Position numbers and translations under genes: made by a program
DNA from: Pseudalkalibacillus salsuginis
Lineage (GTDB): Bacteria; Bacillota; Bacilli; Bacillales; Fictibacillaceae
NCBI RefSeq assembly: GCF_021646685.1
Contig: NZ_JAKJHW010000001.1
Coordinates: forward strand, 930,001-994,000
DNA length: 64,000 nt
Reading direction: 5' to 3'
Notes under the pieces: model-generated
The model's database searches: none
What the model was told of the DNA's origin: nothing
The model's input: the letters and a program-made list of their open reading frames with translations, nothing else
Part shown: in pieces, positions 1-64,000 of the stretch
Layout: each line of letters starts with the position of its first letter
Numbering within the stretch: position 1 is the stretch's first letter

Positions 1-1302
1 CTCATGCTCACTGAACATTTTCGCGTTACCGATATAACGCTCTTCCATTGACATGCTGCCTCGTTCGATGAAACTCTTTCCCTTCATCCCCTCAGGCAAT
101 AGATTTGATAGTTGTTTCAACCACTTGCGTAACCCTAAAGGTAACATTTGATAGTTTCTTAAAGAGTTCGGTTCATTATAAATTGTATATCCACCGAACA
201 ATTCATCTGCTCCCTCTCCGGAGAGTACGACTTTTACATGCTTGCTCGCTTCTCTTGAAACGAAATATAGCGGTATCGCTGCGGGATCTGCAACGGGATC
301 ATCCATATGCCAAATTATTTTTGGTAATTCACTTATGAATTCCTCTGGTTTAACGATATAATGGATGTTCTCAACATTCAAGGCAGCTGCAGTTGAGACT
401 GCAACGTCAATTTCGCTGTATCCTTGCCGCTCAAACCCAACTGTGAATGTCTTGATCTTAGGATTGATTTCACTGGCTAAAGCAACGATTGCACTTGAAT
501 CGATACCACCTGACAAGAAACTGCCCACCGGTACATCACTACGCATATGTACCTTCACGGAATCTCTCAAAACATTTCGGATTTCTTCTATCGTTCGATC
601 AATCGGCGCATGTTTTACATGAAACGCCGGCAACCAGTAGGATTGGATGTTCATTTTTTGACCAGGTTGCTTTAGGAAGTAGTGGCCTGGCAGCAATCTT
701 TGTATGCCTACGGACATCGTTTCCGGCTCTGGTACGAATTGATAAGTAAGGTAGTGATGAAGAGATTCTAAATTGACTTCATCCTGTTCCTTAAATGCGA
801 GCAAGCTTTTCTTTTCGGATGCGCAAAAGAGATGTCCATTCTCTTCTAAGTAGAAGAACGGTTTGATTCCAAAAGGATCACGTCCGCCAAATAACACTTT
901 CTTCTCTTTATCCCAGATCAGAAAACTGAACATTCCGCGTAGTTCTTTAATCGATTCTGGACCTTTACAGACATAGTTAGCCAATATGACCTCTGTATCC
1001 GAATGGGTTTCAAATTCATACCCATCCTTGACTAGAGAATCACGAAGTTCAATATAATTATATATTTCACCGTTGAAGATGATGCAGTAACGGTCGTTTT
1101 CATAAGATAACGGCTGATGCCCGCTTTCTAAATCTATGATACTTAGTCTGCGGAAACCGAAACGGATATGGTCATCATAAAAAAAACCTTCATCATCTGG
1201 ACCTCTATGAGTGATAAGGTTGGTCATTCCTTTTAATTGTCTTATTTCATTTGCATCGATTTCTTGTTGTTGGTCAGAGACACAACCGACAAATCCACAC
1301 AT
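1..1302 (-). CDS. asnB: Asparagine synthetase (glutamine-hydrolysing), 3' end cut by window edge
   Basis: This enzyme amidates aspartate to asparagine using glutamine and ATP in the cytoplasm. The ATG at 1302 is preceded by GAAGGAGG, and the protein begins MCGFVGC, so Cys2 becomes the N-terminal nucleophile of a class II glutaminase domain. An RGPDD motif lies near residue 35. The ATP-binding PP-loop SGGIDSS lies near residue 260 and marks the synthetase domain. About 434 codons are visible; family members are usually 600 residues or more, so the C-terminus lies beyond the left edge. It could be the AsnB or the AsnO (sporulation-linked) paralogue, and the sequence here does not decide between them. 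Confidence 0.93.
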   Translation of the reverse strand, partial: MCGFVGCVSDQQQEIDANEIRQLKGMTNLITHRGPDDEGFFYDDHIRFGFRRLSIIDLESGHQPLSYENDRYCIIFNGEIYNYIELRDSLVKDGYEFETHSDTEVILANYVCKGPESIKELRGMFSFLIWDKEKKVLFGGRDPFGIKPFFYLEENGHLFCASEKKSLLAFKEQDEVNLESLHHYLTYQFVPEPETMSVGIQRLLPGHYFLKQPGQKMNIQSYWLPAFHVKHAPIDRTIEEIRNVLRDSVKVHMRSDVPVGSFLSGGIDSSAIVALASEINPKIKTFTVGFERQGYSEIDVAVSTAAALNVENIHYIVKPEEFISELPKIIWHMDDPVADPAAIPLYFVSREASKHVKVVLSGEGADELFGGYTIYNEPNSLRNYQMLPLGLRKWLKQLSNLLPEGMKGKSFIERGSMSMEERYIGNAKMFSEHE

Positions 1303-1589
1303 CTGACTTGCCTCCTTCAATTTCTTTCTAAAAATACCCATACTTTCATATTATAATCCGGTTCATTATATTAGACGAGTGACTTTGGTCTATGTTTCAG
1401 AAGAAAAACTATATTTTTTCCAATTTCACTTATATTACCCATATCGTTCACAAAAAGTTTGTTGAAAATACAGTTTTTTGATTTTTTTAGACAAATAATT
1501 CTGATAAGGTGTTTTTGCTTAAAAAAAGTTCCTGTTGAAGTTATTGTTGATCTATGCAAAATCCCCACTAATTTAATCAAACTGTTTAA

Positions 1590-1625
1590 CAAAAGATAAA
1601 AAGAAAAAGACAGACTGATGTCTGC
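1590..1625 (-). terminator. Terminator of the lyase gene
   Basis: On the minus strand a short GCAGAC/GTCTGT stem with an ATCA loop is followed by a T-rich run, just after the stop codon at 1643. The stem is only six pairs, so it is a modest terminator. A 90-codon open frame covering this region has no family resemblance and I do not call it a gene. Confidence 0.55.
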
Positions 1626-1642
1626 TCTGAGATGTATACACA

Positions 1643-3025
1643 TTAAACCAGATTTTCTGGGTCGAGAAGTTCAGCTGCCTCTTTTTCAGACATTATCCCT
1701 TTTTCCAGGATGACTTCCCGAACTGTCTTTCCTGAACGAAAGCTTTCTTTTGCGATCTCCGCTGCTTTCTCATAGCCGATTTTCGGATTCAATGCAGTAG
1801 CAAGTGCCAGGCTTTTTTCCATTAACTCACTCATTCTGCCCTCATTCGGTTCGATCCCTTTTATGCATCGTTCAGTGAATGTTTCCATGCCTGTTGATAA
1901 GATGGTAATCGATTGCAGAACATTATAGCCGATTATTGGCATCATCGGATTGATTTCCAACTGACTTCCGATTCCAGCTGTTGATACACATGTGTCATTC
2001 CCTATGACTTGTGAACAGATCATATAAAGGTTTTCTGGGATGACCGGATTCACCTTTCCAGGCATGATGGATGAACCGGGTTGGACAGCAGGCAAATTCA
2101 ACTCGGCAATCCCTGTTCTTGGCCCAGAGCTTAAGAGCCGGATATCACTAGAAACCTTAATCAAGTGAATGGCGGTTTCTTTCAATGTATGGCTCACGCG
2201 AATCGCTGCGCCAGTATTTTGCATGAAACTGAAGCGGCTCTTCGGCTGCTTGAAATCCAAGCCGGTAATTTCCGCCACGGCTTCAATGGCTCTGTCACTA
2301 TATTCTGGATGTGAGTTGATTCCTGTACCCACCGCATTGCCGCCAAGACCGATTTCATATAAGAAAGGTTCGGCCATTTTCACTGCATCATAGGCATTCC
2401 GGATACTTTGTACGTAACCTTCGAAGGATTGTCCCAATCGCATCGGAACGGCGTCTTGTAAGTGGGTGCGGCCTGATTTGATGTACGGCTGGAATTCTTC
2501 AGCTTTCTCTTCCAATGCTTGAATCGTTTTTTCAAGTGCCGGGTACAACAGGCGGTGGAGTTCTTCAGCGACAGCTATATTGATGGCGACATGAATGGTA
2601 TCATTCGTCGATTGTGCCATGTTGACGTCATCATTCGGGTGGACCTTTGTCCAATCTCCACGTTCCCCGCCTAATATTTCACTCGCCCTTGAAGCGATGA
2701 CTTCATTCGCGTTCATGTTTTGGGAAGTTCCAGCTCCAGCCTGGTAGGCATCGACTACAAATTGGTCATCGAGCTTTCCGTCCATCACTTCTTCAGCAGC
2801 CTGGATGATGGCATTTGCCTTCTGTTCCTCAATCTGGCCAGTATCACGGTTTGCCACCGCTGCTGATCGTTTAATGATCGCTTGTGCCCGGATAAAAGCT
2901 CTAGGCAAGCGAAGCCCGCTTATTGGGAAGTTTTCGACGGCTCTTTGGGTTTGTGCTCCAAAATAGGCATCTTTCGGAACTTTGATTTCTCCTAATGTAT
3001 CTTTTGCAATACGATAATTTTCCAA
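1643..3025 (-). CDS. Fumarase/aspartase-superfamily lyase, probably aspartate ammonia-lyase
   Basis: The superfamily signature GSSIMPGKVNP is present, so the enzyme eliminates ammonia or water to form fumarate. Substrate-specific segments look aspartase-like: GAGTSQNMNANEV replaces the fumarase GSGTQSNMN, and GPRTGIAELNLP replaces GPRCGIGE. The tail (GIEPN, TALNPKIGYEKAAEIAK, LDPENLV) resembles class II fumarase, so fumarate hydratase remains possible. I place the start at TTG 3025. It has a GGGAG site eight bases upstream and gives the fumarase-like beginning MENYRIAKDTLGE. The in-frame ATG at 3040 has no Shine-Dalgarno site. The length of about 460 residues is normal for the family, and the gene is monocistronic. 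Confidence 0.85.
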   Translation of the reverse strand: MENYRIAKDTLGEIKVPKDAYFGAQTQRAVENFPISGLRLPRAFIRAQAIIKRSAAVANRDTGQIEEQKANAIIQAAEEVMDGKLDDQFVVDAYQAGAGTSQNMNANEVIASRASEILGGERGDWTKVHPNDDVNMAQSTNDTIHVAINIAVAEELHRLLYPALEKTIQALEEKAEEFQPYIKSGRTHLQDAVPMRLGQSFEGYVQSIRNAYDAVKMAEPFLYEIGLGGNAVGTGINSHPEYSDRAIEAVAEITGLDFKQPKSRFSFMQNTGAAIRVSHTLKETAIHLIKVSSDIRLLSSGPRTGIAELNLPAVQPGSSIMPGKVNPVIPENLYMICSQVIGNDTCVSTAGIGSQLEINPMMPIIGYNVLQSITILSTGMETFTERCIKGIEPNEGRMSELMEKSLALATALNPKIGYEKAAEIAKESFRSGKTVREVILEKGIMSEKEAAELLDPENLV

Positions 3026-3116
3026 ATTTACAGCTCCCATCCCTGATAATCTGCTATTATGTTATGTTCCACTTCATTCGCTTTTTAAACCCATTTGATT
3101 TCCAGTTACAGGCAGG

Positions 3117-3398
3117 TCATCTCCATCTCATTCTTGGGTAGTAAGGAAAACATCTATTATCTTGAGGGGGAAACTGATAAACCTTTGCAACTGGCTTGTT
3201 GATTTTACGATACTCTGTCCGGTAACCTGCTTTTGCTCTTTCATAGAATGTTCTCTCTGAAATCGGGCGTGGGGCTGACCATTCCAATGATTTCGGGTTC
3301 ATCCACGAATCATGGGTGATCAGTTCCCTTTTATAGTAATAACGGTTACCGCTCGGGTATTCTTCACAAATGTAAATGACTGTTTGACGTGAATGCAT
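3117..3398 (-). CDS. Small conserved-type hypothetical protein
   Basis: This 93-residue protein is rich in Tyr, Arg and Pro and has no recognised domain. The start is well supported by TTTTGGAGG a few bases before the ATG at 3398. There is no signal peptide or membrane segment, so it is presumably cytosolic. It stands alone between the lyase gene and a proline-rich membrane-tail protein on the same strand. I do not recognise a function. Confidence 0.7.
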   Translation of the reverse strand: MHSRQTVIYICEEYPSGNRYYYKRELITHDSWMNPKSLEWSAPRPISERTFYERAKAGYRTEYRKINKPVAKVYQFPPQDNRCFPYYPRMRWR

Positions 3399-3499
3399 GG
3401 TATACCTCCAAAATTATCGAATTATGTAACAGTTTACCCAAATATCGGGAATTACAACGATCAAGGCTATCGCCCGCTTGTACGAATTGAAACTGACCT

Positions 3500-3530
3500 A
3501 AAGAAAAGAGCTTGAGTTTCGCCAAGCCCT
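3500..3530 (-). terminator. Terminator after the 129-residue gene
   Basis: On the minus strand GGGCTTG pairs with CAAGCTC (one wobble) around a seven-base loop and is followed by TTTTCTTT, 20 bases after the stop at 3551. The core also resembles the R3 repeat family found elsewhere in the window. Confidence 0.6.
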
Positions 3531-3550
3531 TTCTTTAATGTCAAAATCGT

Positions 3551-3940
3551 CTAACGCCAACCTCCGAACCACCACCAGAGTCCACAGATGATGAGCAAGA
3601 TCACCACTATGACGACGACCGCCCACACCCATCCAAAACCAAACCCGAATCCTCCGATTCCAGGGTAAAAAGGATATGGTGGATAAAAAGGGGCTCCGCC
3701 ATAAGGCGATTGCGCACCTGCAACCATTCCTGGAGACTGTACACCTGCAACTAGATTATTGGCACCAACAGGAACACATAACAGCGGGCTCTGTGCCGGC
3801 GCTGTCTGTGCTCCAGCTACCTGCTGCGGCTGTTGCGGTGGACAAGGTGGCGGGCAATATGGTTTCGGATGACAACCTGGACGTTCGTCCGATACATTTG
3901 ATTCGAAATCGTATTCTTCATTATCGTAATACTGAGGCAT
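3551..3940 (-). CDS. Proline-rich protein with C-terminal glycine-rich membrane tail
   Basis: The 129-residue product has an acidic start, a Pro/Cys/Gln-rich segment (residues about 22-45) and a Gly/Phe/Tyr-rich stretch, then one hydrophobic segment near residues 100-124 that ends in Trp and Gly. The tail resembles small glycine-rich sporulation or coat-associated peptides of the YjcZ type, but that is only a resemblance in composition. AGAAGGAGG precedes the ATG at 3940. A tail-anchored or spore-layer protein is the most I would infer, and no enzyme function is visible. Confidence 0.7.
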   Translation of the reverse strand: MPQYYDNEEYDFESNVSDERPGCHPKPYCPPPCPPQQPQQVAGAQTAPAQSPLLCVPVGANNLVAGVQSPGMVAGAQSPYGGAPFYPPYPFYPGIGGFGFGFGWVWAVVVIVVILLIICGLWWWFGGWR

Positions 3941-4138
3941 TCCCCTAAACCTCCTTCTATTTCTTCATAATAAAATATGTACTTGAGCCAAAAAACGGAA
4001 GGCTTATATCCATGAAAAAGAGCCCTTTTTTAAGACGTTTGTCCAAGTGCATGGCTAATTTATTGTCATTTTTTTACCTACATGACCTGTGGATTGATGG
4101 AAATCCTAATTAAAAAGCAGAAGTCGGAGGGTAGTAAA

Positions 4139-5008
4139 ATGGAGATGAGGGTATCTACACCTGAAGAAACAAACCCAGCAAAGCAGATACAGCTTCAGGA
4201 TATCAATATATATTATGAACATTATCCTCATGGAAAAGCGGATGCTCCTGTCTTGATCATGATTCATGGGTTTTTAGGTTCTTGTTTCAGTTTCCGCAGG
4301 ATCATTCCGATTTTGAAGGAACATTTTCATATTTATGCGATCGACTTGCCTGGTTTTGGGAAAAGCGAAAAGTCCAGAACGTTTATGTACTCATTAAAAA
4401 ATTATGGTCAGCTGATCGCTGATTTCATTGAAAGCTTAAAGATAGAAAATGTTTATGTCATTGGTCACTCTATGGGTGGGCAGGTGGCAATGCATGCTTC
4501 CAAAATTGCTGCCGATAAAATCAACAAATTGATATTGATCGGTTGCTCCGGATATTTGAAGCGGCCAAGCCGTTTTATCGTCCAATGTTCTTATTTACCC
4601 TTTTTTGTTTATGTAATCAGGCATTGGATCAGTAAGAAAGGGGTGCATGAGAACCTTCTTACCGTCGTCCATAATCCATCACTGATTGATGATGAATTAA
4701 TCAATGGCTATGCGCAACCCTTTAATGATCAAAAAACCTTCCATGCGCTCATCCGAGTGTTGAGGCACCGTGAAGGGGATATGCAGCCAGCGGAATTGCA
4801 AGAAGTAAGTCATCCTATCCTTTTGCTGTGGGGAAAACACGATCAAGTCATTCCCCTGCCTGTTGGCGAGCGGATGGTCAATGATTTGCCGAACGCTAAA
4901 TTGAAGGTGTTTGAAAAAGCTGGTCATTTATTGCCTGAAGAAATACCGGAGGAAATCAGTGAAGAAATTTGCGGATTTTTTGATATTGTAAAATTGAACC
5001 AAATGTAG
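4139..5008 (+). CDS. Alpha/beta-fold hydrolase
   Basis: A serine hydrolase of the alpha/beta fold, 289 residues, without signal peptide and therefore likely cytosolic. The oxyanion region HGFLG is near residue 43. The nucleophile elbow GHSMGG places Ser111, Asp235 lies in GKHDQ and His263 in AGHLL, which completes the catalytic triad. The start at 4139 is chosen because GGAGGG lies just upstream; the open frame reaches back to 4082 but has no ribosome site there. Esters, lactones or C-C bonds are all possible substrates, and nothing nearby points to one. Confidence 0.85.
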   Translation: MEMRVSTPEETNPAKQIQLQDINIYYEHYPHGKADAPVLIMIHGFLGSCFSFRRIIPILKEHFHIYAIDLPGFGKSEKSRTFMYSLKNYGQLIADFIESLKIENVYVIGHSMGGQVAMHASKIAADKINKLILIGCSGYLKRPSRFIVQCSYLPFFVYVIRHWISKKGVHENLLTVVHNPSLIDDELINGYAQPFNDQKTFHALIRVLRHREGDMQPAELQEVSHPILLLWGKHDQVIPLPVGERMVNDLPNAKLKVFEKAGHLLPEEIPEEISEEICGFFDIVKLNQM

Positions 5009-5180
5009 AAGGAGTATGCCTCAGAGGTAGTGAACCATTATTTTGTGGACATAGGAGACCTTATTCCATCAAAAACACGATCTTTACAAAAAAAATAGAG
5101 GGCACCAGAGACCCTATTTGCCGAATTCCTTTGAAAATCAGCTGTCTTAAAAACAGTTGTCCCCTAAACTGCCCCTTTTG

Positions 5181-5462
5181 TTATATCAGTTTCTTATCCC
5201 TTAATAAGCCGATCAGCTGTTCTTTTTCCAAATCTGTGAGCTTATACTCGGAATCACAGCCTTCATTCAATAGAACGATTTCCATTACCGTATCCCCGTC
5301 CATTACGACTAAAAGCGAGGGGTCTGTCAGTCCTTCAGGTATTTCACCTTTTTTCAACTCGAATGAAAGATGAAGGTTTTTCCACCTGTCTTCTTCCAGC
5401 AAGTCTACATGAACGTTCGAAAACACCCAATGTGAATAATCTCCTAAACCATATTGAATCAT
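5181..5462 (-). CDS. Small hypothetical protein
   Basis: A 93-residue acidic cytosolic protein with no recognised domain. AAGGAG stands nine bases before the ATG at 5462, which supports expression. It lies convergent with the hydrolase gene and divergent from the CapA-like gene, so it is probably transcribed alone. Confidence 0.65.
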   Translation of the reverse strand: MIQYGLGDYSHWVFSNVHVDLLEEDRWKNLHLSFELKKGEIPEGLTDPSLLVVMDGDTVMEIVLLNEGCDSEYKLTDLEKEQLIGLLRDKKLI

Positions 5463-5582
5463 ATATAAATACTCCTTATTATGAAATTTCTTTGTTCAAG
5501 CCTAAAGTTCGATTTTTTTCGTCAAAAACAGTCATAGCTTGTTGTGATTTAACGGGTAAAATAGTAGTAAGGGGGTTGTATT

Positions 5583-6746
5583 ATGAAAAAAGTCACAGCT
5601 ATCTCGCTATTTGTCGTTTCCTTTAGTGTGTTAGTCGTTTTGTTTTTGACTCTGGATTTTTTTTCAGAAACAGAAACTGGAACGAATGGTGCTATGAAGA
5701 GCGGATCGATCCATGCAGAAGTTCCTGATCCGAATGTTCCTGAATCGGAACCTGAAGAGATCACCACCACCGCATCCTTAATGGCAGTCGGTGATATTTT
5801 AATACATGATTACGTTTATAATCAAGCTGCTATAGGCAATGGAAAATATGATTTCACCCCTATGTTCCGGCTTGTGAAACCATACCTTGAAAGTGCTGAT
5901 CTAACGATGGCAAATCAAGAAACGATGATTGGCGGAACAGAGATCGGGGTTTCAACCTATCCTTCATTCAATAGTCCTTTTGAGGTTGGCACCACGCTGA
6001 AAGAATCGGGAGTCGATCTCGTTACAATTGCTAATAATCATACCCTTGATCGTGGTGAAAAAGCAATCATGAATGCTCTCGATCATTGGGATGAAATCGA
6101 TATGGCATATACAGGGGCTTATCGCTCTGAAGTGGATCGAGCAGACATCCGACTCATAGAACGGAATGATATTCACTTTTCCTTCCTAAGTTATACATAT
6201 GGAACGAATGGCATACCTGTCCCAGAGTCAAAACCCTACCTTGTGAACCTGATCGATATTGATTTGATCAAAAGTGAAATTGACGAAGCAAAGCGTCTAT
6301 CAGATGTCGTCGTTTTGAGCCTGCATTTCGGAAATGAATATGAAAGGATGCCGAATGAGCAACAAAAACTTCTAGCTAGTGAAGCGGCAGAAGCTGGAGC
6401 AGACATCATCATCGGCCATCATCCACATGTCCTCCAGCCAGCTGAATGGATTGAAAACACTGACGGCAGCCGAACTTTTGTCGTCTACTCCCTGGGCAAT
6501 TTCCTCTCAGGCCAGAGAAGGGATTACAAGGATATAGGCGGTATTGTACAAATCAAGGCCAAAAAAGTCGTGAAGGGTGATGAAGTAACCGTTTCACTAG
6601 AAGAGCCAGCTTTTATACCAACTTGGGTCGATCGTCAATATACGATTCAACCGATGTTCCAGCTTGCTGATCAACAACAAGTCTATAGCGAGATCAAGCA
6701 ACATATGTCACAATGGATTCCTGACATGCAATTCATTGAAAACTGA
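5583..6746 (+). CDS. CapA-family protein (poly-gamma-glutamate synthesis type metallophosphatase fold)
   Basis: The product of 387 residues has an N-terminal hydrophobic anchor (about 5-27) followed by an exported domain. The CapA/PgsA pattern is clear: GDILIH near residue 70, ANQETM, NNHTLDRG, LHFGNEY and GHHPHVLQP, with the Asp, Asn and His residues of a calcineurin-like metal site. Homologues serve polyglutamate capsule synthesis or release. There are no capB or capC genes beside it, so the role here is unproven and may be a stand-alone cell-surface hydrolase. AGGGGG precedes the ATG. A strong terminator follows. Confidence 0.87.
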   Translation: MKKVTAISLFVVSFSVLVVLFLTLDFFSETETGTNGAMKSGSIHAEVPDPNVPESEPEEITTTASLMAVGDILIHDYVYNQAAIGNGKYDFTPMFRLVKPYLESADLTMANQETMIGGTEIGVSTYPSFNSPFEVGTTLKESGVDLVTIANNHTLDRGEKAIMNALDHWDEIDMAYTGAYRSEVDRADIRLIERNDIHFSFLSYTYGTNGIPVPESKPYLVNLIDIDLIKSEIDEAKRLSDVVVLSLHFGNEYERMPNEQQKLLASEAAEAGADIIIGHHPHVLQPAEWIENTDGSRTFVVYSLGNFLSGQRRDYKDIGGIVQIKAKKVVKGDEVTVSLEEPAFIPTWVDRQYTIQPMFQLADQQQVYSEIKQHMSQWIPDMQFIEN

Positions 6747-6759
6747 CCTCCATAATGAT

Positions 6760-6797
6760 AGGTGGCAACCTCCTTGAAGAGTTAGCCACCTTTTTCA
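6760..6797 (+). terminator. Terminator after capA-like gene
   Basis: AGGTGGC and GCCACCT form a perfect seven-pair stem followed by TTTTTC, 14 bases after the stop at 6746. Confidence 0.8.
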
Positions 6798-6806
6798 CAT
6801 TCTTAT

Positions 6807-7274
6807 TCAGCTCAGGTCAGGCTTTTTCCCAGATTCCACATATTCCTTGAGGAATTTTCCAATGAGTTCTTTCCAGCCGCTGTCATGCATTTCTTTCCAT
6901 TGTGGATCTAATAAACCACTGGCATGGTGGGAAACCTTCAAAATCGTTTCGTCCCCTTTGTCCTCTAAAAGGAATGAATAAGCACTATTCACAGCGCCTC
7001 TCATACCTAAGAGCCCATTCAGTCGGATTTCTTCTGGTGCTTTGACATACATAACGCTACCCCAAAGTGCCCCTTCATCATTGTGCCATGTTTCTAAAAA
7101 TCGCCCTCCTACTTTCGGTTCGAGTGTCAATGTAGACTTCGCTGTACCGCTCAACCGGTATGCCCACCATTGATCGATCTCTTCTGTCAAAGCCTTATAA
7201 ACCTGCCCTCTAGGCGCATTGATCGTGATTTCTTGTTCAATTTGAAATGTATCTAGCTTGAGTCCGTTTTCCAT
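6807..7274 (-). CDS. SRPBCC/AHSA1-type protein
   Basis: The product of about 155 residues fits the START-like SRPBCC fold with an AHSA1-type pattern: TINAPRGQVYKALT near the start, WWAYRLS, GGRFLETW, and a C-terminal helix GWKELIGKFLKEYV. Such proteins bind small hydrophobic ligands or act as Hsp90-activator-like domains. I start at ATG 7274 because GGAGAGGG lies just before it. The frame stays open upstream to a GTG at 7415 and encodes a helical segment (RQIYNRWVKKFE) that looks like the C-terminus of an ArsR regulator, a common partner of this family. No HTH part is present, so this may be a decayed fusion. Confidence 0.75.
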   Translation of the reverse strand: MENGLKLDTFQIEQEITINAPRGQVYKALTEEIDQWWAYRLSGTAKSTLTLEPKVGGRFLETWHNDEGALWGSVMYVKAPEEIRLNGLLGMRGAVNSAYSFLLEDKGDETILKVSHHASGLLDPQWKEMHDSGWKELIGKFLKEYVESGKKPDLS

Positions 7275-7415
7275 TTCAACATCCCTCTCCTTGTTTTGTT
7301 CGATCTGGCCTTTGAACCTTAAACTGGCATCTTTATTTTCGAACTTCTTCACCCAACGATTGTAGATTTGTCGTAATCGAACTTCGTTTAAATAATTTAA
7401 ACGTACCCTGCCCAC

Positions 7416-7758
7416 CCTTCTGACCTAAAGAATGTAATGGATCGTTCATCAAACTTTTCATTGATTTTGAACATCTTCTTAAGAATATGTGATTAAAAGG
7501 TAACAATACGTTTTGTTCAATGTCAATCTTTATATCATTTGCCGATGAGCAGGTTATTTATATGCAGTACTTTTGTCCAGTAAAGGTTATCTGATAACAT
7601 CGGCCTATTTTTTGACCATAAAATAGATTAAATATTGAGAATATTATCCCGCTATATTACAATATGGCTGAAGGTCCAGAACGCCTATTTTGATGACTGT
7701 CCATGAACCCCTTGGACACCCTCTCATAATACCTGTGTTTTGCCTTAGGAGGAAAAGC
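7416..7758. other. Intergenic region with an unexplained hairpin
   Basis: No gene is visible in these 343 bases between the SRPBCC gene and the DUF3870 gene. On the plus strand GCCGATG (7541-7547) pairs with CATCGGC (7598-7604), and the closing stem is followed by CTATTTTTT. The enclosed 50 bases can form a smaller GTTAT/ATAAC hairpin. This could be a leader terminator for the gene starting at 7759. It matches no riboswitch core I recognise. Confidence 0.4.
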
Positions 7759-8073
7759 ATGTACAGTGAAAATACGATTTACATAATCGGGGATGCCAAA
7801 ACCAGTTCCAATAATCCGATCACCCAAAAGTTCAACGTATTCTTCATCGGGCTTGTCATCGATAAAAGCAGCGGTCTGATTGTAGATGCTGATTGCTCTT
7901 CGACTATCCCGCTGACTGAGAAATTCGTAAAATCTCTGTTCCTCGGAAAATCGATCATGGATACAGAAAAAGTATCCAGGGAGATCGAGACGCGCTATTT
8001 TGGTTCGTCCCAAAAAGCGTTGGTTGTCGCATTTAAGAATGCAAGCATCAAATTCCAGCAAATAACCGGATAA
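7759..8073 (+). CDS. DUF3870 domain protein
   Basis: A 104-residue cytosolic protein matching the DUF3870 pattern (IYIIGDAKTSSNNPIT, FFIGLVID, DADCS), a family of unknown function in Firmicutes. TTAGGAGG stands seven bases before the ATG at 7759, which decides the start over an upstream ATG at 7690. The opposite strand also holds a 134-codon open frame, but it has no ribosome site and no family resemblance, so I treat it as a shadow. A terminator follows. Confidence 0.8.
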   Translation: MYSENTIYIIGDAKTSSNNPITQKFNVFFIGLVIDKSSGLIVDADCSSTIPLTEKFVKSLFLGKSIMDTEKVSREIETRYFGSSQKALVVAFKNASIKFQQITG

Positions 8074-8105
8074 TAGTTGCTTCTTCTAGCCACTTAGAGG
8101 AAATC

Positions 8106-8149
8106 CAGCTAATCGGGCGTGTCTAATCCGTCCATTAGCTGTTTTTTTA
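8106..8149 (+). terminator. Terminator after DUF3870 gene
   Basis: CAGCTAAT and ATTAGCTG pair perfectly across a 20-base loop and are followed by a run of seven T. Confidence 0.75.
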
Positions 8150-8181
8150 TTCAATCAAATTTTGAAGGGAGTTGAAATGAA

Positions 8182-9348
8182 TTGATTCAGGATGGGATCA
8201 TGTATGTCAGTGTCTTGCTTGTCATCACTGCGATCATCGCTATCGCTGAAAGAAGGAGCGATTCGAAGTTCTTCAAGTATGTTCCTGGGATCGTTTTGAT
8301 TTATCTAGTTTGTGCTTTGTTGCAGACATTTGGAGTTTTCGGTGCGACCGCATCCAATGATACCGCCTATGGGACTGTGAGAGGTGTCCTGTTGCCCGCG
8401 ATGTTGATGCTTATGCTGCTCCATTGCGATTTACGCAAAATCATCCGGCTGGGACCGAAAATGCTGGGTGCATTCTTCGCCGCCTCATTAAGCATCGTTG
8501 CTGGATTCACGATTACATACATCTTGTTGAAGGGTTTTTATGCGGCTGACACTTGGAAGGCCTTTGCAGCATTAAGTGCAAGTTGGACAGGCGGATCGGC
8601 GAATATGGTTATACTCCAGGATATCCTTACCGTTCCAGAAAACATATTCGGTTTCGCATTGATCATGGATACGGTGAACTATTCTTTCTGGGTGATGTTT
8701 ATGTTTTGGCTGGTACCCTTTGCTGATAAATTCAATCGATGGACCAAGACGAATACAACATACCTCGATCAGGTTTCCGCTGAGATTTCAGCCACGGCAG
8801 AAGAAAATGAGGGCCCGGGGTTCGGGTTCGTGGAGATGCTCAGCTTGCTTGCCCTTGCCATCTTTGTCTCAGCACTTGGCACTAAGCTTGGAAACAGCTT
8901 GCCAGAACTTGGTACAGCTGTTAATAGTACGACTTGGACGATTCTTTTCGCCTCTGTTGTCGGAATCGTGCTCGCGATGACCAGAGTGGCCAGGATACCA
9001 GGTTCATTGGAAATTTCCAAAGTGATGTTGTATATCATCATTGCTTTGATTGCTTCACACGCGGATTTTTCACAGTTGTTCCAGGCGCCGGTCTATATCC
9101 TTTCAGGCTTCATGATTTTGTTTTTCCATGGTGTCTTCATGTTCCTCCTAGCCAAATTATTTAAGCTTGACCTCTTTACAATGGGGGTCGCTTCCCTTGC
9201 CAACATCGGCGGAGTTGCATCAGCGCCGATCTTAGCGGGTGCCTTCCACCGTTCGTTGATTCCGATCGGGATATTGATGGCGGTGCTCGGAAGCCTGCTA
9301 GGAACTTACTTCGGGATTTTGACTGCAAACATATTGTCTGCCCTTTGA
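8182..9348 (+). CDS. DUF819-family integral membrane protein (YjcL-like)
   Basis: The 388-residue protein is almost entirely hydrophobic, with about ten to twelve membrane helices and a short polar loop near residues 195-215. ASWTGGSANM near residue 135 and the glycine-rich ASLANIGGVASAPILAG near the C-terminus are typical of DUF819, a family with the look of ion-coupled transporters. The start is TTG 8182 with AAGGGAG upstream. It lies 27 bases before a secreted NlpC/P60 endopeptidase and is probably co-transcribed with it, which suggests uptake of a cell-wall peptide. The substrate is inferred, not shown. Confidence 0.82.
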   Translation: MIQDGIMYVSVLLVITAIIAIAERRSDSKFFKYVPGIVLIYLVCALLQTFGVFGATASNDTAYGTVRGVLLPAMLMLMLLHCDLRKIIRLGPKMLGAFFAASLSIVAGFTITYILLKGFYAADTWKAFAALSASWTGGSANMVILQDILTVPENIFGFALIMDTVNYSFWVMFMFWLVPFADKFNRWTKTNTTYLDQVSAEISATAEENEGPGFGFVEMLSLLALAIFVSALGTKLGNSLPELGTAVNSTTWTILFASVVGIVLAMTRVARIPGSLEISKVMLYIIIALIASHADFSQLFQAPVYILSGFMILFFHGVFMFLLAKLFKLDLFTMGVASLANIGGVASAPILAGAFHRSLIPIGILMAVLGSLLGTYFGILTANILSAL

Positions 9349-9375
9349 TTTTAAAAACGAAAGGAGAATCAGATT

Positions 9376-10395
9376 ATGGAAAAGTTACGAAAATGGATGG
9401 TTGGAATTCTTTCGGTCATGTTAGTTGGGGTTTTATCGATGGATATGGTCAGCGCAAAAAACTCGAGTGAAAACGGGTCAGAAACGGCCTATATCGATGT
9501 AGCCGCTGCGACGCTTTGGGTCGGACCGGAACGTTTACGCCCCGTTGATGGACCGTCAGCATCAAACCCAGTGGATCTTCGCACATGGACGAGTTCAATG
9601 TCATACGAGGAGAAGCTTTGGCTTGTCGGAAACTTGGAAACTCAAGCCTTACTCGGTTCAAAGGTTACGATACTAGAAAAGCAAGGAGATTGGGTAAAAG
9701 TAGCAGCGCATGAACAGCCGACTCCCCGAAACGATGTAGGCTACCCTGGATGGATGCCAAAAGATCAATTAACTGACGGGGCCGGGTTCGAGAAGATGGT
9801 CGAGCGTAAGTCAGTGGCTCTTGTAAAAGAACCGACCACTTGGTTGTATGACGATATGGAAAAGACGTCTGAATTCATGGAAATCAGCATGAATACAAGA
9901 CTTCCTGTGTTAAAAGAAGTCGGAAGCATGGTATTGGTGATGACACCGACTGACGGTGCTAAATGGTTATCAATTCAAGATGTAGATGTCTATGAATCTG
10001 TTAGTGATATCCCTTCCACGACTGCAGATGATGTGATTGAAACGGCTGAAAAATTTCTGGGACTCCCTTATTTATGGGCAGGAATGTCAGGATTCGGATT
10101 TGATTGCTCAGGATTCACCCATACTGTCTATAAAACGAATGGCATCACGATTCCACGTGACTCCTCTGTCCAAGCTACACATGGCACACCAGTCGCCCGG
10201 GAAGATCTTCAAAAAGGTGACTTGATCTTCTTCGCTTATAATAATGGTCAAGGCCGTGTCCATCATGTCGGCATGTACATCGGAAATGGTAAAATGATTC
10301 ATTCACCAAACTCCAGTACGACGGTGAAAATCGATGATTATGACGCACCAGGATATGGAGAAGAATACGCAGGCGCAAGAAGATACCTCGATTGA
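9376..10395 (+). CDS. Secreted NlpC/P60 endopeptidase with SH3-type domains (YkfC-like)
   Basis: This 339-residue protein has a signal peptide (about 1-27, ending VSA), two SH3b-like domains (about 40-135 and 145-205) and a C-terminal NlpC/P60 domain. Cys244 in FDCSGF, His297 in RVHHVGM and His309 in MIHSP form the expected catalytic set. The order and the DVAAATLWVGPE opening match YkfC, which cuts gamma-D-glutamyl to diamino-acid bonds in muropeptides once an N-terminal L-Ala is free. AAAGGAG precedes the ATG. It forms a likely two-gene unit with the DUF819 permease. A perfect hairpin follows. Confidence 0.88.
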   Translation: MEKLRKWMVGILSVMLVGVLSMDMVSAKNSSENGSETAYIDVAAATLWVGPERLRPVDGPSASNPVDLRTWTSSMSYEEKLWLVGNLETQALLGSKVTILEKQGDWVKVAAHEQPTPRNDVGYPGWMPKDQLTDGAGFEKMVERKSVALVKEPTTWLYDDMEKTSEFMEISMNTRLPVLKEVGSMVLVMTPTDGAKWLSIQDVDVYESVSDIPSTTADDVIETAEKFLGLPYLWAGMSGFGFDCSGFTHTVYKTNGITIPRDSSVQATHGTPVAREDLQKGDLIFFAYNNGQGRVHHVGMYIGNGKMIHSPNSSTTVKIDDYDAPGYGEEYAGARRYLD

Positions 10396-10416
10396 TGGCC
10401 GTACCGGGCACTAAAA

Positions 10417-10444
10417 ATGAGCAACCTGAGAGCAGGTTGCTCAT
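10417..10444. terminator. Hairpin terminator after ykfC-like gene
   Basis: ATGAGCAACCTG and CAGGTTGCTCAT form a perfect twelve-pair stem with loop AGAG. Only a weak T-rich tail follows, so efficiency is uncertain. It separates the plus-strand pair from the minus-strand yuiH. Confidence 0.7.
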
Positions 10445-10541
10445 TACCAATTTTAAATAGGGTTTACCAACATATTTGACTTGTTTACCAATAAATTCCA
10501 GGTCATTTACCCATATTTATTGTATTTTTACCTTTTTTCAA

Positions 10542-11135
10542 TCAATCCCAACTGAACCTTTCTTCCTTCCATGGACGGCCATGCATATGATACCCATTCT
10601 TTTCCCAGAAACCCGGCTTATTTTCAACTATGAATTCAATACCACGGATCCACTTGGCACTCTTCCAAAAATAAAGATGTGGAATGACCGCACGGAGGGG
10701 GAATCCGTGTTCAGGGGTCAAGGGCTTTCCATCATGTGTATGGGCCAGAAGGCTTGACTCCTTAAAAAAGTCTTCAATAGGCAGGTTTGTTGTCCAATCT
10801 TCTTCAGCATGAATCAGTACATAATTCACTTCTGGAAGGAGTTTGACCTTCTTAAAAATTTCTTTCGTTGATATCCCTTCCCATTGGTTATCAAGGCGCG
10901 ACCAACCTGTTACACAGTGTATATCGTTTTGTAATCTGACAATCGGTATTTCCATCACTTCTTCATACGTCAAACGGATTTCTTCCTCTACATGGCCGAA
11001 CAGTCTGAGATCCCATTCACCAAGATCCTGATAATAAGGCACATTCCCGTAATGCAGGACTGGCCATTTTTTCGTAACGACTTGATTAGGCGGCACCCGT
11101 TCGTCTTTTTTCGATTCCTCTTTTCCGAAATACAT
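10542..11135 (-). CDS. yuiH: Sulfite-oxidase-like molybdopterin protein YuiH
   Basis: The 197-residue protein has the oxidoreductase molybdopterin-binding fold. NDIHCVTGWSR carries Cys74, the expected Mo ligand, and GFPLRAVIPHLYFWKSAKW matches the substrate-side region. There is no export signal and no dimerisation domain, as in the short bacterial YuiH type. The physiological substrate is unknown. The gene stands before yuiF as in B. subtilis, but yuiG (bioY) is absent here. Confidence 0.85.
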   Translation of the reverse strand: MYFGKEESKKDERVPPNQVVTKKWPVLHYGNVPYYQDLGEWDLRLFGHVEEEIRLTYEEVMEIPIVRLQNDIHCVTGWSRLDNQWEGISTKEIFKKVKLLPEVNYVLIHAEEDWTTNLPIEDFFKESSLLAHTHDGKPLTPEHGFPLRAVIPHLYFWKSAKWIRGIEFIVENKPGFWEKNGYHMHGRPWKEERFSWD

Positions 11136-11294
11136 TTAAGCACCTCTTCCAATTGAAAATGTTGTGATAACTTGAAATGTAGACGTGTTTTTTAAGATCT
11201 TTCAAACTGTTGTTGTTGATAGTTTCTCGTTTTGTCGCGATTTTAGTGATGTTCGTCCCGATTTTCCTAAGAGATCGTTTCTTCATTCAAACTT

Positions 11295-12617
11295 TTAAAA
11301 GATGATGGCTGCTATCCACCCGAATAACACTAAGGGGATGTTATAGTGCAGGAATGTCGGAACACATGTATCCCAAATGTGGTTGTGTTGCCCATCAGCA
11401 TTCAGTCCAGCTGTGGGACCGAGTGTACTGTCAGATGCGGGAGAACCTGCATCACCCAATGCCCCGGCTGTCCCTACTAATGCAACGATCGCGAGAGGAC
11501 TGAATCCTAGCTCTTGAGCGAACGGTACAAAAATCGTTGCAATGATCGGTATGGTTGCAAAGGACGAACCAATACCCATAGTGACGAGCAAACCGACAAG
11601 GAGCATAATAAGTGCGGCAAGAACTTGATTGCCTGCAAAAACTGCCGACGCACTCTCTACGAGCTGTTCAATATGCCCGGTTTCACGCATCACCTCTGCA
11701 AATCCTGCTGCTGTGATCATGACGAATCCGATGAAGGCCATCATTTTCATCCCATCTGTAAAGATAACATCTGATTCACGGATCGAGAATGAACCACTAA
11801 ACAAGAGGATGATGATCCCAGTCAAAGCACCCATGATCATCGATTCGGTCAGGATTTGTATCACGACTGTCGCTACAATCGCAATGATGGCAACCGTGAT
11901 CGATCGAACTGAAAAGGCCGCCGTAATGCGTTCACTTTCGCTTGCGATGTCTTTATTTTCATAGCGGCGCGGTTTTCTGTAAGAAACGAATAAGGCAATA
12001 AGCAACCCGATCACCATTCCGATGACAGGCAGACTCATCGCCTTCGGAATCATCGCCATATCAACATTCAGTCCGCTTTTCTCCATTTCTTCCTGTATGA
12101 TCTGGTGGAAAATCAGACCAAAACCGACTGGCAACAGAATGTATGGCGCCGTCAACCCGAAGGTGATCGAAGAAGCCAATGCTCTCCGATCCATTTTCAG
12201 TTCATTGAAAATCATCAACAACGGCGGGATTAAAATCGGAATAAAAGCGATATGGATTGGTATGAGGTTTTGTGAAAAGATGGAGATTGTCACGATAATC
12301 AATAGCAATAGTGCTTTCGATAAAGCTTTCTTTTTCGAGTCACCTTGCTTCTGTGTGACTTTCAATGCTCCAGAAACGAGTACCTCTGGCAATCCTGTCT
12401 TCGATATCCCTAAGGCAAATGCTCCTAATAGTGCATAACTTAGAGCGATTACAGCATTATTGCCTAACCCTTCAGTAAAAACAGTGATCGTCTCGCTGAT
12501 ACCCAGTCCACCGACGATTCCACCAGTAAACGCACCAATGGCAAGTGCTAATACAACCTGTACACGCATCAAGCTTAAGATAAGCATGACGAATACAGCA
12601 ATTATAACAGCATTCAT
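11295..12617 (-). CDS. yuiF: YuiF-type ion/amino-acid transporter
   Basis: An integral membrane protein of about 440 residues with around twelve hydrophobic segments. The C-terminal GALGDAGSPASDSTLGPT motif is typical of the Na+/H+ antiporter-like YuiF family within the ion-transporter superfamily. The ATG at 12617 follows TTTGGAGG; an in-frame TTG at 12632 lies within that ribosome site and is rejected. It is flanked by yuiH downstream and pepA upstream, following the B. subtilis order. The substrate (cation or amino acid) cannot be told from the sequence. Confidence 0.83.
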   Translation of the reverse strand: MNAVIIAVFVMLILSLMRVQVVLALAIGAFTGGIVGGLGISETITVFTEGLGNNAVIALSYALLGAFALGISKTGLPEVLVSGALKVTQKQGDSKKKALSKALLLLIIVTISIFSQNLIPIHIAFIPILIPPLLMIFNELKMDRRALASSITFGLTAPYILLPVGFGLIFHQIIQEEMEKSGLNVDMAMIPKAMSLPVIGMVIGLLIALFVSYRKPRRYENKDIASESERITAAFSVRSITVAIIAIVATVVIQILTESMIMGALTGIIILLFSGSFSIRESDVIFTDGMKMMAFIGFVMITAAGFAEVMRETGHIEQLVESASAVFAGNQVLAALIMLLVGLLVTMGIGSSFATIPIIATIFVPFAQELGFSPLAIVALVGTAGALGDAGSPASDSTLGPTAGLNADGQHNHIWDTCVPTFLHYNIPLVLFGWIAAIIF

Positions 12618-12843
12618 GATGTTGACCTCCAAAGAATACTTTATCTTGATAAATCACTAATGTATTAAAACCTCAAACAATTTAACATGAATGAATAAGA
12701 GTGTCAACACATCCGGTTTCCTGAACCCGGTATATTCCATAATGAATTTCGGCTAAAAACAAGGGCACAAGCGCTGGGAAGAGATTGATCCAAAAATCTT
12801 CCCAACAAATTTCCAACGGGAACCTGGATCACCTGTTTCTAAT

Positions 12844-12880
12844 GCAAAAAAACCTCTCCAGCCTGTTTACTGGAGGGGTT
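12844..12880 (-). terminator. Terminator of pepA
   Basis: On the minus strand CCCCTCCAG pairs with CTGGAGAGG (one mismatch) around an eight-base loop and is followed by TTTTTTT, ten bases after the pepA stop. Confidence 0.75.
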
Positions 12881-12889
12881 CAGATGAAA

Positions 12890-14389
12890 TCAGGATTGCG
12901 TTTCGAATTTTTCAATCAATTTTAATATTGACCGTGTCATGACACCAGTGGCCCCTTTTGGCCCCAGGTCGCTCGTCTTGTTGCTGTATGCTGTACCTGC
13001 GATATCAAGGTGCAGCCAAGGTGTTTCGCCGACGAATTCAGACAGGAAGACCCCACCTTGGATCGGATGGGCAAGTCTACCGGCTGAGTTGACAAAATCA
13101 GCTACATCGCTTGTTTTTAAAATCTTTTTGTATGGGCCGAACATCGGAAGCCTCCATACATATTCGCCCGCTTCTTCTGCAGATCTCTCAAACTTTTCGA
13201 AGAAATCTTCATCATTCGTCATCACACCTGAAGCGATGTCCCCGAATGCCACAACGATTCCACCAGTAAGAGTGGCAAGGTCCACAAGATAGGATGCACC
13301 AAGCTCTTTTGCATACGTAAGCGCATCAGCCAAAATCAGACGACCCTCAGCATCGGTGTTCGTCACTTCGATTGTTTTACCACTCATGGAAGTTATGACA
13401 TCACCCGGTTTCATCGCGGAACCGTTGATCAGATTTTCACTTGATGGGATGACAAACATGATATTCACGTCTGGCTTGAGTCGTCCGACAGCTTCCATCG
13501 CACCAAGAACAGCTGCCCCACCACCCATATCGGATTTCATCTCATGCATGTTGAGGGCTGGCTTGATAGAATATCCGCCGGCATCGAAAGTGAGACCTTT
13601 ACCGACAAATGTGAGCACATCATTCCAATCCTTTTTCGCTATGTATTTGACAACAATCATTTTCGGATCCTGTTCAGACCCCTGGCTCACCGCTAACAAG
13701 GCACCCATGCCGAGCTCCATCATATCCTCACGCTCAAGCACGTCGTATTCGAAGCCGTATTTTTCCGAGATGCATACTGCCCGCTCGGCAAAATCCGTCG
13801 GTGTAAGCATGTTTCCTGGCGTGTTGACCAGATCACGTGTTACATTTGTACCAACAGCATACGCTTCTCCAGTTTTCAATGCATCAATGACCGTTGCAGC
13901 ATTTTCTTCAGAGTAGACAGTGATCGATTTCAATTCATAGCGTTTGTCATTCTTTTTCTCTTTATAATCTTCGAATTTATATGTGGAAAGGATGAATGCT
14001 TCTGCTAATGCGTGGGCAGTTTGGGTAATCTCAATCTCTGACCTGAAGGAATCAAGGGCGATAGCGATATCTTCCTGCTTACTGCTCTTGAGTTCTTTTG
14101 CTGCCCTTCCGAAAGCATCACGTACATTGCGGTATGTAAGGTCATTTTTCTTGCCGAGTCCAACAAAATAGATACTTTTGACGCCGAGCGCCCCTAATGT
14201 ATGAATCCGTGTCACCTTTTTCAATTTAGCTGAAAGCTCGCCACTTTTGAAAAGTTCGGTAATATGGCTATTGAGCGCACCATCGATTTCTTTCGTAATA
14301 CCTGTTGGTTTCTTGTCATCAGAGTATATTCCAACGACTAGAGTATGTATACCTTCCTTTAGGTCAATCTCGTTTTTAATTGTAAACAT
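12890..14389 (-). CDS. pepA: Leucyl aminopeptidase (M17)
   Basis: This 499-residue cytosolic metallopeptidase removes N-terminal residues from peptides. The M17 signature NTDAEGRL is at 344-351, and GKGLTFDAGGYSIKP near 263-277 carries the metal-binding Lys and Asp. The N-terminal macro-like domain is complete. AGGGGGA precedes the ATG at 14389. It corresponds to yuiE of B. subtilis and lies in the same position relative to yuiF. The gene appears to have its own terminator. Confidence 0.94.
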   Translation of the reverse strand: MFTIKNEIDLKEGIHTLVVGIYSDDKKPTGITKEIDGALNSHITELFKSGELSAKLKKVTRIHTLGALGVKSIYFVGLGKKNDLTYRNVRDAFGRAAKELKSSKQEDIAIALDSFRSEIEITQTAHALAEAFILSTYKFEDYKEKKNDKRYELKSITVYSEENAATVIDALKTGEAYAVGTNVTRDLVNTPGNMLTPTDFAERAVCISEKYGFEYDVLEREDMMELGMGALLAVSQGSEQDPKMIVVKYIAKKDWNDVLTFVGKGLTFDAGGYSIKPALNMHEMKSDMGGGAAVLGAMEAVGRLKPDVNIMFVIPSSENLINGSAMKPGDVITSMSGKTIEVTNTDAEGRLILADALTYAKELGASYLVDLATLTGGIVVAFGDIASGVMTNDEDFFEKFERSAEEAGEYVWRLPMFGPYKKILKTSDVADFVNSAGRLAHPIQGGVFLSEFVGETPWLHLDIAGTAYSNKTSDLGPKGATGVMTRSILKLIEKFETQS

Positions 14390-14444
14390 CTAATTCCCCC
14401 TATTGTCCTCATTAAAATCTATTATATCGAAATATTTCGATAAC

Positions 14445-14822
14445 CTAAACATCTTCTTTTAGATATAAATAAATTCGAGGCAAGTCAGGCAACGTTCTGA
14501 TTTTTTCAAATGGAACCCTTTCGATTGCAGGTATCCGTTCGAGACATTCCTTCACAAAATCGGAGAGCTCTATAGTATTCAGTCCCCAATAGTAAGTTGG
14601 ATACGGCTCGAAACATTCAATAGCCCGCTGGAACATTAATCTTGCTCCTTTTACATTGCCATATTCGTAGTGGTAAATCGCGACTGACATCTGGAGCAGC
14701 CCTTTTAAAAACAAATTCTGCTTATCTGTCATCCAGATTTCCTCAAGAAGATCGTGACATGTGTAATAATCACCTTCATTGAATTTTATGAAGAATTGAT
14801 AATATTCCATCGGATAATCCAT
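14445..14822 (-). CDS. DUF309 protein
   Basis: The all-helical protein of about 125 residues carries the DUF309 pattern HDLLEEIW near residue 21 followed by FLKGLLQMSVAIYHYEYGNVKGA. The function of this family is unknown; the His and Glu residues of the first motif are its conserved feature. GAGGGGGAG lies just before the ATG at 14822, which I prefer to the ATG at 14846 that has no ribosome site. It sits upstream of pepA on the same strand and is divergent from yuiD. Confidence 0.82.
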   Translation of the reverse strand: MDYPMEYYQFFIKFNEGDYYTCHDLLEEIWMTDKQNLFLKGLLQMSVAIYHYEYGNVKGARLMFQRAIECFEPYPTYYWGLNTIELSDFVKECLERIPAIERVPFEKIRTLPDLPRIYLYLKEDV

Positions 14823-14943
14823 GTCATCTCCCCCTCTTCTAATCATACCACGTGCATACCTGGAACAAAATGCGGGTAATCAATACAAAGAGGATATGGT
14901 AAACTAAAAAATAATCAGTTTTATAGAAAGGACGTTGCTTTTC

Positions 14944-15426
14944 TTGGACGCACTTATCACTAACTTTCCATTGTGGTGTTCGATCTTCGCCATATTATTT
15001 GCACAAGCGATCAAAATTCCAATCATGTATATTTCTACTCGAAAGATCGAATGGAATCTATTTTTCAGTACGGGAGGAATGCCGAGTTCACATTCTAGCG
15101 GTGTCACAAGTTTGGCTACGTCAGTCGGATTGCTTGAAGGAGTCGGCTCAACGATGTTTGCTATTACTGTCGTTTTCAGTGTCATCGTCATGTATGATGC
15201 CAAAGGTGTCCGCTGGCAAGCTGGAGAACAAGCAATCGTACTGAATCAATTGCTACGTGATTTTCAGCATCTCACCACAGAGATAAAGAACTGGCCTAAG
15301 AAAAACGAAGAGGAAAAACGCCGGGAACTGAAAGAATTGCTCGGACATCGCCCGAGTGAGGTATTTTTCGGCGCAATCCTTGGGATCGGGTTAAGTCTTA
15401 GCATTTATTACAGTTTCATTCATTAG
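14944..15426 (+). CDS. yuiD: YuiD, divergent PAP2 membrane protein
   Basis: The protein of about 160 residues has a hydrophobic N-terminus, the motif FFSTGGMPSSHSSGV near residue 40, a second membrane pair and LLGHRPSEVFFGAILG near the end. This matches the YuiD/DUF212 group related to PAP2 acid phosphatases, whose active-site set is only partly kept. I choose TTG 14944 because AAAGGA lies upstream at usable spacing and the resulting start (MDALITNFPLW) matches YuiD. TTG 14935 is too close to that site. The stop abuts the next gene's ribosome site. Confidence 0.83.
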   Translation: MDALITNFPLWCSIFAILFAQAIKIPIMYISTRKIEWNLFFSTGGMPSSHSSGVTSLATSVGLLEGVGSTMFAITVVFSVIVMYDAKGVRWQAGEQAIVLNQLLRDFQHLTTEIKNWPKKNEEEKRRELKELLGHRPSEVFFGAILGIGLSLSIYYSFIH

Positions 15427-15438
15427 GGGGAGATTAGA

Positions 15439-16248
15439 ATCCGGATTGTATCGATTTGTCCAAGCAATACAGAATTAGCAGCTTATTTAGGGTTAACTTC
15501 TTCTATTGTCGGAGTGGATAATTTCTCAGATTGGCCTGAAGAAATTGTTGGATTGCCACGTTTAGGACCTGACCTCGATATCGATATCGACAAAGTGGAG
15601 TCCCTGGAGCCAGATCTCGTCCTCGCCTCATTAAGTGTGCCGGGTATGGAGAAAAATATTGAGCGACTAAAGAGACGAAACATCCCCTTTCATGTGTTCA
15701 ATCCAAACTCCCTGGAAGATATCGCAGCTGATCTTCTGACTTTAGGCAAGTTGACAGGGATTGAGGAACGGGCTGAGATGGTTGTAGAGGAATATCGTTC
15801 AATGATTGAAATGTACCGGGGGATCGCTGAAAAAATTGATGTGAAGCCTAAGCTGTATTGGGAATGGTGGCCAAAGCCTGTTTTCACACCTGGTGGCATC
15901 AATTGGCTAACGGAAATCAGTACGCTGGCTGGTGCTGTCAATTGTTTTGCTTCAGAGGATACAGCCAGTTTTCAAACAGATTGGGAAACGGTACGGAGGA
16001 AAGAACCAGACCATATTTGTCTCGTTTGGGTAGGTGTACGAACCCAGAAAGTGAAACCTGCCATTTTACAGAAGCGGCCTGGTTGGAATGAAATGAAAGC
16101 GATGAAGACACAGAATGTGCATGTCCTGGAAGAACCCTACTTTTGCAGGCCTTCACCTCGTCTATTAATTGGGTTGCAAAAAATCGCCTCGATCATCCAC
16201 CCGGAGCACTACCCTGCCTTTAAAGAAACTCATAGAGACCTTTGTTGA
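15439..16248 (+). CDS. Cobalamin-binding / BtuF-like periplasmic-fold protein with non-AUG start
   Basis: The coding frame of about 269 residues opens RIVSICPSNTELAAYLGL, the canonical start of cobalamin- or iron-chelate-binding proteins of the BtuF type, and runs through GVDNFSDWP to the end without interruption. There is no signal peptide, so it is cytosolic or an orphan of this fold. No ATG, GTG or TTG exists between the in-frame yuiD stop (15424) and GTG 15514, which would cut off the conserved first strand. AGGGGGAG (15425-15432) points to ATC 15439 as the start codon, six bases away. No permease or ATPase gene is adjacent. Confidence 0.75.
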   Translation: MRIVSICPSNTELAAYLGLTSSIVGVDNFSDWPEEIVGLPRLGPDLDIDIDKVESLEPDLVLASLSVPGMEKNIERLKRRNIPFHVFNPNSLEDIAADLLTLGKLTGIEERAEMVVEEYRSMIEMYRGIAEKIDVKPKLYWEWWPKPVFTPGGINWLTEISTLAGAVNCFASEDTASFQTDWETVRRKEPDHICLVWVGVRTQKVKPAILQKRPGWNEMKAMKTQNVHVLEEPYFCRPSPRLLIGLQKIASIIHPEHYPAFKETHRDLC

Positions 16249-16311
16249 GGAATTAAAATTATAATTGAAATTGAATGATCGAATGACAATATGTAAAGAT
16301 AAAGATGAAGG

Positions 16312-16362
16312 GGACTGAACCCTCATCCTCATCAATGATGGATGTCCGGGTCAGTCCTCTTT
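16312..16362. terminator. Bidirectional terminator
   Basis: GGGACTGAACCC and GGGTCAGTCC form an imperfect long stem ending in CTTTTTC on the plus strand, between the convergent cobalamin-binding-like gene and yuiC. Confidence 0.65.
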
Positions 16363-16376
16363 TTCATATGGGATCA

Positions 16377-17072
16377 TTAAGTACCTTTGGGCGGAAACAG
16401 CTGTTGACGGAATACTTGCATGGACTTTTGCTCATTCAATTCGGTCAACTCTTGTTCTGTCAGGGAGCCATTCCCCTTTTTTATGATATAGACTTCTAAC
16501 GTCTTCTTTCCCCACTTTTCGAATACATCCTTTACTTCCTCGTAATAAAGGTCGATCTTCTTGTTTTTAATGGCCGATCCTGTATCAGCCACCACACCAT
16601 ATCCATATCCAGGGATGAATAGGATACTGCCGATCGGGAATATAGAGGTATCAGCTGCGATTGTAGAATATAAATCGCGCCGTACTTTAACACCTGATTT
16701 TGTTATTCCATAAGCCGGATGAGCCTCCGTTTTACCTGTCGATTCAACACCCGCGGTATATCCGGTAGCCACGACTTCCACTGTAGGGTATCGTTCTGTA
16801 TCTACCATTGCTTCAAGAGAACTCTCTTTGGCAATCGTATTGGATGCGATCAATAATGGTGTTTTCGTGTTGAATAACGACTTGAACATCATAGCTGTTC
16901 TTTTTTTCATATGTTCCACTGCTTCTAGGTTTATAGAGATTTCTTTTTGATTTGATAAACCCATTAATCCTGAAGCCTCTACTCCGGAGAGCTTTCCAAT
17001 TGTCATGAACAGGGCCAGGATGAACAAGCAACACATAAGAGAGCGTTTCAGGATTGTTTTTGTAAACTGCAT
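16377..17072 (-). CDS. yuiC: YuiC, 3D-domain peptidoglycan lytic protein
   Basis: This 231-residue protein has an N-terminal membrane or signal segment (about 9-26) and a C-terminal 3D domain. The three aspartates are Asp141 (AADTS), Asp163 (VADTG) and Asp174 (KKIDLY), the catalytic and structural set of the MltA-like double-psi barrel. YuiC of B. subtilis is a stationary-phase-survival type lytic transglycosylase acting on the cell wall. The ATG at 17072 follows AGGAG. The open frame upstream to 17270 runs into repeats and is not coding. Confidence 0.87.
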
Positions 17073-17158
17073 CTCTTCACTCCTCTCATGCCTAATACTT
17101 TCCAAAATCACCAGAAAGTATTCATGAGAGGAAGCATTTATCTGAATATTCACTTTGT

Positions 17159-17270
17159 TTTGGTGCCAGGCACCGAAATGAAAGCCAATAGCACCAACGC
17201 TTCCAAATCGGTGCCTGGCACCGCTCAGAAACCTTGATATAACAGGCTTTATTTCAGGTGCCTGGTACAT
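17159..17270. repeat. R2 repeat cluster (GGTGCCAGGCACC units)
   Basis: Palindromic units GGTGCCAGGCACC (17162) and GGTGCCTGGCACC (17210), and a partial GGTGCCTGG (17257), are spaced by about 35-40 bases of related sequence. The same units occur at 21425-21532 and in degenerate form near 29648 and 49290. Confidence 0.8.
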
Positions 17271-17335
17271 AAAAAGAAAAGCGCAACGCCCTGGTTAGGG
17301 GTTGGAGCTGGACATTCTTTCACCGCAACCAAAAA
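17270..17335 (+). repeat. R1 repeat, internally deleted copy
   Basis: Both ends of the R1 family are present (AAAAGAAAAGCGCAACGCC and TTGGAGCTGGACATTC, then CACCGCAACC), but the central 110-120 bases found in full copies are missing. Confidence 0.75.
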
Positions 17336-17398
17336 GGGGACTCACCTAAACAACCGTCCTGTGGACGATGCTTTGGGTCAGTCCCCTTGTTTACAGTA

Positions 17399-17485
17399 TT
17401 AGAAAGTATAAACACTTTCTCCAGCATAAGTGCAGCTAAGGTTCAGCCGTCGCCACAGGCTTGGCTTCACCAAGTTTTATTTTTA
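17399..17485. repeat. R3 repeat copy
   Basis: The segment (AAAGTATAAACACTTTCT, TAAGTGCAGCTAAGGTTCAGCC, AGGCTTGGC) recurs in inverted orientation at 47820-47912 and in fragments at 55660-55835. It fills the gap between R1 and yuiB. Confidence 0.6.
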
Positions 17486-17499
17486 AGAAATTATGACTT

Positions 17500-17823
17500 C
17501 TAGAACATTTGATAGCCTCTGACTCTAAGCATTTTGATCGAAACTCCAGAAAGAATAGCGCCGAGTAAACCGAATAATAGAACCAATATATCAGAAAAGT
17601 GCAATTGAACAATGCTATTCGTAAGCTCTGGAAATGAAGAAGCTGGTGCAGTGAAATACTCTGTCAAACTTACATCATCGACGATCATGACCACGACGAT
17701 CGGGTAGATGACAGCCATCACCCAGGTCATTCTTAGAAGCATATTGAGTAGAAAGCCGATTCCAAAAAACAAAACCATGAACAAAAGCATGGAAATGATC
17801 AGCGTTGGAATAGTTAACGGCAT
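17500..17823 (-). CDS. yuiB: YuiB membrane protein
   Basis: A protein of about 107 residues with three hydrophobic segments (roughly 8-28, 33-48 and 78-98) and a polar loop between the second and third. It matches the small YuiB membrane family, whose function is unknown. AAGGGG eight bases upstream favours the ATG at 17823 over the GTG at 17832. It lies next to yuiA as in B. subtilis. Confidence 0.8.
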   Translation of the reverse strand: MPLTIPTLIISMLLFMVLFFGIGFLLNMLLRMTWVMAVIYPIVVVMIVDDVSLTEYFTAPASSFPELTNSIVQLHFSDILVLLFGLLGAILSGVSIKMLRVRGYQMF

Positions 17824-17940
17824 AATGGTCACCCCTTTATATCCATTGACTAGTTTACTTTATTTAAACCAATAGAGTCAATGCTAGCGAAAGGGGTCCA
17901 TTAAATAAAATTACTCATGTTCAAAAACCTGTCATAACTA

Positions 17941-18078
17941 TTAATTGTGTTTTTTTCCACTGCCGCCGCAATGGTCACATGTCTCAGATCCACCGAGCAG
18001 TAATTGGAAATATCCCATTCCTTTGCAATATTGGCATGTTGCAGATTGAGGATTACGATTCTTTTGCTCCTTTTTCAT
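17941..18078 (-). CDS. yuiA: YuiA, small DnaJ-like zinc-finger protein
   Basis: This 45-residue gene is easily missed. It encodes MKKEQKNRNPQ followed by two CxxC knuckles, CQYCKGMGY and CDHCGGSG, like one zinc unit of the DnaJ central domain. A zinc-binding role is implied. AGAGGTGAC precedes the ATG at 18078. Position beside yuiB and before yumB matches the B. subtilis yuiA locus. Confidence 0.85.
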   Translation of the reverse strand: MKKEQKNRNPQSATCQYCKGMGYFQLLLGGSETCDHCGGSGKKHN

Positions 18079-18218
18079 GGTTGTCACCTCTTTTTATAAA
18101 TTTTCAGATAATATATCATCTGATAAGTTTTTTGAAAAATCTGATATTTGGCTATATGCTGTCATGTAAACGTATACAACGGTTTAATGCTCATCCTTCA
18201 TATGTTTTTCGGACTTTT

Positions 18219-18704
18219 TTAACGCAAATTGAAAATTTTATAATTCGTATATCCAAATTGTGTTCCCGGGTCCAAATCATGTGTTGAAAAACCGCTCAAA
18301 TCATGGCTTTTCCCAAGAAAAAATTGAATCATAAGGGAAGAATCCGGGTCGTTCAACAGCTCGTTTTCAGACCGGAAAGCTACTTCCCCGATCTCACTTT
18401 CTTGAGCCTTGAGCACCCCACCTACTGCCTCCATTTGAAAGATGATCATGTTATCGCTGATCTGTTCCTTGATGACGCCTGATCGGATTCCAAGTACCCC
18501 AATAATCTCCGCTTCAATCCCTGTTTCTTCTAAAATTTCACGTTTAACCGCTTCATCCACTGTTTCGCCTTCATCAACAAACCCAGCAGGAAATGACCAC
18601 TTACCAGTCAAGCCACCATATTTCTTTTTTACCACTAACCATTGATCGTTATAGTTAACGATCCCAGCAACTGCCAACCAAACATTCCCTCTTTTCCTTT
18701 TCAC
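18219..18704 (-). CDS. NUDIX hydrolase
   Basis: The 161-residue protein has a full Nudix box near residues 42-64 (GFVDEGETVDEAVKREILEETG), which binds Mg2+ and hydrolyses nucleoside diphosphates linked to another group. The substrate is not indicated. The GTG at 18704 is preceded by GGGGAGGG. It is inserted between yuiA and yumB relative to B. subtilis, and it may act as a housecleaning pyrophosphatase. Confidence 0.88.
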   Translation of the reverse strand: MKRKRGNVWLAVAGIVNYNDQWLVVKKKYGGLTGKWSFPAGFVDEGETVDEAVKREILEETGIEAEIIGVLGIRSGVIKEQISDNMIIFQMEAVGGVLKAQESEIGEVAFRSENELLNDPDSSLMIQFFLGKSHDLSGFSTHDLDPGTQFGYTNYKIFNLR

Positions 18705-18869
18705 AAAATCCCTCCCCTTCCCTTTTTATATGTAATATATCAATTTCGAATTCAAAAAATGCGGTCTGCCACTGACCTCGCGAAGCTGCTTTATTGTCTA
18801 TTAAGGCATATTTTCCGGTTTTCATTTCCTTATCTCTATTCAATTAGCAACAAATTTTAGAAAACAAAA

Positions 18870-18904
18870 TAAAAAAGAGCAAAGCTGTTTTTCAAACAGC
18901 TTCA
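18870..18904 (-). terminator. Terminator of yumB
   Basis: AAGCTGTTT and AAACAGCTT form a nine-pair stem with a three-base loop; on the minus strand it is followed by GCTCTTTTTTA, shortly after the yumB stop. Confidence 0.75.
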
Positions 18905-18921
18905 CCCTATTGTATCAAATA

Positions 18922-20121
18922 TTAAAATAACTTAAGTTTACCTTTTTTCACAACTAGTGGGATTCCACCTAATAAGAACAAGTAGCGGTTGTCGATGATT
19001 TTCTTCATCGCAGCAGCTGTTGCCCCATAAAGCTTCTTATTCCCTACTTTACCGATTGCTTCCCCTTTACCCAATGAAGCAACTGTACCTTTAATTTCTG
19101 GTACGAAAGTCTCTGTCTTGGTACCATTAATCAGCGCTTTCAAGTTACGGCCAACCGTGAATGCTTGTTGGATCGCAATCTGTGCTGTTGGCGGGTATGG
19201 GCGATTGATCTCTTCATTTATGATCAATGCACAGTCACCGACGATGAAAACATGGTCTTTACCAGGGGCACGAAGGTCACCTTCAACCTTGATCCGGCCG
19301 CGCATCGTTTCAAAACCAGAGTTCTCAACGATGGAATTCCCACGAATTCCAGTCGTCCAAACGATCGTATCAGCTTTGATTTCCTCTTCTTCCAATACAA
19401 CCCCGTCTGCTGTCACTTCTTTAATCGGTGTACCAAGCATGAACTCGACACCTTTGCTTTCAAGAAGGTTAACCGCGTATTCAACAAGCTCTTCATCAAA
19501 ACCTGGAAGTACAGTCGGAGCTGCTTCAGCACAGATCAGACGTACTTTTTCACGAGGAACATCAAATTCTGTGCAAAGCTCAGGGATACGGTCAGCCATC
19601 TCTCCAATAAATTCGATTCCAGTGAACCCGGCTCCGGCAACTACGATTGTAAGCATACTGTCAGATGGATTCGGCTCATTATTGTAGCTGGCGAATTGAT
19701 ATTCGATGTGTTCACGGATTTTACGAACAGTGTCCACGCTTCGGATATTGAACGCATGGTCCTTGACACCAGGGATTCCGAACGTTTCAGACTCGAAACC
19801 AAGTCCAATGACGAGATAATCGTAACTAAGCTCGCCGTTCTCCAATTTGACAGTCTTTGTGTTGTCATCGATAGAAATAACAGTATCTTGGACGAAATTG
19901 ATACGATTCGAGTCAATGACGTCTTTTATCGGCATACGTGTACGATCGTGGTGCAATGTACCTGCGGCAGGCTCATGCAACCAAGTTGTTTGGTAGTGGT
20001 AATTATGTTTGTTGACTAGCGTGATTTCCGCTTCGTTCATCCCAAGTTCTTTCGTGAGACGAGTTGCTGTCATTATTCCGCCATATCCGGCACCAAGAAT
20101 GACGATTTTTGGTCTGCTCAT
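18922..20121 (-). CDS. yumB: Type II NADH dehydrogenase-like oxidoreductase YumB
   Basis: This FAD/NAD(P) two-dinucleotide-fold enzyme of 399 residues is of the NDH-2 family. VILGAGYGG at the N-terminus binds [18 protein letters not shown] near 165-180 binds NAD(P)H, and VFIVGDCA near 300 closes the FAD site. Homologues pass electrons from NADH to menaquinone at the inner membrane face without pumping protons. The ATG at 20121 follows AGGTGGAG; the longer frame to 20163 has no ribosome site. It is divergent from yumC across a 270-base gap. Confidence 0.9.
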
Positions 20122-20394
20122 TTCTCTCCACCTCTTCTTCAAGTAGTGTGTGATTTTGGACAATCATACTATTTATAGATTTTTCCCAAAAGTTTGTTAC
20201 ACATTTCACGTACTATTGCGTAATATGTCACATTTTAGACGAATTTGTCCCACGGTCAATCTTAGACCTTTTTTAGTTTTTTTTCAACCCATAGCCGGAA
20301 CTTTTTTACGATCCTAACTATTACTCCCCCTTTTCTAAATCGATTATTAAAGGTTATAATGGGTACAAACAGATAACCGGGGGTGTAGAATGAT

Positions 20395-21387
20395 ATGACC
20401 GAGCAACACGATGTCTATGACGTTACGATCATAGGTGGAGGACCGACAGGATTATTCACCGCATTTTACGGAGGCATGAGACAGCTAAAGGTAAAAATCA
20501 TCGAAAGTATGCCTCAGTTGGGAGGACAATTATCAGCGCTTTACCCTGAAAAATACATATATGATGTGGCAGGGTTTCCGAAGGTTCTCGCACAAGATCT
20601 CGTTAATAATTTGAAAGAGCAAGCATTTCAGTTCAATCCGACAGTTGCGCTAGAACAATCGGTCCAAAAGGTTGAAAGGATGGACGATAAGAATTTCAAG
20701 CTTACAACCGATAAAGATGTCCATTATACAAAAGCTGTCATTATTACGGCAGGTGTAGGGGCATTCCAACCAAGGCGCTTGGAGCATGAAAATGCGAAAA
20801 GCTATGAAGGGAAAAACCTACACTACTTCGTAAATGATCTGAATGCATTCGCTGGTCAGAAGGTTGTTGTATGCGGTGGTGGAGATTCTGCTGTAGATTG
20901 GGCTAACATGCTCGAACCAATTGCGCAAGAGGTAACCTTGACTCATCGTCGTGAAAAGTTCAGAGCACACGAGCATAGTGTCGAACAACTTATGAATTCC
21001 AAAGTCAATATTAAGACTCCATATCAAGTCAAAGAAATCATTGGCGATGAGCATGTTGTCAACAAAGTGGTTTTGAAAGAAAGTAAAGGTGAGAACGAAG
21101 AAGAGATCGAATGTGATTCACTTATCGTAAACTATGGTTTCATCTCATCACTCGGACCAATCAAAGAATGGGGACTTGAAATTCTAAAGAATTCCATCGT
21201 CGTTAACTCCCGTATGGAAACGAATGTACCTGGCATTTATGCAGCTGGTGATATCTGTACGTACGACGGAAAGGTCAAATTGATCGCAACGGGCTTCGGT
21301 GAAGCGCCGACCGCCATTAACAACGCGAAAGCATACATCGATCCGAACGCGAAAGTACAACCCATGCACAGCACAAGCCTGTTTTAA
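20395..21387 (+). CDS. yumC: Ferredoxin/flavodoxin-NADP+ reductase YumC
   Basis: The 330-residue enzyme has the thioredoxin-reductase-like fold without the CxxC centre. IIGGGPTG at 12-19 binds [17 protein letters not shown] near 155 binds NADP, and YAAGDIC near 278 completes FAD binding. It is the Bacillus-type FNR2, which supplies reduced ferredoxin or flavodoxin. GGGGGTG lies upstream of the ATG. TATAAT at 20355 is a possible -10 element, with only a poor -35. A strong terminator ends the unit. Confidence 0.93.
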
Positions 21388-21390
21388 GAA

Positions 21391-21424
21391 AAGACTTCGG
21401 CCAAACCAAGCCGAAGTCTTTTTA
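21391..21424 (+). terminator. Terminator of yumC
   Basis: AAGACTTCGGC and GCCGAAGTCTT form a perfect eleven-pair stem followed by TTTT, directly after the yumC stop. Confidence 0.9.
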
Positions 21425-21532
21425 CGTGCCAGGCACCAAAAATGAACGTTGATATGACAGGCTTTCTAGGAGGTGCCAGGCACCATTTTGGAAGCCTTGC
21501 TACGCTTGACTTCTATGAATGTACCTGGCACC
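21425..21532. repeat. R2 repeat cluster, second locus
   Basis: Units CGTGCCAGGCACC (21425), GGTGCCAGGCACC (21472) and GTACCTGGCACC (21521) are separated by spacers containing TTGATATGACAGGCTTT, almost the same spacer text as at 17225-17255. Confidence 0.8.
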
Positions 21533-21536
21533 GATG

Positions 21537-21680
21537 CTACATGAGATAGTACATCAAATATATTAATAACCCTAGTAAAGGGACGCCTAATATGACTGCA
21601 TACACCATATAGTTGGCGTTCATGAGTTTCCGATCGCGTGTCGACTTGTCATCTGTCCTTTCCGCCACTGTTCCAGTCAT
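21537..21680 (-). CDS. Small single-span membrane protein
   Basis: This frame of 47 residues begins MTGTVAERTDDKSTRDRKL and continues into one hydrophobic helix (about residues 24-46) ending in Tyr and Met. AAGGAG touches the ATG at 21680, so translation may instead begin at GTG 21668, twelve bases from it. There is no recognisable family. Its stop lies within the flank of the R2 cluster. The charged head plus single helix is a common plan for small regulatory membrane proteins. Confidence 0.55.
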   Translation of the reverse strand: MTGTVAERTDDKSTRDRKLMNANYMVYAVILGVPLLGLLIYLMYYLM

Positions 21681-21780
21681 CTCCTTTTTCTGTTAGTATG
21701 ACCGAAACCTCCTGATTTTTATTACAGATTTGAAAATAGAGTTTTAGGTAGCATAAACAACTTTAAATTGATGGGATTCA

Positions 21781-21973
21781 ATAAAGAAAAGCGCAAATGC
21801 CCTGATCAGCCACGAAGGTCACTGAATGTCCGACGAGGAGGCTCGAACCAAACCAAGTTCGGTTCTGCGTGGGTAACACTTCGACCTAAATCAATGTGTC
21901 GACCGCCGCAGGAGGACTGAAGTGATCCAAGTGGTTGGGCGGTGGAGCTGGAGATCAATTCACCGTAACCAAA
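21781..21973 (+). repeat. R1 repeat, full-length copy
   Basis: This is the reference copy of R1. It begins AAAGAAAAGCGCAAATGCCC, contains CACGAAGGTCACTG, GACGAGGAGGCTCGAACC, GTTCGGTTCTGCGTGGGTAA, AATCAATGTGTCGACCGCC and GGAGGACTGAAGTGATCC, and ends GGTGGAGCTGGA then CACCGTAACC. It contains no open frame of note and fills the gap before yutM. Confidence 0.85.
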
Positions 21974-22040
21974 TTTTTATATACTTTTTTATCCTTCAAA
22001 AAAGCTGGCACCATATTGGCACCAGCTCGTTATCCTTATA

Positions 22041-22397
22041 TCAGCATTCTTCCGGAGTTCCTTCATTCGTTGCTGTCTTGAATGACGTTCCACATCCGCA
22101 TGAAGCGATCGCATTCGGGTTGTCGATCGTGAAACCGCCACCCATCATGTTTTGTTTATAATCGATGGTCGTACCTTCTAAAGCCTTCTTACTATCTGAA
22201 TCGACGACTACACCTATGCCATGTTGCTCAAATTTCGTATCCGTGTCTTGAACTTCACTATCAAATCCCATGCCATATGAAAGGCCACTACAACCCCCGC
22301 CTTGGATTCCAACACGAAGATAGAGGTTATCTCCTTCTTCAGCAGCCATCATCTGTTTGATTTGATCTGCAGCAGCTTCTGTGATTGTAATAATCAT
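22041..22397 (-). CDS. yutM: HesB/IscA-type iron-sulfur carrier YutM
   Basis: The 118-residue A-type carrier has the three family cysteines: one in GGCSGLSYG near residue 37 and two in CGCGTSF near 101-103. It accepts Fe-S clusters from the SUF scaffold and hands them to apo-proteins. GAAAGGAG precedes the ATG at 22397. Two other Fe-S genes, yutI and lipA, lie further along. Confidence 0.92.
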   Translation of the reverse strand: MIITITEAAADQIKQMMAAEEGDNLYLRVGIQGGGCSGLSYGMGFDSEVQDTDTKFEQHGIGVVVDSDSKKALEGTTIDYKQNMMGGGFTIDNPNAIASCGCGTSFKTATNEGTPEEC

Positions 22398-22454
22398 TCT
22401 GGATCACTCCTTTCATAACTCTATACTTTAGTATACAGCGCCTTCTATTGAACC

Positions 22455-22652
22455 TCAACCATCCAGGCCTGTAATGCCATCTTCCTTCAATCGGATCAAA
22501 TCATTATGACGGCGATCTATTTCTCGACTATAATATAATACTTTCGGGTGATTCAAACCTAATACTCGAGCGGTACGGATCATTTCACTACGGAGGCACT
22601 CAATTTGCTCATTATATTTTTTGAACAATATCGATTTCGATGTCTTAATCAT
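22455..22652 (-). CDS. Spo0E-like aspartyl-phosphate phosphatase
   Basis: The 65-residue helical-hairpin protein matches the Spo0E family: a first helix (IECLRSEMIRTARVLG), a turn with NHPKVL, and SREIDRRHNDLI in the place of the S-x-E-L-D signature. Such proteins remove phosphate from Spo0A-P and delay sporulation. The conserved Asp is kept. GGGGTGG precedes the ATG at 22652. It lies between dapF and yutM on the same strand. Confidence 0.8.
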   Translation of the reverse strand: MIKTSKSILFKKYNEQIECLRSEMIRTARVLGLNHPKVLYYSREIDRRHNDLIRLKEDGITGLDG

Positions 22653-22702
22653 ACGCCACCACCCCTAAAATATACACTGGAACAAAAAGGTGTACTTTCC
22701 GG

Positions 22703-23602
22703 TTATATCGTACTGTCCTTTTGTTTTTTGAAATCCGTACTTCCATAATAGTAAGTTCCTTCACAAATGGTGACGGCCGGCCCACTCATCAATACATCAC
22801 CACCATCAGTCCATGTTATGCGCAAATCTCCACCCGCTAAATGGACAATGACTTCATCATCCCGTTTTGCTTTTCCGTTCAAGACTGCAGCCACCACTGC
22901 TGCACATGCGCCAGTTCCACATGCCTGGGTGACACCAGAACCTCTTTCCCAAACACGAAAGTGCATTTCCTTTTCACCAATCATTTCGACAAACTCAACA
23001 TTAACACCTTCTGGAAAATTTTCCGACTTTTCTACAACAGGCCCAACAGTAAGGACAGGTGCTGTTTCAATGTCCTCAATAAAAAAGACGGCATGCGGAT
23101 TTCCCATCGATACGCCCGTAAGCTCAAGATGTTGGTTCAGGACTACCATTTTTTCTCGTAAAACATGATCATCAGGATTGCCCGTACCGATCATAGGAAG
23201 ATCCGAGCGTTTTAGCCTCGGTTTTCCCATATTGATCGTTACCTGATGAACCTTTTCCTCTTCTGAAAGAACCTGAGCTTGTACAATACCGCCGAGTGTT
23301 TCAATCGTAAAATGTTCTTCCTCGACGAGATGATGTTCATAAACGTATTTAGCGACACATCGCAATCCGTTGCCGCAATTCTTCGCTTCAGATCCATCGT
23401 TATTAAAAATACGCATGAGGACATCAGCACGATCGGATGGACCGATCAAAATCAGTCCATCAGAGCCGATTCCTGTATTCTGATCGGAGACAGAAATTGC
23501 GATCGACGAAAGTCTCGCTTCTGGAAGTGATTCTTCAAACAAATTGACATAGATGTAATTGTTCCCTAGTCCGTGCATTTTCGTAAAATTGAATTGTATC
23601 AT
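22703..23602 (-). CDS. dapF: Diaminopimelate epimerase
   Basis: The enzyme interconverts LL- and meso-diaminopimelate for lysine and peptidoglycan synthesis. The two catalytic cysteines lie in NCGNGLRC near residue 75 and ACGTGACA near residue 217, one in each symmetrical half. GGAGGAAGC stands before the ATG at 23602, and this start gives [14 protein letters not shown] as in the family. The longer frame to 23653 overlaps the previous gene and is rejected. It forms a likely operon with the 76-residue gene 13 bases upstream. B. subtilis names it yutL. Confidence 0.94.
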
Positions 23603-23615
23603 TAAGCTTCCTCCA

Positions 23616-23846
23616 TCATCGCAATTGTTCTGTCGTCCAAAAATAGTCATCATCAGCTTTAAGGATCGTCATTTTCGTATGGCAACAGGGCATGATCAAA
23701 TATGTTCGAAAGCCTTCTTTTGCATTTTGAAGGTCTTCGTCTTTTAAATTCGTCAATATATTTTCCTTGCCGCAATAAGGACACTGTTGGATATAGATAT
23801 CTTTCATCATTCGTTCATAAGGCCATGTGTACCTGAAAGAAGACAT
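23616..23846 (-). CDS. Small cysteine-containing hypothetical protein
   Basis: The 76-residue protein carries CPYCGKEN near residue 22 and PCCHTK near residue 53, so it may bind zinc through a CxxC plus CC set. AGGGGGAAAA precedes the ATG at 23846. It is followed after 13 bases by dapF on the same strand, suggesting co-transcription. The 320 bases upstream to yutK hold only the yutK terminator and no gene. I do not recognise a named family. Confidence 0.7.
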
Positions 23847-24120
23847 GATTTTCCCCCTGCTCTTTCTCTTTGTTTTATTAGTATAATCAGCTTTTCACGG
23901 AATGACAATGAATACTTCCTACCGCAACAACAACATCACATCTTACTACAATAATGTCTATAGCAGTCAGGGACCAATGTTCGACAGTCTGCCATCCAAT
24001 ATAGGTGCATTTTACCAAAAAACACAACTACATCCATATGGTATAAGGATAATCCTAATAATTACTGTATATTTCAGAATATTTCAGCCATAGGTCCAGA
24101 AAGTGTACGTAGATATAAAG

Positions 24121-24149
24121 AAAAAGCCCCCCGCATGAAACGAGGAGCT
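24121..24149 (-). terminator. Terminator of yutK
   Basis: On the minus strand AGCTCCTCG and CGGGGGGCT pair around a seven-base loop with mismatches and are followed by TTTTTC, 20 bases after the yutK stop. Confidence 0.7.
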
Positions 24150-24167
24150 AACTGGTTCTTAAAATCA

Positions 24168-25385
24168 TCAGATCAACATGCCTGCGATTGCTGCACTCAA
24201 CATGTTTGCAAGTGAACCAGCAATGATGGCTTTTATGCCAAGTCTTGCGATGTCAGATCGACGGTTTGGCGCAATCCCACCAAGACCACCAAGTAAAATC
24301 GCAAGAGATGATAAGTTTGCAAATCCACAAAGCGCAAAACTGACGATTGCTACAGTCTTAGCACTTAGTTCAGGAATCTCAGGAGCGAACGCAGAGTATG
24401 CAACAAATTCATTCAGCACAAGCTTTTGACCAATGAAGTTTCCTGCACGGACTGCCTCTTCCCAAGGTACGCCGACGATGAATGCAAATGGCGCGAAAAC
24501 ATACCCAAGAATCAATTCAAGAGATAGCTGGCCATATCCGAAGAATCCACCGATCCAACCAAGCAAGCCGTTTAACATTGCGATCAACGCGATGAACGCA
24601 AGCAACATCGCTCCTACATTCAATGCAAGCTTTAATCCATCAGAAGCCCCGCGAGCTGCAGCATCAATCACATTGACTGCTTCAACGTCTTTTTCCATTT
24701 TGATTTCGTCTGTAGTTTCCGATTTTTCTGTTTCAGGCAAGATGATTTTCGCCATCACTAATCCAGCTGGAGCAGCCATGAAACTTGCAGCTAACAAGTA
24801 TTCTAGCGGTACACCAAGCAAGCTGTATCCAATCAATACGGATCCAGCGACCGAAGCAAGTCCACCGACCATGACAGCGAAAAGCTCTGATTGTGTCATT
24901 CGTGGTAAGTAAGGACGAATAACCAATGGTGCTTCAGTTTGTCCAACGAAAATGTTGGCAGTTGCTGAAAGTGATTCTGCTTTACTTGTACCTAGCAGGG
25001 CCGAAATAGCTCCACCAATCAAACGGATGATCCATTGCATGATTCCTAGATAATAAAGTACTGCAATTAAAGATGAGAAGAAGATGATGATCGTCAATAC
25101 TTGGAACGCAAAAATGAATCCAAGGCCACTGTCTTCTGCAACAAGACCTCCGAACAGGAATTCAATTCCTTCGTTTGCGTTGTTCACGATGTTTTGTACA
25201 ACCATGGAGACCTTTTGTAATGCAGCTTTACCAGCATTCCATTCCATAACAATCAGTGCAAACCCAATCTGGATTGCCAGACCCCCTAAAACTGTTCGCA
25301 GTCGAATTTTCCTTTTATTATTCGACACTAGAAACGCAATGAGCAAGATCGTTAAAATACCGACGATCCCCCACACATATTGCAT
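24168..25385 (-). CDS. yutK: Concentrative nucleoside transporter (NupC/YutK)
   Basis: The membrane protein of 405 residues belongs to the CNT family, which imports nucleosides with H+ or Na+. The family motifs [13 protein letters not shown] near 150 and the C-terminal [21 protein letters not shown] are intact. AGGGGAG lies eight bases before the ATG at 25385. A catabolite-responsive-like site (GAAAACGCTTTC) lies 35 bases upstream of the start. The position between dapF and yuzB matches B. subtilis yutK. Confidence 0.92.
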
Positions 25386-25417
25386 AACGTTCACTCCCCT
25401 AATGTATTGTATTGAAA

Positions 25418-25433
25418 TCGAAAACGCTTTCTA
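25418..25433. promoter_or_regulatory. Candidate CcpA (cre) site upstream of yutK
   Basis: GAAAACGCTTTC at 25420-25431 is a perfect twelve-base palindrome matching the core of the cre consensus. It lies about 35 bases upstream of the yutK start, a position where CcpA would repress. Confidence 0.5.
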
Positions 25434-25680
25434 TTTAGTCGTCTGACATCTAACGTTTCGCCAATATCAATGTAACAGAATTCGACAAAATTACAAGAGG
25501 GCATTTTTTTCCTTATGTTCCACCATTGTTTTGTACCCGTAAATAGCAAAGCGTTAACCCGTTTTTTGTTACAAAAGTTTTTCGAGCATGGGCAGGATAT
25601 ACGGTTATATTTCCCCTCTAGTCCATATATATCCATACTTGTTCGTTAAACACTTTCGCTTGAAGTCGTATTCCTGACAC

Positions 25681-25866
25681 ATGAAAAGTGCAAGCGCCCT
25701 GTTTAACCACGAAGGTCACTGGAAGTCCGACGAGGGGTTCGAACCAAACAAAGTTCGGTTCTGCGTGGGTAAACGCTTCGAACTAAATCAATGTGTCGAC
25801 CGCCCAGGAGGACTGAAGTGATCCAAGTGGTTGGGCGGTGGAGCTAGACACTTCACCGTAACCAAA
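25681..25866 (+). repeat. R1 repeat, full-length copy
   Basis: This copy contains the same ordered blocks as the copy at 21781, including CACGAAGGTCACTGG, AAGTTCGGTTCTGCGTGGG, GGAGGACTGAAGTGATCC and TTGGGCGGTGGAGCTAGACA. It lies between yutK and yuzB. Confidence 0.85.
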
Positions 25867-25883
25867 AAACTTTCTTATCCTTT

Positions 25884-25918
25884 AAAAAAAGACCTCTTCC
25901 AATTGAAAGAGATCTTTT
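25884..25918 (-). terminator. Terminator of yuzB
   Basis: On the minus strand AAAAGATCTCTTTC and GGAAGAGGTCTTTT pair around AATT and continue into a run of T, 22 bases after the yuzB stop. Confidence 0.85.
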
Positions 25919-25939
25919 CCGGATATCTATTAACACCCG

Positions 25940-26176
25940 TTAAAACATCGGGTTATCTTCTAAATATTGATAAACATTGTCGACAAGTTCCTCAGGTGTT
26001 TCACCTGGAACGTATTCACCGTTCACTAATGCGTACGGTGATCGAAAGCATTGTCCACAGTTCCCGAGACAACCATATTCAATAACATCGAGATTCGAAT
26101 CTTGTTCAAGTACTTCCCTTGCACGTTGAGATCCGTTAGCCAGATTGCTGACACAAAATTCGATGATTGGCCTCAT
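25940..26176 (-). CDS. yuzB: YuzB (DUF1450) protein
   Basis: The 78-residue protein matches the YuzB/DUF1450 family. It has conserved cysteines in EFCVSNL and in [10 protein letters not shown], a ferredoxin-like (2Fe-2S) arrangement, and ends [11 protein letters not shown]. Its function is unknown, although a thioredoxin-like ferredoxin role is plausible. AAAGGTGG lies before the ATG at 26176. It is divergent from the TetR-YutJ gene. Confidence 0.88.
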
Positions 26177-26269
26177 TTTCAACCACCTTTCTTTCCATCC
26201 TTATCCTACATCCTTACACTGAATTCCGTCAACATACGTGGCTTGTCAACATCATTTTATAGATAAGTG

Positions 26270-26298
26270 TTGTAGATTTGTCACATTTTCGTTATACT
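26270..26298 (+). promoter_or_regulatory. SigA-type promoter for the tetR-yutJ fusion
   Basis: TTGTAG (26270-26275) and TATACT (26293-26298) are separated by exactly 17 bases. The start site would fall near 26304, inside the adjacent palindrome. Confidence 0.6.
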
Positions 26299-26299
26299 A

Positions 26300-26319
26300 C
26301 AGATGACCACGGTCATTTG
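26300..26319. promoter_or_regulatory. Candidate TetR operator
   Basis: CAGATGACCACGGTCATTTG is a 20-base palindrome with eight of ten pairs matching and a perfect ATGACC/GGTCAT core. It overlaps the predicted transcription start, an ideal place for autorepression by the TetR protein encoded 90 bases downstream. Confidence 0.55.
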
Positions 26320-26405
26320 CTTGGATAATCGGGTATTCATATCCCTATTTCGTACAGGTATATGGCCTATTTCTTTTTTAACATATAAAGGAGATGCAGC
26401 TTGAA

Positions 26406-28043
26406 GTGAACCGTAACAAAAAAAGGAATTACACAGAAGAAAACATCGTGAAAGCTGCATTGGAACTTTTCTATGAAAAAGGATATGCCCATACAAGCGT
26501 CAAGGAAATAACTGACAGAGCTAATATTGCAAAAGGTACGTTTTTCAATTATTTCCCTTCAAAAGAGGATTTAATGCAGCATTTTGCTGAAGAACGCCTT
26601 CATACTCTGAGTATTTTTCTCGAAAAAGGGTATATTTTTTCACAACCCTACCAAAAACAAATGGAGGTTTTAGTCCGTCATCTCTTAACGTATTATGATC
26701 TCGATTCGAATTTCACGAAAGATCTCTGGGCAACTGTAATGAAAGAAGAAAGCCCTCTTATCAAGCATTGGGGGACGATTCTTAACAGGGGAAGCACGAG
26801 AGGTGAAATAAGTTCACACATTGACTTGACTTCATGTGCCCATGTTTGTAACAGCCATTTCCATTATGTTTTGTCGACCTCACGCATCGACGACACGAAG
26901 GAATCTTTGATTCAGCGGGTCATGACATTATTGGAAGTCAGCATAGAAGGATTTCATGAAAAAAGGGGAAATGACAGAATGAAAAGACTCGTTATCTTAG
27001 GTGCTGGATACGGTGGAATGAAAATCATCCATGGATTGCTTGACTCTAAGCTTCCAGAAGACATTCAGATCACATTAGTAGACCGTCTGCCGTACCATTG
27101 TCTAAAAACAGAATACTACGCTCTTGCAGCGGGTACAATTTCAGATCATCACATCCGGGTCAGTTTTCCAGAAGACCCTCGTGTCATTGTCAAGTACGGC
27201 GAGGTGACAAATATCGATCTGAACAACAAGAAAATTGAATTTGAGGATGATGATTCGCTTGAATATGATGACCTCATCATCGGTTTAGGATGTGAGGATA
27301 AATATCACGGTGTCCCTGGTGCACCCGACCATACTTTAAGCATACAGACAATCGATAAATCACGTGAAACCTATCAAAAACTGAACAATCTGCCGCCTAA
27401 AGGTGTAGTCGGCGTAGTCGGTGCAGGCTTGAGCGGTGTTGAACTCGCCAGTGAACTTCGCGAAAGCCGCCCGGATTTGTCGATCAAGCTTTTTGACCGC
27501 GGTGAAACAATCCTTTCTACCTTTCCTAGGCGCCTGAGCAATTACGTCCAGAAGTGGTTCATCGATCACGGTGTGGAGATCGTCAACAGATCCAATATAA
27601 CACGTGTTGAACCGAATATTTTATATAACAATGAGGAATCGATTCCTTGTGATGCAATTGTCTGGACCGCTGGAATCCAACCGAACCGTCTTGTACGGGA
27701 ACTAGATGTAGAAAAAGATGATGCCGGCCGTGTCGTCTTATCACCACACCACCATCTTCCGGATGATCAACATGTCTTTGTGGTAGGCGATTGCGCAAGC
27801 TTGCCTCATGCACCAAGTGCCCAGCTCGCTGAAGGTCAGGGAGATCAAATCGTGGAAGTCCTGCTGAAGATTTGGAAGGATGAACCACTTGAGGACCTCC
27901 CTAAGATCAAGCTTAAAGGTGTGCTAGGTTCACTTGGTAAAAAACACGGTTTCGGTATGATGAAAGGAACGGCTCTGACTGGCCGTGTCCCAAGGCTTTT
28001 GAAATCCGGCATTCTATGGATGTACAAATATCATACAAATTAA
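26406..28043 (+). CDS. yutJ: TetR regulator fused in frame to YutJ (NDH-2-like FAD oxidoreductase)
   Basis: One uninterrupted frame encodes two proteins. Counting from ATG 26394, residues 10-60 form a TetR HTH (SVKEITDRANIAKGTFFNYF) and 60-190 a helical ligand domain. From residue 196 (ATG 26979) begins [14 protein letters not shown], a complete YutJ/NDH-2 enzyme with its FAD motif, a second VVGVVGAGLSG dinucleotide motif and VFVVGDCA. AAGGGG lies ten bases before ATG 26979, so YutJ may also be made alone. GTG 26406 is preferred as the first start because AAAGGAG touches ATG 26394. In B. subtilis yutJ stands alone after yuzB. Either a true fusion or two genes that have lost the stop between them is possible. 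Confidence 0.85.
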   Translation: MNRNKKRNYTEENIVKAALELFYEKGYAHTSVKEITDRANIAKGTFFNYFPSKEDLMQHFAEERLHTLSIFLEKGYIFSQPYQKQMEVLVRHLLTYYDLDSNFTKDLWATVMKEESPLIKHWGTILNRGSTRGEISSHIDLTSCAHVCNSHFHYVLSTSRIDDTKESLIQRVMTLLEVSIEGFHEKRGNDRMKRLVILGAGYGGMKIIHGLLDSKLPEDIQITLVDRLPYHCLKTEYYALAAGTISDHHIRVSFPEDPRVIVKYGEVTNIDLNNKKIEFEDDDSLEYDDLIIGLGCEDKYHGVPGAPDHTLSIQTIDKSRETYQKLNNLPPKGVVGVVGAGLSGVELASELRESRPDLSIKLFDRGETILSTFPRRLSNYVQKWFIDHGVEIVNRSNITRVEPNILYNNEESIPCDAIVWTAGIQPNRLVRELDVEKDDAGRVVLSPHHHLPDDQHVFVVGDCASLPHAPSAQLAEGQGDQIVEVLLKIWKDEPLEDLPKIKLKGVLGSLGKKHGFGMMKGTALTGRVPRLLKSGILWMYKYHTN

Positions 28044-28053
28044 ACCTTACCTC

Positions 28054-28094
28054 AGGGCTGTCCCCTTTGTATCTTACACTTTGGGATAGCCCTT
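28054..28094 (+). terminator. Terminator after tetR-yutJ
   Basis: AGGGCTGTCCC and GGGATAGCCCT form an eleven-position stem with one mismatch, followed by TTCAC. It lies ten bases after the stop. Confidence 0.7.
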
Positions 28095-28278
28095 TCACTT
28101 TACAGATATTTCATTGTATATTTACATCGATTATTATTATTTAAGGAAGGGTAATTGAGAAAAGGGCAGCACCTGGCCGAATCTGCCAAAATCCTTCATA
28201 CTGCTTATTTCATACACTTTTTAAATGTGCTACGATAAAAAATGAGGATGAACAGCTTTTAACAATAGCATTTTTTCA

Positions 28279-28293
28279 TGAAAATGATTATAA
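28279..28293. promoter_or_regulatory. Candidate Fur/PerR box before yutI
   Basis: TGAAAATGATTATAA agrees at 13 of 15 positions with the 7-1-7 Fur box and also at 13 of 15 with the PerR box. It overlaps a TATAAT -10-like element at 28289-28294, about 30 bases before the yutI start. Confidence 0.45.
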
Positions 28294-28320
28294 TAAAGAT
28301 TAAGAAAGGGGTAGATATTT

Positions 28321-28542
28321 ATGCGTGAACAAGTTGAAGAGGTACTTGATAAATTACGACCTTTCCTGCTTCGTGATGGTGGTGACGTTGAGCTGGTAGA
28401 TATCGAAGACGGAATCGTCAAAGTTCGACTGATGGGAGCATGCGGAAGCTGCCCAAGTTCAACCATTACATTAAAAGCAGGTATCGAGCGTGCATTGCTT
28501 GAAGAGGTTCCTGGTGTAACTGAATTAGAACAAGTATTTTAA
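28321..28542 (+). CDS. yutI: NifU-like Fe-S scaffold protein YutI
   Basis: This 73-residue protein is the NifU C-terminal (Nfu) domain alone, with Cys41 and Cys44 in GACGSCPSS that together hold a cluster in a dimer. It carries Fe-S clusters to target enzymes such as lipoyl synthase, which is also encoded in this window. GAAAGGGG precedes the ATG. A candidate iron- or peroxide-regulatory box overlaps its promoter region. Confidence 0.93.
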
Positions 28543-28577
28543 ACAAAAAATGCTTAGGTGCTGACTTATAAAACGGA

Positions 28578-28608
28578 AGAGCGGACAAAGGAGATCCGCT
28601 CTTTTTCT
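28578..28608. terminator. Bidirectional terminator between yutI and the dehydrogenase gene
   Basis: AGAGCGGA and TCCGCTCT form a perfect eight-pair stem followed by TTTTC on the plus strand, between two convergent genes. Confidence 0.8.
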
Positions 28609-28612
28609 TTGA

Positions 28613-29587
28613 TCATTCATTCCAGTTCACTGCTGCTTCTGGCTTTTCACCACGCAATACTGCCCTGATATTACGTGCGGTCAAACTGCACATCGCTTTC
28701 CTTGTTTCCACACTCGCACTCCCTATGTGAGGCAGGCAGACAACATTCTGAAACTGCATTAATGGGTGATCCTCTGGAATGGGTTCTTTTTCAAAAACGT
28801 CTAATCCAGCCCCGGCAATTTCCCCCTGAACGATGGCTGCAACCAAATCTTCTTCTACAACCGCTCCTCCTCTACCAACATTGAGAAAAATTGCATTCTT
28901 CTTCATCTTGTTGAAAACATCTCGATTGAACATGCCTGCTGTTTCTGGTGTCAATGGGGTCAAATTTAGAACATAATCTGCAGTCTCCACGAGTCTGTCA
29001 AATGAAACATGCACAGCACCGAATTCGTTTTCCGCTTTTTCATTCCGTGAACGGTTATGATACAGAATATCCATCTCAAAACCAGTTGCCCTTTTCGCTA
29101 CTATTTCCCCGATCCGCCCCATACCGACAATCCCGAGGATTTTGTGATGAACGTCTTGCCCAGCTAATAATAAAGGACTCCAGTTATCCCATTTTCCATC
29201 TTTAATATATTGTTGTGCTTCTGGTATCCGGCGAGCCGTCGCCATCAGAAGAGCGAAAGCCAAATCTGCTGTCGTATCGGTCAGTACATCTGGTGTGTTA
29301 CAAACGATAACGCCATGTTCTGTCGCTGCTTCCACATCGACATTGTCATAACCGACAGCAAGGTTCCCGACTACTTTTAAATTTTTTGCTCTCTCTAATA
29401 ACTCTCGATCTATTTTATCGGAAAGGATGGAGTAAATAGCTGTTGCGGCCTCCGCCTCTTCCAACAAAACCTCTCTCGGAACAGGGATATCTTCAGAATC
29501 CCACATTTTAACGTCTGCTACTTCTCTTATTGGTGCGATCGTATCTTCCGGAACTTTCCTTGTGATGAAAACATAAGGGTTGTCCAT
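28613..29587 (-). CDS. D-2-hydroxyacid dehydrogenase
   Basis: The NAD(P)H-dependent enzyme of 324 residues belongs to the glyoxylate/hydroxypyruvate reductase group. GMGRIGEIVAKR near 155 is the nucleotide-binding loop. The catalytic Arg lies in NVGRGGAVVEE near 237, the Glu in DVFEKEP near 266 and the His in LPHIGSAS near 284. AGGAG lies 13 bases before the ATG at 29587, and longer frames upstream have no support. It occupies the place held in B. subtilis by yuxL and the threonine genes. Confidence 0.9.
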   Translation of the reverse strand: MDNPYVFITRKVPEDTIAPIREVADVKMWDSEDIPVPREVLLEEAEAATAIYSILSDKIDRELLERAKNLKVVGNLAVGYDNVDVEAATEHGVIVCNTPDVLTDTTADLAFALLMATARRIPEAQQYIKDGKWDNWSPLLLAGQDVHHKILGIVGMGRIGEIVAKRATGFEMDILYHNRSRNEKAENEFGAVHVSFDRLVETADYVLNLTPLTPETAGMFNRDVFNKMKKNAIFLNVGRGGAVVEEDLVAAIVQGEIAGAGLDVFEKEPIPEDHPLMQFQNVVCLPHIGSASVETRKAMCSLTARNIRAVLRGEKPEAAVNWNE

Positions 29588-29710
29588 TTTTGTCCCACTC
29601 TCCTCATTCATCGTTTTTGTTCGATATGTATAGGAAGGAGTGCATAAGTGCCTGGCTCCTGACAAGCATACACTTGCAAACGCCTGACCCCAGCATACCC
29701 CCTCCTGTCA

Positions 29711-30730
29711 CTATGACTTTGCCAACCATCCAACAGGCTCGATCTGAACGACATCCCTTGGAAGTGCACTGATATTGAAAAAGTTCTTCATAAAGGACTC
29801 ATGATTTTCCTCAGAGGATACCACGTATTTCAAAAGATCCACTAAGCCGTCTCTCTGATGGGCTCTTGCAGCATTAAAATATGTCTCCACAACATCAAAA
29901 TAAGATGCAGGATACAATAACCGCCCATATAAAAGACGCCACCCTCCTCTTGTTAAGGGCTTTTCTTCGGTATAATCATTGAGGAATTCCGAAATCACAT
30001 CCCCTTTCGCTTGCTGTGTTACCAGATAGCGGACATATTCTGCCACATCCCGGACTGGGTGATCGATGACCAAATGAAGCGGTAATTTCATGAATAGGTT
30101 ATCATCTTGTTTGATCGGAATCCATGATCCAGAATGAAATCGTTCATGTGTGATCGTATAACTACCTTCCTCTTTGCCATTACGATCCCACTCATAATCA
30201 ACAATGTACTGGATCGCATTCTCCGTCAAGCCCTCATAGTAAGGAAACGATTCGTAGAACAGAAGCTCGAACTCACTTGAAGGTCCGCTTTGATTGATGG
30301 CATCGTAATGTTCTTTCAATTGATCAAGTCGTGAGGTCCATAATTCTATCCATTTGTTGTAACGAATCAGTTCTTCATTCGTCACCGGAAACTGTTCTCC
30401 AGCTTTATGGAATTTGCCCAACTGTTTACCGATCGATCCTCGCTCCGACCGTTCGAATTTCGGAAGTTCAAAGAGAATCATATCCTGTCCTTCGACTCTA
30501 GAAACCACTTTTCCTCTTTGGTTCGTCACCCAGACTGGCAGGTCTTTCTCTCCTTTTTCATATAAATAAGACATGATGGCCTGCATATCCTGCAACATTA
30601 GATAATTGCCATCATTCATTGGCACCAACACATAATAACGATCATGTGCACGAAATCCCTCATATCCCCCAATACGAGTTCGATGATCGACATATAAGCT
30701 ATAGTGGTGGTATATTTCGCGCTCTAACAA
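29711..30730 (-). CDS. yutH: Spore coat-associated protein YutH
   Basis: The 339-residue protein resembles YutH and the CotS family, which has a kinase-like fold without clear catalytic residues; the N-terminal part is rich in Tyr and Asp. Such proteins are put on the spore coat under mother-cell sigma factors. The start is TTG 30730 with GGGAGGGGAG upstream. It marks the organism as a spore former. The intergenic region upstream (264 bases) shows no other feature. Confidence 0.87.
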   Translation of the reverse strand: MLEREIYHHYSLYVDHRTRIGGYEGFRAHDRYYVLVPMNDGNYLMLQDMQAIMSYLYEKGEKDLPVWVTNQRGKVVSRVEGQDMILFELPKFERSERGSIGKQLGKFHKAGEQFPVTNEELIRYNKWIELWTSRLDQLKEHYDAINQSGPSSEFELLFYESFPYYEGLTENAIQYIVDYEWDRNGKEEGSYTITHERFHSGSWIPIKQDDNLFMKLPLHLVIDHPVRDVAEYVRYLVTQQAKGDVISEFLNDYTEEKPLTRGGWRLLYGRLLYPASYFDVVETYFNAARAHQRDGLVDLLKYVVSSEENHESFMKNFFNISALPRDVVQIEPVGWLAKS

Positions 30731-30994
30731 ATGCTTTCACTCCCCTCCCATGTATTAGCAGTTTATGAAACAGATGGAGGGAGTGTTTATCATTTAAACG
30801 CAATTTTTGATTTTGTTCATAACATAACCTAAACACCATATACTAAGAAAACTTAACTAGGGACGGACGCCAAAGGATCTGACATAGGATATACAATCAC
30901 CTTTCACCTAACCTTCCGGAGTCTCTAGCCTCTTAAATCAACGATAGTCCTTCATGGAGCCAATGTTTAAATTGAAAAGATTGGGGATCAGACT

Positions 30995-31501
30995 ATGACA
31001 GAAAACCATTCAGATAAACAAGATGTACTCGAGATCAAAGCTCGCCAATGGCTGTGGGATCGTGGAGTGACGGAAAATGATATAGCAGAACTTGTGTACC
31101 TTCTGCAATGCCAATACCATACAGATCTTGATATTGAGATTTGTAAATATAATGTTGATCGTGTCCTCGCCAAGCGTGAAGTACAAAATGCAATTTTAAC
31201 AGGAATTCAACTCGACATACTCGCTGAAAAAAACATGATTGAAGAGCCTTTACTTCAAATTTTGAAAAAGGACGAAGGACTTTACGGTGTGGATGAAGTA
31301 ATCGCTCTTTCAATTGTGAATATTTATGGATCGATCGGATTTACGAATTACGGATATATTGATAAACAGAAGCCAGGAATCTTAAAGATATTGAATGACA
31401 AATCCTCTGGAAAATGCCATACGTTCTTAGACGATATCGTAGGTGCCATAGCAGCGGCTGCATCCAGCAGACTGGCCCATAGAACCGCTAATACAGAGTA
31501 G
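30995..31501 (+). CDS. yutG: Phosphatidylglycerophosphatase A-like protein YutG
   Basis: The 168-residue soluble protein matches the YutG branch of the PgpA family, with VEDNIAELVYLLQ-type helices near the start and the C-terminal DDIVGAIAAAASS block. It lacks the membrane spans of proteobacterial PgpA. The likely reaction is removal of phosphate from a lipid or nucleotide-like substrate, which is unproven. GGGGATC is a weak ribosome site before the ATG at 30995. It is divergent from yutH and convergent with yutF. Confidence 0.82.
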   Translation: MTENHSDKQDVLEIKARQWLWDRGVTENDIAELVYLLQCQYHTDLDIEICKYNVDRVLAKREVQNAILTGIQLDILAEKNMIEEPLLQILKKDEGLYGVDEVIALSIVNIYGSIGFTNYGYIDKQKPGILKILNDKSSGKCHTFLDDIVGAIAAAASSRLAHRTANTE

Positions 31502-31536
31502 AGTTGATTTCCCTCTTCGACTCTGCTCTCCTCCTA

Positions 31537-32304
31537 TTATAGATGGATATCCCATAAATCTAATGACTCTATTGTATGAGTCGGTCTTTCTTCGGGTGGA
31601 ATGTCTTCAAGTGTGGTGGTGACGCCAGTAAAGACAAGGAGAGTGTCGATTCCAGCCCTCATACCTGCTAAAATATCCGTCAGATAATTGTCCCCGATCA
31701 TAAGGACCTTTTCCTTAGGCAAGTCCATTTTTGTCATTGCCATATCCATGATGATCGGCTCGGGCTTCCCGACAAAAATCGGATCTTTCCCTGTGGAGAC
31801 AGCCACGACTGAAGTCAATGCGCCATTACCTGGTACCAGTCCCCTGTCAGTCGGAAAAGCCACATCTTTATTTGTAGAAAGGAAACGTGCACCCTTCCGT
31901 ACTTCCAAACAAGCGCGCTCCAATTTTTGATAGGTAAGCCTCCGGTCGATCCCCATAACGACGTAATCGGCATCCTCCTCGACGAATTCAAAACCGTTCC
32001 TTTCAATTGCTTCCTGAAGACCAACTTCTCCGATCATGAAAACACGCTTCCCTAATTTATCTTGCTTCATAAATTCAGCAATCGCCATTGATGACGTAAA
32101 CACGTGGTCCGGTGTTACTGGAACATCGAAATTCTGAAGTCTTTCGGTTACTTGTTGACGTGTGCTCGCTGAATTGTTTGTGATAAACAGGTAGGGTATA
32201 CCCTCTTTTTCAAGCTGTTTCACAAACTCTACCGCTTCTTCTATACGTTCCTTTCCTTTGTACATCGTGCCGTCCAGATCAATCAAATACCCTTCATATT
32301 TCAT
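31537..32304 (-). CDS. yutF: HAD-family sugar phosphatase YutF
   Basis: This 255-residue enzyme of the HAD IIA (NagD) subfamily has DLDGTMYKG at its start with the nucleophile Asp, FITNNSAST near 43, and the acid motif MIGDNYLTDILAG near 205 that binds Mg2+. It dephosphorylates small sugar or nucleotide phosphates; the exact substrate is unknown. I start at the ATG at 32304, which gives the family start MKYEGYLIDLDG, rather than at the frame start 32322. Confidence 0.9.
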   Translation of the reverse strand: MKYEGYLIDLDGTMYKGKERIEEAVEFVKQLEKEGIPYLFITNNSASTRQQVTERLQNFDVPVTPDHVFTSSMAIAEFMKQDKLGKRVFMIGEVGLQEAIERNGFEFVEEDADYVVMGIDRRLTYQKLERACLEVRKGARFLSTNKDVAFPTDRGLVPGNGALTSVVAVSTGKDPIFVGKPEPIIMDMAMTKMDLPKEKVLMIGDNYLTDILAGMRAGIDTLLVFTGVTTTLEDIPPEERPTHTIESLDLWDIHL

Positions 32305-32412
32305 TACTTTCCACTTCCTCAAATACGATGAATTTATTTTATCTTATTGTAGGATACCACGGAACATTGTGAAAGATGTTGCAAAAAGGTTCTGGAACAT
32401 GCGTTTTTCTAT

Positions 32413-32446
32413 ACTAAAAAAAGCCGCCCATTATAGGCAGCTATAT
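32413..32446 (-). terminator. Terminator of yutE
   Basis: On the minus strand AGCTGCC and GGGCGGCT pair (with one wobble) around TATAAT and are followed by TTTTTTT, just past the yutE stop. Confidence 0.7.
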
Positions 32447-32453
32447 GTTTCTG

Positions 32454-32903
32454 TTAAGAGTCTCCATTTGGTAAAAATGCTGATACAGGACCCAATTCCT
32501 CTGTCAAATACCTTCGTACCTGACCTGGAAAATTGTTCAAAGCCTTCAAATTGGCACCTAATACATGTTCAACTTCCTTATGATCAACCTCTGTGTATGT
32601 TTGTACAAGCATTTTACGTAATGCGATGACTTGTTTTAAGCTTTCTGCATCTTCACTAGTGACGACCTTTTCATCTTCCAAAATGTCGATGATATCTTCG
32701 TAACTTCCAGGGTCTCGCATAATGAAGCCATCGATCATCTTATTCCCCACATCTATGATCGTTTCAATTACCATATGGCTGATCCGTTCAAGGAACAACT
32801 GGTCTTTCATCGTTTCCCCAAACTCCTCAGATTGAAGGGCATCAAGCCGATCATTCATGAAACGCAACAGTACTTCAATTTTCTTGCGGTCGACAAAATA
32901 CAT
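32454..32903 (-). CDS. yutE: DUF86/HepT-like protein YutE
   Basis: The all-helical 149-residue protein belongs to the DUF86 group of the HEPN clan. HepT toxins carry an R-x4-6-H-x-Y RNase motif; here the matching segment is RKMLVQTYTEVDH, with Gln in the place of the usual His. No MNT nucleotidyltransferase antitoxin gene is adjacent, so it is unlikely to be a toxin in a pair. The start ATG 32903 begins MYFVDRKKIE, typical of YutE. It is on the same strand as the EAL gene, 24 bases from its stop. Confidence 0.85.
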   Translation of the reverse strand: MYFVDRKKIEVLLRFMNDRLDALQSEEFGETMKDQLFLERISHMVIETIIDVGNKMIDGFIMRDPGSYEDIIDILEDEKVVTSEDAESLKQVIALRKMLVQTYTEVDHKEVEHVLGANLKALNNFPGQVRRYLTEELGPVSAFLPNGDS

Positions 32904-32927
32904 CCTATCACCTAACTTCTTAAAGCA

Positions 32928-34211
32928 TTAACCCGCCGTCGGAGTCGGGATCAGTCTTGGCCGTGCGTAAAAAAAGCCTTGTACCAAATGGACACCATTC
33001 CGTTTGATGACCTGTGCTTCCTCCGCTGTCTCGATACCCTCTGCTACAATTTGCGCGTTCGCTTCCCGTGCAATATGGATCAGCCCCTGCAGCATTGACT
33101 CCTTCAGCTTGTTCCCATTGATATTTTCAATTAAGGAACGATCCACTTTAATAATATCAGGGCGAAGGAAAGAAATCGAGTTTAAACTTGCATACCCTGC
33201 TCCTGTATCATCCAGAGCGATCCTGATCTTCCGCTTACGAAGGTCTTCAATCGTTTTTGACAGGTGGCTATACCGTTCCACAGATTCACTTTCTGTTATT
33301 TCAAAGACAATTTGTGCTGGGTTGATATGTACATGGTCTTGTAGAATTTCATCCAGATCATTGATAAAGTGTTTATGTGCGATCGTTTGAGGGGTGACAT
33401 TTATGAAAATCGCATCCTGTCCCCTCATTTTTTGCAGAGCTTTTTTGATCACCAGCAATTCCAATAGATAAAGCATATTCGTCTGTCTGGCCATACTGAA
33501 GAGATGTAGAGGATGCTCATAGGCGGTATGTTCTGGACCTCTTGTCAACACCTCCCACGCCATCACATCTAATTGATGGACATTGACAATCGGTTGTGAG
33601 TACAGGGAAATGTTCTCTTTTTGAATGATTCCTCTGATTTCATGGACCATTTGGTTGTATTTTGCCCCGACACCCTTTTTCGCCATGACCAGCGCTTTTT
33701 GATAGGCATTCAAAAATGAATGGAACGGTTGGTCTGTATGGGCTTCCAACACCATATAACCGGTTTGGAAGCTATCTTCATCTTCTTGATCATAGGCAAA
33801 AAAATGCTCATTGATGTTGACCTTGATATTTTCTATGTATTTCTCAATCATATGGATGACATTGCTCTCTTGTGGCAATGACAGCAGCAGTACGATATCG
33901 TCACCCCAATATTGCTGTAAAAACAAAATCTCTTCGTCTTTGACTGTATCGCAAACCACCTTCTTAAACAAGATGCGTACATCCTTCTCAAATTGTTGGA
34001 CATATGCCATCCCGAATTGTTCAATTTGATGCTTATAGGTCTGGACGTCAAATACAATTACGACATGCATTCGATTGCTACGATATGATTTTTTTAAAAT
34101 CGGTGTGACAGGATTACGCAACCAGAAGTGAGGCGGGAAAAACCGCAGACTTTGGTTAGGAGCAAACAGGTGCCTCCAAAAATATAGCCAATCCTTTCGT
34201 GGATTCTGCAA
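32928..34211 (-). CDS. EAL-domain cyclic-di-GMP phosphodiesterase-like protein
   Basis: The 427-residue protein has an N-terminal degenerate GGDEF-like region (about 45-180) without a GGDEF motif and a C-terminal EAL domain (about 195-420). The signature reads WEVLTRGP, so the catalytic Glu of EAL is kept. Also present are FINVTP, FEITESE, LDDTGAGYAS, KVDRSL and VAEGIET, the metal- and substrate-binding set. It probably degrades c-di-GMP. There is no membrane segment. The start is TTG 34211 with GAGGTGAT before it. It lies upstream of yutE on the same strand. Confidence 0.87.
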   Translation of the reverse strand: MQNPRKDWLYFWRHLFAPNQSLRFFPPHFWLRNPVTPILKKSYRSNRMHVVIVFDVQTYKHQIEQFGMAYVQQFEKDVRILFKKVVCDTVKDEEILFLQQYWGDDIVLLLSLPQESNVIHMIEKYIENIKVNINEHFFAYDQEDEDSFQTGYMVLEAHTDQPFHSFLNAYQKALVMAKKGVGAKYNQMVHEIRGIIQKENISLYSQPIVNVHQLDVMAWEVLTRGPEHTAYEHPLHLFSMARQTNMLYLLELLVIKKALQKMRGQDAIFINVTPQTIAHKHFINDLDEILQDHVHINPAQIVFEITESESVERYSHLSKTIEDLRKRKIRIALDDTGAGYASLNSISFLRPDIIKVDRSLIENINGNKLKESMLQGLIHIAREANAQIVAEGIETAEEAQVIKRNGVHLVQGFFYARPRLIPTPTAG

Positions 34212-34403
34212 ATTATATCACCTCAGAGGTTGAACCATAGTCCATTAAGTGTACCATAAATATTTGAAAATTCTTACTATCAGCGAAATATTTTTCTATT
34301 CGACAATAACTTGTTATCATAATAAGAACAACATGTTATACGAATATTTATTTTAGGGAATTTAGTATGAAACATTAATACAAAAGAACTAGGGGGACCA
34401 ATA

Positions 34404-35372
34404 TTGGATCGCGAATTAGCTTTAGAAATTGTTCGAGTAACAGAGTCTGCCGCAATCGCTTCAGCACAATGGATGGGCAGAGGATTGAAAAATGAAGCGG
34501 ATCATGCTGCCACAACAGCCATGAGAGCTATGTTTGATTCAGTCAACTTAAAAGGGACTGTCGTAATCGGTGAAGGGGAACTGGATGAAGCACCTATGTT
34601 ATACATCGGAGAAGAAGTTGGTACAGGCCTTGGACCGGAAGTCGATATCGCTGTTGATCCGTTGGAAGGCACGAACATCGTCGCAAAAGGGCATCCTAAT
34701 GCTATGGCTGTCATTGCCATAGCAGATCGAGGATGTTTATTGCATGCACCTGATATGTACATGGAAAAGCTTGTGGTCGGGAAAGCAGCGGCAGGGAAAG
34801 TAAGTTTGTCAGATCCAATTGAAAAAACAATGGATATTGTAGCTGAGGCAAATGATAAGCGCCTGCATGACCTTACTGTGATCATTCAAGAACGATTGAG
34901 ACATGATGAACTGATTGATCGTATCCGTAAAAAGGGTGCCCGTGTTACACTGTTTGGAGACGGTGATGTTGGCGCTGCTATCGCAGCCGCTCTTCCGAAC
35001 ACTGGTATTGATCTGTTCATTGGAACAGGCGGCGCACCAGAAGGCGTCATCTCTGCTGCAGCGATCAAATGTCTTGGTGGAGATATGCAGGCACGTTTAG
35101 TTCCATACAATGATGAAGAGCGTGCTCGATGCATCCGTATGGGGTTGGAAGACCCAACACAGCTCTTACAATTAGATGACCTTGTCCGTGGGGATGATGC
35201 CATCTTCGCAGCAACCGGGGTAAGCAGCGGGGAACTATTGGAAGGAGTACGTTTCCTATCAGGTGATTATGTCGAAACAGATTCCCTCGTGATGAGAGCA
35301 AAGACCAAGACCATTCGATCAATAAAAGCACAGCATCACCTGGACCATAAACCGAACTTAGTGATGGAATAG
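34404..35372 (+). CDS. glpX: Fructose-1,6-bisphosphatase class II (GlpX)
   Basis: The 322-residue gluconeogenic enzyme hydrolyses fructose 1,6-bisphosphate to fructose 6-phosphate. GEGELDEAPMLYIGEEVG near 53-70 and AVDPLEGT near 88 carry the metal-binding Glu and Asp, and GTGGAPEGVISAAA near 210 is the phosphate site. The start is TTG 34404 with AGGGGGACC upstream. It is 14 bases ahead of the DUF3055 gene, with which it likely forms an operon. Confidence 0.93.
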   Translation: MDRELALEIVRVTESAAIASAQWMGRGLKNEADHAATTAMRAMFDSVNLKGTVVIGEGELDEAPMLYIGEEVGTGLGPEVDIAVDPLEGTNIVAKGHPNAMAVIAIADRGCLLHAPDMYMEKLVVGKAAAGKVSLSDPIEKTMDIVAEANDKRLHDLTVIIQERLRHDELIDRIRKKGARVTLFGDGDVGAAIAAALPNTGIDLFIGTGGAPEGVISAAAIKCLGGDMQARLVPYNDEERARCIRMGLEDPTQLLQLDDLVRGDDAIFAATGVSSGELLEGVRFLSGDYVETDSLVMRAKTKTIRSIKAQHHLDHKPNLVME

Positions 35373-35386
35373 GAGTTGAGGATAAG

Positions 35387-35659
35387 GTGTCAGAACGATT
35401 CTTTTTATATGACGATGTTGAAGAAACGAAAACACGGTTCGTAAGTTTCATGGGAGAAAATCAACGCTTCGATCTCGCAATTACGAAAACAGATCACCAC
35501 TACGGGAAATCACTCATTTTGGATATACAAGGCGGCCGCTTTGGAATTATCGGCCGTGATGACCTTGATGAGCCAGGCTATTTGGAACACGCCTTCAATT
35601 TGAACGAAGAGGATGCGCAAGAGCTTCGAGAGTTTTTAGAAGAAGAGGTATTTTCTTAA
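35387..35659 (+). CDS. DUF3055 cytosolic protein
   Basis: This acidic 90-residue protein fits DUF3055, a small Firmicute family with a FFLYDDVEETKTRFV opening and a C-terminal acidic helix (ELREFLEEEVF). Its function is unknown. GAGGATAAG precedes the GTG start at 35387. It follows glpX closely. Its stop codon abuts the start of the R1 repeat. Confidence 0.8.
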   Translation: MSERFFLYDDVEETKTRFVSFMGENQRFDLAITKTDHHYGKSLILDIQGGRFGIIGRDDLDEPGYLEHAFNLNEEDAQELREFLEEEVFS

Positions 35660-35975
35660 AGAAAAAAGCAAGCTCACTGATTTACTCACGAAGATCACTG
35701 TAAGGTTGACGAGGAAGCTCGAACCAAACAAAACTGCGTGGGTGAACCCTTCGACTAAAATCAATGTGTCACGGAAAAGCAATTTTGAGGTACTCATGGA
35801 AGCCTTATGAGACCCTGAAAACGCGAAAAGGCAATTTTGAGGTACTCATGGAGGCCTCATGATACCCTGAAAACGCTAAAAAGCAATTTTGAGGTACTCA
35901 TGGAGGCCTCATGATACCCTGAAAACGCGATAGTGGTTGGCAATGGAGGTAGACATTACTTCACTGCAACCAAAA
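35659..35975 (+). repeat. R1 repeat with internal expansion
   Basis: The left part (CACGAAGATCACTG, GACGAGGAAGCTCGAACC, CTGCGTGGGTGA, AATCAATGTGTC) and the right end (GGAGGTAGACATTAC, then CACTGCAACC) are recognisable R1 sequence. The block that should follow GTGTCGACC is replaced by three tandem units at 35775-35929. Confidence 0.8.
35775..35929 (+). repeat. Three tandem 51-base hairpin units inside R1
   Basis: The unit (AAAAGCAATTTTGAGG, TACTCATGGAGGCC, TCATGATACCCTG, AAAACGC) occurs three times with few changes. In each unit TCATG and CATGA (or TCAT and ATGA in the first) can pair around GGCC, so each forms a small hairpin. The first unit differs on both arms. Confidence 0.85.
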
Positions 35976-35996
35976 ACTTACCCTTTTTCGTCTCTG

Positions 35997-36026
35997 AAAA
36001 AATCGCCCATTAGAGCGATTTTTTTC
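35997..36026 (+). terminator. Terminator after the R1 repeat
   Basis: AAAAATCGC and GCGATTTTT pair around CCATTAGA and continue into a T run. It may be the end of the glpX-DUF3055 unit, reading through R1. Confidence 0.75.
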
Positions 36027-36212
36027 TTTTTCAAATAAAGAAAAACCTCTGATTGTACAACTTTGAGGCCTGATTTCTCAATGAAAATCTTATCCATTGG
36101 CATTTCTTTATGTATTTTGTAAGTTTTTAACTTCAGTAATAACCCACTCCAGAGGGCAATATAATAAAGGATAGAAGTCCCCTATCCTAAAGCCTAGAAG
36201 GAGTGGTGTCCT

Positions 36213-36506
36213 TTGGCAAGAAGAAGAGGTTTTCGAAAAGAGAATGAAATGTACACTGATTTCTCGAATGTAGAGACGATGCATAAATTCGTCTTACCTG
36301 AGGACTTACCTGAGGGTCCTTATGGCTCTCCCATCAATACCAAGTTAGGCAAAACGACGCCGTTTGATGAAGACCAGCGTCCTTACAGTGCTTTCAACTA
36401 TGAGAACAAAACCCTTCATCAAGACATTCCACGGCAATTCCCAGGGGCACATCCTGTGCATAGTGATCCAGATCGGGAAACTGAACCGCCATATACGGAT
36501 TACTAA
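36213..36506 (+). CDS. Small conserved-type Bacillaceae cytosolic protein
   Basis: A hydrophilic 97-residue protein with DFSNVETMHKFVLPED near the start, GPYGSPI and PRQFPGAHPVHSDPD near the end. This matches an unnamed small cytosolic protein I know from several Bacillus species, without a known function. The start is TTG 36213 with AAGGAG nine bases before it. A strong terminator follows directly. Confidence 0.75.
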   Translation: MARRRGFRKENEMYTDFSNVETMHKFVLPEDLPEGPYGSPINTKLGKTTPFDEDQRPYSAFNYENKTLHQDIPRQFPGAHPVHSDPDRETEPPYTDY

Positions 36507-36520
36507 AATCAATAACGAAA

Positions 36521-36551
36521 AAGGGGCTGACATTACGTCAGCTCCCTTTTT
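36521..36551. terminator. Bidirectional terminator between the 97-residue gene and yutD
   Basis: GGGGCTGAC and GTCAGCTCCC pair around ATTAC and are followed by TTTTTC. It overlaps the last codons of yutD on the other strand. Confidence 0.85.
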
Positions 36552-36882
36552 CTGCTTTATTCATCTCTTTTTTGTCCAAAGATTTCCTCGACTCTTTTTT
36601 AGGTTCACTCGCCTTGACTTTTTTTACGATGAAATAAGGACAACCGAAATTACAAAATTCCAACAGATATTCAGGTACTGAACTGAATTTCGTTTCATAA
36701 TTCGCTTTATCGCTGTTGTCCTCAAAAAAGCCGCGTAACCGAAGTTGGTTATAACCCCAATCACCAACAATATAATCGTATTTATGTAAAATTTCGCTAT
36801 ATCTGGATGTGAATTCTTCCTCGTTCCATCCATCTCGAAACTCCTTAATAACCTCATAATTGATTCCATTCACGCAAACCAA
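36538..36882 (-). CDS. yutD: YutD family protein
   Basis: The protein of about 114 residues has the YutD/DUF1027 pattern: YEVIKEFRDGWNEEEFTSRYSEILHKYDYIVGDWGYNQLRLRGF, here split into YEVIKEF, SEILHKYDYIVGDWG and QLRLRGF, then CNFGCPYFIVKK and a lysine-rich tail. Its function is unknown. Several starts are possible: TTG 36882 has GGAG at eight bases and fits the family start, while ATG 36888 and GTG 36900 are poorly placed relative to it. Confidence 0.85.
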   Translation of the reverse strand: MVCVNGINYEVIKEFRDGWNEEEFTSRYSEILHKYDYIVGDWGYNQLRLRGFFEDNSDKANYETKFSSVPEYLLEFCNFGCPYFIVKKVKASEPKKESRKSLDKKEMNKAEKGS

Positions 36883-36996
36883 TTTCATCACTCCATTCAC
36901 AGTTCTATTTTATCATGATTTATGGGTAGATGTACAAGTTCTGGCAGTATAACCATAAAAGCTACAGCAAAATCTATAGGTAGGAGGTGACAGTTA

Positions 36997-37611
36997 ATGA
37001 AAAAATTCATGATAGCTGGACTTACATTCACAATGCTCATCCTACAAGCTTGCGGGATGGATAAAGGTGATTACGATGGTGCAAACGGGAATGGATTGAA
37101 TCCTACCGCCGATGTTAAGGATCGCGCGGGAACCCCAGGAAAAACGCCAACGGAGGCTATGGATGACTTCGGCTATACTCGCATCCAAAGTCCGAGCGAT
37201 GATCGTAGGAACTTCGGCAGCGCGCCACAAATTGATAAGAAAATCCTTTCAGACACAATTTCGAGGATAATCATGCAGAATCGTATAATCAGGGATTCGG
37301 CAACTCTCGTCACAAGTGATAAAGTACTTATTGTCTATGATGCCAAAACGGATGACCGGAATCGGGCTGCTGATATAGTTAAAAGGTCCGCGATGTCAGT
37401 GGTGCCACGCTGGTTCCATGTGTACGTTTCCGATGATACGACTCTTTTCGAAGACATTGAACGATATAAAAATATGGATGAAACGTCAGCTAACGTTAAG
37501 CGGAGCATCGACGGTCTGATAAAAGAAATGAAAAAATCGCCGCAAGGATATACAGATCCGAATAAAGATGGTGAATTAGAAGGCGATGGAATGTCAGAGG
37601 GAATGAGATGA
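36997..37611 (+). CDS. yutC: YhcN/YlaJ-type sporulation lipoprotein YutC
   Basis: The 204-residue precursor has a lipoprotein signal ending in LQAC (Cys19), followed by a Gly/Asn-rich linker and a YhcN/YlaJ domain (about 80-185) with VTSDKVLIVYDAKTD. Such lipoproteins are found on the forespore membrane or in germination. TAGGAGGTGA stands before the ATG. It is divergent from yutD and convergent with lipA. Confidence 0.87.
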   Translation: MKKFMIAGLTFTMLILQACGMDKGDYDGANGNGLNPTADVKDRAGTPGKTPTEAMDDFGYTRIQSPSDDRRNFGSAPQIDKKILSDTISRIIMQNRIIRDSATLVTSDKVLIVYDAKTDDRNRAADIVKRSAMSVVPRWFHVYVSDDTTLFEDIERYKNMDETSANVKRSIDGLIKEMKKSPQGYTDPNKDGELEGDGMSEGMR

Positions 37612-37747
37612 GCAAGATGATAAGTACCCCGATTTGGGTCACTTTTCTTCGGCAATCGTTCCCGAGATAATCTTTGAGTTGTCGGGGTAATTTTTGTTTT
37701 TCAGCGTTTGACCACGAGTTGTCGAGATCATTTGGTTTTTAAAGATT

Positions 37748-37796
37748 AAAATGAGGCCTGCACCGGGTCATATTGACCGGTCAAGCCTCATTTTTA
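37748..37796. terminator. Bidirectional terminator between yutC and lipA
   Basis: AAAATGAGGC and GCCTCATTTT form a perfect ten-pair outer stem with an inner GACCGGT-type stem and T tracts in both directions. A weaker CCCGA/TCGGG hairpin with TAATTTTTG lies just upstream at 37663-37698. Confidence 0.85.
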
Positions 37797-37807
37797 GTAT
37801 TTTATCC

Positions 37808-38707
37808 TTATTTTGCTTCTTTTTGTCGTTGTTTCGATGCTGCATTTACTTGTTCGTCAGCATGGTAAGATGAACGTACTAACGGTCCGGATTCACAATG
37901 GCTGAAACCTTTTGACATAGCGATTTCTTTAAGCTCTGTAAACTCATCCGGGTGATAATACTTCTGAACCTTCAGGTGTTTCCTGGTAGGTTGGAGGTAT
38001 TGTCCTATTGTCATGATGTCAACATTGTTCGCTCGGAGGTCGTCCATCGTCTGTATGATCTCTTCCTTTGTTTCGCCAAGCCCTACCATTATACTGGATT
38101 TTGTCGGGATATCCGGCTGCATTTCTTTTGCACGGCGTAAGAATTCCAATGAGCGTTCATACGTCGCACGCGCACGGACTCTTGGCGTCAATCTTTCCAC
38201 AGTCTCAATATTATGGTTCAGGATATCTGGACGGGCATCCATCAATGTCTTCAAGTTTTCATATCTACCCATCATATCAGAAGGAAGCACCTCTACTGTA
38301 CAGAAAGGGTTTGCACGACGTACGGCACGCACAGTTTCAGCATATACACCTGCTCCTCCGTCTTTTAAATCATCCCTTGCGACTGCTGTGATGACAGCAT
38401 GCTTAAGGCCCATTAATTTTACAGATTCAGCAACACGTTCAGGTTCTTTCAAATCCAATTCATTTGGCAAACCAGTCTTGACAGCACAGAACCGGCAAGC
38501 ACGCGTACATACATCACCAAGGATCATGAAGGTAGCTGTTTTACGGACTGCCCAGCATTCGTGGATGTTCGGACAACGGGCTTCTTCACAAACTGTATGT
38601 AAGTTTTTCTCGCGCATCATCTTTTTCAGTCCAGTGTAATTTTCGTTTGTATTTAATTTGATCTTAAGCCATTCGGGCTTTCGAATATGTTCTTCTTTTT
38701 TCGCCAT
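37808..38707 (-). CDS. lipA: Lipoyl synthase
   Basis: This radical-SAM enzyme inserts two sulfurs into octanoyl groups on lipoyl domains. Cys40, Cys45 and Cys51 ([12 protein letters not shown]) bind the auxiliary cluster that donates sulfur. Cys67, Cys71 and Cys74 (CTRACRFC) bind the SAM cluster. The RSSYHADE segment at the end carries the Ser that ligates the auxiliary cluster. The length of 299 residues is normal. GGAGTGAG precedes the ATG at 38707. B. subtilis names it yutB. Confidence 0.96.
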
Positions 38708-38848
38708 CTAACTCACTCCAATATTGGATTAGTTTAAGATTCCGGCATTGAGTGGCACTACTCTGATGCGTTGATCTAATACCTTTCTACTGTATCATAT
38801 TGTTTAATGAAGTTCCATTATCCAAGCATTCGTCTGTTTTCCAAGATT

Positions 38849-38863
38849 TGATAATCATTATTT
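38849..38863. promoter_or_regulatory. Fur/PerR-like box between lipA and lytH
   Basis: TGATAATCATTATTT agrees at 13 of 15 positions with the Fur box. It lies 60 bases before lytH and 142 before lipA; an AT-rich chance match is possible. Confidence 0.3.
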
Positions 38864-38922
38864 GCCTTTTTCAATACAAACTAACATTATGAAAAGATAC
38901 AGGAAAGGACTGAACTCCCTGT

Positions 38923-39918
38923 ATGAAAAAATTTGTAATGTTACTCATTTTCATAATAGGTCTGAGCATATGTACAACTGAAAAAGCTGAAGCGAAGAAA
39001 ACATATCAAAAGGAAGATGTTGAGCGTTATGCGCTCTATCATAAGATGGAGGCTCTTACATCGATTCCGTGGTATTATTTGGCTGCAGTAGACCAATTTG
39101 AACGGTCGATCCGGCGTGCCCAAAAAGATCTTCCCAAAGAAGAAGGCTTGATTGGGATCTATTATTCACCAATACAATGGGTTGGACCTTTGAATCCTAA
39201 TTTGGACGACTCGGATGCATCATCCATTTCACTGTTTGGCGGTATTGGCCTTGATGGCAATAATGATGGAAAAGCGGACCGGAACAATGATGAGGACGTA
39301 CTTTATACGTTCGCCAATTATCTTCACGCATACGGCTTTGATGAAGAAAATATTAAAATCGGGTTGTGGGATTACTACCATCGGGATAAAACGGTCGATA
39401 TCATCCTCGGAATCGCGAAAGTCTTCAGGGAGTATCAGACTCTTAGTCTCGATGACCGAGCATTCCCTGTACCGATCAGGTCGAATTACAGTTTTAAAAA
39501 CACCTGGGGTGATCGTCGCGGATTCGGTGGGCTTCGCATCCATGAAGGGACCGATATTTTTGCTGGTTATGGAGTACCTGTCAGAGCAACAACCTATGGT
39601 ATTGTAGAAATTGCGGGCTGGAATCGTTTTGGGGGATGGCGAGTGGGAATTCGTGATTTGAACAACGTTTACCATTATTACGCCCATTTAAAAGGATTCG
39701 AAAAGGGAATCGGTAAAGGTTCGGTTGTCAAACCTGGGCAAACAATCGGGTATGTAGGAAGTTCAGGGTACGGACCGCCAGGCACGGCTGGGAAATTCCC
39801 TCCGCATTTACATTATGGAATGTACCGTGACAACGGCTATAACGAGTGGTCCTTCGATCCTTATCCATACCTGAAAGCATGGGAACGTCAAGACCGTATC
39901 AGAAACAAAAAAAGATAA
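38923..39918 (+). CDS. lytH: M23 endopeptidase LytH (YunA)
   Basis: The 331-residue protein has a signal or anchor segment (about 1-22) and a C-terminal LytM/M23 domain. The zinc ligands are the His and Asp of RIHEGTDIF near 206-211 and the last His of PHLHYG near 290, with HYYAHL as the companion motif. LytH of B. subtilis is an L-Ala-D-Glu endopeptidase that trims spore cortex peptides. The ribosome site (AAAGGA) is rather far from the ATG. It is divergent from lipA, as in the B. subtilis yutB-yunA region. Confidence 0.9.
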   Translation: MKKFVMLLIFIIGLSICTTEKAEAKKTYQKEDVERYALYHKMEALTSIPWYYLAAVDQFERSIRRAQKDLPKEEGLIGIYYSPIQWVGPLNPNLDDSDASSISLFGGIGLDGNNDGKADRNNDEDVLYTFANYLHAYGFDEENIKIGLWDYYHRDKTVDIILGIAKVFREYQTLSLDDRAFPVPIRSNYSFKNTWGDRRGFGGLRIHEGTDIFAGYGVPVRATTYGIVEIAGWNRFGGWRVGIRDLNNVYHYYAHLKGFEKGIGKGSVVKPGQTIGYVGSSGYGPPGTAGKFPPHLHYGMYRDNGYNEWSFDPYPYLKAWERQDRIRNKKR

Positions 39919-39929
39919 AGACGCGTTCA

Positions 39930-40095
39930 AAAAAGCATAAACGCCCTGGTCAACCACGAAGGTCACTGGAAGTCCAACGAGGAGGCTCGAACCAAACAAA
40001 GTTCGGTTCTGCGTGGGTAACTTCTTAAGTAGTTCAATGTGCAGACCGCCGCAGGAGGACTGGCGTTGGAACTGGACATTCCTGCACTGCACAAA
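39930..40095 (+). repeat. R1 repeat copy
   Basis: It has the left R1 blocks almost unchanged (CACGAAGGTCACTGG, ACGAGGAGGCTCGAACC, AAAGTTCGGTTCTGCGTGGG), GACCGCCGCAGGAGGACTGG, and a shortened right part (TTGGAACTGGACATTC). Confidence 0.85.
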
Positions 40096-40120
40096 AATTT
40101 TATACTTTCTTAACGTGCAA

Positions 40121-40160
40121 GAGAAAAAAAGGATGAGCTTGGTTAGAACCAGCTCATCCT
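40121..40160 (-). terminator. Terminator of metPS
   Basis: On the minus strand AGGATGAGCTGG and CCAAGCTCATCCT form a long stem followed by TTTTTTTC, directly after the small-subunit gene. Confidence 0.85.
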
Positions 40161-40167
40161 TTCCTTA

Positions 40168-40272
40168 TTATTTTTGTTTAGAAGACTTTACCGCATTAGT
40201 AATGCTTGCTGCTAAACCTCCCCAAAGGACAACTATTCCGATGACCATCATAGTAATCGCTCCACCAGACAT
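40168..40272 (-). CDS. MetS-type small subunit of NSS transporter
   Basis: This 34-residue peptide reads MSGGAITMMVIGIVVLWGGL and then AASITNAVKSSKQK: one membrane helix with a basic tail. It matches the small MetS partner of sodium-coupled amino-acid transporters. AGGAGGTTAAC, which includes the last codons of the transporter gene, precedes the ATG at 40272, and the transporter stop TAA directly abuts this ATG. The pair is therefore translationally coupled. Confidence 0.88.
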   Translation of the reverse strand: MSGGAITMMVIGIVVLWGGLAASITNAVKSSKQK

Positions 40273-41796
40273 TTAGTTAACCTCCTTTTCAGACTCAAGA
40301 GAAGTATTTTTATTCCACTTCTTTAATGAGAAGAGGATTCCGACGATTACAGCTCCGATTGCAACAGCCCATCCGGAATAGAAAATGAAGAAGTTAGAAT
40401 ACCCTTCATAGTTTCCAGTCTCTGTTGGGAATTGCCTCATCAGGTTCTGTTTGAAAAGTTGGAACATCATGTATCCTAAAATAAGTGGAGTGATGATGCC
40501 TAAACTTATCTTCCACCAGCCGCCAAGGCGGATATCTGAAATTTCATTCGAATGCCCCTGGAAATCGTTAAGTTTCTTCAAGAACCATGCAACTGCGACT
40601 ACTTCGACTAATCCTACAAGTGCGATACCGAATTGGTTGATGAAGTAGTCTGCTGCATCAAGGAAGAACAGGCCGCCTTGAGTAGCAAAAAGAATCGATA
40701 CTAAAGCCGCAAGACCTCCACCTACAAAAACAGCCTTTGCGCGTGAAGTTCCAAATTTCTCCGAAAATCCAGCTACATACGTTTCAACGATAGAGATCAA
40801 TGATGATAGACCTGCAAGGACTAATGAGGCAAAGAACAAGAACCCGAATAATTCATTAAACGCTGGAAATTGGTTGATGATTTGAGGGAAAACGACGAAT
40901 GCAAGGCCGACCCCGCCTGTCACAACTTCATTCACAGGTACATTAGCTGTCACCGCCATGAACCCAAGAGCACTGAATACTCCGATCCCTGCTAAAAGTT
41001 CAAATCCTGAGTTGCTGAATCCGGTAATGAATGCATTGTTTGTAATATCTGATTTTTTCGGCAGGTAACTGGAATAGGTGATCATGATTGCGAATGCAAT
41101 CGACAAACTGAAGAAAATCTGTCCATAAGCGGCAACCCAGACACTGCCATCCCAGATTGCATCAAAGTTCGGTTTGAAGAATGCTTCCAGACCCGTTCCA
41201 GCCCCTGGTAATGTAATCGCTCTGATGACAATGATCAAGAATAATACCACTAGTGCAGGAATGAAGATTTTGTTGGCTGCTTCAATACCTTTCTTAACCC
41301 CTTTGAATAATACGCCCAAAGTTATGACCCAAACAATTAATAATGGAATGAATACCCCTGGTACCAAGCTTCCTACTTCACCCGGCGCACTTAAATTCAA
41401 ATATTCCGAGAACAAGAATCCTTCTGTATCATCGCCCCATTTAAGATTTAAAGCAAAAATGGAATAGGATATTGCCCAAGCGATGATGACGGCATAATAA
41501 GTTGAAATGACAAAAGAAATGAATACTTGCCACCACCCGATCCACTCGTACTTTTTATTCATACGGTGGTAAGTAAGCGGCGCAGAGCCCCGGTACTTGT
41601 GGCCCATGGTGAACTCCATGACCAATAGTGGGATTCCGGCTGTCAATAATGCGATTAGATAAGGAATAAAGAAGGCCCCTCCGCCATTGTCATAGGCTAC
41701 TGCCGGAAAACGCCAGATGTTTCCGAGACCGATTGCAGACCCGACAGCAGCTAATATAAAGCCAGCTCTCGTGCCCCATTGTGCTCGATTTTCCAT
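40273..41796 (-). CDS. Sodium-dependent NSS/SNF-family amino-acid transporter (MetP-like)
   Basis: The 507-residue protein of the neurotransmitter:sodium symporter family has about twelve membrane helices. AAVGSAIGLGNIWRFP near residue 15 is the family motif at the Na+ and substrate site, and GGGAFFIPYL follows. With a MetS small subunit downstream it resembles the MetPS methionine/alanine importer, although related proteins take tyrosine or other amino acids. GGGGGAGAA precedes the ATG at 41796, and a strong promoter lies about 85 bases upstream. Confidence 0.9.
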   Translation of the reverse strand: MENRAQWGTRAGFILAAVGSAIGLGNIWRFPAVAYDNGGGAFFIPYLIALLTAGIPLLVMEFTMGHKYRGSAPLTYHRMNKKYEWIGWWQVFISFVISTYYAVIIAWAISYSIFALNLKWGDDTEGFLFSEYLNLSAPGEVGSLVPGVFIPLLIVWVITLGVLFKGVKKGIEAANKIFIPALVVLFLIIVIRAITLPGAGTGLEAFFKPNFDAIWDGSVWVAAYGQIFFSLSIAFAIMITYSSYLPKKSDITNNAFITGFSNSGFELLAGIGVFSALGFMAVTANVPVNEVVTGGVGLAFVVFPQIINQFPAFNELFGFLFFASLVLAGLSSLISIVETYVAGFSEKFGTSRAKAVFVGGGLAALVSILFATQGGLFFLDAADYFINQFGIALVGLVEVVAVAWFLKKLNDFQGHSNEISDIRLGGWWKISLGIITPLILGYMMFQLFKQNLMRQFPTETGNYEGYSNFFIFYSGWAVAIGAVIVGILFSLKKWNKNTSLESEKEVN

Positions 41797-41878
41797 ACAT
41801 TCTCCCCCATTCTGATTTGTTTTTCTGACTAAAGTCCCTTTTTAAAAAACTTCCGTTTTTTCTGACTTTTTCGATTAT

Positions 41879-41907
41879 AGTATATCTATTACGCTTGCCC
41901 ATGTCAA
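41879..41907 (-). promoter_or_regulatory. SigA promoter of the metPS operon
   Basis: On the minus strand TTGACA (41902-41907) and TATACT (41879-41884) are separated by 17 bases, a near-consensus promoter. Confidence 0.75.
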
Positions 41908-41985
41908 AAGATTCTTAGAATTTTTAGTGATTTATATCCAAATTTTGCAAATCATATTATAGTATAAACCTACTGCATAAATACT

Positions 41986-42018
41986 AAAAACTGGCACTGC
42001 TAAAAGTGCCAGTTTTTA
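41986..42018. terminator. Terminator downstream of the NhaC-type gene
   Basis: AAAAACTGGCACT and AGTGCCAGTTTTT form a perfect thirteen-pair stem that works in both directions. It lies between the NhaC-type gene and the metP promoter region. Confidence 0.88.
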
Positions 42019-42059
42019 GTCAAGCCTTTTACTAATCTCCATTATTGATTTCTGTGACT

Positions 42060-42152
42060 TTATTGCCTTTCCGCGACGATCACTCGCCACCTCGCTTACC
42101 TGGTTTCACCTGATCCGTTTTTCACAGGAGTGTTACGATTTCGCTAAAAGAA
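42060..42152. repeat. R4 repeat copy
   Basis: The segment CTTTCCGCGACGATCACTCG, CACCTCGCTTACCTGG, TTTTTCACAGGAGTGTTACG and TTTCGCTAAAAGAAAC resembles a dispersed Bacillus intergenic repeat. A shorter relative occurs at 62176-62233. Confidence 0.55.
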
Positions 42153-42198
42153 ACTTAGTAAATGATAATCAACAATAGGATTTGTTGAAACTGATCAT

Positions 42199-43776
42199 TT
42201 AAGCCTTTTCGGATTGTTCAATACTGGTGAAACTCATCTTTCGTAAAATGAAAGCGATGATGACCAGCAGTACAAGCGCTGCTACCAATGATAACGTGAT
42301 GCTTTGTGTAAATCCGAGGATGAGGAAACCAATCGAGCTGACAACGGCTGCCAAAATCGCATATGGCAATTGGGTCATCACATGGTCAATATGGTTGCTT
42401 CCTGCTCCAGTCGAAGAAAGGATCGTCGTATCAGAAATTGGTGAACAATGATCCCCGAATACAGATCCCGCAAGTACTGCGGCAAGTACCGGCAAAATAT
42501 AACTTATATCTGTCGCGGCTGCTATTTCACCCGCAATCGGGAGCATGACACCAAACGTTCCCCATGATGTCCCAGTCGCAAAAGCCATGATTCCAGAAAT
42601 CCCAAACAATAATACAGGCAGGAATGCCATATTGATGTTATCATCTACAATTCCAGCCAAATACTTTCCAGTACCTATTTCATCAATGATGGTGATAATC
42701 GCCCACGCGAAAATCAATATATAAATGGCAGGAAGCATGGATTGGATTCCTTTCCAGATACCGGTACCAAAATACTTCCCAGGCAGTTTTTTCGTCATGA
42801 AAAGGATAATGGTTACGGCTAAGCCGAACAGACCCCCATACACCAATGATTTTGCTACATCGGTATTTTCAAACATCGATAACAGGGTAACGTTCCCTTC
42901 CGTCGCTTGTGCACCAGTATAAAGCATTGCTGCCACTGTCCCGATAATAAGCGCGACGATCGGCCAGATCAAGTCTCCTACTTTCCCTTTATCACTTTCT
43001 GGCAACCCACTTTGTTGTCCGGGTACTGCTTTGTTTTCAGGGTCCAACACTTGCCCTTCATTAACCGCTCTCTCTTCATGTATCTTCATCGAGAAAAGGT
43101 TAATGTTCAATAACGCTGTTGCAAAAACAAGCAACAAGGCGGACAATGCATAAATGTTCATCGGAATCATCTTCACGAAGGCTTCTAAAGCCCCGATTCC
43201 CGCTACTTCATGAGTGGCAAGAATACCACCGATCAAACCAATGATATAAGCACCCCAGCTCGAAACGGGTGAGATGACACAAACGGGAGCAGCAGTTGAG
43301 TCGATATAGTAAGCAAGCTTTGCTCTAGAGATACGATGACGGTCCGTCAGAGGACGGCTTACGTTACCGACTGCCAGAGAATTGAAGTAGTCATCAATGA
43401 AGATGATAATTCCCAGGACAATCGTTAAGATTTGAGCTCCGACCCGTGTTTTGACCTTTTTAATCGCCCATTCACCGAAAGCCCGGCTTCCACCCGCAAT
43501 CGCAATCAGAGACGTCATAATTCCGAGAATCAATAAAAATAATAAGATGAATACGTTCCAGGTGTTTACTTCCCAAGCCCCAGTATCGTTCTGCGTAACG
43601 AAAAGGTCCCTTGCAATTTCGAAAATCTGGGTAAAACTCGCAATAATATCAAAATGATTAAGCATGAATGCTCCGACGAGAATCCCTACGCCAAGTGACA
43701 ACAGCACTTTTCTCGTCAAGGCCACCATCAGCAATGCCAAAAGTGGTGGAATCAACGAATAAATTGTATTCTCCAT
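42199..43776 (-). CDS. NhaC-family Na+/H+ antiporter-like transporter under lysine riboswitch (LysW-type)
   Basis: The 525-residue membrane protein has about twelve helices with NhaC-family motifs FIDDYFNSLAVGNVSRPLTD near 127 and SVFGDHCSPISDTTILSSTGAG near 450. A lysine riboswitch lies directly upstream, so its substrate is most likely lysine. Riboswitch-linked NhaC-type genes of this kind have been proposed as lysine transporters (LysW). The ATG at 43776 follows AGGAGGAAAA; the six codons before it are not needed. Transport direction cannot be read from the sequence. Confidence 0.88.
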   Translation of the reverse strand: MENTIYSLIPPLLALLMVALTRKVLLSLGVGILVGAFMLNHFDIIASFTQIFEIARDLFVTQNDTGAWEVNTWNVFILLFLLILGIMTSLIAIAGGSRAFGEWAIKKVKTRVGAQILTIVLGIIIFIDDYFNSLAVGNVSRPLTDRHRISRAKLAYYIDSTAAPVCVISPVSSWGAYIIGLIGGILATHEVAGIGALEAFVKMIPMNIYALSALLLVFATALLNINLFSMKIHEERAVNEGQVLDPENKAVPGQQSGLPESDKGKVGDLIWPIVALIIGTVAAMLYTGAQATEGNVTLLSMFENTDVAKSLVYGGLFGLAVTIILFMTKKLPGKYFGTGIWKGIQSMLPAIYILIFAWAIITIIDEIGTGKYLAGIVDDNINMAFLPVLLFGISGIMAFATGTSWGTFGVMLPIAGEIAAATDISYILPVLAAVLAGSVFGDHCSPISDTTILSSTGAGSNHIDHVMTQLPYAILAAVVSSIGFLILGFTQSITLSLVAALVLLVIIAFILRKMSFTSIEQSEKA

Positions 43777-43796
43777 TTTTTTCCTCCTAAACATTT

Positions 43797-44084
43797 AAAA
43801 TAAAAAAAGGCATCGATAGATAGAAAATAACCTATCGTTACCTTTTAAGTAACAGTTATCCCCCATCGATCACGTAGTTCTCCACTAATTCAATCAATCC
43901 GAATAGTGACAGTGCTGCACCTATTCGATGCAGCCCCAACAGTATACCTTTCGACAAAAGTAAACTGTTTCGGCAAATAACCCTTTCCAGTGATGGTCAT
44001 CGATGTCTTTCTCGCACCATAGTACTGATGTTCTTCGCTCCACTACCTCATCTGATGATAAGGCTTCTATGATATTTTACGACA
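43797..44084 (-). promoter_or_regulatory. Lysine riboswitch (L-box) with terminator
   Basis: On the minus strand the leader contains the L-box core in order: GATGAGGTAGTGGAGCGAAG, AGTACTATGGTGCGAGAAAG, CACTGGAAAGGG, TTTGCCGAAACAG, CTGTTGGGGCTGCATCGAAT, GCACTGTCAC and GTGGAGAACTAC. The aptamer spans about 43860-44062. A terminator stem (AAAGGTAACGATAG with CTATCGATGCCTTT, 43800-43842) and a T run stand just before the gene's ribosome site. Lysine binding should favour termination. Confidence 0.9.
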
Positions 44085-44090
44085 CATTGG

Positions 44091-44119
44091 ATTATAGCGG
44101 ATTAATTAGTAAAAAACAA
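44091..44119 (-). promoter_or_regulatory. Promoter of the lysine-riboswitch leader
   Basis: On the minus strand TTGTTT (44114-44119) and TATAAT (44091-44096) lie 17 bases apart, placing the transcript start just ahead of the L-box. Confidence 0.7.
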
Positions 44120-44156
44120 GTATATCTACGTTTTTATTCACCCTTTCTAATCATTA

Positions 44157-44933
44157 CTAGTTATTGCTTCCATTTTCTTTTTTCTCGATCGGCAAAGTAG
44201 GTTGAAGCGTACCATTTCCACCATTGTTATAATAGTCTGGTACTTCCCCTGAAATGTATTTGTTTACTAGTGGAATATTCGTTACAATCCTCGATTTCTT
44301 TGTTTCAAAAGGAACGACAATCTGGACATCCACTACAACATTGATCCATACCTTATAAATATGATTGTTGATTCCTGAATAGATCAGATCTTCTTTGACA
44401 TCGGTTTCCACTGCTCCGGTCAAACGGAAACCAACCGGGATTTTAGGTCCCAAGTTTGCCAATAACGTGTTATTAGTAGCTCGCCCCATAGGGATTTCGG
44501 TAAAGATCCCCCTATTTCCTTCACTTTCCCTTATGACCTCTACATCTGAAAATTCAGCATGGTCTGGTACGTTGCCGGCTTCGATTTGTTCAAGATAAAA
44601 CTGGACATTGGTTGTGGCCAACTGGAGGATTTCGTTGGCAACTCTTGGATTTGTAGTCACAGATGCAATTTTTCCATTGTTATCAATAGTCGTCTCGATA
44701 ATATTCTCTATGCTTTCTGATTCAACAATCCGTTTTTTGATGGCACTCTGGATCGCCAGCTGTGCGTACTTCTTCGTTTCGTTTTCCGCAATTTCCATCA
44801 GAGTAGGTTGTAAGCCCTTATCGACGAGCCATAATGCTTGTGCCGTCAATAAAGTGAATATGATGAACGATATGATGAAGACATATTGGAATGGAAGAGG
44901 ACGTTTCCGGGGACGCCTCCGGATTCTCCACAT
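44157..44933 (-). CDS. yunB: Sporulation protein YunB
   Basis: The 258-residue protein has a basic N-terminus and one membrane helix (about 17-37), then a domain outside the membrane with repeated beta segments (AVETDVKEDLIYSGINNH, VVDVQIVVPF). YunB is a mother-cell sporulation protein of B. subtilis needed for proper spore formation; its mechanism is unknown. AGGGGGTATC precedes the ATG at 44933. It lies downstream of yunC as a separate gene. Confidence 0.88.
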   Translation of the reverse strand: MWRIRRRPRKRPLPFQYVFIISFIIFTLLTAQALWLVDKGLQPTLMEIAENETKKYAQLAIQSAIKKRIVESESIENIIETTIDNNGKIASVTTNPRVANEILQLATTNVQFYLEQIEAGNVPDHAEFSDVEVIRESEGNRGIFTEIPMGRATNNTLLANLGPKIPVGFRLTGAVETDVKEDLIYSGINNHIYKVWINVVVDVQIVVPFETKKSRIVTNIPLVNKYISGEVPDYYNNGGNGTLQPTLPIEKKENGSNN

Positions 44934-45007
44934 AAAGATACCCCCTATCTATTGCTATATGTATGCAATGATTGGGGGTTGTATCGCTATTATTTTGTAC
45001 AGGGCCA

Positions 45008-45313
45008 TCATCGAGCCATTTTTAGAAGAGCTTCACGTCCACTTGTACCTTTGGTGATCCCAAGTGCCTCCGCTTCTAATGTAACGGATTCTAATGGGGC
45101 ATCCAAGAGCTGATCCAAAGTTCGTACACCTACAGCTCGACCAGCGATAATTTTTCGCTCAGCCAATTTCTCATTCAGCAATGCGACATCAAGTGCACCA
45201 CACATGATATATCCTTTATCATTACTGATCGACATGAAATTCGTTTTCGGTAACGCAACTGTTACGCCTGTGAATAGATGCCCGTCGATTTTAATCGGAG
45301 TGACCGTAATCAT
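45008..45313 (-). CDS. yunC: YunC (DUF1805) protein
   Basis: This 101-residue protein fits DUF1805: LPKTNFMSISNDKGYIMCGALDVALLNEKL (here LPKTNFM, GYIMCGALD) followed by RKIIAGRAVGVRTLDQLLD. Its structure in the family is a small alpha/beta fold of unknown function. GGAGCGTGAGG precedes the ATG at 45313. It follows yunD closely on the same strand. Confidence 0.9.
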   Translation of the reverse strand: MITVTPIKIDGHLFTGVTVALPKTNFMSISNDKGYIMCGALDVALLNEKLAERKIIAGRAVGVRTLDQLLDAPLESVTLEAEALGITKGTSGREALLKMAR

Positions 45314-45380
45314 CTTTCCTCACGCTCCTTTTCCCTACTATCAATATGTCATAGTGGTACAAAGCGTGTTGGCGTAGTGC

Positions 45381-46778
45381 CTATCTTTCAAAGGTTTTTA
45401 ACTTCCACGCAAGGACATCCCTCAGCATTTCCGGCAAGTAATAAATCTTTTCCTCTGCATAATGGACGGATGGTAGTAAACGTCCGAATGTAAACATATC
45501 GATTGCTCCAATAGAATAAACTTTTTCAGGTGCTATCGGTTCACCATTAACGGTAATTTTCTGTACATGATATTCGCCATCCTCCAGCTCTTCACCTACG
45601 ATCTCTACACCATCGAAAACCATTCGTCCCATCACTTTTCCACGGAAACCGAGGCCCTTGATTTCAAGGCTTTCCAATTCCTTTGTCATGGCGTGGTGAA
45701 TCAACTCTTTTAAATACTCGCCCTTGAGCATGATTTTACACGGATTGATCGGATGGGGACAAACTCGGTGGAGATCCCCTTTCGTAACGGGGCCTTCCTT
45801 TAATGGTTCAAGCAATAATCCTGCATTGACCATGCTGATTTCCGAATCGCACCATTCTCTGATCGTTTCGGCCAGTATACTTGTAAATGCAGAATCGCCG
45901 AACCACTCCAGGTCGAGGGGTTGGTCCAGTACCGTAACGACTTCTAATAAATTTTTATTGGCTTGTTCTGTTAACCGTAAAAGAAGCTTTTCACTTTCTT
46001 CGTCACTTCCATATTCCTGAAGATCAATACAGTCAGCTTTTACATGTTCGATTCTCCGTTGTTTTTCATCCCACACAATTTTCATATGGCCAATATAGAC
46101 ACCAAACTTTCCAGCCTGCCCGATTGTGGTATCGTTTGTGTGTAGTCCATTCGGAAGCACATGATGGGTATGGGCACCTAGTATGATATCGATCTCCTTC
46201 ATTTCAACAGAGATCTGCTCATCAGCTTCTAATCCGAGATGAGAGAGCAGAATAAGTATATCGACTTGGCTCCGGATCTTTCCTATCGCCGTTTCAATCG
46301 CCTCATACGGATCCTGGATATTCCAACCTAGCTGTTCGTAATAGGCTTTATATGGAGCTGTCACCCCAATCACACCGACCTTCAATCCATTTGCCAATGC
46401 ATGGATTTCATACGGTTTCGCCCATTTTGGAAAGCATCCGTCCTTTTCTTTAAGATTCGCAACCAATACTTGAAAGTTCGCTTCATCGTACAGGTGATCC
46501 AGCTGATCTTTTGAAAATGTGATTCCTTCATTATTCCCAATAGTGGCATTAAGTAAATAAGCTTCATTCATTAATTGAACGTTGCCTTTTCCTGATGTCC
46601 CCTCTGTTATCGGATGGAAGCGATCGGCATGGTCTCCAATATCAAAACGAATGAAAGTTTCATCATTCTCGTCATGTAATCGTTGTCGATCTTTTAAAAA
46701 TGCCACTATCTTCGGCCACTGTTCCAGGTGGCTATGTAGATCATTGATATGATACAGATGGAGCATTTGTTTGCTCAT
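45381..46778 (-). CDS. yunD: 5'-nucleotidase-family metallophosphatase YunD
   Basis: The 465-residue protein has an N-terminal calcineurin-like domain and a C-terminal 5'-nucleotidase domain. The metal-site motifs are HINDLHSHL, DIGDHADRF, GNNEG, LSHLG and GAHTHH. It has no signal peptide, unlike secreted family members, so it acts in the cytosol on a nucleotide or sugar-nucleotide. CAGGAGATGA precedes the ATG at 46778. It precedes yunC, as in B. subtilis. Confidence 0.9.
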   Translation of the reverse strand: MSKQMLHLYHINDLHSHLEQWPKIVAFLKDRQRLHDENDETFIRFDIGDHADRFHPITEGTSGKGNVQLMNEAYLLNATIGNNEGITFSKDQLDHLYDEANFQVLVANLKEKDGCFPKWAKPYEIHALANGLKVGVIGVTAPYKAYYEQLGWNIQDPYEAIETAIGKIRSQVDILILLSHLGLEADEQISVEMKEIDIILGAHTHHVLPNGLHTNDTTIGQAGKFGVYIGHMKIVWDEKQRRIEHVKADCIDLQEYGSDEESEKLLLRLTEQANKNLLEVVTVLDQPLDLEWFGDSAFTSILAETIREWCDSEISMVNAGLLLEPLKEGPVTKGDLHRVCPHPINPCKIMLKGEYLKELIHHAMTKELESLEIKGLGFRGKVMGRMVFDGVEIVGEELEDGEYHVQKITVNGEPIAPEKVYSIGAIDMFTFGRLLPSVHYAEEKIYYLPEMLRDVLAWKLKTFER

Positions 46779-46820
46779 TGTATCATCTCCTGTTCAGTAG
46801 TAATCTTTTTGTCAGTAAAA

Positions 46821-47666
46821 TTAAAAGAGATCGAGCTGTCGCGGCGCTAGTCCTTCGTATTCGATTCCCAGGAGTTCGACCATACGTCTTGCATTATCTG
46901 CTGCATCTCCACCGGAATTGTTATTAAAAAGAGCCGTGACCTCATGCCCAGGTTTTTCAAGCTTCAAGAGGTTATCCTTCCATTCTAAGAGCTCTTCTTC
47001 ATTATATCGATATAAATAACGCACATCACGCCAGTTAGGATTCCCTTTTTTCTGCCAACCATGAACATTGCGACCATGGAATCGGACCAGCGTATGATCT
47101 GTATGGGTTGGTTCCAGTACAGTCGGTATCGAGCCTGCTCCAGATTGAGGTTCATCACAAATGCTATGGATCCAGCCTTCTTCTTTCATAAAATCAAGGG
47201 TCCGATCCTTAAAGGAAGGGTGGAACCAGGACTCATGCCGAAACTCAAGTGCAACAGGGATATCCCCCATCCGTTCTTTTGTACATCTCAATAAATCGAC
47301 GTTCTCACGGTTACAATCAAACCAAGGCGGATACTGAAAGAGAACCATTTTAAGCTTATTAGCAACTTCTAATGGCTTGATCGATTCTTTATAGAGTAGG
47401 TACATCTCCTCATCACTTGAAAAAGGGATATCCCCTCTTGTATGGCCAGTCATACCCTGGTATGCCTTGACTACGAATGAAAAACGAGCCGGGGTTTCTT
47501 TCACCCATTTCTCATAGTTTTTCACCGGTTGGACAGCGTAAAAGGCTGAATCGATTTCTACGGTCGGAAAAAAACTGCTGTATGTCTGCAATTTTTCATA
47601 TGATTTGATATCTGCTGGATAAAGCGAAGCATGATCACCCCAACCAGTCAGTCCAATCTCAATCAT
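46821..47666 (-). CDS. yunF: DUF72 protein YunF
   Basis: The 281-residue protein has the DUF72 TIM-barrel pattern: GLTGWGDH at the start, VEIDSAFYAVQP, PARFSFVVKAYQ, LFQYPPWF, VALEFRHESWF, VRFHGRN and FNNNSGGDAADNARR. Its function is unknown. I start at the ATG at 47666, which has AAAGGAT upstream; the in-frame codons to 47705 are not supported. In B. subtilis yunE lies between yunD and yunF and is missing here. Confidence 0.9.
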   Translation of the reverse strand: MIEIGLTGWGDHASLYPADIKSYEKLQTYSSFFPTVEIDSAFYAVQPVKNYEKWVKETPARFSFVVKAYQGMTGHTRGDIPFSSDEEMYLLYKESIKPLEVANKLKMVLFQYPPWFDCNRENVDLLRCTKERMGDIPVALEFRHESWFHPSFKDRTLDFMKEEGWIHSICDEPQSGAGSIPTVLEPTHTDHTLVRFHGRNVHGWQKKGNPNWRDVRYLYRYNEEELLEWKDNLLKLEKPGHEVTALFNNNSGGDAADNARRMVELLGIEYEGLAPRQLDLF

Positions 47667-47819
47667 GTCATTGGATCCTTTCTTCTGAAAATCGATAATT
47701 GTCACTTTATATTTTGAGTCGTATCAAGGAAAAGTGCAAGTATTTGAATGTGGCATTAACAGCTAAAGTATATTTGCGCCGCCTATGTGATGAATCACGC
47801 CGATTGGTACATTTAGACC

Positions 47820-47912
47820 ATTTAAAGAAAACTCGAGCTTTGCCAAGCCTTTAGCGCAGGCTGAGCCTTAGTTGCGCTTATATTGAAGAAAGTATTTTTC
47901 ACTTTCTTTAAA
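47820..47912. repeat. R3 repeat copy, inverted
   Basis: GCTTTGCCAAGCCTTTAGCG, GCTGAGCCTTAGTTGCGCTT and AAAGTATTTTTCACTTTCTT mirror the copy at 17399-17485 in the opposite orientation. Confidence 0.6.
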
Positions 47913-47915
47913 TGT

Positions 47916-47950
47916 AAAAAAAGAGCTCTTTTTTTATCAGAGCTCTTTTC
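47916..47950 (-). terminator. Terminator of the GDSL hydrolase gene
   Basis: On the minus strand AAAAGAGCTCT and AGAGCTCTTTT pair and run into a T stretch, six bases past the stop. Confidence 0.8.
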
Positions 47951-47955
47951 GCAGG

Positions 47956-49188
47956 CTATTTAAACATGGAAAGATCCACAGTCTCAGCCATTACCTTATA
48001 TCCAGCGTCGTTCGGATGCAGATGATCCCCTGCATCATATTTAGGAAGATATCGTTCAGAGTCCTCTGGATCCCTCAGTGCTTTGTCAAAATCGATCACA
48101 CCATCGAACTCTCCACTTGTCCTGATCCAGTGATTCACTTCCTGACGGGTTTTCTCCTTTTCTGGAGTATACTTTCCTGACCCTTTGAAAGGGGTTAAGG
48201 TTCCTCCATAAATTTTAAGCCCTTGATCATGGGAAGCTTCGATGATCTCTTTCATTCTTCCAATGATTTTTTCAGAATCATATTCTGGATGATGCCTGAT
48301 ATCATTCAACCCTTGATGCAGGATAATCGCTTCGACCCCTGTTTGGCCGAAAACATCCTGCTCTAACCTTGTCAGAGCATTCTCACCTTTATCGGGTAGA
48401 CTTTTGATCAAATGATTGGCAGAGACTCCTGCGTTCAATACAGACATTTTGTTATCCGTCCCTTGGTTGAACCGTTTTGCTAAAAAGTCTGGCCATCGAT
48501 GATTCGCATTCTGCTCAGAATGATTTCCATTGGCGATTGAACTTCCCAAAACAACAAGCGACCCTTTAACAGAAGAATCCGGAATGACGTCCACCCCATC
48601 CAACCAGAACCAGGCATTTTCTTTTGTTTTAAAGGCTGAACCATCAGGGTTGGATACATGGTCACCTGAAGAGATATAAGCCGTTTGCATCGAACGGGGA
48701 TGCCAGGTTGCAGGTCCGGTTTTATCCCGGACATAAAGACTTACTGCAATGTTTTTTGCATTCTTAACCTTAAAGGAAATCGGATCACTGAATACTTTTT
48801 CCCCTGAAGGGACTGTGACCTTCTGGTCGCCACCGAATGTAACCGAGCGATTTGTATCAGGAACGATCCCTGCTCCTTTTTTTGAAACAGCAACATTCAC
48901 CTTGTCTATTGTCAGCGGTTCTGACCCGAATGTATTCGAAAGACGGATGCGCATTTTTTTACCATCAGTATGAGGATGAATGATGAAACGAATCGTTTGG
49001 TTTTCGAAACCCTTTTCGGATACCCCGTCTTCAAAAGGGGCTTGCATACTTGCTGTCCAAGCACCTACCCAATTTCCTTCTCCCTGTCCTTTATCGTTTG
49101 TTGAGCCAATATCTCCATAAGCAGCCATGCATACAGAGAGTAAAATAATAATCCCGCTTGCGAGAACAAAATACTGTAAACGTAACAT
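47956..49188 (-). CDS. Secreted SGNH/GDSL-type hydrolase
   Basis: The 410-residue protein has a signal peptide (about 1-24) and a jelly-roll-like N-terminal half, then an SGNH esterase domain. Block I reads VVLGSSIANG, in which the nucleophilic Ser is kept although the usual Asp is Ser. Block II Gly is in NAGVSANH, block III Asn in LHQGLNDI, and the Asp and His in DHLHPNDAGY. It likely deacylates polysaccharide or lipid outside the cell. The start at 49188 has CAAGGAAA upstream. The preceding ATG at 49206 lies within that region. Confidence 0.85.
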   Translation of the reverse strand: MLRLQYFVLASGIIILLSVCMAAYGDIGSTNDKGQGEGNWVGAWTASMQAPFEDGVSEKGFENQTIRFIIHPHTDGKKMRIRLSNTFGSEPLTIDKVNVAVSKKGAGIVPDTNRSVTFGGDQKVTVPSGEKVFSDPISFKVKNAKNIAVSLYVRDKTGPATWHPRSMQTAYISSGDHVSNPDGSAFKTKENAWFWLDGVDVIPDSSVKGSLVVLGSSIANGNHSEQNANHRWPDFLAKRFNQGTDNKMSVLNAGVSANHLIKSLPDKGENALTRLEQDVFGQTGVEAIILHQGLNDIRHHPEYDSEKIIGRMKEIIEASHDQGLKIYGGTLTPFKGSGKYTPEKEKTRQEVNHWIRTSGEFDGVIDFDKALRDPEDSERYLPKYDAGDHLHPNDAGYKVMAETVDLSMFK

Positions 49189-49250
49189 AATTTCCTTGCC
49201 CTTCATATCTTGTCGATTTTTCTTTCCTAAGAGAGTCTATTCGACAATTA

Positions 49251-49288
49251 TAAACCCTTTCTTGGGGTGAAACCAAGGAAAGGGTTTA
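49251..49288 (-). terminator. Terminator of msrA
   Basis: TAAACCCTTTC and GAAAGGGTTTA form a long stem with inner CTTGG/CCAAG pairs, 20 bases after the msrA stop. Confidence 0.75.
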
Positions 49289-49307
49289 TTTGAGCCAGGC
49301 ACCATTA

Positions 49308-49778
49308 CTACATGCCGCAAGCGACTGAACCATTCTTTTGAAAATACTTTTGATGATATTCCTCAGCATCATAGAAGGTTGATGCTGCCTGGATTTCTGT
49401 TACAATCGGAAGCTTGAAGACTGCTTTTTCTTCAAGTTTCTTGATTTTTTCTTTAGCTAGATATTGTTGCTTTGCATCTGTATAAAAAATGACTGAACGA
49501 TACTGATTGCCAATATCAATGCCCTGTCTATTTTGTGTAGTCGGGTCATGAATTTCAAAAAATGTGTTCAGCAGTTCGGTATAAGAGATCACTGCAGGGT
49601 CATATTGGATTTTGACCGCCTCCGCATGACCTGTCTCTCCAGTCTTCACATGTTCATATGATGGATTCTGGATATGACCGCCTGTATAACCTACGCGTGT
49701 CGAGATAACCCCTTCGAATTTTTCAAAAAATGCTTCAACACCCCAGAAGCATCCAGCCCCAAAAATAGCTATTTCCAC
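49308..49778 (-). CDS. msrA: Peptide methionine-S-sulfoxide reductase MsrA
   Basis: The 156-residue enzyme reduces the S-form of methionine sulfoxide in proteins. The catalytic Cys10 lies in GAGCFWG, and the RVGYTGG and TGHAEAVKIQYD motifs are typical. A C-terminal CGM supplies a recycling Cys. The start is GTG 49778. No msrB is fused or adjacent. The leader upstream is an S-box riboswitch, so expression should rise when S-adenosylmethionine is low. Confidence 0.94.
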   Translation of the reverse strand: MEIAIFGAGCFWGVEAFFEKFEGVISTRVGYTGGHIQNPSYEHVKTGETGHAEAVKIQYDPAVISYTELLNTFFEIHDPTTQNRQGIDIGNQYRSVIFYTDAKQQYLAKEKIKKLEEKAVFKLPIVTEIQAASTFYDAEEYHQKYFQKNGSVACGM

Positions 49779-49835
49779 TTATCATCTTTCCTTTCAAAAT
49801 AACGAAACTTCTTTAGAGAGCTTTTCGAAATAACG

Positions 49836-50012
49836 AAAAAACCCTTTTCTTATCCAGTAAGAAAAGGGTTCGTAATTATCTCAACGATCCTCTCATCTTC
49901 TAGGATGTTTGACCATCCTACAGGAATTGGCACCGTTCTCTTCAATCGATTGATTGATTCGATGGTTGCCGGGCATCAAAGGGCCAGTCCCTCCGCCTCT
50001 CTGGATAAGAAG
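49836..50012 (-). promoter_or_regulatory. SAM riboswitch (S-box) with terminator, upstream of msrA
   Basis: On the minus strand the SAM-I core is clear in order: CTTATCCAGAGAGGCGGAGG, GACTGGCCCTTTGATGCCCG, GCAACC, GGTGCCAATTCC and GATGAGAGG. A terminator stem (AACCCTTTTCTTA with TAAGAAAAGGGTT, 49838-49870) with TTTTTT follows. Binding of SAM should end transcription before msrA. A TATAAT at 50035-50040 may be the -10 element. Confidence 0.93.
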
Positions 50013-50218
50013 TTTTCATTATGATTTTATTTTGATTATAATCCTACACTATTTCTGCAAGGAAGTAAAGCCTATTTTACATTATCAATTTGTAAAAAAT
50101 AATGGCTTCACCTCTTCCTTAGTAATCACGGAAAGGTGCCTTCACTCTACATATTTTTATAAATAATGCTTGAATACAGGATTGGGTGGTCTAATACTGA
50201 ATGACTGAAAAATATTTT

Positions 50219-50827
50219 TCAAAAGGTTAAAAAGAGCTTAACAGCTTGATACCCGAAGTAAAAAGCGAAGCCCAACATACATATCCCTGACGATATGGAT
50301 ATACCTTTTAACATCCGAGAGGTCAAAAGCCTTTTAGATCCACTTGACGCAAACGCCATAGTAATATCCCATAGCATCAAGCCGATCAGGATCGCTCCGC
50401 CATATAAAACCAAGTGGTAGTCATCGTAACGTGAAATCGTATCAGCGAGTACAGAGCCATAAATACCTAGCCAGAACAGTATAGAAAGTGGATTTGTAAT
50501 TGAAATTAAAAATCCAGTTGCAAACGTTCTTTTCAAAGAAATTTTTCTCATATCCTGATGATTTACATCCATATGTTGAGTACTGATTATACTTTCAATC
50601 CCTGTGTACATCAGGACAAAAGTGCCGAATAACCAAAGAAATGACTTCATAAAAGGCACATCTAAAAAATGAACAACCCCAAAGAACACAGCCAATATGA
50701 AAAATAAGTCCGCTAAAATGGAACCCAATCCTATTGACCATGAATGAAGAAATCCATTCTTTATTCCTTGATCAATTTGAGCGGCATTGATAGGATCATT
50801 AGCGACGACAACGAAATGTTCTTCCAT
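50219..50827 (-). CDS. LysE-family transporter lacking the usual first helix
   Basis: The 202-residue membrane protein matches LysE/RhtB exporters from residue 12 on: NDPINAAQIDQGIKNGF, SIGLGSILADLFF, FLWLFGTFVLMYTGIES and SITNPLSILFWLG. Normally a first membrane helix ends in APIGPVNA; here residues 1-11 are polar or short hydrophobic (EEHFVVVA) and the helix is missing. The gene may be truncated, or its start may have been rebuilt by overlap with the 63-residue gene, whose TAA shares one base with this ATG. Function as an exporter is doubtful. Confidence 0.72.
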   Translation of the reverse strand: MEEHFVVVANDPINAAQIDQGIKNGFLHSWSIGLGSILADLFFILAVFFGVVHFLDVPFMKSFLWLFGTFVLMYTGIESIISTQHMDVNHQDMRKISLKRTFATGFLISITNPLSILFWLGIYGSVLADTISRYDDYHLVLYGGAILIGLMLWDITMAFASSGSKRLLTSRMLKGISISSGICMLGFAFYFGYQAVKLFLTF

Positions 50828-51018
50828 TACTGTCCTTCTTTTGATTCTAGAAAAGAATTTATTGATTCATCCAATAACCTTTCCCGATTTGGATCTTCAT
50901 TGACATCTGAATCTACTTCCATTTCTTGTTTGAATATGCCGTATGTGTCATCTTCTTTTTTATTAGTTTGATCAACAAATGGAGCTTGATTGGTCCGATT
51001 ATTTTTTTGATGTGTCAT
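50827..51018 (-). CDS. Small hydrophilic hypothetical protein
   Basis: The 63-residue protein is acidic and polar with no recognised motif. GAGGGAG precedes the ATG at 51018. Its stop overlaps the LysE-like start by one base (TAATG), so the two are translationally coupled. I do not recognise it. Confidence 0.6.
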   Translation of the reverse strand: MTHQKNNRTNQAPFVDQTNKKEDDTYGIFKQEMEVDSDVNEDPNRERLLDESINSFLESKEGQ

Positions 51019-51146
51019 ATAATCTCCCTCTTTAACAGATTTTTTGATTTAGTATGAACAATCCATCCTCTTTTATTGGAGTTTTACTTTCCTAATGTGA
51101 TTTAACAATACGATGATTTTTTCTTTCTTCCCGCCTGCTCTTATTT

Positions 51147-51392
51147 TCAATCGTCAAGATAATCCATACACACTTCTTTTAATCCTTCCAATTTGTTTAT
51201 AAGTCCATCAATATCATACGTATGTATTGTATCAACCACCATGTTATCTTCTTCAGTTATTGAATGTATGTGTATCTCCATAGATCCGTCCCATCTGACG
51301 TTCGCATCGAATGTACCGGCTTCATCCTGCAATTCTAATCCAATAATTTTTTCGTCCTCATTCAAATGCTTTGACTTAATGATCCACTTCAT
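51147..51392 (-). CDS. Small hypothetical protein
   Basis: The 81-residue acidic protein begins MKWIIKSKHLNEDEK and contains alternating strands and a C-terminal helix, suggesting a compact alpha/beta fold. TAAGGTGG precedes the ATG at 51392. It does not match a family I know and has no secretion signal. Confidence 0.65.
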   Translation of the reverse strand: MKWIIKSKHLNEDEKIIGLELQDEAGTFDANVRWDGSMEIHIHSITEEDNMVVDTIHTYDIDGLINKLEGLKEVCMDYLDD

Positions 51393-51508
51393 TTTTACAC
51401 CACCTTAGAAAATGACCGCTTGGATTTAAAGGTATATTTTTAGTTTATCCTTTTTTTCAAATTGCCATTAGTAATCGAGGGAATCTTCGGTGCCTAATCA
51501 CTTCTGAT

Positions 51509-51660
51509 AATGGAGCTAGACATCAAGAAAAGCGAAAATACTCTGGTCAGCCACGAAGGTTACTGGAAGTCCATCGAGGAGGCTGTCGCCGCCGCACGAG
51601 GACTGAAGTGATCCAAGTGGTTAGGCGGTAGAGCTAGACATTTCCTCACCGCACCAAAAT
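51509..51660 (+). repeat. R1 repeat copy, internally deleted, with a second right end in front
   Basis: TGGAGCTAGACATC (51511-51524), a right-end fragment, directly precedes a left end (AAGAAAAGCGAAAATACTCT) and CACGAAGGTTACTGG. The middle is shortened to GAGGCTGTCGCCGCCGC, and GGACTGAAGTGATCCAAGTG and the usual right end follow. Confidence 0.8.
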
Positions 51661-51684
51661 TTTTATACTTCCTATCCATTAAAA

Positions 51685-51724
51685 AATACCCAGTGGCATA
51701 ACAATGATTATGCCACTGGGTATT
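51685..51724. terminator. Strong bidirectional hairpin
   Basis: AATACCCAGTGGCATAA and TTATGCCACTGGGTATT pair perfectly over 17 bases around six loop bases, downstream of the sulfotransferase-like gene. Confidence 0.85.
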
Positions 51725-51782
51725 AATAGGGACACTTGCCAATGATTTTGTAAGGATAAAAGATCCTAGTTTCTAACAGGTC

Positions 51783-52412
51783 TTAGAATTTATAATTTAA
51801 TAATTCAATCTCTTTTTTAAAAAAATTATGAATTACTTCCCTTTGATGCTTATTATATTGTGTACTGTAATGTTGGTGATTTTTCCTGAAATTACCTTTC
51901 GCGTTTGGTAACCAACCATCAAAAGGAAGGGAAATCTTATTACAAATGGATTTTAGATCACTTTCTAGATTTTCATATTTCCCAAGGTAGTCAACTACTG
52001 ATTTGTTATTAATTGTATAGATAGGGAAGTTATAAGCATATTTATAACCTTTTCGTTCCAAAAATTCATCAAAGCTTTCTTTTTTAGGGTCTTTTACAAG
52101 AAAATAATATAAAGAAATAACTTTGTCCCAAGGGTTTCTATCGAAACAAAACTTATAATAAGAGTCCCAGATATCTTCCCCTATTAAAGATTTTATTTTA
52201 TTTGCGGAATCATGATTATAAAAATTAATTTGACCAATTTGGTAATTTTGTGGGTATTTCCCCAGGTCAGCTCTAATCTTCTCATCCTCAAACATGATAG
52301 GTGTGATAATATCTTTATCACCACAATACCTTGACAATGAAATTTCAATACTAGTCCCTGCTGTTTTTTTAGTTTTTAAAAAAATAAATTTATATTTATG
52401 TGATATTATCAT
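51783..52412 (-). CDS. Sulfotransferase-like protein
   Basis: The 209-residue protein resembles cytosolic sulfotransferase-family members. FLKTKKTAGTSIE near residue 11 is the 5'-phosphosulfate (PAPS) loop and CFDRNPWDKVISLYY near 88 the 3'-phosphate loop. The product would sulfate a sugar or surface molecule. It is clearly more AT-rich than its neighbours, with many AAA and TTT codons, a sign of horizontal gain. The 439 bases upstream hold no other gene apart from the regulatory site at 52763. Confidence 0.78.
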   Translation of the reverse strand: MIISHKYKFIFLKTKKTAGTSIEISLSRYCGDKDIITPIMFEDEKIRADLGKYPQNYQIGQINFYNHDSANKIKSLIGEDIWDSYYKFCFDRNPWDKVISLYYFLVKDPKKESFDEFLERKGYKYAYNFPIYTINNKSVVDYLGKYENLESDLKSICNKISLPFDGWLPNAKGNFRKNHQHYSTQYNKHQREVIHNFFKKEIELLNYKF

Positions 52413-52762
52413 TACTCTTTTTTCCTCTCCGTTTCATATGGAAGATTATCTTATTTTATTTAGGATTTCTTTATATGGAACGGCATTTTTCTTATGCGAT
52501 TTTCTGTAAAATTAAGCCTTTTATATCTGACTTAATAAAAATACCCCCTCGGAGGAAAACAAGTTCTGTTGTATAAATGTGCAAGAACTCCTAATGGCAA
52601 ATGGATGCTAAAACAGCCTATTAATTTTCAATTCTTGCGCCCTTTTCATGAATAATTAACAATGACTATAAGTACCCGTACAACGTGCAGTAATCCCTCG
52701 AATCCAGCTATTCTATTTTGCGGATAATAGGCTCGCTAGTCCCCCTTAACACTCACCTTTAA

Positions 52763-52793
52763 GTAAGTACCTGTACTAAAAGTACATACTTAC
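52763..52793. promoter_or_regulatory. Candidate HxlR-family operator
   Basis: An inner perfect palindrome TGTACTAAAAGTACA (52772-52786) is flanked by outer arms GTAAGTA (52763-52769) and TACTTAC (52787-52793). The right arm overlaps the -35 element of the oxidoreductase promoter, a repressing position. Confidence 0.6.
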
Positions 52794-52818
52794 ACTTCTG
52801 TAGTATGCAATTTATACT
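52790..52818 (+). promoter_or_regulatory. Promoter of the oxidoreductase gene
   Basis: TTACAC (52790-52795) and TATACT (52813-52818) are spaced by 17 bases, about 35 bases ahead of the TTG start. Confidence 0.6.
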
Positions 52819-52851
52819 CAATATATAAATATACTTAAGGAGGACAAATCT

Positions 52852-53412
52852 TTGAAAACTCTTGTTATCGTAACACACCCAAGCATAGAAACATCCGTCA
52901 TAAATAAACGATGGGTGGAAGAAATTAAAAAATATCCGGAAAAGTATACTGTGCACGAATTGCATAAGGTTTACCCTGACGGAAACATTGATGCGGATCA
53001 AGAACAGCAATTAATTGAATCGCATGGTAATCTTGTTTTACAGTTCCCTATATATTGGTTTAATTGTCCACCTCTCCTTAAAAAATGGTTGGACGATGTT
53101 TTAGCTTATGGATGGGCTTATGGTTCAAATGGAGGGGATAAATTAAAGAATCGCAAAGTTGCTTTAGGTGTATCTGCAGGAATTAAAAAAGAAGATTATA
53201 GTGAAAATGGACGGTATCGGTATACACTTGAACAAATATTAATTCCATTTGAAACGATATTCCTGTATTGCAATGCAGATTATCGTTCGTTATTTCCGTT
53301 TTATGGCAAAGAAAATGAGCCGGGTGGAAACGAAAAAGAAGAAAATGGACCGGGTGCAAGAGAGTTGGAAAAAAGTGCTCAGGATTATTTGAACTTTATA
53401 GACAGCCTCTAA
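52852..53412 (+). CDS. NAD(P)H-dependent oxidoreductase (flavodoxin-like, quinone type)
   Basis: The 186-residue protein matches the NQO1/KefF/YwrO flavodoxin-like fold: TLVIVTHPSIETSV near the start, LVLQFPIYWFNCPPLLKKWLDDV near 63-85, split here as LQFPIYWFN and LLKKWLDDV, and YGWAYG for FMN binding. It likely reduces quinones or diamide-type compounds with two electrons. The start is TTG 52852 with AGGAGGAC upstream. It is convergent with an HxlR regulator and has an operator-like palindrome on its promoter, so the two form a stress-response pair. Confidence 0.85.
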   Translation: MKTLVIVTHPSIETSVINKRWVEEIKKYPEKYTVHELHKVYPDGNIDADQEQQLIESHGNLVLQFPIYWFNCPPLLKKWLDDVLAYGWAYGSNGGDKLKNRKVALGVSAGIKKEDYSENGRYRYTLEQILIPFETIFLYCNADYRSLFPFYGKENEPGGNEKEENGPGARELEKSAQDYLNFIDSL

Positions 53413-53435
53413 TAGGAAGAGCTTTATTGAAGCTA

Positions 53436-53470
53436 TAAAGAAAAGCGCAAGCCGCCCTGGTCAGCTGCCG
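53436..53470 (+). repeat. R1 left-end fragment
   Basis: ATAAAGAAAAGCGCAAGCCG and CCCTGGTCAGC match the left end of R1 only. It lies between the convergent oxidoreductase and HxlR genes. Confidence 0.65.
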
Positions 53471-53488
53471 CTGTACAGCTCACAAATC

Positions 53489-53836
53489 TTATAAACGGTT
53501 TTTTTCTCCCCACTCGCACATCATATTTAATAATGGAACGAGAGAAAGACCACGATCAGATAATGAATATTCTACTTTTGGAGGTATTTGGGGAAATTCC
53601 TTACGTATGATAAGGCCATCTGCCTCCAGCTCTTTTAACATGATGCTTAGCGTTTTAAAAGAAATGGTACCGATACTTCGCTTCAACTCATTATGCCTCA
53701 TCCTTTTATTTTCTGAGAGCCAATACATAATGATCATTTTATATTTACCTCCTATCAAGGATAACGTATATCCAAAGCCGGTGTCTTTTTGTCCTACACC
53801 AGTCGGAACACAGGTTTTTCTGACTTTACGTTGCAC
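53489..53836 (-). CDS. HxlR-family transcriptional regulator
   Basis: The 115-residue winged-helix regulator has the HxlR/DUF24 pattern: LIGGKYKMIIMYWL, NELKRSIGTISFKTLSIMLKELEADGLI, here GGKYKMIIMYWL and MLKELEADGLI, followed by VEYSLSDRG and a dimer helix. Cys9 lies near the N-terminus, where YodB-type sensors carry their reactive Cys. It probably senses electrophiles or quinones and represses the neighbouring oxidoreductase gene. The start is GTG 53836 with AAAGGAG. AATGTATATACATT (53872-53885) upstream may be its own operator. Confidence 0.87.
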   Translation of the reverse strand: MQRKVRKTCVPTGVGQKDTGFGYTLSLIGGKYKMIIMYWLSENKRMRHNELKRSIGTISFKTLSIMLKELEADGLIIRKEFPQIPPKVEYSLSDRGLSLVPLLNMMCEWGEKNRL

Positions 53837-54029
53837 TAGTTACACTCTCCTTTAGGTAGGTATATGATATAAATGTATATACATTATTATAGACCATTAT
53901 GTAGTCTTAAAGGGTGTTAAAAAGATTGTATAAAATTTAGCTATACCTCTATTTGAATAAATTTTAACAAAACATCCCTAAAACGACTATTAAAAAACGT
54001 CTTCATTTGATTATTTGGCACGACACAAT

Positions 54030-54065
54030 TAACCCTTGGCATAATCGTTTTTATACCAAGGGTTA
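54030..54065. terminator. Hairpin between HxlR gene and 61-residue gene
   Basis: TAACCCTTGG and CCAAGGGTTA pair perfectly. The remaining 364 bases between 53837 and 54200 show no other gene. Confidence 0.6.
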
Positions 54066-54200
54066 TTGGATGGTATCCGATTGAACCTTCTATCTCGAAC
54101 TTGATTAAACCACAGTACTACAGCGTTTTAAGTTGTAAACGCGCATGTAAACATCAATTTTAAAACAAGAATCGTATACAACACTACTCGTAATTGAACA

Positions 54201-54386
54201 TTAAAAGCAATCTTTTGTGGACAAAACTTGGTCATTTTTTAATAAAAAAATGTTTTCCTCGAATCTATACTTGCATTTCGCCTGGTTTTCGATCGACATA
54301 TAGGGTATTGTTTTCACACGCTTCTCTATCGCATTCTCTGGGTTATTCAGCAATTCGTTCCATCGTTCATCATCTAACCATTTCAC
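54201..54386 (-). CDS. Small hypothetical protein downstream of araM
   Basis: The 61-residue frame begins MKWLDDERWNELLNNPENAI and ends KDCF. AAGGAG stands nine bases before the GTG at 54386, in the right place for the end of the arabinan operon. I do not recognise it, and it may be a decayed remnant. Confidence 0.5.
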   Translation of the reverse strand: MKWLDDERWNELLNNPENAIEKRVKTIPYMSIENQAKCKYRFEENIFLLKNDQVLSTKDCF

Positions 54387-54431
54387 TATTGGACACTCCT
54401 TTTTCGGCTTTTTAATCGTTTGTCAAAAAGT

Positions 54432-55634
54432 CTATATGGGTAACGAATCGATTGGATATGTGATGCTGGATTGCTTGAATTGATTGATTAAAAACAACCC
54501 TGTACATCTTTCTCTTAATTTATAAGCTTCGTTCAAGCTCTCTTGCACCAGGTCGTTAGAGATGTGCAAATCAACAGCAGTCGTGGGACCACCGACTGTT
54601 TTTAATAGCTTTCTAAGCTTGCTCGGATCAGGTAGTTCATCAATCAAGTCTTTTATGGCCCCCCAATGTTTTCTTAACGATTCATTATAAGGGGTCGCTA
54701 TGGACAGATGTTCTACATCCAACTGCTCTCCTAATTGTTTATATAATTCAGAAATGATCGCCGTTGCCACACCGACCTTTGCACCATGCAGCAGCTGTTC
54801 TTCATTTTTATCAAGAAGATCCATTTCCCAAAAGTGAGACAAGTGATGCTCCCCACCAGATGCTGGCCGTGAAAAGTCAAGAAGAAGCATAACCAACCCG
54901 GATTCCACCAAAGATTGCATCAAAATTGCAATACCATCAGCATCACCTTGTGCAATCATTTCTGCATTCGAAACACACGCTTCAAGTGAACGCCTCGTTA
55001 TATCAGAAGCCAATTGATTATAGGGTTCGTTTCCGATCAATTCTGAGATTTTCCAATCAAGCAATGAGGTGTACTTGCCTAAAATATCACCAAAGCCAGC
55101 CGCAGTCAGCTGCTTTGGAGCTGCAGCCAAAAGATCAACATCTGCAAAAACAGCCAGAGGGGAAGTCGTTTGAACGGTTTGCTTCATTCCTCGAAATAAT
55201 AACGGAGCACCTTTTGAAGTGAAACCATCGACGGATGCAGCTGTTGGCACAGATATGAAAGGTATGTTCATTTTATATCCTATAAAACGTACGATATCAT
55301 GGATGGTTCCCGTCCCAACTGCTATCAAAGCATCCGTAAATGGCGGCATTTCTGCAAATAATTGAATGAGGGTCGGTTCGTCTGCAAGTACCTGACCATG
55401 TTGATTGGGCTGCAAAATGATCAGCTGATGGTCAATATGATGGGGCAATATCTTTGAAAGCTGTAGCCCCGCGGCTTCATTGGTATTTTTGTCTGCTACT
55501 AAAATAACGTTTTTAAAACGCTTTGATTCCATATATAGGGGAATCTGTTGCAAGGCTCCTTTTTCGATCGTGACTTCAGGAAGGACAGTCCCTCCATACT
55601 GAACCAACCCCCTTATTTCTGGTATTATCTTCAA
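54432..55634 (-). CDS. araM: Glycerol-1-phosphate dehydrogenase AraM
   Basis: The 400-residue enzyme of the iron-alcohol-dehydrogenase fold reduces dihydroxyacetone phosphate to sn-glycerol 1-phosphate with NAD(P)H. Motifs are VGTGTIHDIVRF near 108 (cofactor), PTAASVDGFTSKGAP near 130, GFGDILGKYTSLLDW (metal-binding Asp) near 184, and SGGEHHLSHFWEM with the two metal-binding His near 265. In B. subtilis it is part of the ara operon. The start TTG 55634 has GGGTGG eight bases upstream. Confidence 0.92.
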   Translation of the reverse strand: MKIIPEIRGLVQYGGTVLPEVTIEKGALQQIPLYMESKRFKNVILVADKNTNEAAGLQLSKILPHHIDHQLIILQPNQHGQVLADEPTLIQLFAEMPPFTDALIAVGTGTIHDIVRFIGYKMNIPFISVPTAASVDGFTSKGAPLLFRGMKQTVQTTSPLAVFADVDLLAAAPKQLTAAGFGDILGKYTSLLDWKISELIGNEPYNQLASDITRRSLEACVSNAEMIAQGDADGIAILMQSLVESGLVMLLLDFSRPASGGEHHLSHFWEMDLLDKNEEQLLHGAKVGVATAIISELYKQLGEQLDVEHLSIATPYNESLRKHWGAIKDLIDELPDPSKLRKLLKTVGGPTTAVDLHISNDLVQESLNEAYKLRERCTGLFLINQFKQSSITYPIDSLPI

Positions 55635-55659
55635 GATTAACACCACCCAATTGATTTTA

Positions 55660-55835
55660 TTGCGAGGCTGAACCTTAGTTACGCTCGTACTGGGATTCCT
55701 TAAGTTTTCAACGACACCGAACGATCTTCTCTATGAAAAGTCATCCCCTCCACGTATAAAGAAAACCGAACAAAACCAAGCCTCTGACTTAGGTTAAAGC
55801 AAAGTAGCGCTTATACTGAAATCCTTATCACGTGT
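55660..55835. repeat. R3 repeat fragments
   Basis: GCTGAACCTTAGTTACGCTC (55668) and ACCAAGCCTCTGACTTAGG with AGCGCTTATACTGAAATCC (55778-55824) are two overlapping R3-type fragments between araM and abfA. They interrupt the operon without adding an open frame. Confidence 0.5.
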
Positions 55836-55862
55836 AAAAAGAACGGATCGTACGTTCCTTTT
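55836..55862 (-). terminator. Terminator after abfA
   Basis: On the minus strand AAAAGGAACG and CGTTCTTTTT pair around TACGATC, ten bases after the abfA stop, which may partly separate araM from abfA. Confidence 0.65.
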
Positions 55863-55872
55863 GAAGTTAAGG

Positions 55873-57357
55873 TCAGCAAATCGTTAAGACGGTTACAGAC
55901 ATTGCGGGTAGCACGACTTCCAAAGTATGTCCTGCAACACTGTAATGTTGAAATGGGATTGGTTTCACATTGTCAGGTTCATCGAAAGTATTTCTCGCAT
56001 CCATAGAGGAAGAGGTAAGGATACGGCCAGATACCTCCGCCAATGAAATGTCACCACGCATGTCAAGGTGAATCGTAGAAGCCTTTCTATGATCTAGATT
56101 ACAAAGACTTATATGGATTTTTCCATCTGTATCTTTAGATGCTGATGCAGTCACCTGGGGTATGGATTGATCACCAATTTTAATCGAATCTACGTTAATA
56201 TCCATCGAAAGCTTCTTTGCGCCCTGATGCACTTTATACATTTCAAACACATGATAGGTCGGTGTTACGGTCATCTTATCCTTCTCTGTCAATACCATTG
56301 CTTGTAGGACATTAACGGTTTGAGCGATGTTCGCCATCTGGACCCGATCACAATGATCATTAAATATATTTAGCGTAACACCTGCCACTAAAGCATCTCT
56401 GATTGTATTTTGTTGATACAGAAAACCCGGATTTGTGTCTGGTTCTACATCAAACCAAGTTCCCCATTCATCAACAATCAGGCCCACCCGTTTAGCTGCA
56501 TCATACTGATCCATGATGGTTGCATGTTTCGTGATCAGTTCATCCATTTGTAAAGCTTTTTTCATGGTGATGGTCCATTCATCCTCTGTGAAATCGGTGG
56601 CAGATCCTTTTCCTTTCCAGAAGTCTCCCGGAATCGTATAATAGTGCAAACTTAGACCGTCCATAAGATGCCCAGCTTCTCGCATCAAAACCTCTGTCCA
56701 AGTGAAATCATCGACATTTGCACCACCTGCGATTTTGTAAATCTTATTCTTACCATAATTACGTACATAGGTTTGATAACGTCGGTATAGATCAGCGTAA
56801 TACTCAGGACGCATGTTACCGCCGCATCCCCAGCTCTCATTCCCAACGCCGAAGTACTTCAGCTTCCAAGGCTCTTCTCTGCCGTTTTCCATTCTCCAGT
56901 CCGCCATAGGCGATTCGCCATCGAATGTCAAGTACTCTACCCATTCAGACATTTCCTGAACGGTTCCGCTCCCGACATTTCCACATATGTATGGCTCAGC
57001 CCCTAGCAGCCCACAAAGCACCATGAATTCATGAGTACCAAAATGGTTATTCTCTATAACGCCGCCCCAATGTGTATTGACCATTCGTTTCCGTTTTTCT
57101 CGAGGGCCAATACCGTCTTTCCAATGGTATTCATCGGCAAAGCATCCTCCAGGCCAACGAAGTACAGGAATGTCGAGCTTTCGGAGTGCGTTCAATACAT
57201 CAGTTCGAATACCCAATGTATTGGGGATCGCAGAATCCTCACCTACCCAGATTCCTTCATATATGCATCGGCCGAGATGTTCTGCAAAATGTCCATAAAT
57301 ATTCCTGTTTATGGTTCCTTGAATGACATCTGAATTCACAACGATCTTATTTTCCAT
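55873..57357 (-). CDS. abfA: Alpha-L-arabinofuranosidase, GH51
   Basis: The cytosolic enzyme of 494 residues releases terminal L-arabinose from arabino-oligosaccharides. The acid/base Glu174 lies in [11 protein letters not shown], and the nucleophile Glu297 in [10 protein letters not shown], the expected GH51 pair. There is no signal peptide, so it acts on imported oligomers. GAGGAGTATT precedes the ATG at 57357. It lies between a secreted GH43 and araM in the minus-strand cluster. Confidence 0.95.
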
Positions 57358-57444
57358 AACGTAATACTCCTCTATGAATTTGATAATATTATTGATGGAT
57401 AACGGTGGAAGTCGCGGAAGGATGGTTCAAAAAGATCGGTTCTA

Positions 57445-59856
57445 TCAGCGAATTCCCCCTGAAATTTCCGAAATTTCCTGCTCTGAGAGTGTTCCCTGAT
57501 AAATGCGCAGCTCGTCCATTAAGCCTTTGAAAGGAGGATCCCACCAATTGACACCAAGGCTGAAGAGGCTGTCAGCAGTCGTAAACGTATTCGGGAATCC
57601 AGCCCCTGTAAACGTTTCCTGACCGTCAACATAGACCTTTATCGTGCCATTGCCGACAGTGAACGCAAGATGTGTCCATTCATCTGTTCCAATTTGCATT
57701 CCGGCCGCGGCATCATACCATGTAGATCCTGCTGACCATACCATCGTATGATTTTGGACTCCAATGTGCCCTTTAGGCACTAAGCTGACCCAATGATTCG
57801 AATCCCTGGCACCAAAGAAGGCCGTTGTATAGGTCGTTAATTGTTCAGGATTCAACCAGAGCGAAACAGAATACGCATCACCTAAAATGAGGCCATCAGG
57901 GAGTCGGATTCCTGATGAACCATTGAACAGCGCTGCATCCCCAGCAACACCTCCAGTGAAGGAAATGTTACCATCTATATAGTTGATTCGATCACCCGTG
58001 GCTGTACCTGGGTCAAAGTTACCGGTACTATCGCTAAGGTTGCCTTCAAAAGCGTAATATGCGATTAACCCTTCCTCTCTTTCCGCAAGAACGGAAATTG
58101 CAAAGCTTTTCGATGCTGTAGCATCACCTTTTACAATTGTTGCTGTCAGTATTGCCGTTACATTTTCCAACCCAGCCTCTGGTCGATGAACGATTCCCTC
58201 ATCCGTTATGACGTCGGTATTGGAGGAATGCCAAGAGATTTCTGTTCCGTGAGTACCAACCGTCGGTAATGTCAAGTCATCTATTATGTTGCTTGTATCT
58301 CCCAAGCTCAAGTCCGCTCGGACGTCTTCGACGAGTTGTTCATCTGATCTGTCCGAGATCATTTTACTGCCCCAAATAGAAACACCTTGTTTGGACACTG
58401 CACTGAATGTCATTTTATAGGTTTCTGATGTGAGATCCCATTGACGCAGAAACACCCCATCATATGTTACACCATCCAAGGTCAGTGCTGCGCTGTTATG
58501 ACCTGTCTTTTTCCATTTTCCACTGACTTCTCCAGAAACCTTATTGTTTTTATGAAGGCTTATCGTAACAGATTCTTTAATATCTTCAGAAATATCTTTG
58601 CCATGATTGATAAATTTGTAATCGCCTATGATATCTTTTCGGTAAACTTCATCAAGAGATTCCCCTCCGTACCGATAGGGTGCAACTACCGGCCAGCCAT
58701 CCTTATTCATGAACATTTGATGAACCCGGATTTCATGGGTCTCACCTCTTTCCGGAAAGCGTGAATGGAATATTAAAAATTGCTGACCTGTTTCTTGATC
58801 GTAAAAGACTGAATTATGACCTGGTGAAACATAACCAGTGCCAATACCTGTTCCCGGGTCACCAATTTTCCTTTCAAACAAGTAGTTCCCCATCAATTTT
58901 ACGCCATAGGGTTCGATGGAACGATCGTCAAAAATAGTGCCAGGTTTGCCATGGACATCAATCATGTTATTGTCTTCAGCATCGTAATACGGTCCATCAG
59001 GATTTTTGGATCGAGCAACCCGCATATTGTAACCACCGTCTGAAGTAAGCCCTCCGAAAGACAAATACATATAATAATAATCAGTTTCTGGATGATATTG
59101 AATATATGGACCCTCGATTCTGCTGTGGTTCCCTCCCATCAGCTTTTTACCGTATCCTTGACCCGGAAGAGGCTTTCCTGTTTCAGGATTCATTTCCAGT
59201 ATGAAAATGCCGCCGGAATAAGAACCGTACATCATCCAAAGCTTCCCGTTCTTATCAAAGAAGGTATGAGGATCAACTACATTCGGATGCTTTGTGGCAT
59301 CGTACTTTTCGGGATATAGGCCATCATCATAAGGGGTTCCATCCACATCAGATTCTTCATCAGTCATCCCCGACTTTAAAATGATCCCTAAGTCTTTATA
59401 GGGACCTTCGACTTTGTCAGCTACTGCTACACCCATTGCTGACCTTGGGGAATCTCCTCTGCACGTGTTGTAATACATATAAAACTTGCCGTCCTTCAGC
59501 TGAACAACATCTGCTGCCCAAAGGGTGTCCGTTTCCGCCCATGATAGCGTTTCTTCTAATTCTTGCAATACATTATCAAATAATGGATTGTCAGGATGAA
59601 CACCCGATGCCACAAGCTCCCACTGTTGGAAGTCCTTCGTCTTTGCTGCAGCCAAGTGTGAACCGAATACATAAAAGGTGTCATCTACCTTGATAACTGA
59701 AGGATCATGTACAGATGCCTCTTTAAAAACAGGCCCCTCCTCCCCTCGTCCACCATCAGGTTTATGACTGTCACTATTGGCAACCGCTGAGCCCGGTATC
59801 ATTAAGGTGACAAATAAAAAGGGCAGAAATAATTTTCTGCAAAAAAATTTTTTCAT
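57445..59856 (-). CDS. Secreted GH43 arabinanase with C-terminal LamG domain
   Basis: The 803-residue exported enzyme has a signal peptide (about 1-26), a five-bladed GH43 domain (about 45-400), a GH43-associated beta domain with a short helical linker (about 405-505), an atrophied bacterial Ig-like domain (about 510-590) and a C-terminal LamG/concanavalin-like domain (about 600-795). Asp51 (HDPSV), Asp195 (VVDPHTFF) and Glu248 (SRIEGPY) form the GH43 triad. It likely cuts alpha-1,5-arabinan like Abn2. It stands 87 bases upstream of abfA. Confidence 0.92.
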   Translation of the reverse strand: MKKFFCRKLFLPFLFVTLMIPGSAVANSDSHKPDGGRGEEGPVFKEASVHDPSVIKVDDTFYVFGSHLAAAKTKDFQQWELVASGVHPDNPLFDNVLQELEETLSWAETDTLWAADVVQLKDGKFYMYYNTCRGDSPRSAMGVAVADKVEGPYKDLGIILKSGMTDEESDVDGTPYDDGLYPEKYDATKHPNVVDPHTFFDKNGKLWMMYGSYSGGIFILEMNPETGKPLPGQGYGKKLMGGNHSRIEGPYIQYHPETDYYYMYLSFGGLTSDGGYNMRVARSKNPDGPYYDAEDNNMIDVHGKPGTIFDDRSIEPYGVKLMGNYLFERKIGDPGTGIGTGYVSPGHNSVFYDQETGQQFLIFHSRFPERGETHEIRVHQMFMNKDGWPVVAPYRYGGESLDEVYRKDIIGDYKFINHGKDISEDIKESVTISLHKNNKVSGEVSGKWKKTGHNSAALTLDGVTYDGVFLRQWDLTSETYKMTFSAVSKQGVSIWGSKMISDRSDEQLVEDVRADLSLGDTSNIIDDLTLPTVGTHGTEISWHSSNTDVITDEGIVHRPEAGLENVTAILTATIVKGDATASKSFAISVLAEREEGLIAYYAFEGNLSDSTGNFDPGTATGDRINYIDGNISFTGGVAGDAALFNGSSGIRLPDGLILGDAYSVSLWLNPEQLTTYTTAFFGARDSNHWVSLVPKGHIGVQNHTMVWSAGSTWYDAAAGMQIGTDEWTHLAFTVGNGTIKVYVDGQETFTGAGFPNTFTTADSLFSLGVNWWDPPFKGLMDELRIYQGTLSEQEISEISGGIR

Positions 59857-59930
59857 ATTCGTCCTATTCTCCTCTCTGTCATACCAGATAAAGAATTGAA
59901 TCTCTCATGGTTGTAAGATGATAAGGGTGA

Positions 59931-60047
59931 GGGCTGTCCCATATGCGTATGACTCTCTCCGTTTCTAGAACATCTAGAGAACAATTCACGGTTTTTTCTC
60001 TAAATGTTGTGATGGAGGTGTCTGACACTTTCTTTTGGAACAGCCCC
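59931..60047. repeat. Long inverted repeat between araN and the GH43 gene
   Basis: GGGCTGTCCC (59931-59940) and GGAACAGCCC (60037-60046) are the arms, with two mismatched positions, around a loop of about 95 bases. It may act as a partial terminator that lowers expression of the downstream genes. Confidence 0.45.
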
Positions 60048-60054
60048 GTCCTAA

Positions 60055-61392
60055 TCATTCCTTCATATTAGTTTTAAGTGTATCTTCTGCTTTTTTAAGC
60101 GCTTCCTCTGGCGTTTGCGATTTTTGCCTGATGACACTGTTAAACACGTTTGTATTAAACTCCGTTGCGACATCCGGGGTGTTCGGTGTAATATTGACAG
60201 CATTGATTTCATCTTTGATTTCTACAAGCGTATCAAATATATCCTCACCGAAGTATTGATAATATTTGTTATCTTCCCGGATTTCTTCACTTTCCCAAAC
60301 ATCGAACCGTGGAGGGTCAAACCCTAAGACCTTCCATAGTTGGATGTTGGCTTCCTTTGTAAGCTTCGCAAATGCCAAAAACTCCTTCGCTAGTTCTGCA
60401 TGTTCCGTTTGGTTTGTGACGACAGTGCCCGTCCCACCCATACCGGCAGAACGGTAGCCGCCCTGTTCCCAAGCTGGCATTGGACGGATGACCATTTTAC
60501 CTTTGAGGTCTGGCATGTAATCCAAGAATCTTCCCATATACCACATTGGCATATTGATGGCTGCTGCTCCGCCTTTATTCATAAATGCATAGAATTCTTC
60601 CGAGTGTTTCTCACCACCAGGTGTCACCTTTGCGATTTTATGCTTGTTAATTTGATCTTTCAAAAACTGGAGCGTCTTTACATTCGTTTCATTGTTAACG
60701 GTAAGCTCTCCATTTTCATTAAAGAAGTCGGATCCTTGTTGGGAAATCATCGACCATAAATTAATGTAATCATTTGTATCAACCGTTGTCATGACCACAT
60801 CCGTATTTTCAACAACCTTTTTGCCAGCTTCATTGAAATCATCCCAAGTTTTGATGGAATCGATATCTACTCCGGCTTCGTCCATGATCTCTTTGTTGTA
60901 ATACATAACAGATGCCCCAACATGAGTGGGCAAACCATAATAGTTTCCATCCTTGGCATAGATGTCAAAGCGTGAGGAGACGAACTTGTCTTTGACCGGA
61001 TCAACATATTCATTCATCGGCAGCATTTGCGGCTCACCCTGTAAGTAATTTGGAAAGCGGCTGATCTCAATATCGGCAATATCCGGTGCACCTTTACCTG
61101 ATTGCAATGCTAACAGCAGATTATTATGCATTTGATCATAGGGGTATGTCTCAGCAACCAATTTGATCGGCTTGTCCGGGTGTTCTTTATTCCAGCGGGG
61201 TACAGCGTCCTTAAAGAAATCCATGTGTAATTCTATAAATGTCCAATAGGTAAGTTCAGTAGCGTTTTCTACATCGCCACCAATCACTTCCGATTCTTCA
61301 GCTTCATTTGAGCTTTGCTTATCACCACTACAAGCCACTAAAACCAATACCATTAATCCTAAAAACGAAACTAAAATACTTGCTTTCTTCAT
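60055..61392 (-). CDS. araN: Arabino-oligosaccharide ABC transporter binding protein AraN
   Basis: The 445-residue lipoprotein has a signal ending VLVACSG (Cys21), then a family 1 solute-binding fold. Blocks such as QMHNNLLLALQSGKGAPDIAD, THVGASVMYYNKEIMD and MPMWYMGRFLDYMPDLKGK, shown here in part, closely follow AraN of B. subtilis. It captures arabinose oligomers and delivers them to AraPQ. The ATPase (MsmX in B. subtilis) is not here. The order differs from B. subtilis, where araN comes before the permeases. Confidence 0.94.
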   Translation of the reverse strand: MKKASILVSFLGLMVLVLVACSGDKQSSNEAEESEVIGGDVENATELTYWTFIELHMDFFKDAVPRWNKEHPDKPIKLVAETYPYDQMHNNLLLALQSGKGAPDIADIEISRFPNYLQGEPQMLPMNEYVDPVKDKFVSSRFDIYAKDGNYYGLPTHVGASVMYYNKEIMDEAGVDIDSIKTWDDFNEAGKKVVENTDVVMTTVDTNDYINLWSMISQQGSDFFNENGELTVNNETNVKTLQFLKDQINKHKIAKVTPGGEKHSEEFYAFMNKGGAAAINMPMWYMGRFLDYMPDLKGKMVIRPMPAWEQGGYRSAGMGGTGTVVTNQTEHAELAKEFLAFAKLTKEANIQLWKVLGFDPPRFDVWESEEIREDNKYYQYFGEDIFDTLVEIKDEINAVNITPNTPDVATEFNTNVFNSVIRQKSQTPEEALKKAEDTLKTNMKE

Positions 61393-61523
61393 AATCCTCC
61401 CCCTTTTCCATAATATTCAAATCTAAAGACCCCATATTCTGATAAAACAATCAAAACTCTTATCACCCCCTACATTAATGAAAACGAATTGCAACAAAAC
61501 AATAACTGCTGCTTTTAATTGAA

Positions 61524-62144
61524 CTATGATAAATGTTGATCCAATTTCCAAAAAATCTTCATAGATAACCACATGCATCCTAATGCCGCAACACCAATGG
61601 AAAAAAAGGGAATCACTCCGGGATAAACCAGAGAGAAATATGCCACTGCAAAGACAACCAATCCACTGGCAAACGTATAATGAAGATTAATCAAACCAAT
61701 AATCAATGCATTTTTGATTTGATGGAACCAAGTTGCTTGATAGTGTACTAATAATGGAAAAGACCATAAAACAATAATGACGTAGAAAAATAAAACAAGG
61801 TAGAATACAAATGGGATGATAAATGTAATTTCACCTGCAGAATGGACAATGACTTGATAACTGAAATAAAGCAATACGCCCACCGCAAACAGTAACCAGC
61901 CTAAAATATTTGAATTAACGAATTCTTGGCGGTAGATCTGGTCAAATGTACGCCTAACCTTGATATCCAGTTCTCCATTTATCCATTTTCTTGATACTCC
62001 TAGCGCTGCTACTGTTGCAGGAAAAATTCCGCCAACGAATAACCCAAGAAGAGAATATAAGAACCACAATACATTTAAAACGGCCAGTCGCATGATCCAA
62101 CTGAAAATAAGATCAAAGGTTGAGACGATTTCTTCCCCCTTCAT
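61524..62144 (-). CDS. DUF624 (YesL/YesV-type) membrane protein
   Basis: The 206-residue protein has about five membrane helices. It starts MKGEEIVSTFDLIFSWIMRLAVLN and contains GIFPATVA, a typical DUF624 motif. These proteins are found beside sugar ABC transporters, and their exact role is unknown. AGGTGG precedes the ATG at 62144, which I choose over 62177. It lies between araQ and araN. Confidence 0.88.
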   Translation of the reverse strand: MKGEEIVSTFDLIFSWIMRLAVLNVLWFLYSLLGLFVGGIFPATVAALGVSRKWINGELDIKVRRTFDQIYRQEFVNSNILGWLLFAVGVLLYFSYQVIVHSAGEITFIIPFVFYLVLFFYVIIVLWSFPLLVHYQATWFHQIKNALIIGLINLHYTFASGLVVFAVAYFSLVYPGVIPFFSIGVAALGCMWLSMKIFWKLDQHLS

Positions 62145-62175
62145 TAGCCTGCCACCTCTTCTTCTCTCTTTCCTC

Positions 62176-62233
62176 ACTGCGGGGTATTACCTGTTCACTT
62201 TTCCCGCAGGAGTTTCGTGAATTTCGTTTAAAG
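62176..62233. repeat. R4 repeat fragment
   Basis: CTGCGGGGTATTACCTG, TTTTCCCGCAGGAGTTTCG and TTTCGTTTAAAGAAA match part of the copy at 42060-42152. It lies between DUF624 and araQ. Confidence 0.5.
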
Positions 62234-62274
62234 AAATTTCCACTAAAAAATACATCATTAAAATTTAACATACC

Positions 62275-63114
62275 CTAACCTTTAACTCCCCCAACAGTAA
62301 GCCCTGCGACAAAGTATCGTTGAAAGAAAATGAAAAGAATAATTATAGGCACAATGGTCATCACAGACCCTGCGATTAAAACATCATAGTTATTCCCATA
62401 TGGTGTCAATAGTGTTGCTAAACCGATCGGCAAGGTGAACATATCATTGGATCGTAGTACAATCAGTGGCCAGAGGAAATTATTCCAGCTATGTAACCCC
62501 TGTAAAATCGCCATCGCTGCTAAAGAAGGCGTCATGAGCGGCAGCATGATCTTAAAGAAAATACCGTATTCGGTAGACCCATCTATTCTTGCGGCATCCA
62601 TCAATTCTTTAGGCAGGCCCAAACAATATTGTCTGAAGAAGAAGACTGCTACCGGTGCCACAATGGCCGGAATTACAACAGCTGCATACGTATTGATCAA
62701 CTGCATCTTGATCATCAACTGGAAAAGCGGCAGCATCAAAATTTCAAAGGGCACCATCAAGATGAACAAGACAAGTGTAAAGAAAAGGTTTTTGCCCTTA
62801 AAGTCATATAAAGCTAATGCATACCCAACCATTGACGAGAAAAATAAAGAGAGAATGATCGTTATTGCTGAGATAGCCAAACTATTGCCGTACCATGTCC
62901 AATAATCAGCTGCTTGGGTGAATATATACGTATAATTGTCCAAGTTCAATGTGCTTGGATCCAAAGTCAGACTAATCCCTTTTCTCATCAATTCAGTTGA
63001 AGGCCTAAAGGAGGATAGCAACAAACTTAGGATGGGAAACAGCGTAATGAAAGCGATTACAAAAAAGCTGATATTTGTTATCCATTTTAATGATTTGCTG
63101 TTCTTCCGTTCCAT
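62275..63114 (-). CDS. araQ: ABC transporter permease AraQ
   Basis: The 279-residue inner-membrane permease has six helices and the cytoplasmic EAA-type loop DAARIDGSTEYGIFFKIMLP near 180, which docks to the ATPase. It is of the MalG type and forms the AraPQ channel with its neighbour. The stop of araP immediately precedes its ATG, so the two are coupled. Confidence 0.92.
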   Translation of the reverse strand: MERKNSKSLKWITNISFFVIAFITLFPILSLLLSSFRPSTELMRKGISLTLDPSTLNLDNYTYIFTQAADYWTWYGNSLAISAITIILSLFFSSMVGYALALYDFKGKNLFFTLVLFILMVPFEILMLPLFQLMIKMQLINTYAAVVIPAIVAPVAVFFFRQYCLGLPKELMDAARIDGSTEYGIFFKIMLPLMTPSLAAMAILQGLHSWNNFLWPLIVLRSNDMFTLPIGLATLLTPYGNNYDVLIAGSVMTIVPIIILFIFFQRYFVAGLTVGGVKG

Positions 63115-64000
63115 TTATTCATCCCCCCTTTTGAACGCCCCTGTAAGAATCAGCTGAATGAAACTGATCACGAAGATGATCAACATCAATACAACTCCGA
63201 TCGCAGCACCGAATCCCATGTCATTTTGTTGGATTCCCTGTTGGTAAAGGTATCCAACTACTGTTAAACCGATATTTCCAGGTGAACCTGCCGGCCAGTA
63301 AACGAAGCTTTCTTCAAACATTCGAAACCCTGCAATGATCGATATCGTTGTGACAAAAATAGTCACTGGCTTCAGAAATGGCAGGGTGACATATCTGAAT
63401 TTCTGAAATGCCGTCGCTCCATCAATATCAGCTGCCTCATAGGTTTCCTTAGGGATATTTTGCAAAGCTGCAAGGAAGTATAATATGTTGACACCCATCC
63501 AACGCCAAGAGCAAAGCAATACCATCAAGAACATTCCTGACCATGCATTATATCTCCATTCGACAGACTCTAACCCGATCCAATTCAGGAATTGGTTTGC
63601 TGCTGCCGAATCAGATTCTCCGAACAAAAGCCTGAATACCATACCAGCAACAATGGTTGAAGTTAATGCAGGAACGAATAAGGAGGATCTGAAAAACGTT
63701 TTGAATCTGACAATCTTGGAGTCTAGCAAAACGGCTATGATAATTGGAAATGCTACCAAAATTGACACTGTCAAAATGACATAAATGGTTGTATTTGACA
63801 GGGCCTTGAAAAAAGTAGGATTGAATATTCTGGAATAGTTATCGGTTCCGATAAATGTGACCTGGCCAGGCAATACACTTTGAAAGCTCATGATAATCGC
63901 CTGTATAGATGGATATAAAGATAAAATCAAAAATGAAAGTATAAAAGGTAGCACAAATATGTAAGGTACTACCTTTTTAGAATTCAAGAACTTGACAAAT
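63115..64000 (-). CDS. araP: ABC transporter permease AraP, 5' end beyond window edge
   Basis: At least 290 residues of a MalF-type permease are visible, with six helices and the EAA loop EAADIDGATAFQKFRYVTLP near 195. A TTG at 63987 could begin MNSKKVVPYIFVLPF. The frame stays open to the right edge (VKFLNSKKVVPYIFV), which aligns with an internal stretch of B. subtilis AraP (LFYSKKAAPYLF), so the true start probably lies beyond 64000. It is the first visible gene of the arabinan cluster on the minus strand. Confidence 0.9.
   Translation of the reverse strand, partial: FVKFLNSKKVVPYIFVLPFILSFLILSLYPSIQAIIMSFQSVLPGQVTFIGTDNYSRIFNPTFFKALSNTTIYVILTVSILVAFPIIIAVLLDSKIVRFKTFFRSSLFVPALTSTIVAGMVFRLLFGESDSAAANQFLNWIGLESVEWRYNAWSGMFLMVLLCSWRWMGVNILYFLAALQNIPKETYEAADIDGATAFQKFRYVTLPFLKPVTIFVTTISIIAGFRMFEESFVYWPAGSPGNIGLTVVGYLYQQGIQQNDMGFGAAIGVVLMLIIFVISFIQLILTGAFKRGDE

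Follow-up and report, generated by a model that had tools for sequence, protein, structure and literature searches.

Can an enzyme act as the repressor of its own gene, and can that same gene still supply the enzyme in a free form? This question is raised by a locus in Pseudalkalibacillus salsuginis, where a regulator of the TetR family and the flavoenzyme YutJ are encoded in one open frame. We studied this locus within a window of 64,000 nucleotides (the whole stretch of DNA analysed, whose positions are used throughout), and compared it with loci in which yutJ is likewise fused to a TetR part (fused loci) or stands without it (unfused loci).

A regulator and an enzyme in one open frame

The TetR part and the YutJ flavoenzyme, each of them complete, share a single open frame on the forward strand (26394-28043; 549 aa if counted from the first ATG), and no stop codon lies between the two parts in this frame. 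Such an uninterrupted fusion had been proposed in a first-pass annotation of this DNA, and it is borne out by the open frame, by matches to Pfam and by its retention in relatives. The fusion is likely to start at GTG 26406, which would give 545 aa up to the stop at 28043. We prefer this codon to the first ATG because the Shine-Dalgarno sequence AAAGGAG (26387-26393) stands directly against the ATG but 12 nt ahead of the GTG, and because genus relatives begin at the same residue, be it with GTG, TTG or ATG. The features of the locus are collected in Table 1.

Table 1. Positions of the features of the fusion locus in the window
Feature	Position	Strand	Basis
yuzB (DUF1450), divergent neighbour	25940..26176	-	PF07293
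Promoter of the fusion gene, TTGTAG - 17 bp - TATACT	26270..26298	+	Read from sequence
Putative self-operator, perfect palindrome ATGACC-AC-GGTCAT	26303..26316		Core in 51/51 fused loci
Shine-Dalgarno of the fusion protein, AAAGGAG	26387..26393	+	Sequence; duplex -9.1 kcal/mol with GTG 26406
TetR-YutJ fusion gene, 545 aa + stop	26406..28043	+	Open frame, Pfam, conserved fusion
TetR part, residues 1-191, helix-turn-helix and ligand-type domain	26406..26978	+	TetR_N, AlphaFold2 helices, dN/dS
Internal Shine-Dalgarno AAAAGGGGA within TetR codons	26961..26969	+	AGG codon fixed, duplex energy
YutJ part (354 aa), probably also made separately from the internal start	26979..28043	+	Pyr_redox_2, NDH-2 alignment, ATG in 46/46
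yutI, NifU-like downstream neighbour	28321..28542	+	PF01106

Seven Pfam families match the fusion at E <= 0.001, among them TetR_N (PF00440; residues 14-58, E 9.3e-17, 61 bits, the cut-off being 24) and Pyr_redox_2 at residues 194-475 (E 1.5e-36, also above its cut-off). The AlphaFold2 model, built from a 24-row alignment (mean pLDDT 80.6, pTM 0.58), predicts two folded bodies, with nine helices up to residue 184 and a connecting stretch (186-190) of pLDDT below 50; the mutual placement of the two bodies is unreliable, and residues 505-526 and 541-545 also fall below pLDDT 50. Rfam, searched for RNA elements, gave no match in 25900-28400.

A putative self-operator that accompanies the fusion

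The predicted promoter combines the -10 hexamer TATACT (26293-26298) with a weak -35, TTGTAG (26270-26275, 3 mismatches). Scored by script, a -10 with at most one mismatch is found in 48 of the 51 fused loci, and a -35 with at most two mismatches in 36 of them. Five bp after TATACT begins a palindrome which had been read as a self-operator at 26300-26319; the palindrome itself stands, its position being corrected to 26303-26316, and its presence on the fusion promoter is confirmed at the level of sequence. The core TGAC-N4-GTCA occurs within 300 bp upstream in 51/51 fused loci (identical genes removed), 40 of which have the longer TGACC-N2-GGTCA, and is absent from the same interval upstream of unfused yutJ starts, both in the original set (0/66) and after 13 loci were added (0/79, where one locus with a separate TetR, L068, counts as unfused and carries its operator 644 bp upstream, before that TetR). 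Shuffled upstream sequences contain the core in about 0.3% of cases. In the 79 unfused loci, the best site departs from the core at one position in 5 cases, at two positions in 54 and at three in 20. Another locus, L143, carries the core further away, 550 bp upstream.

The spacing is equally regular: the palindrome begins 5-8 bp past the best -10 hexamer in 46/51 fused loci (TATAAT in 38) and thus covers the expected transcription start (+1). Such a position over the transcription start is a common one for steric repression. Furthermore, the DNA-reading helix of the TetR part is nearly invariant, with positions 42-48 and 50-53 conserved in at least 90% of 40 rows. Since the core separates fused from unfused loci so completely and the helix that would read it hardly varies, these observations support an autogenous repressor-enzyme. 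The same reading is supported by Shouchella lonarensis (L072), which is without the TetR part and holds only a relic palindrome with one core base altered, the Shine-Dalgarno sequence and ATG of its yutJ being kept.

A search for the operator in the form TGACCNNGGTCA gave two sites in the P. salsuginis genome: the fusion promoter and a position inside a 494-aa frame that we take to be a type I methyltransferase. The form WTGACCNNGGTCA, whose W excludes C- or G-flanked sites, was searched in 16 relatives and gave 60 rows, 30 of them with loci and thus available for placement by a rough ORF caller. Ten of these 30 sites were called intergenic, of which eight are fusion promoters (L149, L150, L158, L159, L160, L166, L167, L175), one lies just upstream of another TetR gene (L151) and one downstream of another TetR frame (L153). 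The other 20 were called inside frames, wrongly so for L157 and L171, both of which are the fusion promoter of G003; in G003 and G006 the operator in the searched form occurs solely at the fusion promoter. With two mismatches allowed, three genomes gave 29, 21 and 23 sites against 12, 14 and 12 in a reversed control, so weaker targets are possible.

The TetR gene of L151 (891-1478, reverse strand, genome G388) stands alone, has a similar reading helix (IAKGTFFNYFP) and carries ATGACC-AT-GGTCA at 1501, just upstream of its start. Its protein is a possible relative of the fused TetR, judging from sequence, and its position beside a similar palindrome lends further support to autogenous repression by the fusion.

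A conserved internal start for YutJ

The internal ATG, its position corrected to 26979, is preceded by AAAAGGGGA at 26961-26969, a Shine-Dalgarno sequence that had been pointed out ahead of YutJ and that proved to be conserved in relatives. A set of 46 fused loci was compared, with three duplicates removed beforehand and near-identical strains still included. YutJ opens with ATG in 46/46 of them, and AGG stands five codons upstream in 46/46. Among 171 columns in which at least 95% of rows share one residue (Met and Trp aside), this is the sole column with a single codon, while elsewhere in the fused genes 58 of 1198 arginine codons are AGG. The duplex of the internal Shine-Dalgarno with the 16S tail ranges from -8.4 to -12.8 kcal/mol in 51/51 loci (mean -9.4), similar to that of stand-alone yutJ starts (mean -8.9, n=75). 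Other in-frame ATGs average -3.9 kcal/mol (n=535), although 7.3% of them reach -8.4, which counts against the distinctiveness of the internal site. Across eight genus genomes, the 8 codons leading up to the internal ATG show synonymous differences of 0.086 versus 0.495 gene-wide, this window being the 7th lowest of 537. We take this codon constraint as reflecting selection for internal initiation.

What such a gene would produce differs from the choice offered by the first-pass annotation, namely one 62-kDa protein or a 22/39-kDa pair. Because translation meets no stop between the parts, a free TetR of 22 kDa is not to be expected other than by proteolysis; as read from its sequence, the gene can give a fusion of about 62 kDa (from its length) together with an internally started YutJ of about 39 kDa. 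In eight Shouchella-kind loci (L042, L043, L045, L046, L075, L076, L106, L108) the Shine-Dalgarno identified for the fusion has a weaker duplex (-2.9 to -6.9 kcal/mol), and free YutJ may therefore exceed the fusion there. Programmed frameshifting at the A-run before the internal Shine-Dalgarno was considered as a way to free the TetR part and rejected, the run not being kept outside the genus.

Spread and history of the fusion

As to whether the same architecture recurs in related genomes, a point raised together with the original reading, the fused frame was found in 8/8 genomes of the genus (77-100% identity, our own included) and is retained down to 52% identity. In the family, matches at E <= 1e-45 come from 33 of 34 genomes; 25 of these have YutJ alone, and the fused ones are the 8 genomes of the genus. 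In the order, 349 of 397 genomes match at E <= 1e-70, and at least 38 of the 397, from seven family codes (f1, f3, f6, f8, f36, f43, f46), are fused when a match from query residue 1-6 and a single open frame of at least 542 codons are demanded. Beyond the order, one fused genome besides our own was seen among 299 in the class (E <= 1e-180) and our own alone among 299 in the phylum (E <= 1e-170), under limits so strict that weaker fusions could be missed. Among named genomes, 13 of 39 loci are fused. They belong to Shouchella (seven), Salsuginibacillus (two), Sinobaca (one) and three relatives within the genus that bear the names Alkalihalobacillus sp., Bacillus sp. and Rossellomorea aquimaris.

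Mapped onto an 85-row YutJ tree, the fused state requires 6 changes, compared with a mean of 28.7 for shuffled labels. TetR and YutJ distances correlate across 40 fused rows (Mantel r 0.835, with 0/2000 permutations as high), and mean identity in these rows is much lower for TetR (42%) than for YutJ (72%), a difference that counts against the explanation proposed below. Grouping the fused rows with five presumed losers (45 rows against 37) was not rejected (p-AU 0.42), for a group that was picked after the tree was seen and with three far rows dropped. The pattern fits an old fusion with several losses; transfer or repeated origin is also possible.

A detached TetR within 1500 bp upstream was found in one of 67 unfused loci, that of Bacillus sp. 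JCM 19041 (L068). There the operator, TetR and YutJ are all kept, with TetR and YutJ in different frames and the TetR stop overlapping the YutJ ATG. The split may be real or a draft error, and it counts against a need for fusion: either physical joining may be dispensable, or the draft may be wrong there. The same search in 13 further unfused loci returned L185, L187 and a 25-residue stretch in L182. In L185 and L187, which belong to an unfused genus, the TetR gene lies beyond yuzB on the other strand and is 28% identical to the fused TetR; it was discarded as a detached partner, as its 76-78 bits with the fused-TetR profile fall within the 40-88 of other TetRs.

Proposed mechanism and alternatives

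In the mechanism that we propose, dimers of the TetR part would bind TGACC-N2-GGTCA and block transcription, by which the protein would limit its own level. Autorepression of this kind is highly probable given the distribution of the palindrome. The mRNA would yield the fusion and free YutJ, with no free TetR, an outcome that the codon pattern before the internal ATG makes likely. That both hold together, and the gene thus specifies an autogenous repressor-enzyme as well as a free enzyme from the internal start, is in our judgement reasonably probable. This explanation is supported by the two parts diverging in step, as the Mantel correlation suggests, and by an internal start whose ATG and AGG are fixed, whose Shine-Dalgarno resembles that of stand-alone yutJ in strength and ahead of which synonymous change is depressed.

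How the enzyme could influence the repressor is a more tentative matter. The state of the flavoenzyme (its flavin redox, NAD(P)H, ferredoxin, quinone or membrane contact) might loosen the TetR part from DNA, and more enzyme would then be made while the enzyme is working or drawn off DNA. By analogy with the proline utilisation flavoenzyme PutA, such gating is plausible, if not something we would presume. An extended form would be a redox rheostat, in which flavin redox or partner state (ferredoxin, Fe-S supply or quinone) decides whether the fusion binds DNA, and dimers that pair a long with a short product tune repression at the gene's own promoter; this strikes us as unlikely on balance. No cysteine is conserved in the TetR part, 18 of 40 rows being without any, and a thiol switch is therefore unsupported.

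The most serious alternative is that the TetR part represses its promoter in answer to a small molecule bound by its ligand domain. YutJ would then leave DNA binding unaffected, and the joining would do no more than fix the ratio of regulator to enzyme. The TetR part is indeed complete, with its own ligand-type helices, and within the genus (dN/dS, NG86) the ligand-type domain evolves fast relative to the helix-turn-helix (0.13 vs 0.06), as in ligand-specific TetRs; the whole TetR part stands at 0.11 (median of 28 pairs) and YutJ at 0.03, from the 5 pairs alone that gave usable dS. The unjoined parts of L068 point the same way. Yet the joined state is kept across many genera, though a single stop would split it, which counts against this alternative without proving coupling. 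We regard this alternative as a genuine possibility about which we are somewhat doubtful.

Internal Shine-Dalgarno-like sites can pause ribosomes, with a strength that is disputed. The codons before YutJ could accordingly be kept for pausing between domains, or for the protein sequence, in a gene that makes one product and has no internal YutJ start. This is rather improbable: neither the ATG nor the AGG codon varies, their place and strength are those of a stand-alone yutJ start, and in Shouchella lonarensis the same Shine-Dalgarno and ATG are the only start that yutJ has. Still less probable, by a wide margin from anything we would expect, is a palindrome read by some other regulator above a TetR part that no longer binds DNA, as the palindrome tracks the presence and absence of the TetR part, L068 keeps it ahead of its separate TetR, and the helix-turn-helix is nearly invariant and under purifying selection. 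An assembly or sequencing artefact joining two genes is ruled out for practical purposes by the conservation of the same fused frame in many separately sequenced genomes.

Relation to known systems

Enzyme-repressor fusions as such are already known, and PutA offers the most useful working model for this one. According to one account of PutA, this flavoenzyme carries an N-terminal DNA-binding domain, is an autogenous repressor, and shifts from DNA to the membrane once its flavin is reduced (PMC5293562). Trifunctional PutA and TetR-YutJ are alike in placing a DNA-binding domain on a flavoenzyme, with a putative self-operator in the latter. They differ in their parts, which are unrelated domains, PutA being built from a ribbon-helix-helix (RHH) domain and PRODH/P5CDH and the fusion from TetR and Pyr_redox_2, and in what is established, redox switching and membrane binding being known for PutA whereas the fusion is known here from sequence. 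The PRODH, P5CDH and RHH domains are absent among the seven Pfam families matched at E <= 0.001, and the fusion is therefore not a PutA. PutA is not known to have a conserved internal start.

With TetR autorepressors, the fusion shares TetR_N, an all-helical body and, as far as sequence tells, a palindromic putative operator at its own promoter; unlike them, it is fused to an enzyme, and its TetR part falls below the curated cut-offs of all 22 NCBIfam models matched at E <= 0.001. Unlike B. subtilis YutJ and the NDH-2 enzymes (YjlD, C. thermarum NDH-2), it is attached to a TetR part and lies under a palindrome of its own; in the 67 to 80 unfused loci covered, neither is joined to yutJ. Among the matches listed in open-access literature, no TetR-YutJ or TetR-NDH-2 fusion was described.

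If the proposed mechanism is true, the PutA principle of an enzyme that represses its own gene would have arisen a second time and independently, here from the widespread TetR scaffold and a flavoenzyme of respiratory type, and would have been retained in several families of the order. With its conserved internal start, the gene would also be a clear example of two nested proteins encoded together in a bacterium. Additionally, the fusion would offer a handle on the role of YutJ, as whatever lifts the repressor would report what YutJ senses or reduces.

The enzyme part and its neighbourhood

The enzyme had initially been labelled as NDH-2-like. This holds for the alignment, the YutJ part aligning over its full length with NDH-2 chains (best 4nwz, E 6e-34; also YjlD), and for the flavoenzyme body with its two dinucleotide folds, as Pyr_redox_2 shows, and leaves its identity uncertain, as the best structural match by Foldseek is a YutJ chain in a model with the ferredoxin Fer (9a5s_A, 68% identity to the enzyme part). 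The title of that entry, 'Integrative model of YUTJ-FER by crosslinking MS and deep learning', suggests that YutJ contacts ferredoxin; neither YutJ nor ferredoxin is named in the main text of its presumed sources (PMC11383924, PMC10090944). Whether the electron partner is a quinone, as for NDH-2, or a ferredoxin is uncertain. The quinone-site motif of NDH-2 is AQxAxQ, and the YutJ part reads PSAQLAEGQG at the aligned position, with AQxA kept and the next Q shifted. The C-terminal helix shows no striking amphipathicity (its moment of 0.48 is exceeded by at least five stretches of the YutJ part), and the chain end has low model confidence, so there is no clear membrane helix and a membrane anchor is unsupported.

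The neighbours are those of B. subtilis yutJ, which together with the 68% identity fits a YutJ orthologue. Divergent yuzB lies upstream in 51/51 fused and 73/78 unfused loci with room, and yutI downstream in 42/49 and 70/79, respectively. Cysteine-rich yuzB and NifU-like yutI suggest an Fe-S or ferredoxin setting, and both also adjoin unfused yutJ. The C...CxxxCxxC pattern of YuzB presumably resembles that of small thioredoxin-like ferredoxins, and YuzB is a possible redox partner of YutJ. In B. subtilis, a published study reports that DnaA associates with the yuzB-yutJ intergenic region in vivo and that a region inside yutJ is bound in vitro (PMC4447404). Elsewhere in the window, a second NDH-2-like frame of 413 codons lies on the reverse strand (19003-20145) and is 35% identical to the YutJ part.
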